Positions 1 through 44,554 of a stretch of DNA of 44,554 bases are shown in pieces; the first letter of the stretch is position 1, and each line of letters opens with the position of its first letter. The DNA is taken from positions 1 to 44,554 of the forward strand of contig JAJRUD010000016.1 of NCBI GenBank assembly GCA_024277995.1, read 5' to 3'. The position numbers were made by a program, and so were the translations under genes. The notes beneath the pieces are model-generated. The model made no database searches and was not told where the DNA came from. It was given only the letters and a program-made list of their open reading frames with translations. The DNA comes from Chloroflexota bacterium (lineage in GTDB: Bacteria > Chloroflexota > Anaerolineae > Anaerolineales > E44-bin32).

Positions 1-108
1 ATGGTGCGAGCTGGAGTTGAATTCAAGGACGGAAAACAAGTCGTCTCCTGCGAGGATATCGACATGCCATCAGCGGAGGTAGAAGACCCGGTTAGGATCG
101 CCGCCTGA
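1..108 (+). CDS. Short ORF or C-terminal remnant at the window edge
   Basis: Frame 1 is open from the first base (ATG) to a TGA at 106-108 and gives 35 residues with a mixed acidic composition. I do not recognise a family. Because the window begins exactly at this ATG, it may be a complete tiny gene or the tail of a gene that starts outside the window. There is no visible upstream sequence to judge a ribosome binding site. Confidence 0.3.
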   Translation: MVRAGVEFKDGKQVVSCEDIDMPSAEVEDPVRIAA

Positions 109-177
109 GATGTCTGATCCACAACATTTGACAATATCCCGGCATTTTCGTTTCCCGCTTCGCAGCCTTTCGGCGCC

Positions 178-1410
178 TCAACCTGCATCCCGGCGCGCAG
201 GCCGGATGCTGCGCAGTACCTTCCATATCACGCTCGGCCGCAAGGCCTGGGCGGGATCGCGATAGGCGAGCATCACATCAACCAGCAAACGCGTTGTCTC
301 AGGCCAGCGTTGACAGGCCAGCACCAGCGGATCCAGCAGCCAGGGGTTCATGTAGATCTGGCGCAGCCCGTGCGTGAGCACGAAGAAGCGCTGGAAGCGG
401 CCGCGCAGCCTGCGCTCATAGGCACCCAACGCCCGCTCGGAAAAGTCACCCGTCGCGAAACATGCCTGCAGGCATTCGGCTGCCAGGCTGCCGGATTCGA
501 GCGCGTAATCAACCCCCTCGCCGGTGAAGGGGTTGACCATGCCGGCCGCTTCACCGACGAGCAGCGTGCGCTTGCCGCGCACTGGCGAGCGGTGGAAATC
601 AGTCCGCAGCGGGAAACCCTTCACCGCTCCCTGCCGGTGGGCAGCGGTGAACATGGCGGCCACCGGAGGGTGCTGCAGGAAGGCGGCCAGCGCGCCGGAG
701 GCCGTCAGTGGAGTGTGCCGTGAGCGGCGGTAGAAGCCAGCGCCCACGTTGGCCGTTCCTGGGGCCAGCGGGAAGATCCAGCCGTAGCCGGGCAAAGGCA
801 CGCCGTCGAAGCGGATCTGGATGTCCCGATCCAACCTGCGTACGCCCTCATAATACGCCCGAGCGGCATATGAATAGATGACGCGGCGCGGCAGGAGGCC
901 CATCTTCTGCAGCAGAGGCAGGCTGGCCCCTACGGCGATCACGGCCACGCGGGCCTGCAATCGCTCCTGGCGCCCATTCCTGCTGAAGGATACCTGCACG
1001 CCGCCTTTGAGGGTTTCGACCTGCTGCACGCGCGCGCCCCCCAGGAATTCGGCTCCCTCTTCGATGGCATGGCGCCGGAGCAGGTCATCCAGTTTGATGC
1101 GGCGCAGCACCAGCGCGTGGGCGGCATATCTGGGGTGGGGGGAGAGCGGCGCACGTACCTGCCTGCCCTGCGGCGCGACAAAGGTGACTCCCTCGATGTG
1201 ATAGCCCAGGCCCTCGACCTGGGAGCGCAGGCCGAGCTGCTGGAGAACGTGGATGGCGCGCGGCGAAAGGGCATCGCCGCAGGTCTTATCCCGCGGGAAG
1301 TGAGCTTTGTCGAGCAGGGCGACGCGCAGCCCGGCGCGTGCCAATAGTGAGGCCGCCGCCGAGCCCCCCGGCCCGGCCCCGACGACGGCGACGTCATATT
1401 GAGAAAGCAT
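178..1410 (-). CDS. Geranylgeranyl reductase family FAD-dependent oxidoreductase
   Basis: Flavoprotein that by family membership would saturate isoprenoid or other polyprenyl double bonds, or act as a related FAD monooxygenase-like enzyme. The N-terminus has the dinucleotide-binding motif GAGPGGSAAA within the first 20 residues, followed by the family-typical DKTCGDALSP segment. The second FAD motif GEAAGMVNPFTGEGVDYA lies in the C-terminal half. The ORF track starts 14 codons earlier, but the start at 1410 (MLSQYDVAVVGAG) puts the Rossmann strand right at the N-terminus as usual. Length is about 410 residues, normal for the family. It is divergent from the kinase gene. The exact substrate cannot be read from sequence; a lipid or quinone/chlorophyll-type side chain is the family expectation. 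Confidence 0.85.
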   Translation of the reverse strand: MLSQYDVAVVGAGPGGSAAASLLARAGLRVALLDKAHFPRDKTCGDALSPRAIHVLQQLGLRSQVEGLGYHIEGVTFVAPQGRQVRAPLSPHPRYAAHALVLRRIKLDDLLRRHAIEEGAEFLGGARVQQVETLKGGVQVSFSRNGRQERLQARVAVIAVGASLPLLQKMGLLPRRVIYSYAARAYYEGVRRLDRDIQIRFDGVPLPGYGWIFPLAPGTANVGAGFYRRSRHTPLTASGALAAFLQHPPVAAMFTAAHRQGAVKGFPLRTDFHRSPVRGKRTLLVGEAAGMVNPFTGEGVDYALESGSLAAECLQACFATGDFSERALGAYERRLRGRFQRFFVLTHGLRQIYMNPWLLDPLVLACQRWPETTRLLVDVMLAYRDPAQALRPSVIWKVLRSIRPARRDAG

Positions 1411-1528
1411 GTCGTCATTGTACTGTAAGGCGTGTGCACCTGGCGGGAGCAACTCTCCCCTGGCCCTCGTGCGTGCTCCTCCCCCCTCTTCTCCAAACCG
1501 GCGCCGCGTGGTAGCCTTGGGGAGTATT

Positions 1529-2992
1529 ATGGCTGGACTCGTCGGTCAACAACTCGATCACTATCGACTCCTGGAGCAGGTGGGTATGGGGGGCATGGCG
1601 ACCGTATTTCGGGCCATGGACACCCGACACCTGCAGGAAGTCGCGCTGAAGGTGCTCTCGCCCACCATCAGCGGTGACCGGCGCTTTGTACGTCGTTTCC
1701 GGCGCGAAGCGGGGATGGTGGCCCGGCTCGACCATCCGCACATCGTCCCGGTCATCGACTATGGAGAGGCCGGGGGCTACGTCTACCTTGTGATGCCCTT
1801 CGTCGACGGCGAGACGCTCTACGAGCGCATGCGCCGCGGTCCCATCGACGGCGATGACCTGATACGTTGGGTGGTGGGCGTGGCCGAAGCGCTGGAGTAC
1901 GCTCACCGGCACGGCATCATCCATCGCGACGTCAAACCCTCCAATGTGCTCATCGACGAACAGGGCGAGGCCCTGCTCACCGACTTCGGCCTGGCGCGCT
2001 GGATCGAAGGCTCCAATACCCTGACCGGATCCATGTTGATGGGGACGCCGGCCTACGTCTCACCCGAGCAAGGGCGTGGGGAGAAGCTGGACCCGCGCTC
2101 GGATCAGTATTCCTTTGCCGTGATCCTGTACGAGCTGGCGACGGGGCGGCTGCCTTTCGAGGCCGAGGCCCCCATGGCCACGGTGCTCATGCACATCCAG
2201 GAACCCGTCCCGCGCCCGCGCCGCTTCAACCCCGACCTGCCTCCCGCGGTGGATACGGTGCTGCTCAAGGGGCTGGCCAAGCGCCGCGATGACCGCTTCC
2301 CCTCGGTGCTCGCCCTGAGCAAGGCCTTCACCGCAGCCTGGGCGGGGAAGCGCGTTCCTGGATTGAGGCCGCCGCCCGAGCCGGCATCCGTGCCCTACGA
2401 GGCGCCGACCGAGGTGGACGTGAGAGCGGCACGCCCGCGCCGAAGGTCGAGCGCTGTGCTGGCGGGCGCGCTCGGCGCTGCGGCCCTGGCGCTCGTGGGG
2501 TTTCTGGGATGGTCAACCCTGCGGCCCGCCGGGCCGGCGAGCTCTTCGCTGCCCTCGCCTCAGCCGGCCGCCGCGCTTCCGACATCCTCCGCCGGAGTCG
2601 CGGCCCCCACCGCGCCACAACCCACGGTGACCATGGTCCCCGTCACCGCAGCGGATTGCCCGGGGCTGGCGATCCTCTCCTTCGGTGTCGAGGGGAACAA
2701 GGCTCGCTGGCTGCTGGATAACGGCAGCGGCAAGACACTCACCCTGCTCGGCCTGGATCTGGAATGGCCTCAGGCGAACGGCGAAGTAGAAGCCATCGCG
2801 TTCGGCGGGACGGTCATTTCGGAAGGTACGCAGTTCCTGGAAGGGGTTCCCAGGGAGCTGGAAAGCGGCCGTACGGCCGCGCTGGAGATCACCTTCCCGT
2901 GGGGTGCCAGCCCGGCGGACGGTTCCCCCCCGGCGGAATATTCCTTACGGGCGATCTTCGATCAAGACTGTGTGCTCGAGGGCTCCTGGTAG
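1529..2992 (+). CDS. Membrane-anchored serine/threonine protein kinase
   Basis: Hanks-type kinase of 487 residues. The glycine-rich loop (VGMGGMATVF, residues about 18-27), the VALK lysine at K41, the catalytic loop HRDVKPSN (D134), the DFG motif (D152) and the GTPAYVSPEQ activation-segment motif are all intact, so it should be catalytically active. After the kinase domain and a Pro/Arg-rich linker there is one membrane helix at about residues 309-331. A Pro/Ala/Thr-rich stalk then leads to a C-terminal extracytoplasmic domain of about 120 residues with Cys-containing ends and no PASTA repeats. The start at 1529 has GGGGAG five bases upstream; the ORF-track start 40 codons earlier does not look coding. 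The C-terminal domain probably senses an external cue, but I cannot name the family. Confidence 0.9.
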   Translation: MAGLVGQQLDHYRLLEQVGMGGMATVFRAMDTRHLQEVALKVLSPTISGDRRFVRRFRREAGMVARLDHPHIVPVIDYGEAGGYVYLVMPFVDGETLYERMRRGPIDGDDLIRWVVGVAEALEYAHRHGIIHRDVKPSNVLIDEQGEALLTDFGLARWIEGSNTLTGSMLMGTPAYVSPEQGRGEKLDPRSDQYSFAVILYELATGRLPFEAEAPMATVLMHIQEPVPRPRRFNPDLPPAVDTVLLKGLAKRRDDRFPSVLALSKAFTAAWAGKRVPGLRPPPEPASVPYEAPTEVDVRAARPRRRSSAVLAGALGAAALALVGFLGWSTLRPAGPASSSLPSPQPAAALPTSSAGVAAPTAPQPTVTMVPVTAADCPGLAILSFGVEGNKARWLLDNGSGKTLTLLGLDLEWPQANGEVEAIAFGGTVISEGTQFLEGVPRELESGRTAALEITFPWGASPADGSPPAEYSLRAIFDQDCVLEGSW

Positions 2993-3000
2993 CGCTCTTG

Positions 3001-3060
3001 GCGGATGGTCCGCCCTCTCTCGATGTGTCTATCTTCACGACGGGCAGGGGCTTCCTGCCC
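3001..3060 (+). other. Two small hairpins between kinase and aminopeptidase genes
   Basis: GCGGA-TGG-TCCGC (3001-3013) and GGGCAGG-GGCTT-CCTGCCC (3042-3060) can each fold. Neither is followed by a T-run, so they are weak terminator or RNA-processing candidates only. Confidence 0.3.
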
Positions 3061-3088
3061 ATCACACCTTCTCAACAGGAGAAAACTC

Positions 3089-4192
3089 ATGCCCGACCCG
3101 CGCGTCGTCAACCTCGCCCGCACTCTGGTCCACTACTCCACTCGCGTCCAACCCGGTGACAGGGTGGCCATTCGCGCCACGGCGCTGGCTGAACCCCTGG
3201 TGCGCGAGGTCTATCGGGAGGTGCTGCGCGCCGGCGGCCATCCCCACCCCTTTATCAGTCTCCCGGGCCTGCAGTATATTTTCTACAGCGAGGCCCAGGA
3301 AGCGCATTTGAAATACGTCTCCCCCGTCCAAGAAATGATATTGGGCGAATTCGAGGCGATGGTCAATATCTACAGCGAGGCCAACACGCGCGAGCTCAGC
3401 GGCATCGACCCTCAGCGCCAGGCGACGATGGCCCAGACCTACGGCGATCTGATGCAGACCTACATGCGCCGTTCTGCGGAGGGATCCTTCAACTGGGTGA
3501 TCACCATGTTCCCCACTGAGGCCTATGCTCAAGACGCCGAGATGAGCCTGGCGGAGTTCGAGGAGTACGTCTACAGCACCACCTACTCCGACAGCGATGA
3601 CGCCGTCGCCGAGTGGGAGCGTTTCCACGCTTTCCAGCAGAAGCTGGTGGACTGGCTGAAGGGCAAGAAAGAGGTGGTGGTCAAGGGGCCCCACGTGGAC
3701 ATGAAGCTCTCCATCGAAGGCCGCAGCTTCATCAATTCGGACGGCCGCAAGAACATGCCCAGCGGCGAGATCTTCACCGGCCCCGTCGAGGATTCCGCCG
3801 AGGGTTGGGTGCATTTCACTTACCCGGCCGTGCTGCAGGGGCGCGAGGTCACAGGCGTTGAGCTGCGCTTCGAGCAGGGGCGGGTGGTGGAGGCCAAGGC
3901 GGAGAAGAACGAGGAGTTCCTGCTCTCCATGCTGGACAGCGACCCCGGCGCGCGCTACCTGGGCGAATGGGCCATCGGCACCAACAAGAAGATCGATCGT
4001 TTCATCAAGAACATCCTCTTCGACGAAAAGATCGGCGGCACCATCCACATGGCCCTGGGGGCCGGGATCCCTGAGACGGGATCCAAGAACAAGAGCGCCA
4101 TCCACTGGGACATGATCTGCGACATGCGCGACGGCGGGCAGATCTTCGTCGACGGTGAGCTCTTCTACGACTCGGGCGAATTCATGATCTGA
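3089..4192 (+). CDS. M29 family aminopeptidase (aminopeptidase T-like)
   Basis: Cytosolic metallo-aminopeptidase of 367 residues, the usual M29 size, expected to remove N-terminal residues from peptides. It starts MPDPRVVNLARTLVHYS, typical of the family. The C-terminal half carries the conserved dinuclear-metal region, including NEEFL, the GTN segment and the final IHWDMICDMR box. The start at 3089 has AGGAG eight bases upstream; the ORF-track start 28 codons earlier overlaps intergenic hairpins and is rejected. A strong terminator follows directly, so it is probably a single-gene unit or the end of one. No signal peptide is visible. Confidence 0.92.
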   Translation: MPDPRVVNLARTLVHYSTRVQPGDRVAIRATALAEPLVREVYREVLRAGGHPHPFISLPGLQYIFYSEAQEAHLKYVSPVQEMILGEFEAMVNIYSEANTRELSGIDPQRQATMAQTYGDLMQTYMRRSAEGSFNWVITMFPTEAYAQDAEMSLAEFEEYVYSTTYSDSDDAVAEWERFHAFQQKLVDWLKGKKEVVVKGPHVDMKLSIEGRSFINSDGRKNMPSGEIFTGPVEDSAEGWVHFTYPAVLQGREVTGVELRFEQGRVVEAKAEKNEEFLLSMLDSDPGARYLGEWAIGTNKKIDRFIKNILFDEKIGGTIHMALGAGIPETGSKNKSAIHWDMICDMRDGGQIFVDGELFYDSGEFMI

Positions 4193-4204
4193 GGCTGGCC
4201 GTCG

Positions 4205-4240
4205 ATCCTCCCGCGGGCTCAGGCCCGCGGGAGGATTTTT
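4205..4240 (+). terminator. Rho-independent terminator after aminopeptidase
   Basis: A perfect 14-bp stem ATCCTCCCGCGGGC / GCCCGCGGGAGGAT with a TCAG loop, followed by TTTTT. It lies directly downstream of the aminopeptidase stop codon. Confidence 0.9.
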
Positions 4241-4311
4241 CATGCAACCTTTTCCCCTTTCACGCATCCAAGGGAATCGGATTTCTCATTGCAAGGGAGG
4301 GAAGGTTGAGC

Positions 4312-4569
4312 ATGCCTGCTGACAAGAAACATCACCCGCGTGTGATCCTCTTCACCACGCCAACCTGCACCTACTGCCGGGCCGCAAAGCGCTATCTGCG
4401 CGAGCGCGGCGTGCGCTTCCGGGACGTGGATGTGAGCCGCGATCCGGCGGCGGCGCGCGATATGGTGCGCCGCTCCGGACAGCAGGGTGTACCGGTGCTG
4501 GACATCGGCGGGAGAATCGTGGTCGGTTTCGATCGCCCGAAGATCGACCGCCTGCTCGGTCTGCGCTGA
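4312..4569 (+). CDS. Glutaredoxin-like thiol-disulfide protein
   Basis: Small 85-residue thioredoxin-fold protein with the redox motif CTYC in the stretch LFTTPTCTYCRAAKRYL. It also has the cis-proline region GVPVLDIGG and the C-terminal glutaredoxin segment VVGFDRPKIDRLL. It would reduce disulfides or mixed disulfides in the cytoplasm. This is the NrdH/YruB-like class without fused domains. ATG at 4312 is preferred over the ORF-track TTG two codons earlier; a GGGAGGGAAGG purine block sits 6-16 bases upstream. It precedes groES by about 60 bases on the same strand, so both could share a transcript with a protein-quality theme. Confidence 0.88.
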   Translation: MPADKKHHPRVILFTTPTCTYCRAAKRYLRERGVRFRDVDVSRDPAAARDMVRRSGQQGVPVLDIGGRIVVGFDRPKIDRLLGLR

Positions 4570-4628
4570 ACCTGATGGCCCCGCCACGGCTCTCAGGTCG
4601 CATATCCCAACGCAAGGAGAAGTGACAG

Positions 4629-4919
4629 ATGAGCGAGAAGAACGGCAAGGTTAAGATCGAACCTCTGGGGGCGCGCGTGCTGGTGCGCCCCGTCGAGGCC
4701 GAGGGCACCACGCCCTCGGGCATCCTGCTGCCCGAGACAGCCAAGGAGAAGCCCCAGATGGGCGTGGTGGTGGCTGTTGGCGACGATGATGAGACGATCA
4801 ACGTCGGCGTGGACGACAGGGTGCTCTACCCAAAATACGCTGGCACCGAGGTCAAGTTCGAGGGTGTCGAGTACCTGCTGATGGAGAGCAGCGACATCCT
4901 GGCCAGGGTCTTGGACTGA
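4629..4919 (+). CDS. groES: Co-chaperonin GroES (10 kDa chaperonin)
   Basis: Ninety-six residues, typical GroES length. It caps the GroEL folding chamber. The sequence shows the family order: an N-terminal strand IEPLGARVLVRPVE, the mobile-loop region EGTTPSGILLPE that contacts GroEL, then KPQMGVVVAVGDD, the conserved DRVLYPKYAGTEVK segment and a C-terminal YLLMESSDILARV. A clear AAGGAG lies 10 bases before the ATG. No groEL follows; the next gene is convergent. The chaperonin partner must therefore be elsewhere in the genome. No CIRCE-type inverted repeat was noticed upstream. Confidence 0.95.
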   Translation: MSEKNGKVKIEPLGARVLVRPVEAEGTTPSGILLPETAKEKPQMGVVVAVGDDDETINVGVDDRVLYPKYAGTEVKFEGVEYLLMESSDILARVLD

Positions 4920-5012
4920 GGGTGGAGGCCTGACGCCGAATTCGAGTGTGGTTTCCAGGGGGCGGACCGATGGAGAGCGCGTCTGTGAGATGGCCCCTGG
5001 GCGGGCCGGCCT

Positions 5013-6185
5013 TCATCCCTTGGATCTATGGCCAGCCCAGGCCTGGGCTTTGTGGATGCGCTGACTGAGAGGGGGATGGGAGTAGAAGAGCAGGACGACC
5101 CAGTCCTCGGGGTCGACCTGGGCCAGGTTCTGGTTGGCCAGGCGGGTCATGGCGCTGGCGAAGGCCTGCGGCTTACCGGTGATGGCCAGCGCGTAGTCGT
5201 CGGCCAGCCTCTCGCGCCAGCGGGAGAAGGCGTTGGCGAGCGGCATGCTGATCAGGCCGGCCAGAGCCAGGAGCAGGATCAGCAAAGGCAGCCCCGCCGG
5301 ATCCGCCGGGCCGGTCAGGCCGGTCCGGCTGGCCAGGAGGGCGAGACCGCCGCCTGCCAGCGAGAAGCCCAGCAGGTTGAAGGCGCCTTGGGCCAGGATC
5401 ATCAAGGGGATGTCGCGGTGCACGTGGTGAGCGAGCTCGTGGGCCAGGACGGTTTCGATCTCATCGGGGGTAAAGGATTCCAGCAGGGTGTCCCCCAGGA
5501 TGATGCGCCGCGTGCGGCCCAGGCCGGTCAGCGCTGCGTTGGCGGCCCGAGTGCGGCGGCTCATGTCGAAGGTGAACACGCCTTGCACCCGGGCCCCGGC
5601 CCGTTCGGCCATGCGCATCAGGCGCTGGGCCAGGTCCGCGTGATCCTCCCCCAGCGGTCTGAAGCGGAAGAAGATGGGCATGAGCAAGATGGGAGCCAGC
5701 GCGGCCAGGACGGCTGTGAAGAGGGTGTAGAGGGCGGCGGCCCAAAGCCACCAGTGGTCGGGCGCGGCGCGGATGAGTGCGTAGAGACCCAGCAGGAGCG
5801 GTATCCCCAGGGTCAGTGAGATCAGCAAGCCTTTGGCTTGATCGAGCGCCCAGTCCGCAAGTGATTGGGTGGAAAGGCCGAAGCGGTGGGGCAGGGTGTA
5901 GCTGCGGTAGAAGTCCAGCGGGAAGGTGAGCAGGCTCCAAGGGAGACCCAGCAAGGCGCCCATCAGGAGCAGCCTGACCCACCAGGGGGGTGAGAAGGGC
6001 AGCGCGCCGCTCTGGTCGGAGGGTCGGAGCGCCTGCGCTGCCAGGTGCGCCCAGCCGGCAAAAGCCCACAGGCCCAGGTAGAGCCCGGCCAGCGAGACCT
6101 CCAGGGCCCACAGCCGGCGGCGCAGGCGGGCGTAGCGCCTGGCCTGCTTCTGGCGTTGGGGGTCGAGCTGGACTTCTTCGCGCAT
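5013..6185 (-). CDS. M48 family (Ste24-like) membrane zinc metalloprotease
   Basis: A 390-residue polytopic membrane protease with the zinc-binding HELAHH motif (H249, E250, H253) and the downstream glutamate region SRWRERLADDYAL. N-terminal membrane segments, the HRFGLSTQSL region and additional helices match the Ste24/CAAX-protease layout. In bacteria such enzymes act in membrane protein quality control; prenyl-protein processing is not expected. It starts at 6185 with no obvious Shine-Dalgarno. Instead a TAGAAT box lies only six bases before the ATG, so the mRNA may be leaderless. It is convergent with groES. Confidence 0.9.
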   Translation of the reverse strand: MREEVQLDPQRQKQARRYARLRRRLWALEVSLAGLYLGLWAFAGWAHLAAQALRPSDQSGALPFSPPWWVRLLLMGALLGLPWSLLTFPLDFYRSYTLPHRFGLSTQSLADWALDQAKGLLISLTLGIPLLLGLYALIRAAPDHWWLWAAALYTLFTAVLAALAPILLMPIFFRFRPLGEDHADLAQRLMRMAERAGARVQGVFTFDMSRRTRAANAALTGLGRTRRIILGDTLLESFTPDEIETVLAHELAHHVHRDIPLMILAQGAFNLLGFSLAGGGLALLASRTGLTGPADPAGLPLLILLLALAGLISMPLANAFSRWRERLADDYALAITGKPQAFASAMTRLANQNLAQVDPEDWVVLLFYSHPPLSQRIHKAQAWAGHRSKG

Positions 6186-6370
6186 ACGGGGATTCTACAC
6201 CAGGGGACTCCCGTCCGGGGGAGCGGATATCACCGCCTGCCAGCGAAGCTGCCCGCAATTCCGACCGAATGGTGAGGGCATCGCGAGCGGCCCCGGAACC
6301 TGCCAGATTGCGGGACGGCTTGGCCGCTCCCCGTTGCGGGGGTGGTGCTGTGTCTGGGTGTGCGGCCCGG

Positions 6371-6550
6371 TTAGTGCCTCTCTGCGTGCAATTTGGACAG
6401 CCCTCCTGCAGCGCCGGGCTTGGTCTCGAAGGTGATGTGGTCGTTCGCAGGGGCGGTTTCCATCTGCCAGCCGAAGAGCCGGCTGAAGAAGGCGGCGGCC
6501 TGCGGGTCCTGGGCGGCGGATTCTACACCCACGATCGGGTGTGGGCTCAT
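6371..6550 (-). pseudogene. Truncated VOC (glyoxalase/bleomycin-fold) fragment
   Basis: This 59-residue ORF is just below the ORF-track cutoff. The translation contains GVESAAQDPQAAAFFSRLFG followed by W, the N-terminal beta-alpha-beta half of a vicinal-oxygen-chelate domain. It then runs through HITFETKPGAAGGLSKL to an early stop. Complete VOC proteins are about 120 residues, so roughly half is missing. It lies just downstream of the decayed exporter genes, which supports reading this stretch as a region of gene decay. It could alternatively be an expressed half-domain. Confidence 0.5.
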
Positions 6551-6658
6551 CGCCGATCTTCAAGGCCGAGGCCACGCGGTTGGGGGCGGTGGTGTCGGGC
6601 GCGAGGTGCAGGCCTGGGGCTCGGTCGGGCTTGGCGTCCGAAAGCAGGCCCATTCGTG

Positions 6659-7087
6659 TCAGTCTCTCAATCTGACCGTTGAGGGCACGCCCCGCTGTTC
6701 CAGCAGGCGTTCTTCGCATATCTGGCGCACGGTGGCCTCGATCTCTGGCTCGCGCACTTTGTGGTCGCGGATGCGGTAGCGCTGCGAGAGGCGCTGGATC
6801 AGCTCTGAGGCGCTGATGGTCCCACGCTCGAATCGGTAGGTAGCGCGCTTGCCTTCCAAGGAAATCAATTCAGCTCCCTCGACGCGGGAGTTCGCATAGG
6901 GCTCGGCAAAGTCCACCACTAGTTCGCCGCGCGGGATGTTGGAGCGCACGCTATCCACGGCGTGCACCTGGCGCGCCCGCCGCCGCGCGAGCCCTTTCAG
7001 GGTTCCGCCGAGACCGCGCCCGGAGAGAGCGACGGTGAGAGCCTTGCACGGATGGCGCTTTTCGATCATGACTTCTTGTCGGTTCAT
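6659..7087 (-). pseudogene. Internally deleted ABC-2 exporter ATP-binding protein
   Basis: The reading frame is open for 142 residues but lacks the ATPase core. The N-terminal part (MIEKRHPCKALTVAL, then GLGGTLKGLARRRARQVHAV and IPRGELV) matches the start of ABC-2/NodI-type ATPases up to just before Walker A. It then jumps to the C-terminal accessory domain (VDFAEPYANSRVEGAELISL, then SASELIQRLSQRYRIRD and EPEIEATVRQICEERL). Walker A, Q-loop, signature motif, Walker B and H-loop are all absent, a loss of roughly 200-plus residues, and the deletion is in frame. Its ATG overlaps the permease stop (ATGA), showing the original operon coupling. The product cannot hydrolyse ATP. Confidence 0.75.
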
Positions 7088-7376
7088 GTGCCGGTGCTCC
7101 GATAGTGGCGGACGCCGAAGCGCCAGAAAGGCAGGGTCGCCAGGAATGTGGCTGCTTCCACGACGGGGGCGACGAAAGGAGCCCATCCCGGAAATCCGAG
7201 GGCGTCGGGCTTGCCCATCAGAGAGGACCGGATAGTAGTTCAGGAAGAAGGCGATCCCGGTGTAGGTGACGGCCCCCTGGAGGGTGTTGGCGGCCATGCT
7301 CTGGCACTGGCCATAAAGTGCGATAAGTGAGTTGTCGCAGTACGGCGCGCCGGGTGGTCTCGAGGAATGCCCGCAT
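7084..7376 (-). pseudogene. Internally deleted, frameshifted ABC-2 permease (PF06182-like)
   Basis: It starts with a good GGAGG site and MRAFLETTRRAVLRQLTYR, the usual N-terminus of this ABC-2 permease family. A frame change leads to the C-terminal piece MAANTLQGAVTYTGIAFFLN plus YYPVL. A second shift (one extra T or two lost bases near 7225) leads to LMGKPDALGFPGWAPFVAPV and the family-typical ending FWRFGVRHYRSTGT with a stop. About two thirds of a roughly 260-residue permease, including most membrane helices, is missing. It lies directly upstream of the equally gutted ATPase gene. Confidence 0.72.
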
Positions 7377-7493
7377 CGATCCCTCCAGGCGACGGGACGG
7401 GGACGCGAAAGGCGATGATGACACAGGCGGGTTTGACGCGGTCGGCGCGGCGGCTTACACTTTCAGATACTCAACCGAGGGAGCCTGATATCC

Positions 7494-8573
7494 GTGCACC
7501 TTGCCGTCAATGGTTGGCACCTGGCCACCGAACCACATGGGCTGCATGCCCTGCATCTGCTCGAAACTCTGGGGCGCCTGGCCACCGCTGGGGAAGTCCG
7601 CCTCAGCCTCTTCCACCCAGAAGGCCCTGTGCCTGCGCTTCCCGACGGTGTGGAGGCCTGGCCCATCCCCGCCGAGTCCGGTCCGCTCCATAGGCTGCAA
7701 TTCGAGCAGCGCACTTTCCCCCGGGCGGCTGCTGCATCGGGAGCGGAGTTGGTGCTGTATCCCTACGCAGCAGCGCCCCTGCGGGCGGGGCTGCCGGCCG
7801 TGGTTTGCCTCAGCCTGGAGGCACATCGCCGCCGCTCACCCTTGGAGCGGCTGCGTGAGGCGCTCGGTGTTGCTGGAATGCGCGGCGCGGCGGTGGTCCT
7901 GGCGTGTTCCGATCTGCCAGCGACCGCCGCTGCTGCGGGTCTCCCACTGGTCAGGATCCCACCCATGGTCTCGGCCGCTTTCCGCGCCACGCCTGCCGAG
8001 GGAGACGACATGGTCCTGGCTCATCATGGTCTCGAGCCGGGGTATGTGCTCTGCCTGGCGCCGCGCATCGAACAGCTTCCGCTGCTGCTGGCGGCCTGGT
8101 CGTGGGTGGAGGGTTCCATGGGGGATTCCGTCCCCCTGGTCCTCGTCGGCCTCTCCAGAGAGGCTCAGGAGGATGCGGAGGCGTGGTCGAGAAGGTTGCA
8201 CATGGACCCCGGCGCTCTGTGGTTTCTGAACGAGCCGCGGCTGGAGGACCTGCCGGGCCTGTACCGGGGTGCGACGCTTTTCCTCCATCCGGGGGAGAGC
8301 GAGACGGGCCAGGAGCTGCGCTGGGCTCTGGCGACCGGCTGCGCTATCGCCGGTGTGGAAGATCCGGCGACCGCCGCGATCGTGGAGCAGGCGGCCTATC
8401 TAACGGCACCCGGCGATGCACGATCCCTGGGATCCGCCATCCTGACGCTGCTGGTGGAAGAGGAGATGGCCGCCCTTCTGCGCAGGAAAGCTCTTCTGCG
8501 GGCCAGAGCCTACCATGGCGAAGCGCCGTTGCAGGCTTTCCTGGCCGCTCTGTGTGGGGCGGCAGGGCCGTGA
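7494..8573 (+). CDS. Glycosyltransferase family 4-like protein
   Basis: A 359-residue protein with the two-Rossmann layout of GT-B glycosyltransferases. The N-terminal half begins MHLAVNGWHL. A second half follows with the donor-domain phrase YVLCLAPRIEQLPLLLAAW, then VPLVLVG, an LEDLPGLYRGATLFLHPGES segment typical of GT4 enzymes, and ELRWALATGCAI. It would transfer a sugar from an activated donor, probably in envelope polysaccharide or glycolipid synthesis. The usual EFG or E-x7-E motif is degraded to GESETGQELRWALATG, so activity is plausible but unproven. It begins with GTG, with GGGAG about 11 bases upstream. It is divergent from the decayed exporter, so loss of a polysaccharide or lipid exporter next to a glycosyltransferase is worth noting. 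Confidence 0.7.
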   Translation: MHLAVNGWHLATEPHGLHALHLLETLGRLATAGEVRLSLFHPEGPVPALPDGVEAWPIPAESGPLHRLQFEQRTFPRAAAASGAELVLYPYAAAPLRAGLPAVVCLSLEAHRRRSPLERLREALGVAGMRGAAVVLACSDLPATAAAAGLPLVRIPPMVSAAFRATPAEGDDMVLAHHGLEPGYVLCLAPRIEQLPLLLAAWSWVEGSMGDSVPLVLVGLSREAQEDAEAWSRRLHMDPGALWFLNEPRLEDLPGLYRGATLFLHPGESETGQELRWALATGCAIAGVEDPATAAIVEQAAYLTAPGDARSLGSAILTLLVEEEMAALLRRKALLRARAYHGEAPLQAFLAALCGAAGP

Positions 8574-8687
8574 GACGGCCCGGATCAGTTGGGGGCAGGG
8601 GGTGGGAAAGTGGGGGGAGCAGGCTGCCGGCGAAGCGGGGTCAAGGCGCCTCAGCCTGGTCGGTGGCTGCGCAGGCGTCGTAAAGGT

Positions 8688-8726
8688 GGCGGCCGCCCCC
8701 CGGTGGGGAGGCGGGAGACGGCCGCC
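8688..8726. terminator. Possible bidirectional terminator hairpin
   Basis: The inverted repeat GGCGGCCG / CGGCCGCC, with a 23-base GC-rich loop, lies between the convergent glycosyltransferase and small membrane protein genes. There is no T-run, so termination is inferred from position only. Confidence 0.35.
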
Positions 8727-8740
8727 GCAAGCCTGACCGA

Positions 8741-9169
8741 TCAGGCCAGGAAGGGGGCGTAAACCAGAGCGGTGACGATGCCAAAGACGACGTGACCCAG
8801 GATCTGGCCCACTGCCGTCATGGGATCGCGCTGTGTCTGCGGTGGACGGGGATGTACCCGCAGCATCATTGGCATGGTGACCATCATGACGATGGCGTGT
8901 CCCGCGCCGAAGATCAAGCCCCAGTACCAATTCACTGCACCAACACCGGCGCTCCAGATCGCGGCATAGATGATGGCGAAGATAGCGCCCATCATGAAGT
9001 GCACGAGGGCGCCGATGGGGCGCGCGTTCTCCTTCTTCTCGGTGAACATCGTGCCCAGCAATCCGATGATGTCCATTTTCGGCAGGCCCATCTTAGGTGC
9101 CACAGCCATCATCATCGTCATGACCGCTGTGCCGACTAATCCGGCGATAACTGCTCCAAGGATATTCAT
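8741..9169 (-). CDS. Small four-helix membrane protein (DUF6789-like)
   Basis: A 142-residue protein with about four hydrophobic segments. A first helix starts right at the N-terminus (ILGAVIAGLVGTAVMTMMM), then ALVHFMMGAIFAIIYAAIW, a third around WGLIFGAGHAIVMMV, and a last at HVVFGIVTALVYAPF. His and Met residues sit inside the helices. I recall this composition from DUF6789-type proteins, but the assignment is by memory. Start 9169 has GGAGGAGA seven bases upstream; the longer ORF-track version is rejected. It is divergent from the ECF sigma gene and could be one of its targets. Function unknown. Confidence 0.75.
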   Translation of the reverse strand: MNILGAVIAGLVGTAVMTMMMAVAPKMGLPKMDIIGLLGTMFTEKKENARPIGALVHFMMGAIFAIIYAAIWSAGVGAVNWYWGLIFGAGHAIVMMVTMPMMLRVHPRPPQTQRDPMTAVGQILGHVVFGIVTALVYAPFLA

Positions 9170-9296
9170 GTGTTTCTCCTCCGATCGAGTGGGTATGATA
9201 GGATTTGGATGTCGTGGTTCGTCCCCACAACCCATAGACGCAGCGCGAGCGTTTCTTCTTACCTCTCTTCGATGCGAGCAGTGAGCCGGGGGTGCG

Positions 9297-9932
9297 ATGG
9301 CCAATGTCCGTAGCAATGAGTCCTGGCTGCAGGATCTGGCGCAGCCGGGGCCGGCGCGGGAAACTGCGCTGGCCGAACTGCGCCGCGTCTTGCTGCGGGG
9401 ATTGCCCTACGCATTGGCCTCGTGGCTGCCATCCAGCGACCCGCAATTCGACAGCTTTGTTGATGAGGTGATCCAGGATACGCTGGTCCGGGTCCTGGAT
9501 CGGCTTGATTCCTTTGAAGGTCGCAGCCGTTTCACTACCTGGGTACAGAAGATCGCGGTGCGTATTGCACTCAGCGAATTGCGCCGCAAGCGCTGGCGGG
9601 ACGTCTCGCTGGACGGCCTGCTGGAGGTGAGCGGCGAGTCGGGGTTGGGGTTGATGACTGACCCCGCGCCGGGGCCGGAGGCGGCCGTCGAGCGTTCCGA
9701 CGTGATGGCGCGCGTGTGGCGTATCGTGGAGGAGGAACTGACCGATAAGCAGCGCGCCATGCTGGTCGCCACCCGGCTGCACGGCATGCCGCTGGAAGAA
9801 GCAGCACGCCGCATGGACACCAACCGCAACGCGCTTTACAAGCTGCTCCACGACGCGCGCCGAAGGCTGAAGAAACGCCTGGGAGCCGAGGGGCTCAGCG
9901 TGGCGGACGTGCTGGCAGCCTTCGAGGATTAG
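9297..9932 (+). CDS. ECF-type RNA polymerase sigma-70 family factor
   Basis: A 211-residue sigma factor with only regions 2 and 4. Region 2 includes FVDEVIQDTLVRVLDRLDSF, with the core-binding and -10 recognition stretch RFTTWVQKIAVRIALSELRR. Region 4 is a helix-turn-helix, LTDKQRAMLVATRLHGMPLE then EAARRMDTNRNALYKLLHDA, which reads the -35 element. It would redirect RNA polymerase in response to a signal released from its anti-sigma partner. The following gene encodes a short protein with zinc-finger-like Cys/His residues and is the likely partner. The gap to it is 135 bases, longer than usual for a strictly coupled pair. Confidence 0.93.
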   Translation: MANVRSNESWLQDLAQPGPARETALAELRRVLLRGLPYALASWLPSSDPQFDSFVDEVIQDTLVRVLDRLDSFEGRSRFTTWVQKIAVRIALSELRRKRWRDVSLDGLLEVSGESGLGLMTDPAPGPEAAVERSDVMARVWRIVEEELTDKQRAMLVATRLHGMPLEEAARRMDTNRNALYKLLHDARRRLKKRLGAEGLSVADVLAAFED

Positions 9933-10067
9933 GGGCCAGCAGAGGTGTCTCCTGGGATGATCCCCTGCCGCGCCGATGCAGGGGTCTCGGGGCCAGGCTG
10001 TGCGATCTGGGTCTGTGAAGTAAGGTTAGCCCCACCGGCAGCGTCAGGTGAGTAGGATGAGTATGCC

Positions 10068-10316
10068 ATGATGCCAAAGTCAAAAGGGATCTTGAAGCGC
10101 TTGATGGAGCAGATCGAGCGGACGCAGGAGGTGGAATACGATTGCGGTGAGGTCCACCGCCTGCTGGACCAGTATGCCGAGCTCTGTCTTGAGCAGGGTG
10201 AGGATGCCCGGAACTTGATGCCGCTGGTGCGGCAGCACCTGGAGCTGTGCCCTGATTGCAAGGAGGAATTGGACGCCCTGCTGCGAGCCTTGGAAGCGAC
10301 CCAGGACGAAACCTAG
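10068..10316 (+). CDS. Putative zinc-finger anti-sigma factor
   Basis: An 82-residue soluble protein. After a basic N-terminus it has CGEVHRLLDQYAEL and then HLELCPDCKEELDALL, that is, a His followed by a CxxC motif. This resembles the zf-HC2 anti-sigma zinc-binding domain, in which H and two C residues bind Zn and the helices grip the sigma factor. There is no membrane helix, so it would be a cytoplasmic, ZAS-type regulator, possibly redox-sensitive. Two ATGs are adjacent (10068, 10071), with a weak AGGATGAG upstream. Its placement after the ECF sigma gene supports the role, and a terminator follows. Confidence 0.75.
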   Translation: MMPKSKGILKRLMEQIERTQEVEYDCGEVHRLLDQYAELCLEQGEDARNLMPLVRQHLELCPDCKEELDALLRALEATQDET

Positions 10317-10344
10317 CCGAGCCGTTCTAAAGCCGCAGGCCCCT

Positions 10345-10369
10345 GGCCCCGCAGATCGCGGGGCCTTTT
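10345..10369 (+). terminator. Terminator after the sigma/anti-sigma pair
   Basis: Stem GGCCCCGC / GCGGGGCC with loop AGATC followed by TTTT, located 29 bases after the anti-sigma stop codon. Confidence 0.8.
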
Positions 10370-10390
10370 CGTTCTTCATGCCTCGGCGGC

Positions 10391-10408
10391 CCTTCGGCAG
10401 GCTCAGGG
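10391..10408 (+). repeat. Degenerate half-copy of the dispersed palindromic repeat
   Basis: CCTTCGGCAGGCTCAGGG differs by one base from the left arm CCTTCGACAGGCTCAGG of the full palindrome at 35072-35126. No second arm is present nearby. Confidence 0.55.
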
Positions 10409-10424
10409 TTTCTCCCCGGTCGGC

Positions 10425-10544
10425 ATGGGTCCGGGTTTGCTGACCATCACCGTGGCTTTGACAGTCATCCTCGGCACGCTGCGCCTGCAGGCCGGGCTGC
10501 TGGTGGGCTTCTATCGGAGCGAGACCGGGCGGGTGCAAGGGTAA
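10425..10544 (+). CDS. Possible 39-residue single-helix membrane peptide
   Basis: The ORF begins MGPGLLTITVALTVILGTLR and ends GFYRSETGRVQG, so it has one hydrophobic helix and a polar tail. It is too short for the ORF track. It lacks a clear ribosome binding site and begins inside the repeat-derived sequence, so it may be a remnant of a larger membrane protein gene. Confidence 0.25.
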   Translation: MGPGLLTITVALTVILGTLRLQAGLLVGFYRSETGRVQG

Positions 10545-10845
10545 GGATTGCGACCCCCGCTGCGTCCATATGGTGGACGCAGAAGGCGGCGTTCTCTCCT
10601 CCTCCTGGAGCCCCGGGGACATCAATCTCCGGGGCTCTGACGTGGATTGCCTGCAAGCGGCGCAAGGCCTGTCCGGCAGTGTGGCATTGGGCGTATCATT
10701 CATTCACCCCGGCCGCTTGGTGGTGAGCGTCGCATGGAGGCCGGGGCGAGAAGGTGGCAATGGCCAGAGAGCGCGAGCGGGAGCAGTGCGTCATGCTGAA
10801 CAGGGCGAGGGTCTGTCCGCATGACTATCTCAGGGAGGTGAGCTA

Positions 10846-11595
10846 GTGATCGAGGCGTTGATCTTCGATTTGGATGGGACCCTGGTGCAGACGGAGCGCC
10901 TGAAGGCGCTTTCCTATGCGCGGGCGGCGATCGAGCTGCGACCGGGAGCGGTCGACGAGGACGAGGTGCTGGCGGCCTTCAAGCAGGTCGTGGGGCGCTC
11001 GCGGCAGGAGGTGGCTGAGGCCTTGTTGAAGCGCTTCGGCCTGCAGGAGGCGGCGCGGGCGCGCGTGGCGCAGTACGGCGTGCACGAGCCCTGGCAGGCC
11101 TTCGTCCAGATAAGGCTGGGTTATTACCATGCGATGCTCAAGGATCCGCAGGTGTTATTGGCCGACCAATGGCCGCACAACATAGCGCTGCTGCAGGTGG
11201 CCCGCCGGGCAGGCTGCAAGGTGGCGCTGGTGACGATGTCCACATGCGTGCAGGCCAGGCACGTGCTGGAAGCGCTGAAACTGGGGGATGCCTTCGACTT
11301 CGTGGCGACGCGCGATGACGTGGAGATGGGCAAGCCGGACCCCGAGATCTATCGTCTGGCCCTGCAGGCCCTGAAGGTTCCTGCCGATCGGGCAGTGGCC
11401 ATCGAGGACTCCCCCGTCGGCGTCCGGGCGGCGTTGGCCGCCGGGGTGCACGTGGTGGCGGTGGCCACGCCCTTCACGCGTGACGGTCTGCACGCGCTGC
11501 ATTCGCTGCCGCCGGAATGGATCGTGGACGAAGCGGACGCGCTGCCACGGGTGGTGGAGCGCATGGTTGAACATCAGGTCCATCATGGGGGTTAG
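10846..11595 (+). CDS. HAD superfamily hydrolase (beta-phosphoglucomutase-like subfamily)
   Basis: A 249-residue phosphatase or phosphomutase. Motif I is FDLDGTLVQTE (nucleophile Asp and acid Asp), motif II is the VTMST serine/threonine region, motif III is the GKPDPEIYRLAL lysine, and motif IV is AIEDSPVGVRAALAAG. The helical cap inserted after motif I is subclass I. It would act on a small sugar phosphate or similar; the substrate is not predictable. It starts with GTG at 10846, with a strong GGGAGGTGAG upstream. It is convergent with the cation efflux gene. Confidence 0.9.
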   Translation: MIEALIFDLDGTLVQTERLKALSYARAAIELRPGAVDEDEVLAAFKQVVGRSRQEVAEALLKRFGLQEAARARVAQYGVHEPWQAFVQIRLGYYHAMLKDPQVLLADQWPHNIALLQVARRAGCKVALVTMSTCVQARHVLEALKLGDAFDFVATRDDVEMGKPDPEIYRLALQALKVPADRAVAIEDSPVGVRAALAAGVHVVAVATPFTRDGLHALHSLPPEWIVDEADALPRVVERMVEHQVHHGG

Positions 11596-11670
11596 GGCCG
11601 AGGGAGAAGCGGAAGCGCCGCGCGCTGGCTCGAGTGCGCCGCGGCCGTTTCCGTGCCTGCGGCGGGTCCT

Positions 11671-12669
11671 TCACTCGGGTGGGAAGTCGCCTGCCGGGGT
11701 GGGGTGGTGGCCTTCGCCGGAGGCGCTGGGCGGGTCCACGTGCACCGTGGCTGAGGTCAGGTAGGGCAGGTGGCGCAGGAGCTGGTCGCAGATCTGCTGG
11801 GCGATGTGATGCCCCTGTTCCACCGTCAGGCCGGCCGGTACGGTGACGTTGAGCTCGGCGTGCATGCGGTGGCCCAGCCAGCGCACGCGCACTTCGGAGA
11901 CCTGGAGTGCACCCTGTACGTGCCCTGCGGCGTGGTGGATCTCATCCACCACCTCAGGGTCCACGCCGTCCAGCAGGCGCGTGAACACGGAGCGACCGGT
12001 TTCCCAGGCGATGCGCAAGATAGCCAGGGTGATGAGCAGCCCGGCGATGGGATCTGCCAGCGGGTAGCCGAGCCAGACGCCGGCTGTGCCGGCCAGCACA
12101 GCCAGGCTGGTGATGCCGTCCACCCGGGCGTGATAGCCGTCGGCGACCAGCGCGGCGCTGCCGATCTGCTTGCCGACCCGGATGCGGTAGAGAGCCACGG
12201 CCTCATTGCCCAGAAAACCGATGACGGAGGCCAGAGCCACGACCCACAGATGCCTGACCGGCTGCGGCTCGCGCAGGCGCTGGAAGGACTGGTAGCCGGC
12301 CAGCGCCGCGCTGGCCAGGATGGCGAGCAGGATGATCAGGCCGGCCATGTCTTCCAGCCGGCCGTAGCCGTAGGTGAAGCGCTTGCTGGGTTTCAGCTGC
12401 CCCAGGCGGAAGGCGATCCACAGCGGGATGGCGGTGAAGGCGTCTCCCAGGTTGTGAATGGTGTCCGCCAGCAGGGCCACGCTGCCCGAGAGCACGGCGA
12501 TGATGACCTGCAGCAGGGCGGTGGCCAGCAATCCCAGCAGCGAAACACGCACGGCCCGCATGCCGCGCACCGAAGAGAGCAGCGCGGGTTCGACGGCGCC
12601 GTGGCTGTGCCGGACGCGCGCGTGGGACAGGGGGCCGTGCTCGTGGTGCTCGTCGTGGGGGGCTGCCAT
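11671..12669 (-). CDS. Cation diffusion facilitator (CDF) family metal efflux transporter
   Basis: A 332-residue transporter that should export divalent metals such as Zn, Co, Fe or Mn in exchange for protons. Features in order: a His-rich cytoplasmic N-terminus (HDEHHEHGPLSHARVRHSHG), six membrane helices with the metal-site motifs HNLGD in TM2 and HARVD in TM5, and a C-terminal cytoplasmic ferredoxin-like domain (EVRVRWLGHRMHAELNVTVP) with extra His residues. H..D motifs at both membrane positions suggest zinc/cadmium-type selectivity in the CDF scheme. It is the last gene of the minus-strand run, 16 bases after the acetyltransferase gene. Confidence 0.93.
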   Translation of the reverse strand: MAAPHDEHHEHGPLSHARVRHSHGAVEPALLSSVRGMRAVRVSLLGLLATALLQVIIAVLSGSVALLADTIHNLGDAFTAIPLWIAFRLGQLKPSKRFTYGYGRLEDMAGLIILLAILASAALAGYQSFQRLREPQPVRHLWVVALASVIGFLGNEAVALYRIRVGKQIGSAALVADGYHARVDGITSLAVLAGTAGVWLGYPLADPIAGLLITLAILRIAWETGRSVFTRLLDGVDPEVVDEIHHAAGHVQGALQVSEVRVRWLGHRMHAELNVTVPAGLTVEQGHHIAQQICDQLLRHLPYLTSATVHVDPPSASGEGHHPTPAGDFPPE

Positions 12670-12685
12670 CTATGCCTTTCCCGGT

Positions 12686-13531
12686 TCAGGGGGCAGCGCA
12701 GCGCCTGAGGCGACGGTGGGTCTGCATCCAATCCACGGCGAAGTCCACCAGGGGGCGCTGCGGCATCAACATGGCCTCCCCAACGCCTGCTCTTCCCCGC
12801 TGCACCAGGCCCGTCTGCTGGGCGAAAGCCTCGCCGATGAGGGGAAAATCATCGCTCTCCAGGTCGAGGTCTTCGAAGATCATCCAGCGCCTTTCGCCCT
12901 GGATCGTGACCGGCGCGCCGACCTGGATGGTGCTCTTCCCTGGGAATCGAGCGCGGTGCTCGGCCAGGTGGAGCGAGGTGTTGCTCTCGTGCCCCACGCC
13001 CAGCAGCAGGACCCACGCCTCGGCCAGGTAGAGACGCGCCAGCGGGGAGCCCTCTCCCAGGCCGTTGGCCAGGGGATGCGGCTCCAGGATCGAGGGTGCG
13101 CCCGGGCCCCGGGCGGCGAAGGAAACCTGTGGGTGCGAGCTGCGCTGGACGCCGCCCTGCTTGCGGAAGCATTCGGGGATCGCGCCCATGCCGCGCGTGG
13201 GGGTCAGATCGGGATCGAAAGGTGGCATGGTCTCGCGGATGGTCTCCCACCACGTTTCGGGGACCGGCGGGTTTTCCCAGCTGGCCGGATCCGACAGGTC
13301 GCCGGAGTGGGTGGGCATCACCAGCGTCCCTTGTGGGCCGAGCGCTGCCTCCAGCGCCAGGATCACCGCCACCGGGCCGCCGCAGACCCATCCCAGGGCG
13401 CTCAAGGAGGCGTGCACGAGCAGCGTCATGCCGCGCCTCACGCCCAGGCGCTCCAGATCCTCGCGCAGATGGGTCTGCGTGATGGGGCCTTCCCGGGATC
13501 GCTGGATCGCGTCGGCCTCGGGCATGGGCAT
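12686..13531 (-). CDS. AAC(3)-family N-acetyltransferase
   Basis: A 281-residue member of the aminoglycoside 3-N-acetyltransferase family. The conserved [17 protein letters not shown] and [14 protein letters not shown] stretches are clear, as are [17 protein letters not shown] and its Glu/His residues. The family uses acetyl-CoA; many genomic members are not resistance enzymes. The ORF track fuses this to an upstream out-of-frame extension. The true start at 13531 overlaps the dcd stop by one base (TGATG), indicating translational coupling. The natural substrate is unknown. Confidence 0.85.
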
Positions 13532-14085
13532 CACAGCCTGGGAAGTTCGATCCGTTGCTGCTTCTGGTACTTGCCCTTCTTCTCGGCGTAGGAGAGCAGG
13601 CAGGGTTCGTCGGCCTCGAAGAAGAGCACCTGTGCGATGCCCTCGTTGGCGTAGATGCGGGCGGGCAGGGGCGTGGTGTTGGAGATCTCCAGGGTGACGT
13701 ATCCTTCCCATTCCGGCTCGAAAGGCGTGACGTTGACGATGATGCCGCAGCGGGCGTAGGTCGACTTGCCGACACAGATGGTGAGCACGTTGCGTGGGAT
13801 GCGGAAGTATTCCACCGTGCGTGCCAGGGCGAAGGAGTTGGGCGGGATCACGCACACCTGGCCCTTGAAATCCACCATGGAGGCTTTGTCGAAGTCCTTG
13901 GGGTCCACCACGGCGGAGAATACGTTGGTGAAGATCTTGAACTCGTCGGCGACGCGGATATCGTAGCCATACGAGGAGACCCCATAGGAGATGACGCCAT
14001 CGCGCACCTGTTCTTCGACGAAGGGATCGATCATGCCATGTTCGCGCGCCATGCGCAGGATCCAGTGGTCGGGCTTCAGGCCCAT
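13531..14085 (-). CDS. dcd: dCTP deaminase
   Basis: A 184-residue enzyme converting dCTP to dUTP for thymidylate synthesis. The family core [17 protein letters not shown], the [20 protein letters not shown] segment with the catalytic Glu region, and the C-terminal loop [12 protein letters not shown] are all present, at normal family length. AAGGAGGG lies six bases before the ATG. It is 30 bases downstream of the FAH-family gene and overlaps the acetyltransferase start. It could be the monofunctional or the bifunctional (dUTPase-coupled) form; the sequence alone does not settle this. Confidence 0.93.
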
Positions 14086-14115
14086 GAGTACCCTCCTTGG
14101 TGTGTGATGCGTCCT

Positions 14116-14892
14116 TCAGCGCCCATGCGGGTCGGATTGGACGGGGTTGGTGAGCGTCCCCAGGCCCTCGATTTCCACGCTGACCTCGTCGCCTTCGACC
14201 AGCAGCCCGACGCCGGCCGGCGTGCCGGTGAGGATCACGTCTCCCGGCTCGAGGGTCATGATCGAAGAGATGAAAGCCAGCAGTTGGGGAACGGGGAAAA
14301 TCATATCGCGCGTCGAAGCCATCTGGCGCATCTGGCCGTTGACCGAGCAGGTGATCAGCACGTCGGCCGGGTCCAGCTCGGTCTCGATCCAGGGGCCCAG
14401 CGGGCAGAAGGTGTCGAAGCCTTTGCCGCGCGTCCACTGACCGTCGCGGAATTGCAGGTCGCGCGCCGTCACATCATTGGCGGCGGTGTAACCGAGGATG
14501 TAGTCGCCTGCCTGCTCCGGCGCGATCCAGCGCGTACGTGCTCCGATGACCACGGCCAATTCTGCTTCGTGCTCCACGCGTTGGGACTGAGGCGGCAGCA
14601 GGATGGGTTGGCCGGGGCCGATGACGGCGCTGGGGGGCTTCAGGAACAGCAGGGGGATCTCAGGGACTTCAGCGTCATGTTCGTCTGCGTGGGCCGCATA
14701 ATTGCGCCCCACGCAGACGATCTTGCCAGGGCTGACGGGGTTCAGCAGGTGAACCTCCTGCAGTGGACGCGCGGCCTCCTCGCGTCGGAACTCGCCGAAG
14801 GGTGAACCCTGCAGCACGCCGACGCGATCACCTGCCAGCCATCCCCAGGTCGGCGGGTCGTCAGGACTGGTGCGAAAGCGTAGGATGCGCAT
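14116..14892 (-). CDS. Fumarylacetoacetate hydrolase (FAH) family protein
   Basis: A 258-residue protein of the FAH/HpcE-type fold. It hydrolyses or decarboxylates C-C bonds in oxo-acids (for example acylpyruvate or oxaloacetate). Metal and catalytic motifs visible are [24 protein letters not shown] (two acidic ligands) and [10 protein letters not shown]. The conserved [12 protein letters not shown] and [13 protein letters not shown] segments follow. The start at 14892 is backed by GGGGGAGG. The gene begins 32 bases inside the end of the upstream methyltransferase gene, so the two are coupled. The exact reaction is unknown. Confidence 0.9.
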
Positions 14893-15610
14893 CTTTTCCT
14901 CCCCCGGGGTGAGAATGTCGGCCTTCTGGCCGGAAGGGCTTGCGGGCCCACGCCAGATCGTAGTCCATCTGCCATGGGTAGACGTCGATATCGCCGAGGC
15001 CCAACCGATGCAGGACCTGTGGAAATCGCCGGCGCGAGAAGGTGCGGCCGAGGATGAGCGGCGCCTGCCAGCCCACCCGATTGGTGACCAGGAGCCACCC
15101 ACCGGGGCGCAGCACGCGCACCAGCTCCTGCAGGGTCGCGTAGGGGTTCGGTGTGAACTCGAGCACCTCCAGGCAGGCGACGGCGTCGAAGGTGCTCTCG
15201 GGAAAGGGAAGCGCCCCGGCTATGGATTGTACCCAATGTGTGGCCTGTGAGGGTGTCAGTCGACGCCCGATTTCGATCATGTGCCGGGATGCTTCGGCGT
15301 TGATCAAGGTGCCTGAAAAGAGCAGGGGGTGAGTCAGGGCGCGCGCCAGGCGGCCGCTGCCCGCTCCCACGTCGAGCACCAGCGCGCCCTGCAACTGGCC
15401 GAGGGCGGCGCCGAGCGGTGCCCCCAGGAAGCGGCGCTCCCAATCCCGGTCGAACTGCTTGATGGATTCGTAGCGTCTGGCGGTGAAATCGTAGAGCCAG
15501 ATGACGACCCGCGGGCCCAAATGTGTGCCCTCACAGATCCAGAGCTCCCAGTAGGCCAGGGCGAGGAGGAGCGCTCCACCGATGAGCAGAAACCATCCCA
15601 AGGGTTGCAC
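14861..15610 (-). CDS. Membrane-anchored class I SAM-dependent methyltransferase
   Basis: A 249-residue protein. An N-terminal hydrophobic helix ([17 protein letters not shown]) is followed by a Rossmann methyltransferase domain. The domain has motif [17 protein letters not shown], an acidic motif II (INAEAS), [12 protein letters not shown], and [15 protein letters not shown]. The substrate is unknown; a lipid or quinone-like membrane compound is suggested by the anchor. It begins with GTG and has a weak ribosome binding site. A hairpin (15620-15638) separates it from rpiR. It overlaps the FAH-family gene. Confidence 0.85.
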
Positions 15611-15619
15611 CAGGCAGGA

Positions 15620-15638
15620 CGCCGACCCCGGGTCGGCG
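15620..15638. other. Hairpin between rpiR-like and methyltransferase genes
   Basis: A perfect 8-bp stem CGCCGACC / GGTCGGCG with a CCG loop lies just before the methyltransferase start. No T-run follows on either strand, so it may tune translation or mRNA stability rather than terminate. Confidence 0.4.
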
Positions 15639-15658
15639 CTACGTTGAACTTCGGGGCA

Positions 15659-16519
15659 TCAACGGCGGCCACGGCCGCTGGCGCGGCCGTCACGTCCACC
15701 ACTGGCCAGCCGGCGCGCCATGGCCCGCACCCGTGCGTCCACCTCGCCGAAACGTCCAGGGCGCACTTCGGCGAGCATGCGCACCAGCGCGTAGACGATG
15801 GCTTGCAGCATGACCTGCCCCATCCCGGAGTCGCTGGAAGCGTGGGTGGCCAGCACCAGTTCGGCGTGGCGGGCGGCGCGCGCCGAGGGGGCGGTGACGA
15901 TGGCCGCCGTAGAGGCCTTGGCCGCTCGGGCCTCCTGCAGGGCACGTGCGATGAGCTGGGTTTCCTGCGCGGCTTCCAGCGCGATGACCAGATCGCCCTT
16001 GCGCACGCCGACGACGGCGCGCGCCAGATCGGCCGGCCCGCTGCGGGCCAGATGGATGGTGTAGCCGGCCGCTTCGAGCCAGCACACCAGACTTTGGGCG
16101 GCAGGCAGCGCCATCCCCTCCGCCAGCACCACGATGCGTGTCGCCTTGTCCAGGGCATTGATGAAGCGTTGGGCGTCTTTCTTGTCGAAGCCGCGACGGG
16201 TGAGCTCCATGGCGCGCGTCACCTCGGCCAGGGCGGCCTCGGCCGGGTGCTCGCCATCCTGGGCCGGTCGCTCGTCGAGCAGTTCACGGCGCACCCGCTG
16301 GCGGATCTCGCGTTGTAGCTGCGGATAGCCTGCATAGCCCAGGCGCTGCGCGAAGCGCACCACCGTTGCCGGGTCGACGTCCAGTTTGTGGGCCAATTCG
16401 GTTGCGGTCAGGAACGCGGCATGGGTGTATGAATCCAGCAGGAAATCCGCCAGGCGGATGAAGCTTGGCGAGAGCTGCTGTCGGGCTTGGCGAATACGCT
16501 CTTCGTACGATGCGGCCAT
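15659..16519 (-). CDS. MurR/RpiR family transcriptional regulator
   Basis: A 286-residue regulator. The N-terminal helix-turn-helix (LTATELAHKLDVDPATVVRF, then AQRLGYAGYPQLQ) is the RpiR DNA-binding signature. The C-terminal SIS domain (RIVVLAEGMALPAAQSLVCW) would bind a phosphosugar. The next gene lies only 48 bases downstream, so it may head a longer transcript, but none of the downstream genes is an obvious sugar enzyme. The C-terminus ends in a Gly/Arg-rich tail. A consensus promoter lies upstream on the minus strand. Confidence 0.9.
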   Translation of the reverse strand: MAASYEERIRQARQQLSPSFIRLADFLLDSYTHAAFLTATELAHKLDVDPATVVRFAQRLGYAGYPQLQREIRQRVRRELLDERPAQDGEHPAEAALAEVTRAMELTRRGFDKKDAQRFINALDKATRIVVLAEGMALPAAQSLVCWLEAAGYTIHLARSGPADLARAVVGVRKGDLVIALEAAQETQLIARALQEARAAKASTAAIVTAPSARAARHAELVLATHASSDSGMGQVMLQAIVYALVRMLAEVRPGRFGEVDARVRAMARRLASGGRDGRASGRGRR

Positions 16520-16569
16520 TGGCTCCTATCCGCTGGCTCGCAAGAGGCCATCCTGAGCAAGGCCCGCAA

Positions 16570-16598
16570 ACTATAGCACAAGGCCGCCCGGGGGGCAA
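16570..16598 (-). promoter_or_regulatory. Sigma-70-type promoter for the rpiR-like gene
   Basis: On the minus strand TTGCCC, a 17-base spacer and TATAGT precede the rpiR-like ATG by about 50 bases. It is back-to-back with the tRNA promoter. Confidence 0.6.
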
Positions 16599-16612
16599 AA
16601 GGCCCCGCCGCG

Positions 16613-16641
16613 TTGACTGTGCCCGGGCCCCCCGCTATAAT
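16613..16641 (+). promoter_or_regulatory. Strong promoter of tRNA-Val
   Basis: TTGACT, a 17-base spacer and a perfect TATAAT. The -10 box ends only six bases before the first base of the tRNA, so transcription should start at or within a few bases of the mature 5' end. Confidence 0.85.
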
Positions 16642-16647
16642 GCCTTC

Positions 16648-16721
16648 GGGCGGATAGCTCAGTTGGTTAGAGCACTTCTCTTACACAGAAGGGGTCGCAG
16701 GTTCGAGTCCTGTTCCGCCCA
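16648..16721 (+). tRNA. tRNA-Val (anticodon TAC)
   Basis: A 74-base cloverleaf. Acceptor stem GGGCGGA/TCCGCCC; D arm GCTC-AGTTGGTTA-GAGC; anticodon arm CTTCT-CTTACAC-AGAAG with TAC at 16682-16684; a five-base variable loop; T arm GCAGG-TTCGAGT-CCTGT. The discriminator base is A. The genomic sequence continues CCT, so the CCA end is not fully encoded. Confidence 0.97.
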
Positions 16722-16728
16722 CCTCCTT

Positions 16729-16752
16729 GCCCCCAGACATGGGGGCTCTTTC
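16729..16752 (+). terminator. Terminator after tRNA-Val
   Basis: Stem GCCCCCA / TGGGGGC with loop GACA, followed by TCTTT, starting eight bases after the tRNA. Confidence 0.8.
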
Positions 16753-17245
16753 CATGTTCGGCCCCTGGATGCAATGTGGCGTTCAGCTGCATAGGTCCAT
16801 GGGCTTGTTGCGCGCGTGGCGCCCATCAGGTCGGAGGGGCCTTGGGAAGCCGTTCCAGCGGACCGGGTGTCACCAGGGGGCCGAGATCGGCCCGGAAGCA
16901 AGGGGCCAACGGAAGAAAGGGCGGTCCGGCCGATCGGGCTGCAACAGCAGAGGGATGGGCATGAGTTTTGCAGCTCTTGATGGGCCATGATACCCTCTGG
17001 CGGGGCATGCAACATCAATTGCTCTGAAAGGACCGCAGGCCGTTCGCCTCGGCGTGTTGCGACCGTGGGGCACTTGCTCGCACGGGGTGCGAACCTGTTC
17101 CGTTCACCGGCCGGGAGCCGCGGGGGTGTGATAGCCTCAAGCAGCAGCCCCTGCATTTGCGGGGCGACTTGGCTAAGCGAGCATGCACAGCCGGGTCAAC
17201 CGGCCTTGGGCGCCGGCGCCCTTCTTCGTCCGGGAGGATTGCGGG
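16753..17245. other. Intergenic stretch with no recognised gene
   Basis: About 490 bases between the tRNA terminator and the M1 peptidase start. Short ORFs in the track here show no family resemblance and lack ribosome binding sites. I see no clear promoter, repeat or RNA. Confidence 0.5.
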
Positions 17246-18832
17246 GTGAAACCTCGACTCTTGTTGCCGCTCTCCATGCTGTTCCTGCTTTTCGGTTGTC
17301 TGCCTGCCGCCGAGCGTGATCCCACGCCCAGCGCACGTCCCCCCAGCGGCACGATCACCCTGCCGCCAGCATACACCGCGACGACGGAGCCCACACTCAC
17401 CCCGACGCTCACACCCATCCCTACGCCGGACCTGCCCATCGATGATCTGGCGTCCCAGGCGGCGGGGTTGCTGCCTGAGTTCGAAGGTGACCTGGCATCT
17501 CTGGTGTCGGCGACGCGCTATGCCATCGACCTGCAGGTCGAGTTCGATCCACAAGGTGAACGGGCGACCCTGCGGGGTGTGGCCCGCATCCGTTTCATCA
17601 ACCCGTTGTCGGAGCCCCTGGCAGACGTGGTCCTGATGTTGTGGCCCAACGATGCGCAGTATCGGGCGGAGATGGAGGCCGGACCGGTGTGGGTGGGCGA
17701 GCTCATGGTGGAGCCGGAACCCATTCTGGAGGGACTGGCCCTGCGCGTCCCGCTGCCGGAACCTCTGGCTGCCGGGTCCGTGCTGAATCTCAACCTGCCC
17801 TTCCGGATCGACACCTCGGGGCCCATCGGCGACGCGACGCCCCAGCGTTTCGGCATCACGAATGGCGTGCTGCTGGCGCCCACCTTCTATCCCCTGGTGC
17901 CGCGGCTGGTCGATGGGGAATGGCAGGCCGAGCCGGCCCCGGCGGGCGGCGATACCACAAATTCCGAAATCGCCTTCTACGACGTGCGCATCAGCGCGCC
18001 GGCGGAGTTCGACATCGTGGCCTCCGGGGTGGAAATAGAAAGGACGACGCTGGAGGATGGCAGGCAGCAGGTGCGGTTTGTCAGCGGGCCCATGCGCGAT
18101 TTCGCCTTCGCGCTGGGAGAGTTCGAAGTTCGGGAGCGCAGCGTGGACGGCGTCAGCGTGCGGGCCTGGGTCCTGCCCAAGCACCAGGACCAGATGGGGC
18201 GCATGCTGCGCGCCGCGGCCGACCAGGTTCGAATCATGAACGACCTGGTGGGACCCTACCCTTATCCCGAGCTGGACGTGGTCGACGCGCCCGGCGCTTT
18301 CGGGGGTATCGAGTACCCGGGTCTGGTCTTCGTCGGCACGCTGGGAACATCGTGGCTCATCGAGCCCACCGTGCACGAGGTCGCCCATCAGTGGTTCTAC
18401 GGCCTGATCGGCGATGATCAGGTGCATGAGCCGTGGCTGGACGAGGCGGCGGCGACCTATGGAGAGGTGCTGTACTACGAAGGCGTGGGGGACAGCGGCA
18501 AGGCCACGGGGCTGCTCGACAACTTCCGTTCCTGGTTGCGCGATTCACGAAACCCCAAGAAGCCCATCGGCCTGGGCGTCGCGCAGTACGCCTCGGAGAG
18601 GGATTACGCACTCTACGTCTATCTGAAGGGCGCCCTCTTCTTCGACGCCTTGCGCAACAGGCTTGGGGACCGGGTCTTCTTCGACTTCCTGCGTGCCTAT
18701 TATCAGGAGAATCGCTACGGCTTCGCAGACTCGGATGCCTTTCAAGAGGCGGCCGAGTCTGCCTGCGCCTGCGACCTGGAGGCCATGTTCGACCTGTGGG
18801 TCTATGAGGGGGGTGAGGTGCCGCTGCCCTGA
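17246..18832 (+). CDS. M1 family metallopeptidase lipoprotein
   Basis: A 528-residue surface lipoprotein. It begins with a signal peptide and lipobox (LLFGC), then a Thr/Pro-rich stalk (TATTEPTLTPTLTPIPTPDL). The M1 N-terminal beta domain follows, and then the gluzincin core: HEVAHQWFYG at H377 and, exactly 18 residues after HEVAH, the third zinc ligand E in WLDEAAATYGE. The substrate-binding GGIEYPGLVF box, equivalent to GAMEN, is also present. It would trim peptides outside the cell. The GTG at 17246 has GGGAGG upstream and places the signal peptide at the N-terminus; the longer ORF-track start is rejected. Confidence 0.9.
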   Translation: MKPRLLLPLSMLFLLFGCLPAAERDPTPSARPPSGTITLPPAYTATTEPTLTPTLTPIPTPDLPIDDLASQAAGLLPEFEGDLASLVSATRYAIDLQVEFDPQGERATLRGVARIRFINPLSEPLADVVLMLWPNDAQYRAEMEAGPVWVGELMVEPEPILEGLALRVPLPEPLAAGSVLNLNLPFRIDTSGPIGDATPQRFGITNGVLLAPTFYPLVPRLVDGEWQAEPAPAGGDTTNSEIAFYDVRISAPAEFDIVASGVEIERTTLEDGRQQVRFVSGPMRDFAFALGEFEVRERSVDGVSVRAWVLPKHQDQMGRMLRAAADQVRIMNDLVGPYPYPELDVVDAPGAFGGIEYPGLVFVGTLGTSWLIEPTVHEVAHQWFYGLIGDDQVHEPWLDEAAATYGEVLYYEGVGDSGKATGLLDNFRSWLRDSRNPKKPIGLGVAQYASERDYALYVYLKGALFFDALRNRLGDRVFFDFLRAYYQENRYGFADSDAFQEAAESACACDLEAMFDLWVYEGGEVPLP

Positions 18833-18971
18833 GCGCATGCGGGAGGACGGCTGCATCTTTCGCGCTCGAACGGTTGCAGAGAGGCAGCGTGCCATGTCCC
18901 CACAACGAGACCATCTGTGAGCCGCGAGCTGCGACAGGTGTGAGGACCGTGCTCGGACCCGGCCGGCGGCC

Positions 18972-20309
18972 TCAGCCGCGCCGTCGGTAGCGGATCAGCG
19001 TCGGGCGCCGGGGGCGAGAGGTGGTCGAGGTGTACTCGGCCTGCACCTGGGGCTGTGCCAATTCGAGTTCAAAGCGCCTCAGCAGCAGGCTGCAGATGAC
19101 CTTCATCTCCTGGTAGGCGAAGCCCATGCCCAGGCACTTGTGGCGCCCGCCGCCGAAACCGATCAGGCTGAAGGGCACCTGCCGGTCCTCCTGGCGCGGC
19201 GGCGCGAAGCGTAAGGGGTCGTAGCGGTCGGGATCGGCGAAGACCTCGGGCAGCCGGTGTGCCACAGCGGGCGAGACCACGCTCAGCCAGCCCGCAGGGA
19301 CGTGATAGCCGCCCAGATTGTAACCCTGGCGGTTGTAGCGCATGAGCAGGCGGGCCACCGGTTGGGTTCGCTCGGTCTCCTTCAGAGCCCATTCCAGATG
19401 GTTGAGCCGGCGCAGGGTGTCCAGATCGATGCTCTCGTCCTGCGGGACAAGCCGTTTCACCTCTTCCTGGACTCTGGCCAGGTACTGCGGATGCTGCAGC
19501 AATTGCACCAGGCCCCAACTGGCGTGGCCGGCGGTGGTCTCGTGCCCGGCGAAAACCAGACCGATGACCAGGGAGAGGACAACCTCCTCGGGAGGCGGAT
19601 TGCCGTCGGAGTAGGTGGCCTGCAGGAAGGTTTGCAGGAAGTCCTGGTGCGTCTCCTGGCTGGCGCGGCGCTCGGCGATGACCTGGCGCACGATGGATTC
19701 CAGCTTGCGGCGGGCCCGATCGCGACGGATGAAGCGGGGCAGGGGCAGGTTGGGAGGCAACATGAATTCGATGCCGGCTGCCAGGTCGCGGTAGAGACGC
19801 CAGAAAAGGTCGCCCATACGATGGCGGAAGGCCTCGCCCAGCAGCGCGCTGGCGGCGATGTACATGGTCAAACGCTCGAAAGCGCCAATCAGTTCGAAGG
19901 TGCCTGAGTCGCCGAGGGTATCCATCCAGGCCCTGGTTTCCTTCGCCATGGTCTGCACGTAGCCCGCCATCTTGCGCGCCTGGAAGGCCGGCAGCAGCAT
20001 GCGTCGCTGCTCTTCGTACTCCTTTGGGCCGGCGGCGAAGAAGATGTGCTCGCCGAACATGGGGATCAGGAAGCGGTAGACTTCCTGCATGGAAAGGCGG
20101 CCGTCGGTCTCCTGGAAAAAGAAAGCGTGGTATCGTGGACCGATGAGCACCGCGGCCGGTTGCCGGCCCAGCCGGATGGCGAAAATGGGGCCGTGGGCCT
20201 GGTAGCCGCGGCGGATGAGGGCTATGGGATCGCGCCAGAAGTCGAGGGCGTTGCCCAGCAGAGGCAGGCCGCGCACCATGGGAGGAAGGGGGCTCTGCAA
20301 GCTCATCAT
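18972..20309 (-). CDS. Cytochrome P450, CYP51-like clan
   Basis: A 445-residue haem monooxygenase. It shows the I-helix oxygen-activation motif FAGHETTAGHASW, the ExxR motif in LKETERTQP, and the haem-thiolate loop FGGGRHKCLG with C392. The B'-C region VYRFLIPMFGEHIFFAAG and the order of motifs resemble sterol 14-demethylase (CYP51) and related P450s, though the classic CYP51 GHHTS signature reads GHETT here. There is no membrane anchor. Redox partners are not in the window. Two adjacent ATGs (20309, 20306) sit after AAGGAG; the second has better spacing. The substrate is probably a terpenoid or fatty acid (inference). Confidence 0.92.
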   Translation of the reverse strand: MMSLQSPLPPMVRGLPLLGNALDFWRDPIALIRRGYQAHGPIFAIRLGRQPAAVLIGPRYHAFFFQETDGRLSMQEVYRFLIPMFGEHIFFAAGPKEYEEQRRMLLPAFQARKMAGYVQTMAKETRAWMDTLGDSGTFELIGAFERLTMYIAASALLGEAFRHRMGDLFWRLYRDLAAGIEFMLPPNLPLPRFIRRDRARRKLESIVRQVIAERRASQETHQDFLQTFLQATYSDGNPPPEEVVLSLVIGLVFAGHETTAGHASWGLVQLLQHPQYLARVQEEVKRLVPQDESIDLDTLRRLNHLEWALKETERTQPVARLLMRYNRQGYNLGGYHVPAGWLSVVSPAVAHRLPEVFADPDRYDPLRFAPPRQEDRQVPFSLIGFGGGRHKCLGMGFAYQEMKVICSLLLRRFELELAQPQVQAEYTSTTSRPRRPTLIRYRRRG

Positions 20310-20684
20310 GCTCCTTTGGTGCAGGAGACGGGCTCAGCACATTCTACCACCGGCTCGTGACGTGCTGTTTCAGGGGGAAACCTTCCAGGCATTTCTCTCG
20401 CCGTCCATTATCGCCGCCCGAGGTTGCTCTGAGGGGAGAGGATGGGGCGGGAAGCCGTCCCGATCGATGTCCCCGGGCCAGCGGCGGGGCAGATGGGCCG
20501 CAGTGCCGGCTGTGGCCATCTTGATGGATATCCACTGCGGTGAGCGCGCAGCGGAAGAAGGGCGGGGGCCGAGACGTGATACCTGTCCTTGACCCCGATT
20601 CGGGCGGGTCGTACAATCAGATTGTCTGACATTACTCTGCAGGGCCCGCCATGGGCGGGCCATTCCTCACCTATGGAGCCCCCC
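20310..20684. other. Intergenic region upstream of glyA-gcvT
   Basis: A 375-base region between the divergent P450 and glyA-gcvT genes. It holds the glyA-gcvT promoter, a palindrome after the -10 box, and an 8-bp hairpin GGCCCGCC-ATG-GGCGGGCC (20643-20661) shortly before the start codon. I looked for a glycine riboswitch and did not see its conserved core. Confidence 0.55.
20589..20617 (+). promoter_or_regulatory. Promoter of the glyA-gcvT fusion
   Basis: TTGACC, a 17-base spacer and TACAAT. The -10 box ends 67 bases before the chosen ATG. The palindrome TCAGA-TTG-TCTGA (20617-20629) starts at the last base of the -10 box and covers the likely transcription start, so it could be an operator. 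Confidence 0.75.
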
Positions 20685-23600
20685 ATGTCCGATCTTCTGT
20701 TTCGTGGCACGCTGGCTGACCTTGACCCCGATCTCCACGAGTTGACCCAGATCGAGGCCGAGCGCCAGTTTCGCAAGTTGATCCTGATCCCCTCCGAGAG
20801 CGCCGCGCCGCTGGCTGTGCGCGAGGCGCTTTCTTCAGCCTTCCAGAACATCTACGCCGAAGGCTACCCTGACGAGGCGACGCGCCGCATGTCGCAGGAC
20901 GAGATCCTCGACCTGGAGGCGCGCCTGGCCCATTACCGCCGCTACTCGGACCCGCGCTACTACAAGGGCGTCGAGTACGCTGACGCCGTCGAGGCCCTGG
21001 CTCGCCGGCGGGCGGCGGAAGCTTTCGCCGCCAACGGCCTGGACGCCGATGATCTCTGTGTCAACGTGCAGCCGCTCTCGGGGGCGCCGGCCAACAACGC
21101 CGTCTACACTGCTCTGGTGGAACCCGGGGACGTGGTGATGGGCCTGGATCTGCTCCACGGCGGGCACCTCTCCCACGGCTCCCCCGTGAACCGCTCCGGC
21201 AGGTTCTATCACATCGTCCATTACAGCGTCGACCCGGAGACGGAGCAGATCGATTACGACGCGGTGGAGGCCCTGGCGCGCGAGCACAAGCCGAAGATGA
21301 TCATCGCCGGCTTCTCCTCCTACCCCTGGAAGGCGGACTGGGCCCGCTTCCGCGCCATCGCCGACGCCGTGGGCGCCTATCTGCTGGCGGACATTGCCCA
21401 CGTGGCCGGGCTGGTGGCCGCCGGCGTCTACCCCTCACCCATCGGCATCGCCGACGTGGTCACTTTCACCACTCACAAATCGCTCTGCGGCCCGCGCGGC
21501 GCGGTGATCATCACCCACTCGCGCAAACTGGCGCGCAAGCTCGATCGCGCTGTCTTTCCCGGCGAGCAGGGTGGCCCGCACGTCAACGTCATGGTGGCCC
21601 AGGCGCTGGCTTTCAAACTGGCCACCACGGATCAATTCAAGACCTTGCAGAAGCAGGTGCTCGCCAATTGTGCTGCCCTGACCGAGGCCCTGCGCGAGGC
21701 CGGCTTCCGCATCCCCTTTGGCGGTACGGACACACACCTCACCAACCTGGACTGCAAGTCCATCGTCGGCCCTGACGGTACTACGCTCTCCGGCGATCTG
21801 GCGGCCCGCATCCTGGACATCGCCGGGGTCGTCGTGAACCGCCAGACCATCCCCGGCGACCGTTCGGCGCTGCGCCCCAGCGGCATCCGCCTCGGGACGC
21901 CGTGGATCACGCAGCGCGGCTTCCGCGAAACGGAGACCAGGGAGCTGGGCACGATCATCGCTGACGTGCTGAAGGCCTGTACGCCCTATAGCCTCCCCGG
22001 CCGCCGCGGGCCCGTGGCGCGGGCCAAGGTGGACTGGGATGTGCTGAACCGGGCCAAGATCCGGGTGCGTGAGCTGGCCACCAGCATGGGTATCGACTTC
22101 GATCCGCCCAGCCATGGGTATCCCCACTTCTATTACCTGGACGATCCGCCCCCCCAGGCTCCCTTCGCGGTGATCGAACTGGAGGGTGAGGCGGCCGAGG
22201 CTCTCTTGCGTTGGGTGACCGCGGCGCGACCCGACGCCATGCGTGCCGGCGATGTTGTGCGCACCACTTTGTACACGCCGCGCAAGGCCGTCGAGGCTGT
22301 GCTGGAGCGGGGCGAGAGCGCCTGGCGGCTCACGCTGGCCTCCGAGCAGGCGGTGCTGGCCCTGACCTGGCTGCGCGATCTCTCCGACGGCTACGTCACC
22401 GTCGACCCCCAGGACCTGGCGCGCAAGCTGCCCGGTCCGGTGGTGGTGCGCCTGGTCGGGACGGCCGAGGCCATGCCCGAGGCGCAGGAAGCGACCGGCG
22501 CCGACAAGCCCTGGTATTTGGGCATCAGCGGAGGGGAGGGCGAGCCCCTGCCGGCCTTCGAGTGGCAGGAAGGGGAAGGCGAGCTGCGCCGCACGGCGCT
22601 TTACGAAACCCATAAGGCCATGGGCGCCAGGATGGTGCCCTTCGCCGGGTGGGAGATGCCCGTCTGGTACACGGGCGTGGTGGAGGAGCACCTGGCCACC
22701 AGGCAGGCCGCCGGCCTCTTCGACGTGAGCCACATGGGCGTCTACCAGGTGGAAGGGCCGCAGGCCTGCGCTTTCCTGGACAGCGTGGTGACCAATGACG
22801 TGGCCGCGCTGGCGGTGGGCGAGTCGCTCTACACGCAGTTCCTCGACCCGGCTGGTGCGGTCATCGATGACACCATGATCTACCGCAGGTCCGAAGGGGC
22901 CTATCTGGTGGTGGTCAATGCCGCCAACGACGACAAGGACTGGGCATGGCTCAACGCCGTGCGCGAAGGCCGCGTGCGGGTGGACGAGGCGCGGCCGTGG
23001 GCCAGGGCGTTCGGCCTGGATTGTCGCCTGAGGAACCTGCGCGATCCGCAGGAGGGCGAAGACATGCGCGTCGACATCGCCCTGCAGGGTCCCAGGAGCA
23101 GGGACATCCTGCTGGCCCTGGGTTGCGACGAGGCCACGGCGAGCCGCTTGAAAGCGCTGCCCTGGGCGGGCGTGATGGAAGGGGTTTTCGGTGGCATCGA
23201 CCTGGTGGTGAGCCGCACCGGCTACACCGGTGAGCGGGTGGCTTTCGAACTCTTCGTGCACCCCGAGAAGAGCGTGGAGCTGTGGAATAAGCTCCTGGAG
23301 CAGGGCGAGACCTTCGGGCTGAAGCCCTGCGGATTGGGGGCGCGCGATTCGCTGCGAACCGAGGCCGGCCTGCCGCTCTACGGCCACGAGATGGCGGGCG
23401 AGATGGAACTGGGGGTGGGCGACGCCGGCTTCGCGGCCTACGTGAAGACTTACAAGCCCTGGTTCATCGGCCGGGAGGCCTTCCTGGAGCAGGAGGCCAA
23501 ACGTGAGTTCGAGGTGGTGCGCTTCCGCTTCCTGGACAAAGGCGTGCGCATGGCTCACTATGGCGACCCCGTGGTGGATCGACGCGGCCGGGTGATCGGC

Positions 23601-23810
23601 CGGGTCACCTCCTGTGCCGTCGACAGCGAGGGATATCTGCTGGGGCAGGCGCACATCAAGCGCAGCCACATTGGCCAGGGCACGCCCATCGCCATCTTCC
23701 AGAGCGCGCCCAAACAGGCCGGCAAGCCGCCGGCCGAACTGGAGCCCGGAGATCGTGTTGCGATCCCCACGCCGGCTGAGGTCCTTTCACGGTTCCCCAA
23801 GAAGCGCTGA
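20685..23810 (+). CDS. glyA-gcvT: Fused serine hydroxymethyltransferase / glycine-cleavage T-protein
   Basis: A single 1041-residue frame. Residues about 1-445 are [19 protein letters not shown] near the start, GVEYADAVE, the PLP-lysine motif [13 protein letters not shown] (K265), and [15 protein letters not shown]. It interconverts serine and glycine with tetrahydrofolate. Residues about 637-1041 are Gcv[70 protein letters not shown] and a C-terminal barrel. GcvT moves the aminomethyl carbon of glycine to tetrahydrofolate. The middle, about 450-636, is neither and resembles a degenerate GcvT/YgfZ-like fold. The start at 20685 has GGAG six bases upstream. The fusion joins the two folate steps that make and cleave glycine. 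No gcvH or gcvP is in the window. Confidence 0.95.
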
Positions 23811-23832
23811 AGGCATGTGCAGACCGCAAAAG

Positions 23833-23866
23833 CCAGGTGCCCTGTCCATAAGGACAGGGCACCTGG
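23833..23866. terminator. Bidirectional terminator between glyA-gcvT and Flp pilin
   Basis: A perfect 15-bp stem CCAGGTGCCCTGTCC / GGACAGGGCACCTGG with an ATAA loop. On the minus strand it is followed by CTTTT, so it fits best as the pilin-gene terminator; on plus no T-run follows. Confidence 0.75.
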
Positions 23867-23922
23867 TGCGTCAGGAGAAGAAGGGGGATACCCCGCTCAA
23901 CGAAATCAGCGAATAGATAGAC

Positions 23923-24069
23923 CTAGATGTTGCTGACGATGTTGCTGAAGACGTTGCCGATCGCGGGGCCGAGCAACGCGAGGATGATGATCACCACGAC
24001 GGCGACCAGAACAAGAATCAGCGCGTACTCGACCAGACCCTGACCCTTTTCTTTCGGTGCGAAGAGCAT
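23923..24069 (-). CDS. Flp/Fap family pilin subunit
   Basis: A 48-residue pre-pilin. After a short basic leader (MLFAPKEKG), the conserved processing and assembly stretch GQGLVEYALILVLVAVVVII begins, with the Glu at the +5-type position, then a polar C-terminus GPAIGNVFSNIVSNI. It would be cleaved by a TadV/PilD-like peptidase and assembled into a type IVb pilus or related pseudopilus. AAGGAGG lies seven bases before the ATG at 24069; the ORF-track extension is wrong. No tad secretion genes are nearby, so the machinery must be elsewhere. Confidence 0.92.
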   Translation of the reverse strand: MLFAPKEKGQGLVEYALILVLVAVVVIIILALLGPAIGNVFSNIVSNI

Positions 24070-24295
24070 GTCAAACCTCCTTATGGTGTCTTCGCTCGGT
24101 GGTGCCGAAGGCTGGTGCATGGCCATCGCCATCGACACCGAATAAAGCATAGCACGTGTTCGGGTCCCTCCGACCTTACGAACACCTTGCGATGCGTCCT
24201 CTCCGGCCAGTGGCCGTGCAAGAAGCGCGCCGGACTCTCCTCCGAGGCAGAGTCCGGCGCGCACTGCGATCTATTGGCGATGGTGGAAGCGGCGC

Positions 24296-24430
24296 TCAGG
24301 TGGCAATCAGGCTGACAACGAAGGAAGCGATGACGATGATCGCTATCAGGCTGAAGATGATCTGCTGGGTGCGCATGCGGCGCTGTTCGCGTGCCGAGAG
24401 AGAAAGCTTGCGCTTCTTCTTGCGGGCCAT
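24296..24430 (-). CDS. Small basic single-helix membrane protein
   Basis: A 44-residue ORF, too short for the ORF track. The N-terminus is very basic (MARKKKRKLSLSAREQRRMR) and is followed by one helix, IIFSLIAIIVIASFVVSLIA, ending at the stop. A GAGGGAT block lies upstream of the ATG. It lies on the same strand as the Flp pilin and 226 bases before it. I recall small proteins of this shape in Chloroflexota but cannot name a family. It may bind nucleic acid or acidic lipid with its basic arm; that is inference. Confidence 0.65.
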   Translation of the reverse strand: MARKKKRKLSLSAREQRRMRTQQIIFSLIAIIVIASFVVSLIAT

Positions 24431-24543
24431 AATCCCTCATCCCTTTCGACGTTATTGACCGCATCATACCATGTCGAACGCCTGCAGGTCTAGCGGCGCG
24501 CATCATTATTTCCGGGCGCCTGGCCGCTAGGCAGAACGGGGGA

Positions 24544-24571
24544 TTGCACAATCGACGCGTCGTCCTATACT
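24544..24571 (+). promoter_or_regulatory. Candidate promoter with palindrome in spacer
   Basis: TTGCAC, a 16-base spacer and TATACT, about 30 bases before the next start codon. The spacer contains the perfect palindrome CGACGCGTCG (24553-24562), a possible operator. Confidence 0.55.
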
Positions 24572-24601
24572 GGTGTGGAGATCAACCGGAGTGAGGAGGC
24601 C

Positions 24602-24889
24602 ATGATGAACCTGTACGATGTAGTGGAGCTATTGGGCTACCTGCTTCGAGCCCTGGGTGCCCTGGTCTTCGGGCTCGCTGCTGGCTGGCTTACATGGAAG
24701 GCCTTCCAGTGGGAGGGTGAGAGCTGGCAGCTGAGCGTTGCGGCTTTCCTGGGCCTGCTGGCTGCCTTCGTCCTGGTTGGCCGTTGGGTGGACGGCGGCG
24801 CTGCCATGGGAGCCTTCGGTCTCGGCGCAGGTGCCGGTCTGCTGATATGGGGGCTGGGCGCCGGGCGCAAGAGCGAGGAGGAGGATTGA
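24602..24889 (+). CDS. Small three-helix membrane protein, unknown function
   Basis: A 95-residue protein with about three hydrophobic segments: LLGYLLRALGALVFGLAAGW, LSVAAFLGLLAAFVLVG, and the Gly/Ala-rich GAAMGAFGLGAGAGLLIWGL. It ends in an acidic tail, KSEEED. Two ATGs (24602, 24605) follow GAGGAGG; the ORF-track start nine codons earlier lies inside the promoter leader. I do not recognise a family. It is monocistronic from its own promoter and divergent from the basic small membrane protein. Confidence 0.7.
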   Translation: MMNLYDVVELLGYLLRALGALVFGLAAGWLTWKAFQWEGESWQLSVAAFLGLLAAFVLVGRWVDGGAAMGAFGLGAGAGLLIWGLGAGRKSEEED

Positions 24890-25255
24890 GCGCCGACGCC
24901 TCTTTCGCGAATTGATCATGCACATCGCGTGCGGCCGGGTGTGGAGGTGGCATCCGGTCGCCGCTCATAACCCAAGGGGCGCGGGGTATGGAGCACAGGA
25001 TCGTGATCGCTCCTTAAAATCTCCCGTTCACCTGTTGACCCTGGCCCCTGACTCTTGCTATATTGGAATCCTCAGAATCCCTGATCCGATCCCCTGCGGG
25101 TCAGGAGCGACGCCGGAGGGGGACGTCTCAGTGTCATAGCGGGATGAATCCATCTGTAGGTGGCATGCGCGCGTCAGCGGCGAATGATGCCGGCTTGCGT
25201 GCCTGCATCCGCCATGACCGCAGCGGATTCCCTCACCCAGAAGGAGTGATCCGTC
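24890..25255. other. Leader region of the secreted nuclease gene
   Basis: 366 bases without a gene. It contains one good promoter (25035-25064) and a long 5' leader of about 185 bases. I did not recognise a riboswitch; the CCCTGATCC / GGTCAGG complementarity around 25080-25105 is imperfect. Confidence 0.45.
25035..25064 (+). promoter_or_regulatory. Promoter upstream of the secreted nuclease gene
   Basis: TTGACC, an 18-base spacer and TATATT, about 190 bases before the ATG, implying a long untranslated leader. Confidence 0.6.
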
Positions 25256-28216
25256 ATGACGAATCGTTCCGCAGTGACCAAAACACTTTATCGATGGCTG
25301 ACCCTGTCGCTGCTCATCGCCTTCGCGATGGGCCTGCTGGGGGTGATCAATGCCGCCCAGGCGGCAGGTGTGGTTTCTATCAGCGAGATCCGCATCGATC
25401 AACCAGGCACGGACAACGATGAGTACTTCGAGCTGGCCGGTGACCCCGGGGCCTCGCTGGATGGCCTGACCTACATCGTCATCGGCGACGGGACCGGGGG
25501 CAGCGGGGTCGTCGAGGCCGTCGTCGACCTGACCGGTTTCACCATCCCGGCCGGCGGCTACTTCGTCGCCGCCGAGAGCACCTTCACCCTGGGCGCGGCT
25601 GACCTGACGGCCAGTCTCAATTTCGAGAACAGCGACAACGTTACCCACATGCTGGTGCGCGACTTCACGGGCGCCAGCGGGGACGACCTGGATACGGATG
25701 ACGACGGCGTGCTGGACGTCACCCCCTGGTCGCAGATCGTGGATTCGGTGGCCCTGCTGGAGACGGTAGGCAGCGGTGATCTGGTCTACAGCGATACGAC
25801 CGTGGGCCCGGACGGCAGCTACGTGCCCGGCCACGCGTTCCGCTGCCAGACGGGCTGGGAGATCGGCGAGTTCGGCACCGGCGTCGACGACACGCCGGGG
25901 GCCGAGAATGCCTGCGCCACCGGGCCCGTCCCGACCCCCACCCCCACGGTGCCCCTGGTCTCCATCTACGACATCCAGTTCACCAGCGACCCCTCCGGGG
26001 TCTCGCCCTACGCTGGCCAGACCGTCACCACGCGCGGTGTGGTCACGGCCTTCTTCTACGCCGGCGGCAGCCGCTACACTTTCATCCAGGACGGCAGCGG
26101 CCCCTGGAGTGGGCTGCTGCTCTACAAGCCCGACGGCTACGTCAACGTCGGTGATCTGGTGGAGGTCACCGGCGACGTGAGTGAGTACAAGGGCCTGACC
26201 GAGATCGCCTTTGGCCAGGTGACCGTGCTCACCTCGGGCAACCCGCTGCCGGCCCCCGAGACCGTCGCCAGCGGGGAGGTGGCGCAGGAGCAGTGGGAGA
26301 GCGTCCTGGTGCGCCTCGAGCAGGTCACCGTCACAGACGCCGATCTGGGCTATGGCGAATGGCTGGTGGACGACGGCAGCGGAGGCGCCCGCATCGATGA
26401 TCTGGGCAGCTACAGCTACACACCGCAGGTGGGCGATACCCTGGCCTACGTGCAGGGCCCGCTGTTCTACAGCTACGGAGAATTCAAGATCGAGCCGCGC
26501 GACGATGGCGACATCCTGCAGCGGGCCACCATCATGCAGATCCAGGGCGACGGCCAGTACTCGCCCTACGCCGGGCGAACCGTCGAGACCACCGGCGTAG
26601 TGACGCTCTTCACTGCCAACGGCTCCAACTGCTGGCTGCAGGATCCGGAAGGCGACTGCGACCCTGCCACCTCGGACGGGATCTTCGTCTCCGGCTGCGC
26701 CTACCCCAAGCAGGGCAGCAAACCGCAGGTCGGCGACTCCGTGCGCATCGTGGCGCAGGTTCAGGAACAGCAGTATGGGAATGCCCTGCCGCTGACCCGT
26801 CTGCGCAAGGTGGCGGAGATCGAGGTGCTGGCCAGCAGGCAGCCGCTGCCAGAGCCGGTGGAGATCACCGATCTGCCCGACGAATCCATCCCTGAAGCGA
26901 TCGCCTTCTGGGAGCCGCTGGAGGGCATGCTGGTCTCCCTGCGCGAGGCGCGCGTTGTGGGGCCGACCTCGCGCTACGGCGAGTTTGCCGTGCTCACCAG
27001 GCGAGACGCCCGGCCCGGCTCCGGCTACTACCCGCAGACCAGGCAGATACTGCTGCGCAGCCTGGGCGGCGAAGAAGTGGACTACAACCCTGAGCGCATC
27101 CTGATCGACGACAGCACGCTCGATGAGCCACTCCTGGTCAGGCCGGGAGATCGGGTGCGGTCCCTGGTGGGCGTGGTGGACTACACCTACGGCAACTACA
27201 AGCTGCAGCCGGCCGATATCGAGGTCAAGAAGCAGAGGATGCATGGGATGTCCGGCGGCATGCGCCACGGTCCCATGAGCGGCCTGACGATCACGACCTT
27301 CAACGTGGAGAACCTCTTCGACCTGGTGGACAACCCGAACAAGCAGGACGAGCGCAGCACGCCGACGCCCGAGGAACTGGAGACCAAGCTCAGCAAGCTG
27401 GCGCTGGCCATCGGCGTCGAGATGCGCCTGCCGGCCATCATCGTCGTGCAGGAGGTGGAGAACACCGCCATCCTGCGGGAATTGGGCGACCGGGTGAACG
27501 CCGCCGCAGGCACCGACTATCAGGCGGTCTCCTTCGAGACCAGCGACGTGCGCGGCATCGAGGTCGGATTCCTGTGGGACGCCAACCGCGTCACACTGGT
27601 GGAGGCCTACCAGTTGGATGACAGCATCGTGCCTGGCGTCTCGGCTGCCTTCGGCCCCTCCAGCCCCAGCCCGGGGCGCGAGCCCCTGGTGGGCGTCTTC
27701 GACGTGGGCGGGGCGCAGATCACCATCGTCGGCAACCACTTCAAGAGCAAGGGCGGGGACGATCCGCTCTTCGGTGTGAACTGGCCGCCGAGTCGAGTGA
27801 CCGAGGTCCAGCGCAAGGCGCAGGCGCGCGTCGTGCGCGACTTCGTGAACACCATCCTGGATGCCGACCCTGAGGCGCTGGTGGTGGTGGCCGGCGACCT
27901 GAACGACTTCCCCTTCAGCGAGCCGGGTGAGGGCCCCGACAACCCCGTCGCCATCCTGGAGGGCGGTGATGGCGAGGTGCCGCTGACCAACCTGGTCTGG
28001 CAGGAGAAGGACGCCGAGCGTTTCACCTACATCTACGATGGCAACAGTCAGGTGCTGGACCAGATCCTGGTCAGCCCGGCGCTGCTGCGTTTCGTGCGCG
28101 GTGTCGACATCCTGCACTTCAACGCCAGCTACCCGAGCGCGTTGGGCGAGGATGCCACCACGCCGCTGCGCGCCTCGGACCATGATCCGGTGGAGATGCG
28201 CCTCCGTATCCGATAA
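25256..28216 (+). CDS. Secreted endonuclease/exonuclease/phosphatase (ExeM-like) protein
   Basis: A 986-residue exported protein. The signal peptide (LTLSLLIAFAMGLLG..AQA) is followed by a lamin-tail-like beta domain (VVSISEIRIDQPGTDNDEYF), a PTPTPT stalk, and two or three OB-fold-like repeats each opening SPYAGQTVTTRGVVT or SPYAGRTVETTGVVT. A short His/Met/Gly-rich segment (RMHGMSGGMRHGPMSG) then leads into the catalytic EEP domain from about residue 678. Its motifs are TTFNVENLFD, VVQEVENTA (metal Glu), GNHFKSKGGDD, GDLNDFP and SDHDP, all intact. It is expected to degrade extracellular DNA, as ExeM-type nucleases do. AAGGAG lies upstream of the ATG. A terminator follows. Confidence 0.92.
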   Translation: MTNRSAVTKTLYRWLTLSLLIAFAMGLLGVINAAQAAGVVSISEIRIDQPGTDNDEYFELAGDPGASLDGLTYIVIGDGTGGSGVVEAVVDLTGFTIPAGGYFVAAESTFTLGAADLTASLNFENSDNVTHMLVRDFTGASGDDLDTDDDGVLDVTPWSQIVDSVALLETVGSGDLVYSDTTVGPDGSYVPGHAFRCQTGWEIGEFGTGVDDTPGAENACATGPVPTPTPTVPLVSIYDIQFTSDPSGVSPYAGQTVTTRGVVTAFFYAGGSRYTFIQDGSGPWSGLLLYKPDGYVNVGDLVEVTGDVSEYKGLTEIAFGQVTVLTSGNPLPAPETVASGEVAQEQWESVLVRLEQVTVTDADLGYGEWLVDDGSGGARIDDLGSYSYTPQVGDTLAYVQGPLFYSYGEFKIEPRDDGDILQRATIMQIQGDGQYSPYAGRTVETTGVVTLFTANGSNCWLQDPEGDCDPATSDGIFVSGCAYPKQGSKPQVGDSVRIVAQVQEQQYGNALPLTRLRKVAEIEVLASRQPLPEPVEITDLPDESIPEAIAFWEPLEGMLVSLREARVVGPTSRYGEFAVLTRRDARPGSGYYPQTRQILLRSLGGEEVDYNPERILIDDSTLDEPLLVRPGDRVRSLVGVVDYTYGNYKLQPADIEVKKQRMHGMSGGMRHGPMSGLTITTFNVENLFDLVDNPNKQDERSTPTPEELETKLSKLALAIGVEMRLPAIIVVQEVENTAILRELGDRVNAAAGTDYQAVSFETSDVRGIEVGFLWDANRVTLVEAYQLDDSIVPGVSAAFGPSSPSPGREPLVGVFDVGGAQITIVGNHFKSKGGDDPLFGVNWPPSRVTEVQRKAQARVVRDFVNTILDADPEALVVVAGDLNDFPFSEPGEGPDNPVAILEGGDGEVPLTNLVWQEKDAERFTYIYDGNSQVLDQILVSPALLRFVRGVDILHFNASYPSALGEDATTPLRASDHDPVEMRLRIR

Positions 28217-28551
28217 GGCCCATGACACGCGTAAGTGCCCCGAGAGCGATAGGCGGGGCACTTGCGCTTTCCACAGGGTGCCGGCCTGCCGGCCCTGCCG
28301 ACATCGGTTTGAGGATTTCTCTGAAAGGAGGTGGTGCACTGCCAGGATGCGCTTAGGATAGTTTCCACATGGCAGGTCCTCGAGAGGAGGACCCGGGCTC
28401 GGCGGGGATCGGAAGGCCACGTCCGTCAGGGGAGGGGAGGCGAAAGCCGACCGAGTGGCGCTGACCTCCATCGGGGCCCCTGGCGAGACGGCGCCGGCTG
28501 AGACCGCCGAGCCGCCGCACGCCTGGAATTCAACACGGAGGGAGAACAGGT
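28217..28551. other. Intergenic leader before the secreted peptidase
   Basis: 335 bases holding the nuclease terminator, a perfect-looking Shine-Dalgarno AAAGGAGGTGGTG (28324-28336) with no matching gene, a four-codon ATG-CGC-TTA-GGA-TAG ORF, and a 7-bp hairpin GGTCCTC / GAGGACC at 28375-28393. Confidence 0.5.
28233..28272 (+). terminator. Terminator after secreted nuclease
   Basis: A 10-bp stem AAGTGCCCCG / CGGGGCACTT with an 11-base loop, then GCGCTTT. The T-run is short and delayed. Confidence 0.6.
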
Positions 28552-30714
28552 ATGAAGCACAGAACGCTCAACATCGTCGTCATGCTCGCCTTGCTGGTGG
28601 GCATGGTGGGCAGTGCAGCGCCGGCCAAGGCCGCGCCGCCGCCGCCGGACTACAAGCCCATCGACCTGGGCCCTGAACTGCGCGAGTGGGAGCCCACTCA
28701 GGAGCGCATCCAGGGCGGCGCGACAGCCATCACGCCTGAGGAGATCAACGCGCTGGAAGCCCAGGCCCTGGCTGCAGCCGCGAGCACACCCTACTTCGAC
28801 TGCATCATCGACGCCAAGGCGTGGCTCGCGCTGGATAGCTACTACGGATACTACTTCTTCGACCTCTTCTACAAGGTGGCCGAGACGGCCGGCTCCGAGC
28901 TGTGGGTGCAGGCCGACCTGAGCTGGCCGGCGGGTGACCCGCGACCCACGCCCATGGTCACCTGTGAGCAGGCCACTTACTTGCTGGGCGAGTTCGATAA
29001 CAACATCAACCCAACCGAGGTGAGCTTCTTCGGCCCGCCTGACTCCCACGACGGCAGCGCCTCGCTGCTGGAGGCCTGGGGCTACGTCCCGCCCGGCTAC
29101 TATGCCGACTCGGCCGGCCGTCAGGTTGTTCTGGTCTCCAACGTCCGGGACGACAACTACTACGACCCCAGCTATCCCAACTACATCGCCGGCTTCTACT
29201 CGCCCACCTTCGAGGCCTACTTCGACCGCAACATCATGAACATCGACGCCTACGACTGGGAGAACCGCGTCGGGCCTGACGGCACGCGCCCCTACCTCTA
29301 CGAAGGCGTCTTCGCGCACGAGTACCAGCACCTGCTGCACGACGACTACGACTGGGACGAGGAGAACTGGATCAACGAAGGTCTCTCCATGTTCGCCGAG
29401 TTCCTCACCGGCTATGTGGTGGGGAACGACGCCTACAGCACCTTCGAAGCCTACCCGGAGAACTCGCTGGTGGTCTGGGGCGATCAAGGCGGGCGTGAGA
29501 TCGTCGCCGACTACGGCATCGCCTTCCTCTTCCAGATGTACCTCTACGAGCAGTTCGGCCCCGGGTTCATCCAGGCCGAGTTCCACAACCAGGACAACGG
29601 TATCACCTCCATCAACTCCACCCTGGGAGCCCTGAACCTCAAGAAGCGTGACTTCGCCGATCTCTATCACGACTTCTCCGTGGCGGTGCTGATCGACCAG
29701 ACGAAGGAGAAGCACGGCCGCTACGGCTTCCAGAACCTGGAGGTGGGCATCGACATCGGCACGCCCGACGCGCCCAACCCCGAGGCCTACGACACCCCTG
29801 GCGCGCCCCCCTGGGGAGCCGACTACATCTGGATCAGCGGCGACCCCGAGAAGCTGGAGAAGATCACCTTCAACGGCGTCGACTACTCCACCTTCCCCAC
29901 CGCATGGACTTCAACCACTCTGGCCAGCGGGGACACCGTGCTCTGGAGCGGTACGGGTGACCTGATCGACAACTGGGCCATCTTCCCGGCGACGGGCGGC
30001 GGCACGCTGACCTTCGATACCTACTGGGACATCGAAGAATACTGGGACTTCGGTTTCGTGCAGGTGTCCACCGACGGCGGCCATACCTGGACCAGCCTGG
30101 CCAACGAATACACGACGGACGTGCACGCCCCGAACGCCCATCCGGACATCGTGGCCAACCTGCCCGGTCTGACCGGCTGGAGCGGCGATTGGGTGACCAT
30201 GAGCTTCGACCTGAGCCCCTACGCCGGGCAGAACATCCTGGTCGCTTTCCGCTACATGACCGACTGGGCCACCACCTACGGTGGCTGGTACATCGACAAC
30301 GTCTACGTCGACGGCACTCTGATCTCTGACGGCACCGATGCCTCGGTCTTCAAGGACATCACCGAGATCCTGCCCATCAACAACAACTTCACGGTGACCT
30401 TCGTCGGCATGGAGGCCAAGAAGCACGGGGGGATGAAGTACAAGGTCTACACCATGAAGCTGGATGACGTGACCGAGCAGGGGCAGATGGAACTTGAGAA
30501 GGTGCTCAAGAAGTCCAACGCTGCGGTCATGCTGGTGACCTTCGATGCCCCCGAGGGCTTCAGCCAGTACGCTGACTACGAGTACTCCTTCACCTTCGAA
30601 GACGATGGCCCGGAGAAGGAGAAGAAGCACCACGAGAAGCATGAGGTCCCCGACAATCCCAATGACGACGGTGACGACGACCATGGAGGAGGCATGGGGC
30701 ACGATCGAGACTGA
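28552..30714 (+). CDS. Secreted zinc metallopeptidase (M6/immune inhibitor A-like)
   Basis: A 720-residue exported protein. A signal peptide ends near AKA. The zincin core is FAHEYQHLLH (H256, E257, H260), with the extra His three residues on, followed by ENWINEGLSMFAEFL, whose Glu may be the third ligand. A central beta-sandwich region (SGDTVLWSGTGDLIDNW, then WDFGFVQVSTDGGHTWTSL and YGGWYIDNVYVDG) matches the MAM/jelly-roll domain found after the catalytic part in immune-inhibitor-A-type peptidases. The C-terminus is a charged His/Asp-rich tail (KKHHEKHE, then DDDHGGGMGHDRD). It would degrade extracellular protein. GGAGGGAG lies upstream of the ATG. Confidence 0.85.
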   Translation: MKHRTLNIVVMLALLVGMVGSAAPAKAAPPPPDYKPIDLGPELREWEPTQERIQGGATAITPEEINALEAQALAAAASTPYFDCIIDAKAWLALDSYYGYYFFDLFYKVAETAGSELWVQADLSWPAGDPRPTPMVTCEQATYLLGEFDNNINPTEVSFFGPPDSHDGSASLLEAWGYVPPGYYADSAGRQVVLVSNVRDDNYYDPSYPNYIAGFYSPTFEAYFDRNIMNIDAYDWENRVGPDGTRPYLYEGVFAHEYQHLLHDDYDWDEENWINEGLSMFAEFLTGYVVGNDAYSTFEAYPENSLVVWGDQGGREIVADYGIAFLFQMYLYEQFGPGFIQAEFHNQDNGITSINSTLGALNLKKRDFADLYHDFSVAVLIDQTKEKHGRYGFQNLEVGIDIGTPDAPNPEAYDTPGAPPWGADYIWISGDPEKLEKITFNGVDYSTFPTAWTSTTLASGDTVLWSGTGDLIDNWAIFPATGGGTLTFDTYWDIEEYWDFGFVQVSTDGGHTWTSLANEYTTDVHAPNAHPDIVANLPGLTGWSGDWVTMSFDLSPYAGQNILVAFRYMTDWATTYGGWYIDNVYVDGTLISDGTDASVFKDITEILPINNNFTVTFVGMEAKKHGGMKYKVYTMKLDDVTEQGQMELEKVLKKSNAAVMLVTFDAPEGFSQYADYEYSFTFEDDGPEKEKKHHEKHEVPDNPNDDGDDDHGGGMGHDRD

Positions 30715-30742
30715 TTGAAGCCTCCCTTCACGGGAAGAAAAG

Positions 30743-30770
30743 GAGCCCGCCTGTTCGCAGGCGGGCTCTT
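30743..30770. terminator. Bidirectional UUCG-type terminator
   Basis: An 11-bp stem GAGCCCGCCTG / CAGGCGGGCTC with a TTCG loop. On plus it is followed by TTG and on minus by CTTTTCTT, so it can serve both convergent genes. Confidence 0.85.
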
Positions 30771-30788
30771 GCTGTGCCGCCCAGGGGA

Positions 30789-31340
30789 TCAGGGCGTTGG
30801 GCTGGGGATGGGCTCCACCGGCATCCAGGGCTGGCCGTCCTTGATGTCGTCTCCGACGGGCAGACGCGGCATGGCGGGCGGCGTGCCCTCCATCCCGGGA
30901 CCGCCGGTCATCGCTGGGCAATAGACGACGTTAGCCTCCTGGTCGGCATGATAGGGGTATCGCTCACCCTGGGCTTCGAGCAGGATGCGGAATCCCGGCG
31001 TGATCACCTGCAGGTAGTCCATCCCTGGCTGCGGGCAGCCCAGGCTGGAGTCTGGCCACTCCACCGCCTCGATGCTCACCACGCGCACCTGCGCCTCCGA
31101 TATCCCGAGCCGAGAGGCGAGGTCGGCGACGGCGCGGGCGACGGGCTCGGAGGCGCCGGAGTCCAGCACCAGGGCCGGCGGCGCCTCGGTCTCAATAACA
31201 ATGGAAGCGTCCCCCTCGCTCCTCTGCGGCTCGACAGGCGATTCCGCAGGCAACAGGGTTGGAGTCGCACCGCCAGCCGGGGAGCAAGCCGCCAGGATCC
31301 CCAGGAGAAGGGCGAGAGCAATCGCGTATCGAGCTTGCAT
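30789..31340 (-). CDS. Lipoprotein of unknown function (WPDSSLGCPQPG family)
   Basis: A 183-residue lipoprotein. Signal peptide and lipobox (LLLGILAAC) are followed by a Thr/Pro/Ala-rich linker and a conserved domain. The domain has a helix (ARAVADLASRLGISEAQVRV), then EWPDSSLGCPQPGMDYLQVI, TPGFRILLEA, and RYPYHADQEANVVYC. I recall this WPDSSLGCPQPG block from Chloroflexota and cyanobacterial secreted proteins but cannot name a function. The two Cys in the domain may pair. The ATG at 31340 has AAGGAG with seven-base spacing; the ORF track begins eight codons earlier. The C-terminus is Pro-rich. Confidence 0.8.
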   Translation of the reverse strand: MQARYAIALALLLGILAACSPAGGATPTLLPAESPVEPQRSEGDASIVIETEAPPALVLDSGASEPVARAVADLASRLGISEAQVRVVSIEAVEWPDSSLGCPQPGMDYLQVITPGFRILLEAQGERYPYHADQEANVVYCPAMTGGPGMEGTPPAMPRLPVGDDIKDGQPWMPVEPIPSPTP

Positions 31341-31695
31341 GGGCATCTCCTTATCAATCCGCACGGTCTCTGATCAAAGGACGTCAGAGCAGCGGAAAAG
31401 GTTCCCGCCGGCGCGCTTGCACCTTTGAAGATACTGCGCTGCGGCCGGATCGTCAACGCCCTGGCCCCGGACTGCACCTCTCGCGCAGCGCGCTTGCTAT
31501 CCATCCACCCCCTGGGGACTATTGCCTCCCGTCGTCCTTATGCTGTAGCATGCCCCGTGATGACCTTGATGATGGAACGTGGACCTCGCACACAGTGCCG
31601 GTCGGAATGAGCTTCGTCTTGAGAGAGATTCCGGGTTGCGGTGTGCCATGTCGCCAGTGCAACGCACGGTGCCCGGCACGGCGGAGGGCGGAGGA
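31341..31695. other. Divergent intergenic region
   Basis: 355 bases between the lipoprotein and glycosidase genes. A weak promoter candidate on plus (TTGCCT, 18 bases, TAGCAT at 31522-31551) overlaps the small palindrome ATGCT-GT-AGCAT. Nothing else stands out. Confidence 0.4.
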
Positions 31696-33237
31696 ATGAG
31701 GCGATGCCTCCTGGCGTTGTTTGTCGTGCTTCTCGTGTTTGCGGCCCCCACGCCGTCGGCGGTGAGCGCTGAGGGTGATTGGGAGTCGCTCGCTCCGGGT
31801 ATCACCTATCGGGAGTTCCGCCTTCCCGGCCCCAACAACGCATACGTGGCGCGCATGGACCGAGGCGAGCCCACCGTGATCCTGGAGAGCGCCATCGCCC
31901 AGGGCAGCCTGGCGGAGGGGACGGAAACGGTGCGCTCGATGGCGGCGCGCTACGATCAGACCATCAGCGCCTGGGGCGGAACCTGGGGCGCGCGCAACTC
32001 GGTCGTGGTGGCCATCAATGGCTCCTTCTTCGACCCTGAGACGGGCATACCCGAGACGGGGGTCATCCAATCGGGCTGGTACGCCAAGCGTTTCGATGAC
32101 CTGGGTGGGGGCAGCGGCTTCGTGTGGACGCAGGACCGGCGTGCCTTCGTGGGGGGCTGTGTGGTCCACCTGCCTGAGAATCAGCTCATCACCTTTCCCG
32201 TCCAGGGTGAAACCTTCAGGATCAGACGCATCAACGACGCGCGCCGGGACCAGGGCTTCGTGCTTTACACACCGCAGTTCGGACCGCGCACGCCGGAAGG
32301 CGAGCCGCGTGTCGAGGTCCTGGTCGAGATGAGCAGGCCGGCGGGCGTGGTTCCGCCTCCCGGCGCATCCTGGGGTGTGGTGAAACAGGTGCGCAGCGGG
32401 CAGGGCGGCATGGTCATCCTCTTCGGCCACGCCGTGCTCTCCGCAGGGCCGATCTTCGGCTCCTGGCTGCGGGACAACCTGCGGCCAGGCGATCTGGTGG
32501 GTCTCTCCATGGAGGTCACCCATCTCGACGCGAGCTGCCGATCGCGTGCGCGACAGGATTGGACCCTGGCTTATGCCAGTATCGGCGGCAGCTTCTACTT
32601 CCTCAGGGACGGCCGCCTGCGGGAATTCGACGACCCCGGCGCCACCAGCCGTCACCCGCGCAGCGCAGTGTGCTTCAACGAGGCCTTTATCTACTTCGTG
32701 GTCGTCGACGGCCGCGACCCCGGTGTGAGCGAAGGGATGACCATCGGCGAACTGGGGTTGTTCTGCCGGGACAAGCTGGGGGCGAAGTGGGGGCTCAACC
32801 AGGATGGCGGCGGCTCGTCCACCATGGTGGTCAACAGCGAGGTGCGCAACGTGCCCTCCGACGGTCATGAGCGGGAGGTCGCCAACGGGCTGATGATGGT
32901 GGTCGTCGAGCCGGCATCGAGATCGACAGCCTTCCAGGAGGGGCAGAAGGTGTGGGCGGTCGGGACGGCGGAGCTGCGCTCGGGCCCGGGGCCGGATTCT
33001 CCGGTGCTGGCCGTGCTCTCCCGGGGTGCGCAGGGACGCGTGGCCTCCTCCATGAGCCGCGTCCAGGGGATCCTGGCCAAGGGAACATACTGGTGGCTGG
33101 TGGCCTTCGGCGAGACTGAAGGCTGGGTGCGCGAAGATTCCCTCGCCGGCGGGAATCCTGGGGGCGTCGGGTTCTCTCCGCGAAACCTCTCGACGAGCCA
33201 ATGCGCGTGGTCGCAAGCTCTCGGCATCGATGGATGA
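31696..33237 (+). CDS. Secreted phosphodiester glycosidase family protein
   Basis: A 513-residue exported protein. The signal peptide (LLALFVVLLVFAA..VSA) precedes an NAGPA-type (phosphodiester glycosidase) domain. Its characteristic pieces are VVAINGSFFDPETGIP, RHPRSAVCFNEAFIYFVVVD plus GR, and WGLNQDGGGSSTMVV near the end. Family members remove GlcNAc or similar sugars from phosphodiesters in glycoconjugates or wall polymers. A C-terminal segment of about 100 residues (KVWAVGTAELRSGPGPDSPV and YWWLVAFGETEGWVREDSL) reads as a bacterial SH3 domain that may bind cell wall. The ATG at 31696 follows GGAGGGCGGAGG. Substrate unknown. Confidence 0.87.
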   Translation: MRRCLLALFVVLLVFAAPTPSAVSAEGDWESLAPGITYREFRLPGPNNAYVARMDRGEPTVILESAIAQGSLAEGTETVRSMAARYDQTISAWGGTWGARNSVVVAINGSFFDPETGIPETGVIQSGWYAKRFDDLGGGSGFVWTQDRRAFVGGCVVHLPENQLITFPVQGETFRIRRINDARRDQGFVLYTPQFGPRTPEGEPRVEVLVEMSRPAGVVPPPGASWGVVKQVRSGQGGMVILFGHAVLSAGPIFGSWLRDNLRPGDLVGLSMEVTHLDASCRSRARQDWTLAYASIGGSFYFLRDGRLREFDDPGATSRHPRSAVCFNEAFIYFVVVDGRDPGVSEGMTIGELGLFCRDKLGAKWGLNQDGGGSSTMVVNSEVRNVPSDGHEREVANGLMMVVVEPASRSTAFQEGQKVWAVGTAELRSGPGPDSPVLAVLSRGAQGRVASSMSRVQGILAKGTYWWLVAFGETEGWVREDSLAGGNPGGVGFSPRNLSTSQCAWSQALGIDG

Positions 33238-33248
33238 AGCTTCTACGC

Positions 33249-33294
33249 CTCTCTCAGAGGCTGTCAGGAACTTTTCGATAGCATCCTGAGAGAG
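33249..33294 (+). terminator. Possible terminator with long loop
   Basis: Inverted repeat CTCTCTCAG / CTGAGAGAG separated by 28 bases, followed by ATTTC. It is weak as a terminator, and its position after the glycosidase stop is its main support. Confidence 0.35.
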
Positions 33295-33395
33295 ATTTCA
33301 AGCCCTGCGCGTGGCACCATGGTCCCGGCCGGCGCAAGCCGCCGTCTGCGGGCGGACGGCTGGGTCCGTGCGTCGGGTGACCAAGGGAGGTGACC

Positions 33396-35027
33396 ATGGA
33401 TGAGCGAGGGGCCGTGATGAATGATGAGCGGGAAGGCCCTGTGAAAGTGGGCCTGCGCGATCCGCTGCGCGTGACGATGCTCGCGCTGTTGGTAGGACTG
33501 GGCGTGGAGGTGCTCTTCCACGGGCACCCGCCGGGGATATCGTTCCCGCTGTGGGCCTCGATCGCCCTGACGGCGCTCTTCGCGGCGGCGCGCCTCGAGC
33601 GCGTTCGGCCGGCGGGCGGCGCCTACGCGTTGGCGCTGCTGATCCTGATCCTCGCCAGCCTGATGGCGATGCGCCTGGAACCGATGGGCGTGTTCCTGGC
33701 TGTGGCCTCCAGCCTGAGCCTCTTCGGCCTGCTGGTGCGCTCCTTCCGCCGGGGGCGCATCGTCGACTGCGGCTGGCTGGATTTCGGCCTGGCGCTCATC
33801 TGGGTTCCGCTGGAGGCGTGGATCCGGCCATGGCTGCCATTGCGCGCAGCCGGACGTCAGTTGTTCGGCGAGCGGGGGACGCGCAGCAAGGCGATGGCCC
33901 TGCTGCGGGGCGTGCTGCTCGCCGTCCCTTTCCTGGTCCTCTTCACGGCGCTGCTGGCGTCTGCTGACCTGGTTTTCGGCGATCGAGTCGAAGCGGCCCT
34001 GCGGTTCCTGGACCTGGAACGCCTGGCGGATTGGGTCGGCAGGGGCCTGGTGGTGGTCGTGAGCGGCACCTTCGCGCTGGGTGCGATGGCGGTCGCGCTG
34101 CGGGAGCGTGAAGCCCGGCGCAGCGCGGAGCACAAGCCCCTCATTGCGCCCTTCCTGGGGGCCATCGAGGCGGCGGTTGTGCTGGCCATGGTAGACCTCC
34201 TCTTCGCGGCCTTCGTGATCGTGCAATTCACCTACCTCTTCGGCGGCCGCGCCAACATCCATGCCGCGGGCTATACCTATGCCGAATACGCGCGCCGGGG
34301 GTTCGGCGAGCTGGTGGCGGTAGCGGTCCTTTCGCTGGCTTTGATCTACGCGCTGGCGGTGGTGGGGCGGAGCGAAGGGCGCGGCGGGCGGAAGGTCTTC
34401 AAGGGGCTGGCCACGCTGCTGGTGTTGCTGATGGGCACCATTCTTGCCTCTTCGCTGAAGCGGTTGCTGCTCTATGAGAGCGCCTATGGTTTCACCCGCC
34501 TGCGCACCTACACACACGTGGCCATATTCTGGATGGCAGCCCTCTTTCTTGCCTTTCTGGTGTTGTTGCATGTGGGGCAAATGCGGCGCTTTGCGCTGGC
34601 CGTGGCCCTGGTGGCGCTGGGCTTCACGTTGAATCTGAACCTGATGAACGTGGATGCCTTCATCGTGCATCACAACGCGTCGCGGCTGGCTGATGGAGGG
34701 GATCTCGACGTGCATTACCTGGCGACTCTATCCGAGGATGCCGTGCCCGCCCTGGTGGAGCTCGCGCGCCGGGCGCCTGCGCCGGTGCAGGACGAACTGC
34801 TGCCGCAACTGGCGTGCTGGCGGAGGCAACTGAGAGAACGCGTGGCGCGGTTGAGCTGGCAAGCGACCCATCTTTCCCGCGAGCGGGCGATGGCGGAACT
34901 GGACTCGCTTGAAGGGGTGTTGCAGTCCTATTACCCGCGTCGCGATCGACATGGTCTCTGGGAGGTGCTGGTGCAGGGCGAAAGCAGGCTTTGTGATCGT
35001 CAGGATTGGCGCGCCGGCCTGGATTGA
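33396..35027 (+). CDS. DUF4153/DUF4173-type polytopic membrane protein
   Basis: A 543-residue integral membrane protein with about ten or more hydrophobic helices in the first 430 residues. These include VTMLALLVGLGVEVLF, ALALLILILASLMAM and LLAVPFLVLFTALLASADLV with FGD. The region GYTYAEYARRGFGELVAVAV and SAYGFTRLRTYTHVAIFWMA and the LNLMNVDAFIVHHNASR segment are the features I associate with DUF4173. A soluble C-terminal helical tail of about 110 residues follows. Function unknown; some relatives sit beside sensor systems. GGGAGG lies five bases before the ATG. Confidence 0.82.
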   Translation: MDERGAVMNDEREGPVKVGLRDPLRVTMLALLVGLGVEVLFHGHPPGISFPLWASIALTALFAAARLERVRPAGGAYALALLILILASLMAMRLEPMGVFLAVASSLSLFGLLVRSFRRGRIVDCGWLDFGLALIWVPLEAWIRPWLPLRAAGRQLFGERGTRSKAMALLRGVLLAVPFLVLFTALLASADLVFGDRVEAALRFLDLERLADWVGRGLVVVVSGTFALGAMAVALREREARRSAEHKPLIAPFLGAIEAAVVLAMVDLLFAAFVIVQFTYLFGGRANIHAAGYTYAEYARRGFGELVAVAVLSLALIYALAVVGRSEGRGGRKVFKGLATLLVLLMGTILASSLKRLLLYESAYGFTRLRTYTHVAIFWMAALFLAFLVLLHVGQMRRFALAVALVALGFTLNLNLMNVDAFIVHHNASRLADGGDLDVHYLATLSEDAVPALVELARRAPAPVQDELLPQLACWRRQLRERVARLSWQATHLSRERAMAELDSLEGVLQSYYPRRDRHGLWEVLVQGESRLCDRQDWRAGLD

Positions 35028-35495
35028 CCTCATCGTTCAAGCACCTTGTCGACTTCATCGGCCCTCGCCATCCTTCGACAGGCTCAGGATGGCGAGGGCT
35101 GCAGTGTGCCCTGAGCCTGTCGAAGGGTGGGCTGCGCGATACGCGGCATTCGGCCATGTAATGACGGTTGTACGACAGCGCGGGCTGCACTACCTCCCGG
35201 GATGGGAGCCCCGAGGGGTCCAGGACGCGGCGCATGGCGTGGGAGTCACGGGTCACCCTGAGCCCCGCGGAGGACGGCCGGAGAACAGTACGAGATCACC
35301 TTGTGGCCTCCGCCAGGGGGCATTTTGTGACCGCGGCACGTCGATGCCCGCAATGTAAGGGGATTGCAAGGCGTCCGGCAGCCTTTCTCCAGGTAGACTG
35401 GGTAGGAGTCGAAGCGAGCGCTCGTACGAGATGCTGTTCCGGAGGGCTCGCTGCTGCCCATTTCGTGCCCGTCCGTCGGGAGAGGCTTCGACCAC
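35028..35495. other. Intergenic region with palindromic repeat
   Basis: 468 bases. The first third is the REP-like palindrome. The rest is unassigned; the ORF track shows only overlapping frames without family signal. A perfect CGAGCGCTCG palindrome lies near 35417. Confidence 0.5.
35061..35126. repeat. REP-like palindromic repeat with two alternative hairpins
   Basis: Hairpin A: GCCCTCGCCATCC / GGATGGCGAGGGC, 13 bp, 35061-35099, loop TTCGACAGGCTCA. Hairpin B: CCTTCGACAGGCTCAGG / CCTGAGCCTGTCGAAGG, 17 bp, 35072-35126. The loop and part of the stem of A form the left arm of B, so they exclude each other. The TTCGACAGGCTCAGG motif is a widely dispersed element in many environmental genomes (my recollection). 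Confidence 0.85.
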
Positions 35496-37973
35496 TTGAC
35501 CTGGCAGTACATTCCCTTCATGGCCCTGGCGATCGCGGTCACCGTGATCGCCTCCACGGTGGTCTTTCTGGCCAGCCGGCGAACGCGCGTCGCGGAAGCG
35601 CGCCCGCTTTCGATGCTGGCGGCCGGTGTGGGATTCTGGTCTTTGGCCTACGTCCTGTCCCTGGTGTCGACCGGCCTGAGCCAGAAGCTGTTCTGGTTGC
35701 GGATGGCGAATCTGGGGGCTGTTGCCGTACCCACCGTCTGGCTGATCTTCGCCTGGTATCACACCGGCCGCAGAGACCGCCTCACTTGGCGGTGGGCTTT
35801 TCTGCTGGCCGTGGAACCTCTCATCACTCTGGCCCTGGTCTGGACCGACGAGGCGCACCATCTGGTATGGTCCGACTTGAAAATCGTGCATCTGCGAGGT
35901 GTCGAGTTGCTCGCGGCGGCGCATGGCCCCTGGTTCTGGTTGAACGCGGGCTACTCCTACCTGCTACTGACCTTTGCTTCCTGGATTCTGCTCAAGCACG
36001 CCCTTCGGTCGCATGGTGTATACCGGCGGCAGACGCTGACCATATTGGCGGCCTCTCTCGTTCCATGGTTATCCAGCTCGACCTACATCTTCGGCCTGGG
36101 GCCTCTGCCCACGGTGGATCTGACGCCCTTCGCCTTCGGCATCAGCGGGATCACCCTCGGATGGGCGATGGTAGGGCTGCGGTATCTTGATCTCGTGCCG
36201 GTGCCACAGAACAAGATCATCGAGAACATGCCGGACGTGGTGTTGGTCCTTGACACCAAGGATCGCGTCGTTGCGCTCAGCCGAAGGGCATTGCGATACG
36301 CGCACATGCGTCCCTCGCAGGCCATCGGGCGCCCGATCCGCAGCCTCTTTCCTGACTACGTGGAGCTCATCGAGCGCCACTCCACCGCTCGCAAGGTGGA
36401 TCAGGAGGTGACCATTGATGTCGCGGGAAAGCAAACCCACTTCCACCTTCGGATCTCTCCCCTCAGTGACAGTCAGGGGAGATTGACGGGGAAACTGGTG
36501 GTGATGCGGGACATCACGGCCCGCAAGCAGGCGGAGAGTGCGTTGCTCGAGATCCATCGCGACCTGGAAGCGCGCATTCAGCAGCGGACGGCGGAGCTGC
36601 GGCAATCCAACGAACAGTTGGAACGCGAGGTCGAGCGGCGGAAGCGTATGGAAGAGCAACTGCTGCACGACGCCCTGCACGACGCGTTGACCGGGCTGCC
36701 TAACAGAGTGCTCTTCATGGACCGACTGGGCCAGGCCCTGGCGCGCTCGAAGCGCTTCCCCAGCGCCCGCTTCGCGGTGCTCTTCGTGGACCTGGACCGC
36801 TTCAAGGTGGTCAACGACAGCCTGGGCCATGCAAGCGGAGACGCGTTGCTGATCTCCACGGCGCGCAGGTTGGAGCGCAGCCTGCGCGAGGGGGACACGG
36901 TGGCCAGGCTGGGTGGGGATGAGTTCGCCGTCCTGTTGACCGATGTCCGTGGAATCTCGGATGCCACCCGCGTCGCCTATCGCATCCAGCGCGATTTGGC
37001 GGCGCCTTTCTGTATCGACCTGAACGAGATCTACGTCACGGCCAGCATCGGGGTGGCAATGGGGGGCAGGGAGTATGCCAGCCCCGATGATCTGCTGCGC
37101 GATGCCGATACGGCCATGTATCGTGCAAAGGCGCAGGGCCGCGCCTGCTACGCCGTCTTCGATCAGGCTATGCACGAGCAGGCGGTGGCGCGCATGAGCC
37201 TGGAGACGGACCTGAGGCGGGCCGTGGAGCGCGGCGAGTTCATGCTCCACTATCAGCCCTTCTTCGCGCTGGGGGCGCGCCTGCTGCAGGGGTTCGAGGC
37301 ACTCTTGCGCTGGGAACATCCCCGGCAAGGGTTGATCTACCCCGCCGATTTCATCCCTATGACCGAGGAGACCGGGCTGATCGTGCCCCTGGGACGCTGG
37401 GTGCTCCTGGAAGCCTGCCGCCAGTTGATGGAATGGCAGGCGGCTTATCCCGGCTGTGAGGAGCTCACGATCAGTGTCAACCTGTCGCCGCGGCAGCTCA
37501 TCCAGGCCGATCTGGCCGATCAGGTTCGGGGCGTACTCGAGGAGACGGGAGTGCAGGCAGAGCGCCTGACCCTGGAGATCACCGAGGGGGCGGTCATGGG
37601 AGACCCGGAAGCGGCGGAGATGGTGCTGCGCGACCTGAAGGCGCTGGGAGTGCGGCTTGCCATCGATGATTTCGGCAAGGGCTATTCCTCGCTGGGTACC
37701 TTCTATCGTCTGCCGGTCGACGTGCTCAAGATCGACCGCTCCTTCGTCTCGCCGCGCGGCGGGCAAGGCAAGGAGACGGAGATCATCCGGGCCATCGTGG
37801 CGCTAGCTCAGGGATTGACAAAGGTGGTCATCGCCGAGGGGGTGGAGACTGAGGCTCAATTGCGCCAACTGGAAGATTTGGGCTGCGGTCTGGTTCAGGG
37901 GTTCCTGACGGGCAGGCCGGTGTCCCCGGCGGAGGTGGGAGAGCTGCTGGCGGCGCGCATGGTTGTGGTCTAG
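35496..37973 (+). CDS. 7TM-PAS-GGDEF-EAL cyclic-di-GMP enzyme
   Basis: An 825-residue signalling protein. Seven or so membrane helices fill the first 220 residues, like the histidine-kinase N-terminal 7TM domain. A PAS domain ([20 protein letters not shown]) and a coiled coil follow. The GGDEF cyclase domain has GGDEF at 473-477 and a full RxxD inhibitory site five residues before it. The EAL phosphodiesterase domain has [43 protein letters not shown] and QGFLTGRP. Both catalytic halves look intact, so it could make or break c-di-GMP. The TTG start follows GGGAGAGG; an ATG 24 bases downstream is the alternative. Confidence 0.93.
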
Positions 37974-38047
37974 GCCGGATGCCTTCGGCGGCCTGAGGGC
38001 AGGCTCCACGGCAAGGCCACATTGGATTGAAGGGAAGCGCGTTCAAG

Positions 38048-38083
38048 AGGCGCCAACGCGGGTGTATTCCCGCGTTGGCGCCT
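38048..38083. terminator. Bidirectional hairpin between convergent genes
   Basis: A perfect 15-bp stem AGGCGCCAACGCGGG / CCCGCGTTGGCGCCT with loop TGTATT, between the convergent GGDEF-EAL and methyltransferase genes. No long T-run on either side. Confidence 0.65.
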
Positions 38084-38199
38084 TCGCGTCTTGGTCGCGG
38101 CTTGACGACCGGGAGCGGGCTCAGCCATCAGGGGGCGATGGGATGGTGTGGAGTGGCTGTGGTGCGGGATTGCGGGAACGCCGGCCGGTGGGTGCGGGT

Positions 38200-38769
38200 T
38201 CAGGCGCGCTTCTCACCGATCACCCAGGCCGTGTGGCCTTCGCGATGGATGCGCACCTGCGCGCCCAGACGCTGCAGGCCCTCTGCCAGTCGCTCGGCCG
38301 GTTGGAAGTGGCTGCGCATGAGCAGCAGTTTTTCGGCCAGGGCCACCAGCTTGACAGCGGTGCGCCTGATATCGGGTTCTTCGATGACCAGCCGGCCTCC
38401 GGGGGCCACAACGCGCCACAATTCGTGCAGGCTGCCGGTTTGATCTCTCAGGTGGTGGAAAGCGTCGACCATGATCACGCGCGCGAAAGCGCCGCCGGGG
38501 AGGGGCAGTGCTTCCACCTCACAAGCTACCGGCAGCAGACCTGCCTTGTCGCCGGCCTGGGCGAGCATGGCGCGCGAGGCGTCGGCCACGACCACGGCGC
38601 GGGCCATGTGCTTGATCTGCTGGGCGACGCGGCCGGTGCCTCCCCCGGCGTCCAGCAGCAGGCCAGAGGTGGGAAGACCCACCAAGGAAGCGAAGAGCGC
38701 CGCGTCGGGCGGCGAGATCAGGCGGTCGTAGAGCGGTGCCAGCAGGTCGAAATGGTCAAGGCGCGGCAT
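38200..38769 (-). CDS. Class I SAM-dependent methyltransferase (UbiE-like)
   Basis: A 189-residue enzyme. Motif I is LLLDAGGGTGRVAQQI, the acidic strand is VVVADASRAMLAQA, then LPLPGGAFARVIMVDAFHHL and WRVVAPGGRLVIEEPD, a standard UbiE/Methyltransf_11 layout. The N-terminal FDLLAPLYDRLI is typical of quinone- or lipid-type methyltransferases of this group. The substrate is unknown. It lies 35 bases downstream of the Cys-rich gene on the same strand, so the two probably form an operon. Confidence 0.88.
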   Translation of the reverse strand: MPRLDHFDLLAPLYDRLISPPDAALFASLVGLPTSGLLLDAGGGTGRVAQQIKHMARAVVVADASRAMLAQAGDKAGLLPVACEVEALPLPGGAFARVIMVDAFHHLRDQTGSLHELWRVVAPGGRLVIEEPDIRRTAVKLVALAEKLLLMRSHFQPAERLAEGLQRLGAQVRIHREGHTAWVIGEKRA

Positions 38770-38804
38770 GGGTCTTCCAGGGTGCGGCGGATCTCACGGG
38801 CCTC

Positions 38805-39323
38805 TCATGGGATGGTGAACTCCCAGGCGCACCAGAAGGCTTCGGGGTGTGGATCGGGTGGACAGGCGATGCAGCGCGTCTCGATGCGCGGGTCGATGGC
38901 CCTGGCGAAGCCGCTGTATTCCACCAGCCCGACGGATTTGCACGCGAAGTCGGGCAGCCCTTTCCGCCGGCGCGTCTCCTGAACGCGGCAACTGTTCATC
39001 TCGAAGCGCAGCGTGCGCTCGTCCGGCCGGCGGATGGTCTGCTCATTAATGTGGGCGTAGAGGCGCAGGCGCAGGGCGCTTTCAAGCGCCTCCAGCCCGC
39101 CGCCTTGCTGGATGCCGTGGCGGCGCATGATGCGGCGGGCCTCGATCTCTGTGAAGCGTTGCCAGGCCTCGGCGTCCAATTCAATCGCGGCCTGCATGCC
39201 GAAGTGCCGCTCGACGGCCTGGAACCACAGCCCGTCGTGGGCCAGCCAGTTCTTGGCGGCGTCCTCGAGCATGCTGATGAGCGTTTCCTTGTCGAACTGG
39301 CGCAGAAAATCGCGATCCGGCAT
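38805..39323 (-). CDS. Cys-rich DUF6125-like protein
   Basis: A 172-residue soluble protein. The N-terminal half is helical (DKETLISMLEDAAKNWLAHD, GLWFQAVERHFG). The C-terminal half has spaced cysteines: MNSCRVQETRRRKGL, FACKSVG, ETRCIACPPD and FWCAWEF. This Cys pattern could bind a metal or Fe-S centre. I recall it as DUF6125, but the assignment is from memory. AAGGAGG lies four bases before the ATG at 39323; the ORF-track extension is rejected. It is first in a pair with a methyltransferase, which may modify a related product. Confidence 0.75.
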   Translation of the reverse strand: MPDRDFLRQFDKETLISMLEDAAKNWLAHDGLWFQAVERHFGMQAAIELDAEAWQRFTEIEARRIMRRHGIQQGGGLEALESALRLRLYAHINEQTIRRPDERTLRFEMNSCRVQETRRRKGLPDFACKSVGLVEYSGFARAIDPRIETRCIACPPDPHPEAFWCAWEFTIP

Positions 39324-39741
39324 GGGGCCTCCTTCGGGAACGCGGCAACAATACCCGCGGCGCGGCCGGAGGGCAAGTGAGCAACGGATAAGGATGGGCA
39401 GATGATCCTCCCCTCCGGTCTGGGCTGGGTGCCTGGGGGGCGCGGTGGATACCCTGGGACCGCCTCCCGCTGACCGCAGCGGCCGGTGGGCTGTGCCTCG
39501 GGGACGCCGACCTTCTGGCCAGGGGGCGTGAAAGTGAAGGGCGGGGGTAGTGGTGTGAGCGATCAGGCTGAGGATCGGCGGGGTTCGGGCCCTGTGCCCG
39601 CATGTGAGGCGGCGCCGCTGCGGATGACGGACCAAGACGGCCCGCTCGTTGCGATTGCGGAATCAGGCCTGTTGACCGAAATGCGAATTTCGCATAGAAT
39701 GAGCCATCTGACTGCGAAAAGAGCACCAGTGGGGGTGCCCC
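39324..39741. other. Divergent intergenic region with Lrp promoter
   Basis: 418 bases. The plus-strand end holds a consensus promoter with an internal palindrome for the Lrp-family gene. The rest shows no gene, repeat or RNA that I can support. Confidence 0.5.
39672..39700 (+). promoter_or_regulatory. Promoter with operator palindrome for the Lrp-family gene
   Basis: TTGACC, a 17-base spacer and TAGAAT. The palindrome ATGCGAA-T-TTCGCAT (39681-39695) fills most of the spacer, overlaps the first -10 base, and is ideally placed for autorepression. A further half-site-like TGCGAAAA lies just downstream. Confidence 0.8.
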
Positions 39742-40212
39742 GTGGATTCGCTGGACCTGGCCATCGTCCGGCACCTGCAGCGGGACGGCCGCAAACCTTA
39801 TACGGAGATCGCGCAGGACCTGGGCGTGTCGGAAGGCACCGTACGCAACCGTGTGGCGCGTCTGGTCGAGGAGCGCGTACTGCACATCGTGGGCATGGTT
39901 GACCCTTATCAGTTGGGGATGGACGCTCCGGCTCTCATCGGCGTCACGCTGCAGCCGGAGGATTGGGATCCGGCCATCGAAACCATCGCAAATTTCGAAG
40001 AGGTCAGCTACCTGGTTCTGGTTTCGGGGGAGTTCGACTTGCTGGTCGAGGTCATGTGCCGCGATCGTGATCACCTGGCGGAGTTCCTCAATGCCAAATT
40101 GCGCAGGGTGCCCGGCGTGATGGCCACGCGCACTTTCACCATCCTGCGCACCTACAAGATGGCCTACGGCGCGCCGCCCATGCTGGAGTTCCCCGAGCGC
40201 TCGCAGGCGTAG
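39742..40212 (+). CDS. Lrp/AsnC family transcriptional regulator
   Basis: A 156-residue regulator. The N-terminal winged helix-turn-helix (LDLAIVRHLQRDGRKPYTEI, then AQDLGVSEGTVRNRVARL) binds DNA. The C-terminal RAM domain (GVTLQPEDWDPAIETI, VSGEFDLLVEVMC, FLNAKLRRVPGVMATRTFTI) forms the effector-binding octamer interface. It would sense an amino acid or related amine. GTG start. It lies 46 bases before potA on the same strand, so it probably regulates, and may be co-transcribed with, the polyamine importer. The palindrome in its promoter suggests autoregulation. Confidence 0.93.
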   Translation: MDSLDLAIVRHLQRDGRKPYTEIAQDLGVSEGTVRNRVARLVEERVLHIVGMVDPYQLGMDAPALIGVTLQPEDWDPAIETIANFEEVSYLVLVSGEFDLLVEVMCRDRDHLAEFLNAKLRRVPGVMATRTFTILRTYKMAYGAPPMLEFPERSQA

Positions 40213-40258
40213 GGATGGGCAGGGCGTGGGGCATGTGCAGGTCGGGAGAGGCAGCTCG

Positions 40259-41392
40259 ATGAGTGCCAGCTACGCCGTTGAACTCGTCTCCGTCACCAAA
40301 CGCTTCGGGGAAGTGGTCGCCGTCCGGGATATGACCTTGCGCATTCCGGATGGCGAGTTCTTTTCGCTGCTCGGCCCGAGCGGCTGCGGCAAGACGACCA
40401 CCCTGCGCATGATCGGCGGTTTTGAAATGCCCTCCCGAGGCGAGATATTCATCGGTGGGGAGCCGCAGGGCTACCGCCCTCCTTACCAGCGGCCGGTGAA
40501 CACCGTCTTCCAGAGCTACGCCCTCTTCCCGCACATGACGGTCTACGAGAACGTGGCTTTCGGCCTGGAGATGCGCGGCGTATCCAGGGAGGACATCCGC
40601 CGTCGCGTGGCCGAGGCGCTGGATATGGTGCGTCTCGCGGGCATGGAGCGGCGCAGGCCCAGCCAGCTCTCGGGAGGGCAACAGCAGCGTGTGGCGTTGG
40701 CCCGGGCGTTGATCAATCGCCCCAAGGTGCTCCTGCTGGACGAGCCCCTGGGTGCGCTGGACCTGAAGCTGCGCAAGGCCATGCAGCTCGAATTGAAGCA
40801 GCTACAGCATCGCGTCGGCATCACCTTTGTCTACGTCACCCACGACCAGGAAGAAGCACTCACCATGTCCGATCGCATCGCCGTGATGAACCACGGGCTG
40901 GTGCTGCAGGTGGGCACGGCGGAGGAGATCTACGAGCATCCCAACTGCCGCTTCGTGGCCGACTTCATCGGAGAGACGAATTTCCTGCACGGTACCATCG
41001 CCGGCCGGCGCCAGGGTGCTCTGGAGGTAACCCTGGACGTCGGCGGGACGGTGCTCGCGCAGGCGGGGCAGGACATCGGCCGCGGACAACCCGTTACGCT
41101 GGCCGTGCGCCCCGAGCGCGTGCGCCTGTCCCCCGGCCTGCCGGGCGGCGAGGTGAACGCGCTGAGCGGCACGGTGGAGGATGTGGTGTACACCGGCGTG
41201 GCCACGACCTATTGGGTGGCCCTGGGCCAGGGTGAACGCCTGATGGTGCGCCAGCAGAACGAGCAGATCGGGGCCGGCCCGGTGGCGGAGCGCGGCGAAA
41301 AGGTGACGGTATCCTGGCCGGTGGACGCGGCCTCGGTCTTCGCTCAGGCCAGCGAAGCGCAGGCTCAGGCCGCGCCGGAGGCAGGCGCATGA
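40259..41392 (+). CDS. potA: Spermidine/putrescine ABC transporter ATPase PotA
   Basis: A 377-residue ABC ATPase that powers polyamine import. Walker [11 protein letters not shown] (residues 39-48), Q-loop [13 protein letters not shown], signature LSGGQQQR, Walker [13 protein letters not shown] and the H-loop [11 protein letters not shown] are intact. The C-terminal TOBE domain ([26 protein letters not shown]) is typical of PotA. The start at 40259 follows GGGAGAGG. The stop overlaps potB (ATGA). The C-terminus has an Ala/Gln-rich tail. Confidence 0.95.
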
Positions 41393-42246
41393 TCGAGACG
41401 CTGCGCCGCCGGCCGGGCTTGCAGGCAGCCCTGCTCATCTTCCCTGCCGCCTCCTTTCTGGTGGTCTTCTTCCTGATGCCGCTCTTCATCGTCGTTGCCT
41501 ACAGCTTCCTGGAACGCGGCAAGTACGGCGGTGTGGTCTGGTCCTTCACCCTGGAGAACTTGCAGCGGGCCGTCGATCCGCTCTACTTCAACACCTTCCT
41601 GCGTTCGGCCCGGATCGCCGGTCTGACGACCGTCATCTGTCTGCTCATCGGCTACCCCCTGGCCTATCTCATCGCCACCCAATCCGACCGCCGGCGCAAC
41701 TTCCTGCTGCTGGCCCTGATGATCCCCTTCTGGAGTAATTTTCTGGTGCGCACCTACGCCTGGCTGACGCTGCTGCGCACCAACACCGGCCTGATCAACG
41801 TCACTTTGATGGGCCTGGGCCTGATCCGCGAGCCGCTGCCCCTCTTCGGCAACGACTTCGCCATCATCCTGGGGCTGGTCTACGGCTGGCTGCCGGACAT
41901 GGTGCTGCCGTTGTACGCCGCCCTGAGCCGGCTGGACCCCAGCTTGCTGGAGGCCGCCAGCGACCTGTACGCGCCGGGGCGCCGCGTCTTCACGCGCGTC
42001 GTCTGGCCGCTCACCCTGCCAGGGGTGGCCGCGGGCTCGATCCTGGTTTTCATCCCCTCGCTGGGTGCCTTCATCACGCCGGCGCTGTTGGGCGGGGGAA
42101 AATCGCTCATGATCGGCAACGTGATCAACAACCAGTTCCTGGCCGCCCACGACTGGCCCTTCGGCTCGGCCCTTTCCACCATCATGATCGGCCTCATGCT
42201 CCTGGCCACCCTGGCCTACTTCAGGTTGGTGCGGAGGCGCGGCTAG
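41389..42246 (+). CDS. potB: Polyamine ABC transporter permease PotB
   Basis: A 285-residue inner-membrane permease with about six helices. Family segments include FLMPLFIVVAYSFLERG and CLLIGYPLAYLIATQSDRRR. The EAA-loop region SRLDPSLLEAASDLYAPGRR contacts PotA. The SNFLVRTYAWLTLLRTNTGL stretch is characteristic of PotB. Its ATG overlaps the potA stop by four bases, giving translational coupling. Confidence 0.94.
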   Translation: MIETLRRRPGLQAALLIFPAASFLVVFFLMPLFIVVAYSFLERGKYGGVVWSFTLENLQRAVDPLYFNTFLRSARIAGLTTVICLLIGYPLAYLIATQSDRRRNFLLLALMIPFWSNFLVRTYAWLTLLRTNTGLINVTLMGLGLIREPLPLFGNDFAIILGLVYGWLPDMVLPLYAALSRLDPSLLEAASDLYAPGRRVFTRVVWPLTLPGVAAGSILVFIPSLGAFITPALLGGGKSLMIGNVINNQFLAAHDWPFGSALSTIMIGLMLLATLAYFRLVRRRG

Positions 42247-43158
42247 ATGAGCAGTTCCCCGTCTGCCCCCGAGGCCAAGCAAAGGCCGCCGCATCGCGAC
42301 CTTCGGGGGGCGCTGCGCGCCCACCTGGGCGGCATGCTGCTCTCCTCCCACGCCGTACTGCTCTACATCTTCCTCTACCTGCCCATCGTGGTGCTGGTGG
42401 TCTTCTCCTTCAACGATTCGCGCTTCCTGGCGAAATGGGGTGGGGCCACTTTCCGCTGGTACGGCGAGCTGGCGGGCGACACCCAGGTGGCCTACGCGCT
42501 CTGGAACAGTCTCTTCATCGCCGTCCTATCCACGTTCATCTCCACCGTCATCGGCACGCTGGCGGCCATGGCCATGGAGCGCTACCGCTTCCACGGTCAG
42601 CTGGCCATGGACGCGCTGCTCTACCTGCCCATCATCATCCCCGACATCGCCATGGCCATCATGCTGCTCATCTGGTTCAACCTGAGCGGCGTGGGCTTCA
42701 CGCCCTGGAAGGTGGAGCTCTTCGGCCTGCGGCTGGCGGTCCCCTATTCAGTCATCATCGGCCACGTGTCCTTCAACATCTCCTTCGTGGCGATCGTCGT
42801 GCGCGCCCGCCTGGCGGACATGGACCGCGCCCTGGAAGAGGCGGCGCAGGATCTGTACGCCAACAGTTGGCAGACCTTCCGCCGCGTGCTTCTGCCCATG
42901 ATGATGCCCGGCATCGTGGCCGGTGCGCTGTTGGCCTTCACCCTCTCCATGGACGATTTCGTGATCACCTTCTTCACCAGCGGCGCGGGCTTCAACACGC
43001 TCACGGTGTACGTCTTCGGCCTGGTGAAAAAGGGTGTGACGCCCAAGATCAACGCCATTTCCACCTTGATGGTGGTCTTCTCGCTTGCCCTGGTCGGTTT
43101 GGCCAGGCTGCTGCAGAAGGGAGGTGAGGGGGCACCGGTCGACGTGGACCTGTTCTGA
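42247..43158 (+). CDS. potC: Polyamine ABC transporter permease PotC
   Basis: A 303-residue permease. After a polar N-terminal extension of about 30 residues come the PotC-typical YLPIVVLVVFSFNDSRFLAK, WYGELAGDTQVAYALWNSL and YLPIIIPDIAMAIMLLIWF. The EAA loop is ADMDRALEEAAQDLYANSWQ, and SMDDFVITFFTSGAGFNTL follows near the end. It starts immediately after the potB stop with no gap. Confidence 0.94.
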   Translation: MSSSPSAPEAKQRPPHRDLRGALRAHLGGMLLSSHAVLLYIFLYLPIVVLVVFSFNDSRFLAKWGGATFRWYGELAGDTQVAYALWNSLFIAVLSTFISTVIGTLAAMAMERYRFHGQLAMDALLYLPIIIPDIAMAIMLLIWFNLSGVGFTPWKVELFGLRLAVPYSVIIGHVSFNISFVAIVVRARLADMDRALEEAAQDLYANSWQTFRRVLLPMMMPGIVAGALLAFTLSMDDFVITFFTSGAGFNTLTVYVFGLVKKGVTPKINAISTLMVVFSLALVGLARLLQKGGEGAPVDVDLF

Positions 43159-43224
43159 TCGTCCGGCGGCCGTCGCGCCGGCTGCCGGTGCTGCGGCTCG
43201 ATATTGCTATGGAAGGAGGAGAAC

Positions 43225-44340
43225 ATGAGGACGCGTCTCGTGGTCCTGGGCCTGCTCGTGGCCCTGCTGCTGGTCGCCTGTGGCGGCGGGGGTACTGAGA
43301 CCGCCCCTGCGGAAAGCTCTGCACCCACGACACCGGAACCGGTGGCCGAGGTGGAGCCCGCGCAAGAAATCCAGTTCTTCAACTGGTCGGAGTACATCGA
43401 CCCGGATATCTACGAGATCTTCGAGGATGAGTACGGCATCCGCGTCGTCGAGAGCAATTTCGCCAGCAATGAGGAGATGCTGGCCAAGCTGCAGGGCGGC
43501 GCCACGGGCTACGATCTGATTGTGCCCTCGGACTACACGGTTGCCATCATGATCGAGGAGGGCATGCTGGCCGAGCTGGACCACGCCAACATCCCCAACC
43601 TGGAGAACCTGAGCCCGCGCTTCCGCCAGGTGCCTTACGACCCGGGCAACAAGTACTGCGTACCATATCAGTGGGGGACCACCGGCATAGGCTACAACTC
43701 GGCATTGATCGACGAGCCCACCAGTTGGGCGGTGCTCTTCGATCCCGACCCCAACGCGCCCTACTACGGCCGGGCGATGATGCTCGATGACCCGCGCGAG
43801 GGCATGGCAGCCGCGCTGGTGTACCTGGGCTACGACATCAACACCACCGATGAGGCACAACTGGAAGAGGCCAAGCAGGCCCTGCTGCGCGCCAAGCCGG
43901 CTTTGGCGGGCTATGACAGCGATCAGTTCGACGACCTGCTGGCGGCGGGCGAGACGGTGTTGACGCACGGTTGGAACGGCGACATCCTGGTCGCTCAGGA
44001 GGAGAACCTGGATGTGGCGTACACCATCCCGCAGGAAGGCGGTGTGGTGTGGATCGACAACGTGTGCATCCCCAATACGGTGACGCCGGAGCGCAAGAAG
44101 GCGGCTGAGATCTTCATCAACTTCCTGCTGCGGCAAGACATCGGCGTCCTGCTTTCCGAATTCAACTACTACGCCAGCCCCAACGCTGCGGCGGAGGAGA
44201 TGCTGGATGAGGAGTTCCTGAGCGATCCGGCCGTCTATCCGCCGCCGCAGGTGCTCGACAAGCTGCAGTACATCGAGCCGCTGGGCGACTTTGAATCCGT
44301 CTATCAACGGATTTGGGACGAGGTCAAGGCCGCTCGATAG
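43225..44340 (+). CDS. potD: Spermidine/putrescine-binding lipoprotein PotD
   Basis: A 371-residue substrate-binding lipoprotein. The signal peptide ends in the lipobox LVAC, followed by Gly and a Pro/Glu/Thr linker. The mature part opens IQFFNWSEYIDPDIYEIFED and continues SNEEMLAKLQGGATGYDLIV, then PYQWGTTGIGYN, all PotD hallmarks. Acidic and aromatic residues typical of the polyamine site are present (W in FNWSEY, D in PSDYT, W in HGWNGD). GGAAGGAGGA lies upstream of the ATG. It sits last in potABCD, with a terminator after it. Confidence 0.95.
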   Translation: MRTRLVVLGLLVALLLVACGGGGTETAPAESSAPTTPEPVAEVEPAQEIQFFNWSEYIDPDIYEIFEDEYGIRVVESNFASNEEMLAKLQGGATGYDLIVPSDYTVAIMIEEGMLAELDHANIPNLENLSPRFRQVPYDPGNKYCVPYQWGTTGIGYNSALIDEPTSWAVLFDPDPNAPYYGRAMMLDDPREGMAAALVYLGYDINTTDEAQLEEAKQALLRAKPALAGYDSDQFDDLLAAGETVLTHGWNGDILVAQEENLDVAYTIPQEGGVVWIDNVCIPNTVTPERKKAAEIFINFLLRQDIGVLLSEFNYYASPNAAAEEMLDEEFLSDPAVYPPPQVLDKLQYIEPLGDFESVYQRIWDEVKAAR

Positions 44341-44356
44341 AATGAGGATCGGGAGG

Positions 44357-44395
44357 CGGCCCGGTGCTTCTCGGGTTGGAGCCCGGGCCGTCTTT
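44357..44395 (+). terminator. Terminator after potD
   Basis: Stem CGGCCCGG / CCGGGCCG with an 18-base loop, followed by TCTTTG. Confidence 0.65.
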
Positions 44396-44428
44396 GACCC
44401 GAGAGGACATCATGCTGTGGAGGGCGAG

Positions 44429-44554
44429 ATGCAGGGCCTGTTCATTGACGGCAGGTTCGCTCCGGCCCACTCGGGCCAGACGATCGAAGTGATCAACCCG
44501 GCGACGGAGGACGTGATCAGCGAGGCCTCGCGCGGCGCCGAAGTCGATGTCGAG
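44429..44554 (+). CDS. Aldehyde dehydrogenase, N-terminal part (runs off window)
   Basis: The 42 visible residues begin MQGLFIDGRFAPAHSGQTIE and continue VINPATEDVISEASRGAEVD. This is the standard start of NAD-dependent aldehyde dehydrogenases (xINGxF...NPATxE). GGAGGG lies upstream of the ATG. Next to potABCD, the likely substrate is an aminoaldehyde from polyamine breakdown, such as gamma-aminobutyraldehyde (inference from context). The catalytic part is outside the window. Confidence 0.88.
   Translation, partial: MQGLFIDGRFAPAHSGQTIEVINPATEDVISEASRGAEVDVE

Follow-up and report, generated by a model that had tools for sequence, protein, structure and literature searches.

Probable stepwise decay of the three genes of an ABC-2 exporter operon in an uncultured member of the Anaerolineae

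Pseudogenes of bacteria are subject to a strong deletional bias, and gene loss dominated by deletions has been well described (Kuo and Ochman 2010, PMC2916853). The locus reported here resembles the pseudogenes of that study in carrying multiple, mostly deletional, inactivating lesions, in having lost conserved residues and in having relatives that keep intact orthologues; in contrast, three genes of an operon and a neighbouring gene are decaying together, a fusion has formed across a gene boundary, and the case is known from one metagenome-assembled genome (MAG) only. The second closely related system is the ABC-2 exporter encoded by two permeases and an ATPase. In 42 intact operons in which all three genes could be mapped, the order is permease A, permease B and ATPase; both permeases match PF06182 (ABC2_membrane_6) in Pfam, and the ATPase is DrrA-like, yet scores under the cut-off of that family. 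Compared with this exporter, the locus keeps the gene order, the start of permease A, the end of permease B (RHYRSTGT), the ATGA overlap between permease B and the ATPase, and both ends of the ATPase, but it lacks most of permeases A and B and the whole catalytic core of the ATPase. We regard it as a cluster of pseudogenes, produced by stepwise pseudogenisation of a common three-gene ABC-2 exporter operon, and give this reading a probability of about 0.9.

The window, i.e., the whole stretch of DNA analysed, is an entire contig of 44.6 kb (C232) from a MAG of 3.36 Mb in 272 contigs (86% complete, 4.4% contamination) that belongs to an uncultured lineage of Anaerolineae (Chloroflexota). The 42 operons come from 50 loci recovered by scanning public genomes with a profile built from an alignment of ATPase C-terminal domains, and the number should not be read as 42 independent lineages, given that some of the operons are mutually close kin; a scan of public genomes with the remnant alone as the query gave no match. 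The carriers of intact operons are nearly all Chloroflexota MAGs, mostly of uncultured Anaerolineae together with other Chloroflexota, and the ATPase C-terminal domain is present in 17 of the 81 related genomes searched, the source genome included. Two MAGs with the label Candidatus Acetothermia (L083 and L096) also carry an ATPase closely related to that of the exporter, the former with both permeases, which suggests either a transfer across phyla or wrong binning. Two further copies show disturbed frames: in Chloroflexi bacterium RBG_16_57_11, permease B is read in two overlapping frames (L077:3364-4182, plus strand), and in the relative G029, another MAG, the ATPase C-terminal domain is a frameshifted copy spread over two frames (L010; L027:5996-6224, minus strand).

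Of the exporter operon, some 0.7 kb is left in the window, on the minus strand at about 6659-7376. Since no match above cut-off was obtained with Pfam on the short remnant reading frames, their identification rests on the relatives. For mapping the pieces by tblastn, the query was L063, the intact operon closest to the remnant; most matches between remnant and intact genes have E values from 1.4e-4 to 9e-32, and the order of the pieces is that of the 42 intact operons, on a single strand, despite the different frames in which the pieces are read. A Pfam match to VbhA (E 0.017) falls on the ATPase C-terminal domain and was rejected, being under its cut-off. The features of the locus and of its flanks are as follows.

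5013-6185, minus strand: intact flanking gene for an M48 (CAAX-type) metalloprotease (Pfam; 55-62% identity to family relatives)
6371-6550, minus strand: glyoxalase-like (VOC) gene reduced to its N-terminal ~53 residues out of ~120, recognised from intact relatives
6659-6925, minus strand: C-terminal domain of the ATPase, with a weak resemblance to DrrA1-3_C (53-70% identity to intact relatives)
6914-6925, minus strand: junction 3, a 606-bp in-frame deletion in the ATPase at the shared GAACTAGTGGTG (ELVV), mapped on intact genes
6917-7087, minus strand: N-terminal end of the ATPase up to RGELV (tblastn, residues 1-51 at 7069-6917, and the sequence itself)
7085-7252, minus strand: C-terminal end of permease B (FFLNYYP ... 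FWRFGVRHYRSTGT; tblastn, 52% identity over residues 244-287)
7245-7267, minus strand: junction 2, permease A at about codon 64 joined to permease B at about codon 227, mapped on the 42 intact operons
7253-7327, minus strand: permease A residues 40-64 (tblastn, 56% identity, E 1.9e-7)
7319-7328, minus strand: junction 1, where permease A has lost 68 bp and the frame changes (flanking pieces in frames -2 and -3)
7320-7376, minus strand: permease A (ABC2_membrane_6), residues 1-19, with its start codon retained (tblastn, 68% identity to L063)
7494-8573, plus strand: intact flanking gene for a glycosyltransferase-like protein (Pfam)

The original prediction, which placed degraded ABC-2 exporter genes at 6659-7376, was thus correct as to their nature, although the decay also reaches the VOC gene outside those coordinates. 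It had further proposed a comparison with the intact operon of relatives, and it was this comparison that gave the four lesions of the operon and their sizes. The picture of a single permease without its middle was not borne out. The pieces map to residues 1-19 and 40-64 of permease A, followed by residues 227-241 and 244-287 of permease B; instead of two complete membrane subunits, what is left is distributed over three frames. At junction 1, the homologous points are 68 bp apart in all 42 intact operons, as judged from alignment-based mapping, and the frame is shifted since 68 is not divisible by three. At junction 2, the end of permease A and the start of permease B are lost, a stretch of about 1.24 kb (1230-1601 bp, mode 1240, in the 42 intact operons). 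The piece with residues 227-241 of permease B (7267-7223, minus strand) comprises 15 residues and is weak when taken alone (E 0.01); residues 244-287 follow at 7218-7087 on the same strand (E 2e-13) in a different frame. The change of frame lies near 7220, at YYPVL/GKPD, and fits a loss of 2 bp; as no close relative can be compared, any loss of 3n+2 would look alike. The apparent single permease gene is the start of permease A fused to the end of permease B, with two changes of frame. The claim of two deletions of the same shape in two genes is wrong, since the pieces of the permease remnant stem from two separate permease genes; the actual losses are 68 bp in permease A, about 1240 bp across the gene boundary, 2 bp (or 3n+2) in the tail of permease B and 606 bp within the ATPase. 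A short permease reading frame can, therefore, be a fusion of two decayed adjacent genes, which has little import beyond annotation.

The ATPase remnant was described correctly in that both ends are kept and the middle is lost in frame. Its start codon overlaps the stop codon of permease B as ATGA, and residues 1-51 are joined in frame to residues 251-326 (6925-6698 by tblastn with L063) in an open reading frame of 142 residues (6659-7087, minus strand). The gap at junction 3 is 606 bp in 42/42 intact operons, a multiple of three, and with residues ~52-250, i.e., the catalytic core, the Walker A, signature, Walker B and H-loop motifs are all gone. The sequences at the two ends of this deletion encode GELVG and ELVVDF in intact relatives, often with GAACTGGTGG at both. 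With the DNA of relatives as a stand-in for the ancestral DNA of the source lineage, the run shared by the two ends has a median of 5.5 bp and a maximum of 12 bp; for random pairs within the same genes, the 99.9% point is 8, and a median of 5.5 is reached in about 1%. The tblastn matches of the two ATPase pieces overlap by 9 bp in the window (6917-6925), as would be expected if one copy of the repeat had been retained. These observations support slippage between repeats as the probable mechanism of the ATPase deletion. On the other hand, the runs shared at the ends of the 68-bp and 1.24-kb deletions have medians of 2 and 2 in the relatives, which equals chance. Hence, the proposed look for short repeats at the deletion edges had a positive outcome for the ATPase but not for the two permease deletions, and the proposal of stepwise repeat-mediated decay is supported as to its stepwise character, with four or more lesions spread over three genes and a neighbour cut short, and as to repeats at the ATPase, but not as to repeats at the permease junctions.

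The packing of several deletions into about 0.7 kb might call to mind a programmed or recombinase-driven excision that made them all at once. Nevertheless, no motif common to the junction sequences is evident, the sizes are unequal (68, about 1240 and 606 bp), two of the lesions disturb the frame, and a recombinase gene was not seen in the patch, so that this account has next to no probability. Under stepwise pseudogenisation, the exporter operon and the downstream glyoxalase-like gene would have become non-functional in this lineage of Anaerolineae, after which independent deletions would have eroded the exporter genes: 68 bp from permease A, about 1.24 kb from permease A into permease B, a frameshift of the 2-bp type in the tail of permease B, and 606 bp in the ATPase, the last presumably by slippage during replication, or a comparable event that needs no RecA, from one short direct repeat to the other.

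The in-frame state of the ATPase remnant, the retention of its start codon and the 53-70% identity of its C-terminal domain to intact ATPases could also mean that a short functional protein has been retained, either the 142-residue fusion or just its C-terminal domain, which might, e.g., regulate another exporter. This is highly improbable, as a similar short reading frame was found in none of the 81 related genomes or the 50 loci (the short matches seen in other genomes were ended by contig ends or frameshifted), the upstream permease genes are destroyed, and conserved residues have been lost, with L replaced by H, R by Q and Y by C among the changes in the C-terminal domain. Besides, both copies of the repeat encode ELV in the same frame, and therefore the deletion had to be in frame; a short repeat whose copies specify identical residues in one and the same frame can yield an in-frame deletion, and the in-frame state is thus no evidence of function. 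For the same reasons of distribution and residue loss, the earlier idea that short coding ends had been retained found no support. The remnant spans 36 ATPase positions with a conservation of 90% or more and departs from 7 of them, against a median of 1 in the intact relatives, although 7 or more are changed in 3/42 of these too. Such a loss is moderate evidence, short of proof, for a relaxed constraint on the remaining ATPase sequence. We infer that the open frame of 142 residues is what recent decay in GC-rich DNA would leave; together with the well-conserved C-terminal domain, it could mean that the decay is recent or that a product is possibly still made. More improbable still is the reading in which the remnant, with its C-terminal domain but no catalytic core, continues to be expressed and modulates another ABC-2 exporter on its own.

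When the assembly, 86% complete, was searched for a second copy of the exporter with the ATPase remnant and an intact permease B as queries, only this locus was matched; an intact copy could lie in the missing ~14% of the genome. The assembly consists of 272 contigs with 4.4% contamination, and an assembler might have joined repeats or mixed strains, the organism itself having an intact operon. However, assembly k-mers are usually far longer than the repeats at the junctions, which reach about 12 bp at most; a collapse would not produce four lesions in the operon, two of them small and frame-changing, along with the truncation of a neighbouring gene and substitutions at conserved positions; and fragments of an intact copy were not found in the assembly. 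An artefact of this kind is accordingly very unlikely, and the case is one of ordinary gene decay.

The surroundings of the remnant extend the decay beyond the operon. An intact glyoxalase-like (VOC) gene of 120-122 residues adjoins the M48 gene in three relatives (L055, L057 and L058; Pfam), and the C-terminal half of this gene was not found within the window. Since the VOC gene is truncated beside the operon remnant, hardly any of the 1.3 kb that separates the two intact flanking genes is untouched by decay. In two relatives (G021 and G009), the glycosyltransferase-like gene adjoins the M48 gene with no ABC operon in between, and such an operon was found between these flanks in none of the 10 flank loci of family relatives; the exporter operon was either gained at this locus by the source lineage or lost by the other members of the family. 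Rfam and tRNA scans of the window gave nothing near the exporter remnant. A gene for an M29 aminopeptidase-like protein also lies near the M48 gene, as a single copy in the window (3005-4192) and as a tandem pair in three relatives (L057:1533-3782, L058:2114-4363 and L056:5999-8000).

Follow-up and report, generated by a model that had tools for sequence, protein, structure and literature searches.

We analyzed a stretch of 44,554 nucleotides from a Chloroflexota bacterium (hereafter, the window). One unbroken frame on its forward strand, from the ATG at 20685 to the stop codon at 23808-23810, encodes a protein of 1041 residues and has no internal stop codons. An earlier note on this DNA had described the protein as a complete serine hydroxymethyltransferase (SHMT) joined to a complete glycine cleavage T-protein (GcvT), and both identifications stand: they fit the Pfam and NCBIfam scores as well as the catalytic residues, which match those of E. 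coli. The count of two domains does not. There are three, and the middle one is a decayed second copy of the T-protein. The AF2 model of the full protein has three domains and is confident (pLDDT 91, pTM 0.87), and the pTM suggests a defined domain arrangement. The features of the locus are listed in Table 1.

The gene is probably transcribed on its own, as both the cytochrome P450 gene upstream and the Flp-pilin gene downstream lie on the opposite strand. The earlier note had also given the gene its own promoter, and we found a good match to the consensus (10 of 12 positions), which ends 67 bases upstream of the start codon. The hairpin after the stop codon is unique in the genome and has no long T-run on the + strand; it is consistent with a one-gene transcript. 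We found no functional link between the fusion and its neighbors in the window (the P450, an M1-type peptidase, and Flp pilin). Also, a search for riboswitches or known RNAs near the gene in the window gave just one tRNA.

Table 1. Features of the fusion locus and its surroundings. Positions are those of the window; residue numbers are those of the 1041-residue protein unless E. coli is named.
Feature	Position	Strand	Evidence
Fusion gene, SHMT - remnant GcvT - GcvT, 1041 aa	20685..23810	+	Open frame; full-length relatives
SHMT domain, residues 1-435	20685..21989	+	PF00464 and NF000586 above cut-off; AF2 model versus 1dfo
SHMT stretch with 26-residue insert, residues 63-90, between active-site Y55/E57 and Y65 (E. 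coli)	20871..20954	+	Alignment
Codon of K265, PLP-binding lysine (E. coli K229)	21477..21479	+	Alignments
Middle domain, residues 437-632: N-terminal helix and half of a GcvT folate-binding domain	21993..22580	+	AF2 pLDDT 90; Foldseek
GcvT-homologous part of middle domain, residues ~493-595, catalytic Asp lost	22161..22469	+	hhalign; alignment with near full-length copies
Most conserved stretch of middle domain, W-L-R-x-L-S-D-G-Y-V ... P-G-P-V, residues 562-587	22368..22445	+	Nearly invariant in A1 and A3; kept after gene split
GcvT (T-protein) domain, residues ~631-1041	22575..23807	+	PF01571 and TIGR00528 above cut-off
Codon of D728, catalytic Asp (E. coli D97)	22866..22868	+	Alignment with E. 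coli GcvT
Extra ~20 GcvT residues common to middle copy (approximate place)	22953..23030	+	W-to-LQGP spacing
Promoter-like site, sigma-70-type, TTGACC-17-TACAAT	20589..20617	+	Consensus scan 10/12; shuffles mean 0.4
Perfect 16-bp hairpin with 4-base loop, terminator-like, after the stop codon	23832..23867	+	dG -36.6 kcal/mol, z -8.7
Cytochrome P450 gene, upstream of the fusion, divergent	18972-20309	-	
986-aa protein with C-terminal endonuclease/exonuclease/phosphatase domain (PF19580), possibly a secreted nuclease	25256-28216	+	

Both enzymes have intact active sites

The N-terminal domain is similar to PF00464 (E = 1.1e-126; 423 bits, versus a cut-off of 27) and to NF000586 (437 bits, versus a cut-off of 335), and its AF2 model fits E. 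coli SHMT (1dfo) with a TM-score of 0.94, normalized by the target. All twelve of the residues that we checked are the same as in E. coli, including Y55, E57, Y65, H126, D200, H203, H228, K229, and R363. So, the protein has the fold, the PLP lysine, and the checked residues of bacterial SHMT (GlyA, EC 2.1.2.1). Unlike the stand-alone enzyme, it has attached T-protein lobes and a 26-residue insert in its active-site region. Between positions 60 and 63 (E. coli numbering), 43/43 fused or split members have 28 residues, while 20/20 stand-alone SHMTs have 2. The score against PF00464 is also lower, at about 390 bits versus about 500-590 for stand-alone SHMTs.

The C-terminal domain is similar to PF01571 (GCV_T; E = 8.2e-84) and scores above the cut-off for the equivalog TIGR00528 (273 versus 236 bits) and just below the cut-off for NF001567 (297.8 versus 300 bits). 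Pfam's C-terminal barrel, PF08669, is not listed for this protein at an E threshold of 0.1; the AF2 model has strands at 942-1004. The catalytic D97 of E. coli GcvT (EC 2.1.2.10) is conserved, as are the other residues that we checked (H51, R224, D225, and E230). D97N is the named mutant of a T-protein structure in the PDB (3a8k). This T-protein differs from E. coli's in having no separate gene and in having extra residues before the LQGP motif. The spacing from a conserved W to LQGP is 43-47 residues in fused GcvTs, versus 25-32 residues in stand-alone GcvTs. The bifunctional nature of this one-carbon enzyme is well supported by its sequence.

The middle domain is the remnant of a second T-protein

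The ~195 residues that separate SHMT from GcvT are a third domain and not a mere linker. When we compared a profile of the middle domain to the C-terminal GcvT with hhalign, we obtained E = 6e-16 over 104 columns; against stand-alone GcvTs, the profile-profile E value was 7e-12. The best structural matches to its AF2 model in the PDB, using Foldseek, are T-proteins, dimethylglycine oxidase/dehydrogenase, sarcosine oxidase, and YgfZ/Iba57. These matches cover ~100 residues with TM-scores of 0.3-0.4 (query-normalized), which fits half a domain. Dimethylglycine oxidase/dehydrogenase, sarcosine oxidase, and YgfZ/Iba57 also use the GcvT fold as a module, in proteins that are larger or have no role in cleavage, but there the partner is a flavin oxidase or is absent, and here it is SHMT. 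We rejected the idea that the middle domain is an extension of SHMT, as it has no similarity to SHMT (hhalign probability of 1%).

In two relatives (L131 and L135), the middle copy is a nearly full-length GcvT domain. The copy in L131 retains the catalytic DD pair (as VIDD) and is 39% identical to the C-terminal copy of the same protein. In both of these near full-length copies, the W-to-LQGP spacing is 46 residues, so the extra residues are common to the middle and C-terminal copies. In the window, the second half of the middle copy (about half of a GcvT domain) and its DD pair are gone, and the remnant ends with the motif KPWYLG, which is the counterpart of KPWFIG in the C-terminal copy.

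If considered by itself, the window's middle copy has no match in Pfam, as might be expected if it were an unrelated linker domain that resembles GcvT by chance. We consider this extremely improbable. The isolated middle domains of 27/43 members do match PF01571, and the profile-profile similarity, the near full-length copies with the 39% identity and the VIDD of the better one, and the shared extra residues all indicate common ancestry with GcvT.

Distribution of the fusion

We scanned the genomes of 84,980 species and kept the best 80 loci. All 80 of these relatives are 60-74% identical to the query and align over essentially its full length. Cultured carriers among them are Bellilinea caldifistulae, Anaerolinea thermolimosa, Longilinea arvoryzae, Leptolinea sp., and Ornatilinea apprima. 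We also examined a sample of 400 Chloroflexota genomes. The fusion is present in all 36 sampled genomes of the same order (34 intact and 2 broken by contig ends), so the earlier guess that such fusions occur in Chloroflexota was correct. In the rest of the class, some families have the fusion, one has a split form, and others lack the fusion. Elsewhere in the phylum, we tallied about 25 more genomes with the fusion. None of about 40 full-length matches in this sample has a stop codon.

The earlier note had pointed to a frameshift or an assembly error at the junction as a possible problem. With ~100 full-length relatives from other assemblies, such an error is excluded: the chance that two adjacent genes were artificially united is negligible, given that every one of the best 80 relatives is full length, that cultured isolates are among them, and that the matches in the phylum sample are free of stop codons.

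A genome can also contain two full fusion genes. In one case, they share a strand and are separated by ~4 kb (L039:8001-11135 and 14918-18046); in another, they are on two contigs (C93 and C111) of genome G192.

The fusion is the sole SHMT and the sole T-protein found in some genomes

In the genome that contains the window (G000; 86% complete), the fusion is the only match for SHMT and the only match for GCV_T, although a second copy might lie in the missing part of this genome. It is likewise the sole SHMT gene and the sole GCV_T gene in the near-complete genomes of four relatives (G104, G168, G176, and G216). The H and P proteins, which are the partners of GcvT, are encoded in G000: contig C183 has gcvH (1807-2169), gcvPA (2184-3503), and gcvPB in a row, with no gcvT there. 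Some other relatives have further GcvT-fold genes of other kinds, many of which are in ~800-aa frames.

In some relatives, the gcv genes are near the fusion. For instance, locus L064 has the gene order gcvH-gcvPA-gcvPB-fusion, with a gap of 54 bases. The gcv genes are within a few kilobases of the fusion in L016, L042, L043, L068, and others; about ten loci are closely linked. In 43/76 neighborhoods (e.g., L026), a class-I aminotransferase is directly 3' of the fusion on the same strand; it is absent beside the window's copy. This aminotransferase resembles 2-aminoadipate and multi-substrate transaminases and is close to PDB entries 1x0m and 2egy. Another neighbor is a putative kinase-like gene with a TGS domain, which adjoins gcvPB in G000 (C183, 5185-6981; L141). 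It has 39 related loci, and in many relatives it is near the fusion.

Origin and natural variants

In separate trees of each enzyme and in a concatenated tree, the fused SHMTs cluster together, as do the fused GcvTs, and the stand-alone enzymes fall outside (SH-aLRT support of 100 for SHMT and 99-100 for GcvT). The near full-length middle copies cluster with the fused C-terminal copies and not with stand-alone GcvTs, although long branches weaken their exact placement. Because both deep branches (L131 and L135) in the concatenated tree have near-complete middle copies, the ancestor was probably SHMT-GcvT-GcvT, and the first copy of GcvT then decayed. These trees point to a single origin, in which SHMT was fused to GcvT and GcvT was duplicated in tandem. 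In most lineages, the first copy would then have been reduced to half a domain that lacks the catalytic aspartate.

In one family (f6; L122-L128 and L137), the gene is split into SHMT with the middle domain (~590 aa) and GcvT. The two genes are adjacent in 4 genomes and on separate contigs in 2. A fused-only clade that excludes the split family was rejected by an AU test with the concatenated alignment (p = 0.0002); with GcvT alone, such a clade was not rejected (p = 0.25). Based on the concatenated test, the split is a secondary fission. In the GcvT that is now encoded separately, much of the extra stretch is missing (W-to-LQGP spacing of 31-34 residues, versus 43-47 in fused proteins). The SHMT half retains the middle lobe through the WLRALSDGYVIFD...PGPV motif. 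Further splits seemed to be present in family f24 (L133 and L138-L140) and in L142, but these were due to contig ends or overlapping frames and we did not count them as fissions.

In another family (f51; L117 and L119, from G105 and G153), the fusion and its SHMT are intact and the T-protein's site is lost (D97A, H51A, a changed R224, and others). G105 contains a separate intact gcvT (L156) in addition to this type of fusion. The retention of the lobe by the split SHMTs, and of the fusion by proteins that have lost the T site, suggest that the middle lobe matters to the SHMT half independently of T-protein activity. The half domain now probably has a structural role within the SHMT half.

In the fusion from genome G116 (L120), both active sites are altered: Y55D, Y65N, and H228Y in SHMT, and D97S in GcvT. 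We omitted this protein from later trees because active-site residues are lost in both halves. It is perhaps a repurposed paralog.

We also found a protein that unites these two enzyme families in the reverse order, in Vescimonas fastidiosa (Bacillota; NZ_AP023416.1, 366692-369337; L207:1995-4640). This GcvT-SHMT protein has 881 residues, is annotated as gcvT, and is followed by gcvH, gcvPA, and gcvPB. It differs from the Chloroflexota proteins in its domain order, in lacking the middle domain, and in having a very divergent SHMT (144 bits). Given these differences, the two enzymes were joined independently.

Proposed function

Because we found no other SHMT and no other T-protein in the window's genome, the fusion would carry the net reaction between two glycine and serine. 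The SHMT domain would interconvert serine and glycine using THF and 5,10-methylene-THF. The T-protein domain would transfer glycine's aminomethyl carbon between THF and the lipoyl H-protein, which is encoded separately. Together with GcvH, GcvPA, GcvPB, and a putative dihydrolipoamide dehydrogenase, this would give 2 glycine = serine + CO2 + NH3 + reducing equivalents, and the reaction could run either way. In Chloroflexus aurantiacus, glycine cleavage and SHMT combine to 2 glycine + NAD+ + H2O = serine + CO2 + NH3 + NADH (PMC4686737). FTHFS is present in G000 and in 10/15 other genomes, so formate could also feed methylene-THF.

Might the SHMT half be the only catalyst, with both T-protein lobes acting as regulatory or structural modules that bind folate? 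Family f51 has kept the fusion without a functional T site, with a separate intact gcvT in G105, and most members of the family have a non-catalytic middle lobe. Nevertheless, we consider this very unlikely: every T-protein residue that we tested is intact in the window's protein and in nearly all of the other members that we examined. Also, the five genomes without another GCV_T gene do contain gcvH and gcvP. We think it highly probable that the protein is a bifunctional SHMT and T-protein that descends from a single SHMT-GcvT-GcvT ancestor and whose first GcvT has shrunk.

The fusion sets side by side two enzymes that make or use methylene-THF, one of them for glycine and the other for serine. 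A parallel is bifunctional DHFR-TS, a single chain that also unites two folate enzymes acting in succession; those enzymes are unrelated to these, and their channelling has been studied. For the SHMT-GcvT fusion, channelling of methylene-THF is plausible, and it has indirect support: the fusion is the only copy of both enzymes found in its genome, it lies in the gcv operon of a relative, and the same enzymes were joined independently in Bacillota. More specifically, the decayed middle T-lobe, the insert in SHMT, and the extra residues in GcvT might together build an interface through which 5,10-methylene-THF is handed straight from one active site to the other, between T-protein and SHMT. We propose this tentatively, as it is more doubtful than not.

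Instead of channelling, the fusion might serve stoichiometry or co-expression. The two enzymes would be made 1:1, with the identities that we propose, and the one-carbon unit would diffuse freely. We see this as a serious possibility, with slightly less than an even chance of being correct. The T and H proteins are classically soluble and exchangeable (textbook knowledge), and in one family of the clade the gene has been split, with the parts either adjacent or distant, which implies that the covalent fusion is dispensable. Family f51, whose fusion persists with a dead T domain, is further indirect evidence that the fusion is not essential. On the other hand, the single chain has been retained across several orders and families of Chloroflexota, and a reverse-order fusion arose independently in Bacillota. 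The shortening of GcvT's extra stretch after fission also hints at contacts that are specific to the fused chain.

Implications

Both enzyme families are known, as is the idea of a bifunctional folate enzyme. Here they come together in a class-wide fusion that carries a decayed duplicate of one of its own domains. A literature search, to which most subscription journals were inaccessible, found no description of an SHMT-GcvT fusion, and the architecture may already be listed in automatic domain databases. Pathway surveys that expect separate gcvT or glyA genes could misjudge many genomes of Chloroflexota.

The folate one-carbon unit that SHMT and the glycine cleavage system have in common is central to one-carbon metabolism and to the reductive glycine pathway. 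Channelling between them is hard to test with separate proteins. The sole-copy fusion and its split, half-inactivated, near-fully duplicated, and reverse-order relatives are a ready set of constructs for tests of coupling. If the lobes and inserts do form an interface between the two sites, then glycine cleavage or synthesis and the formation of serine would be a single coupled step in these Chloroflexota.
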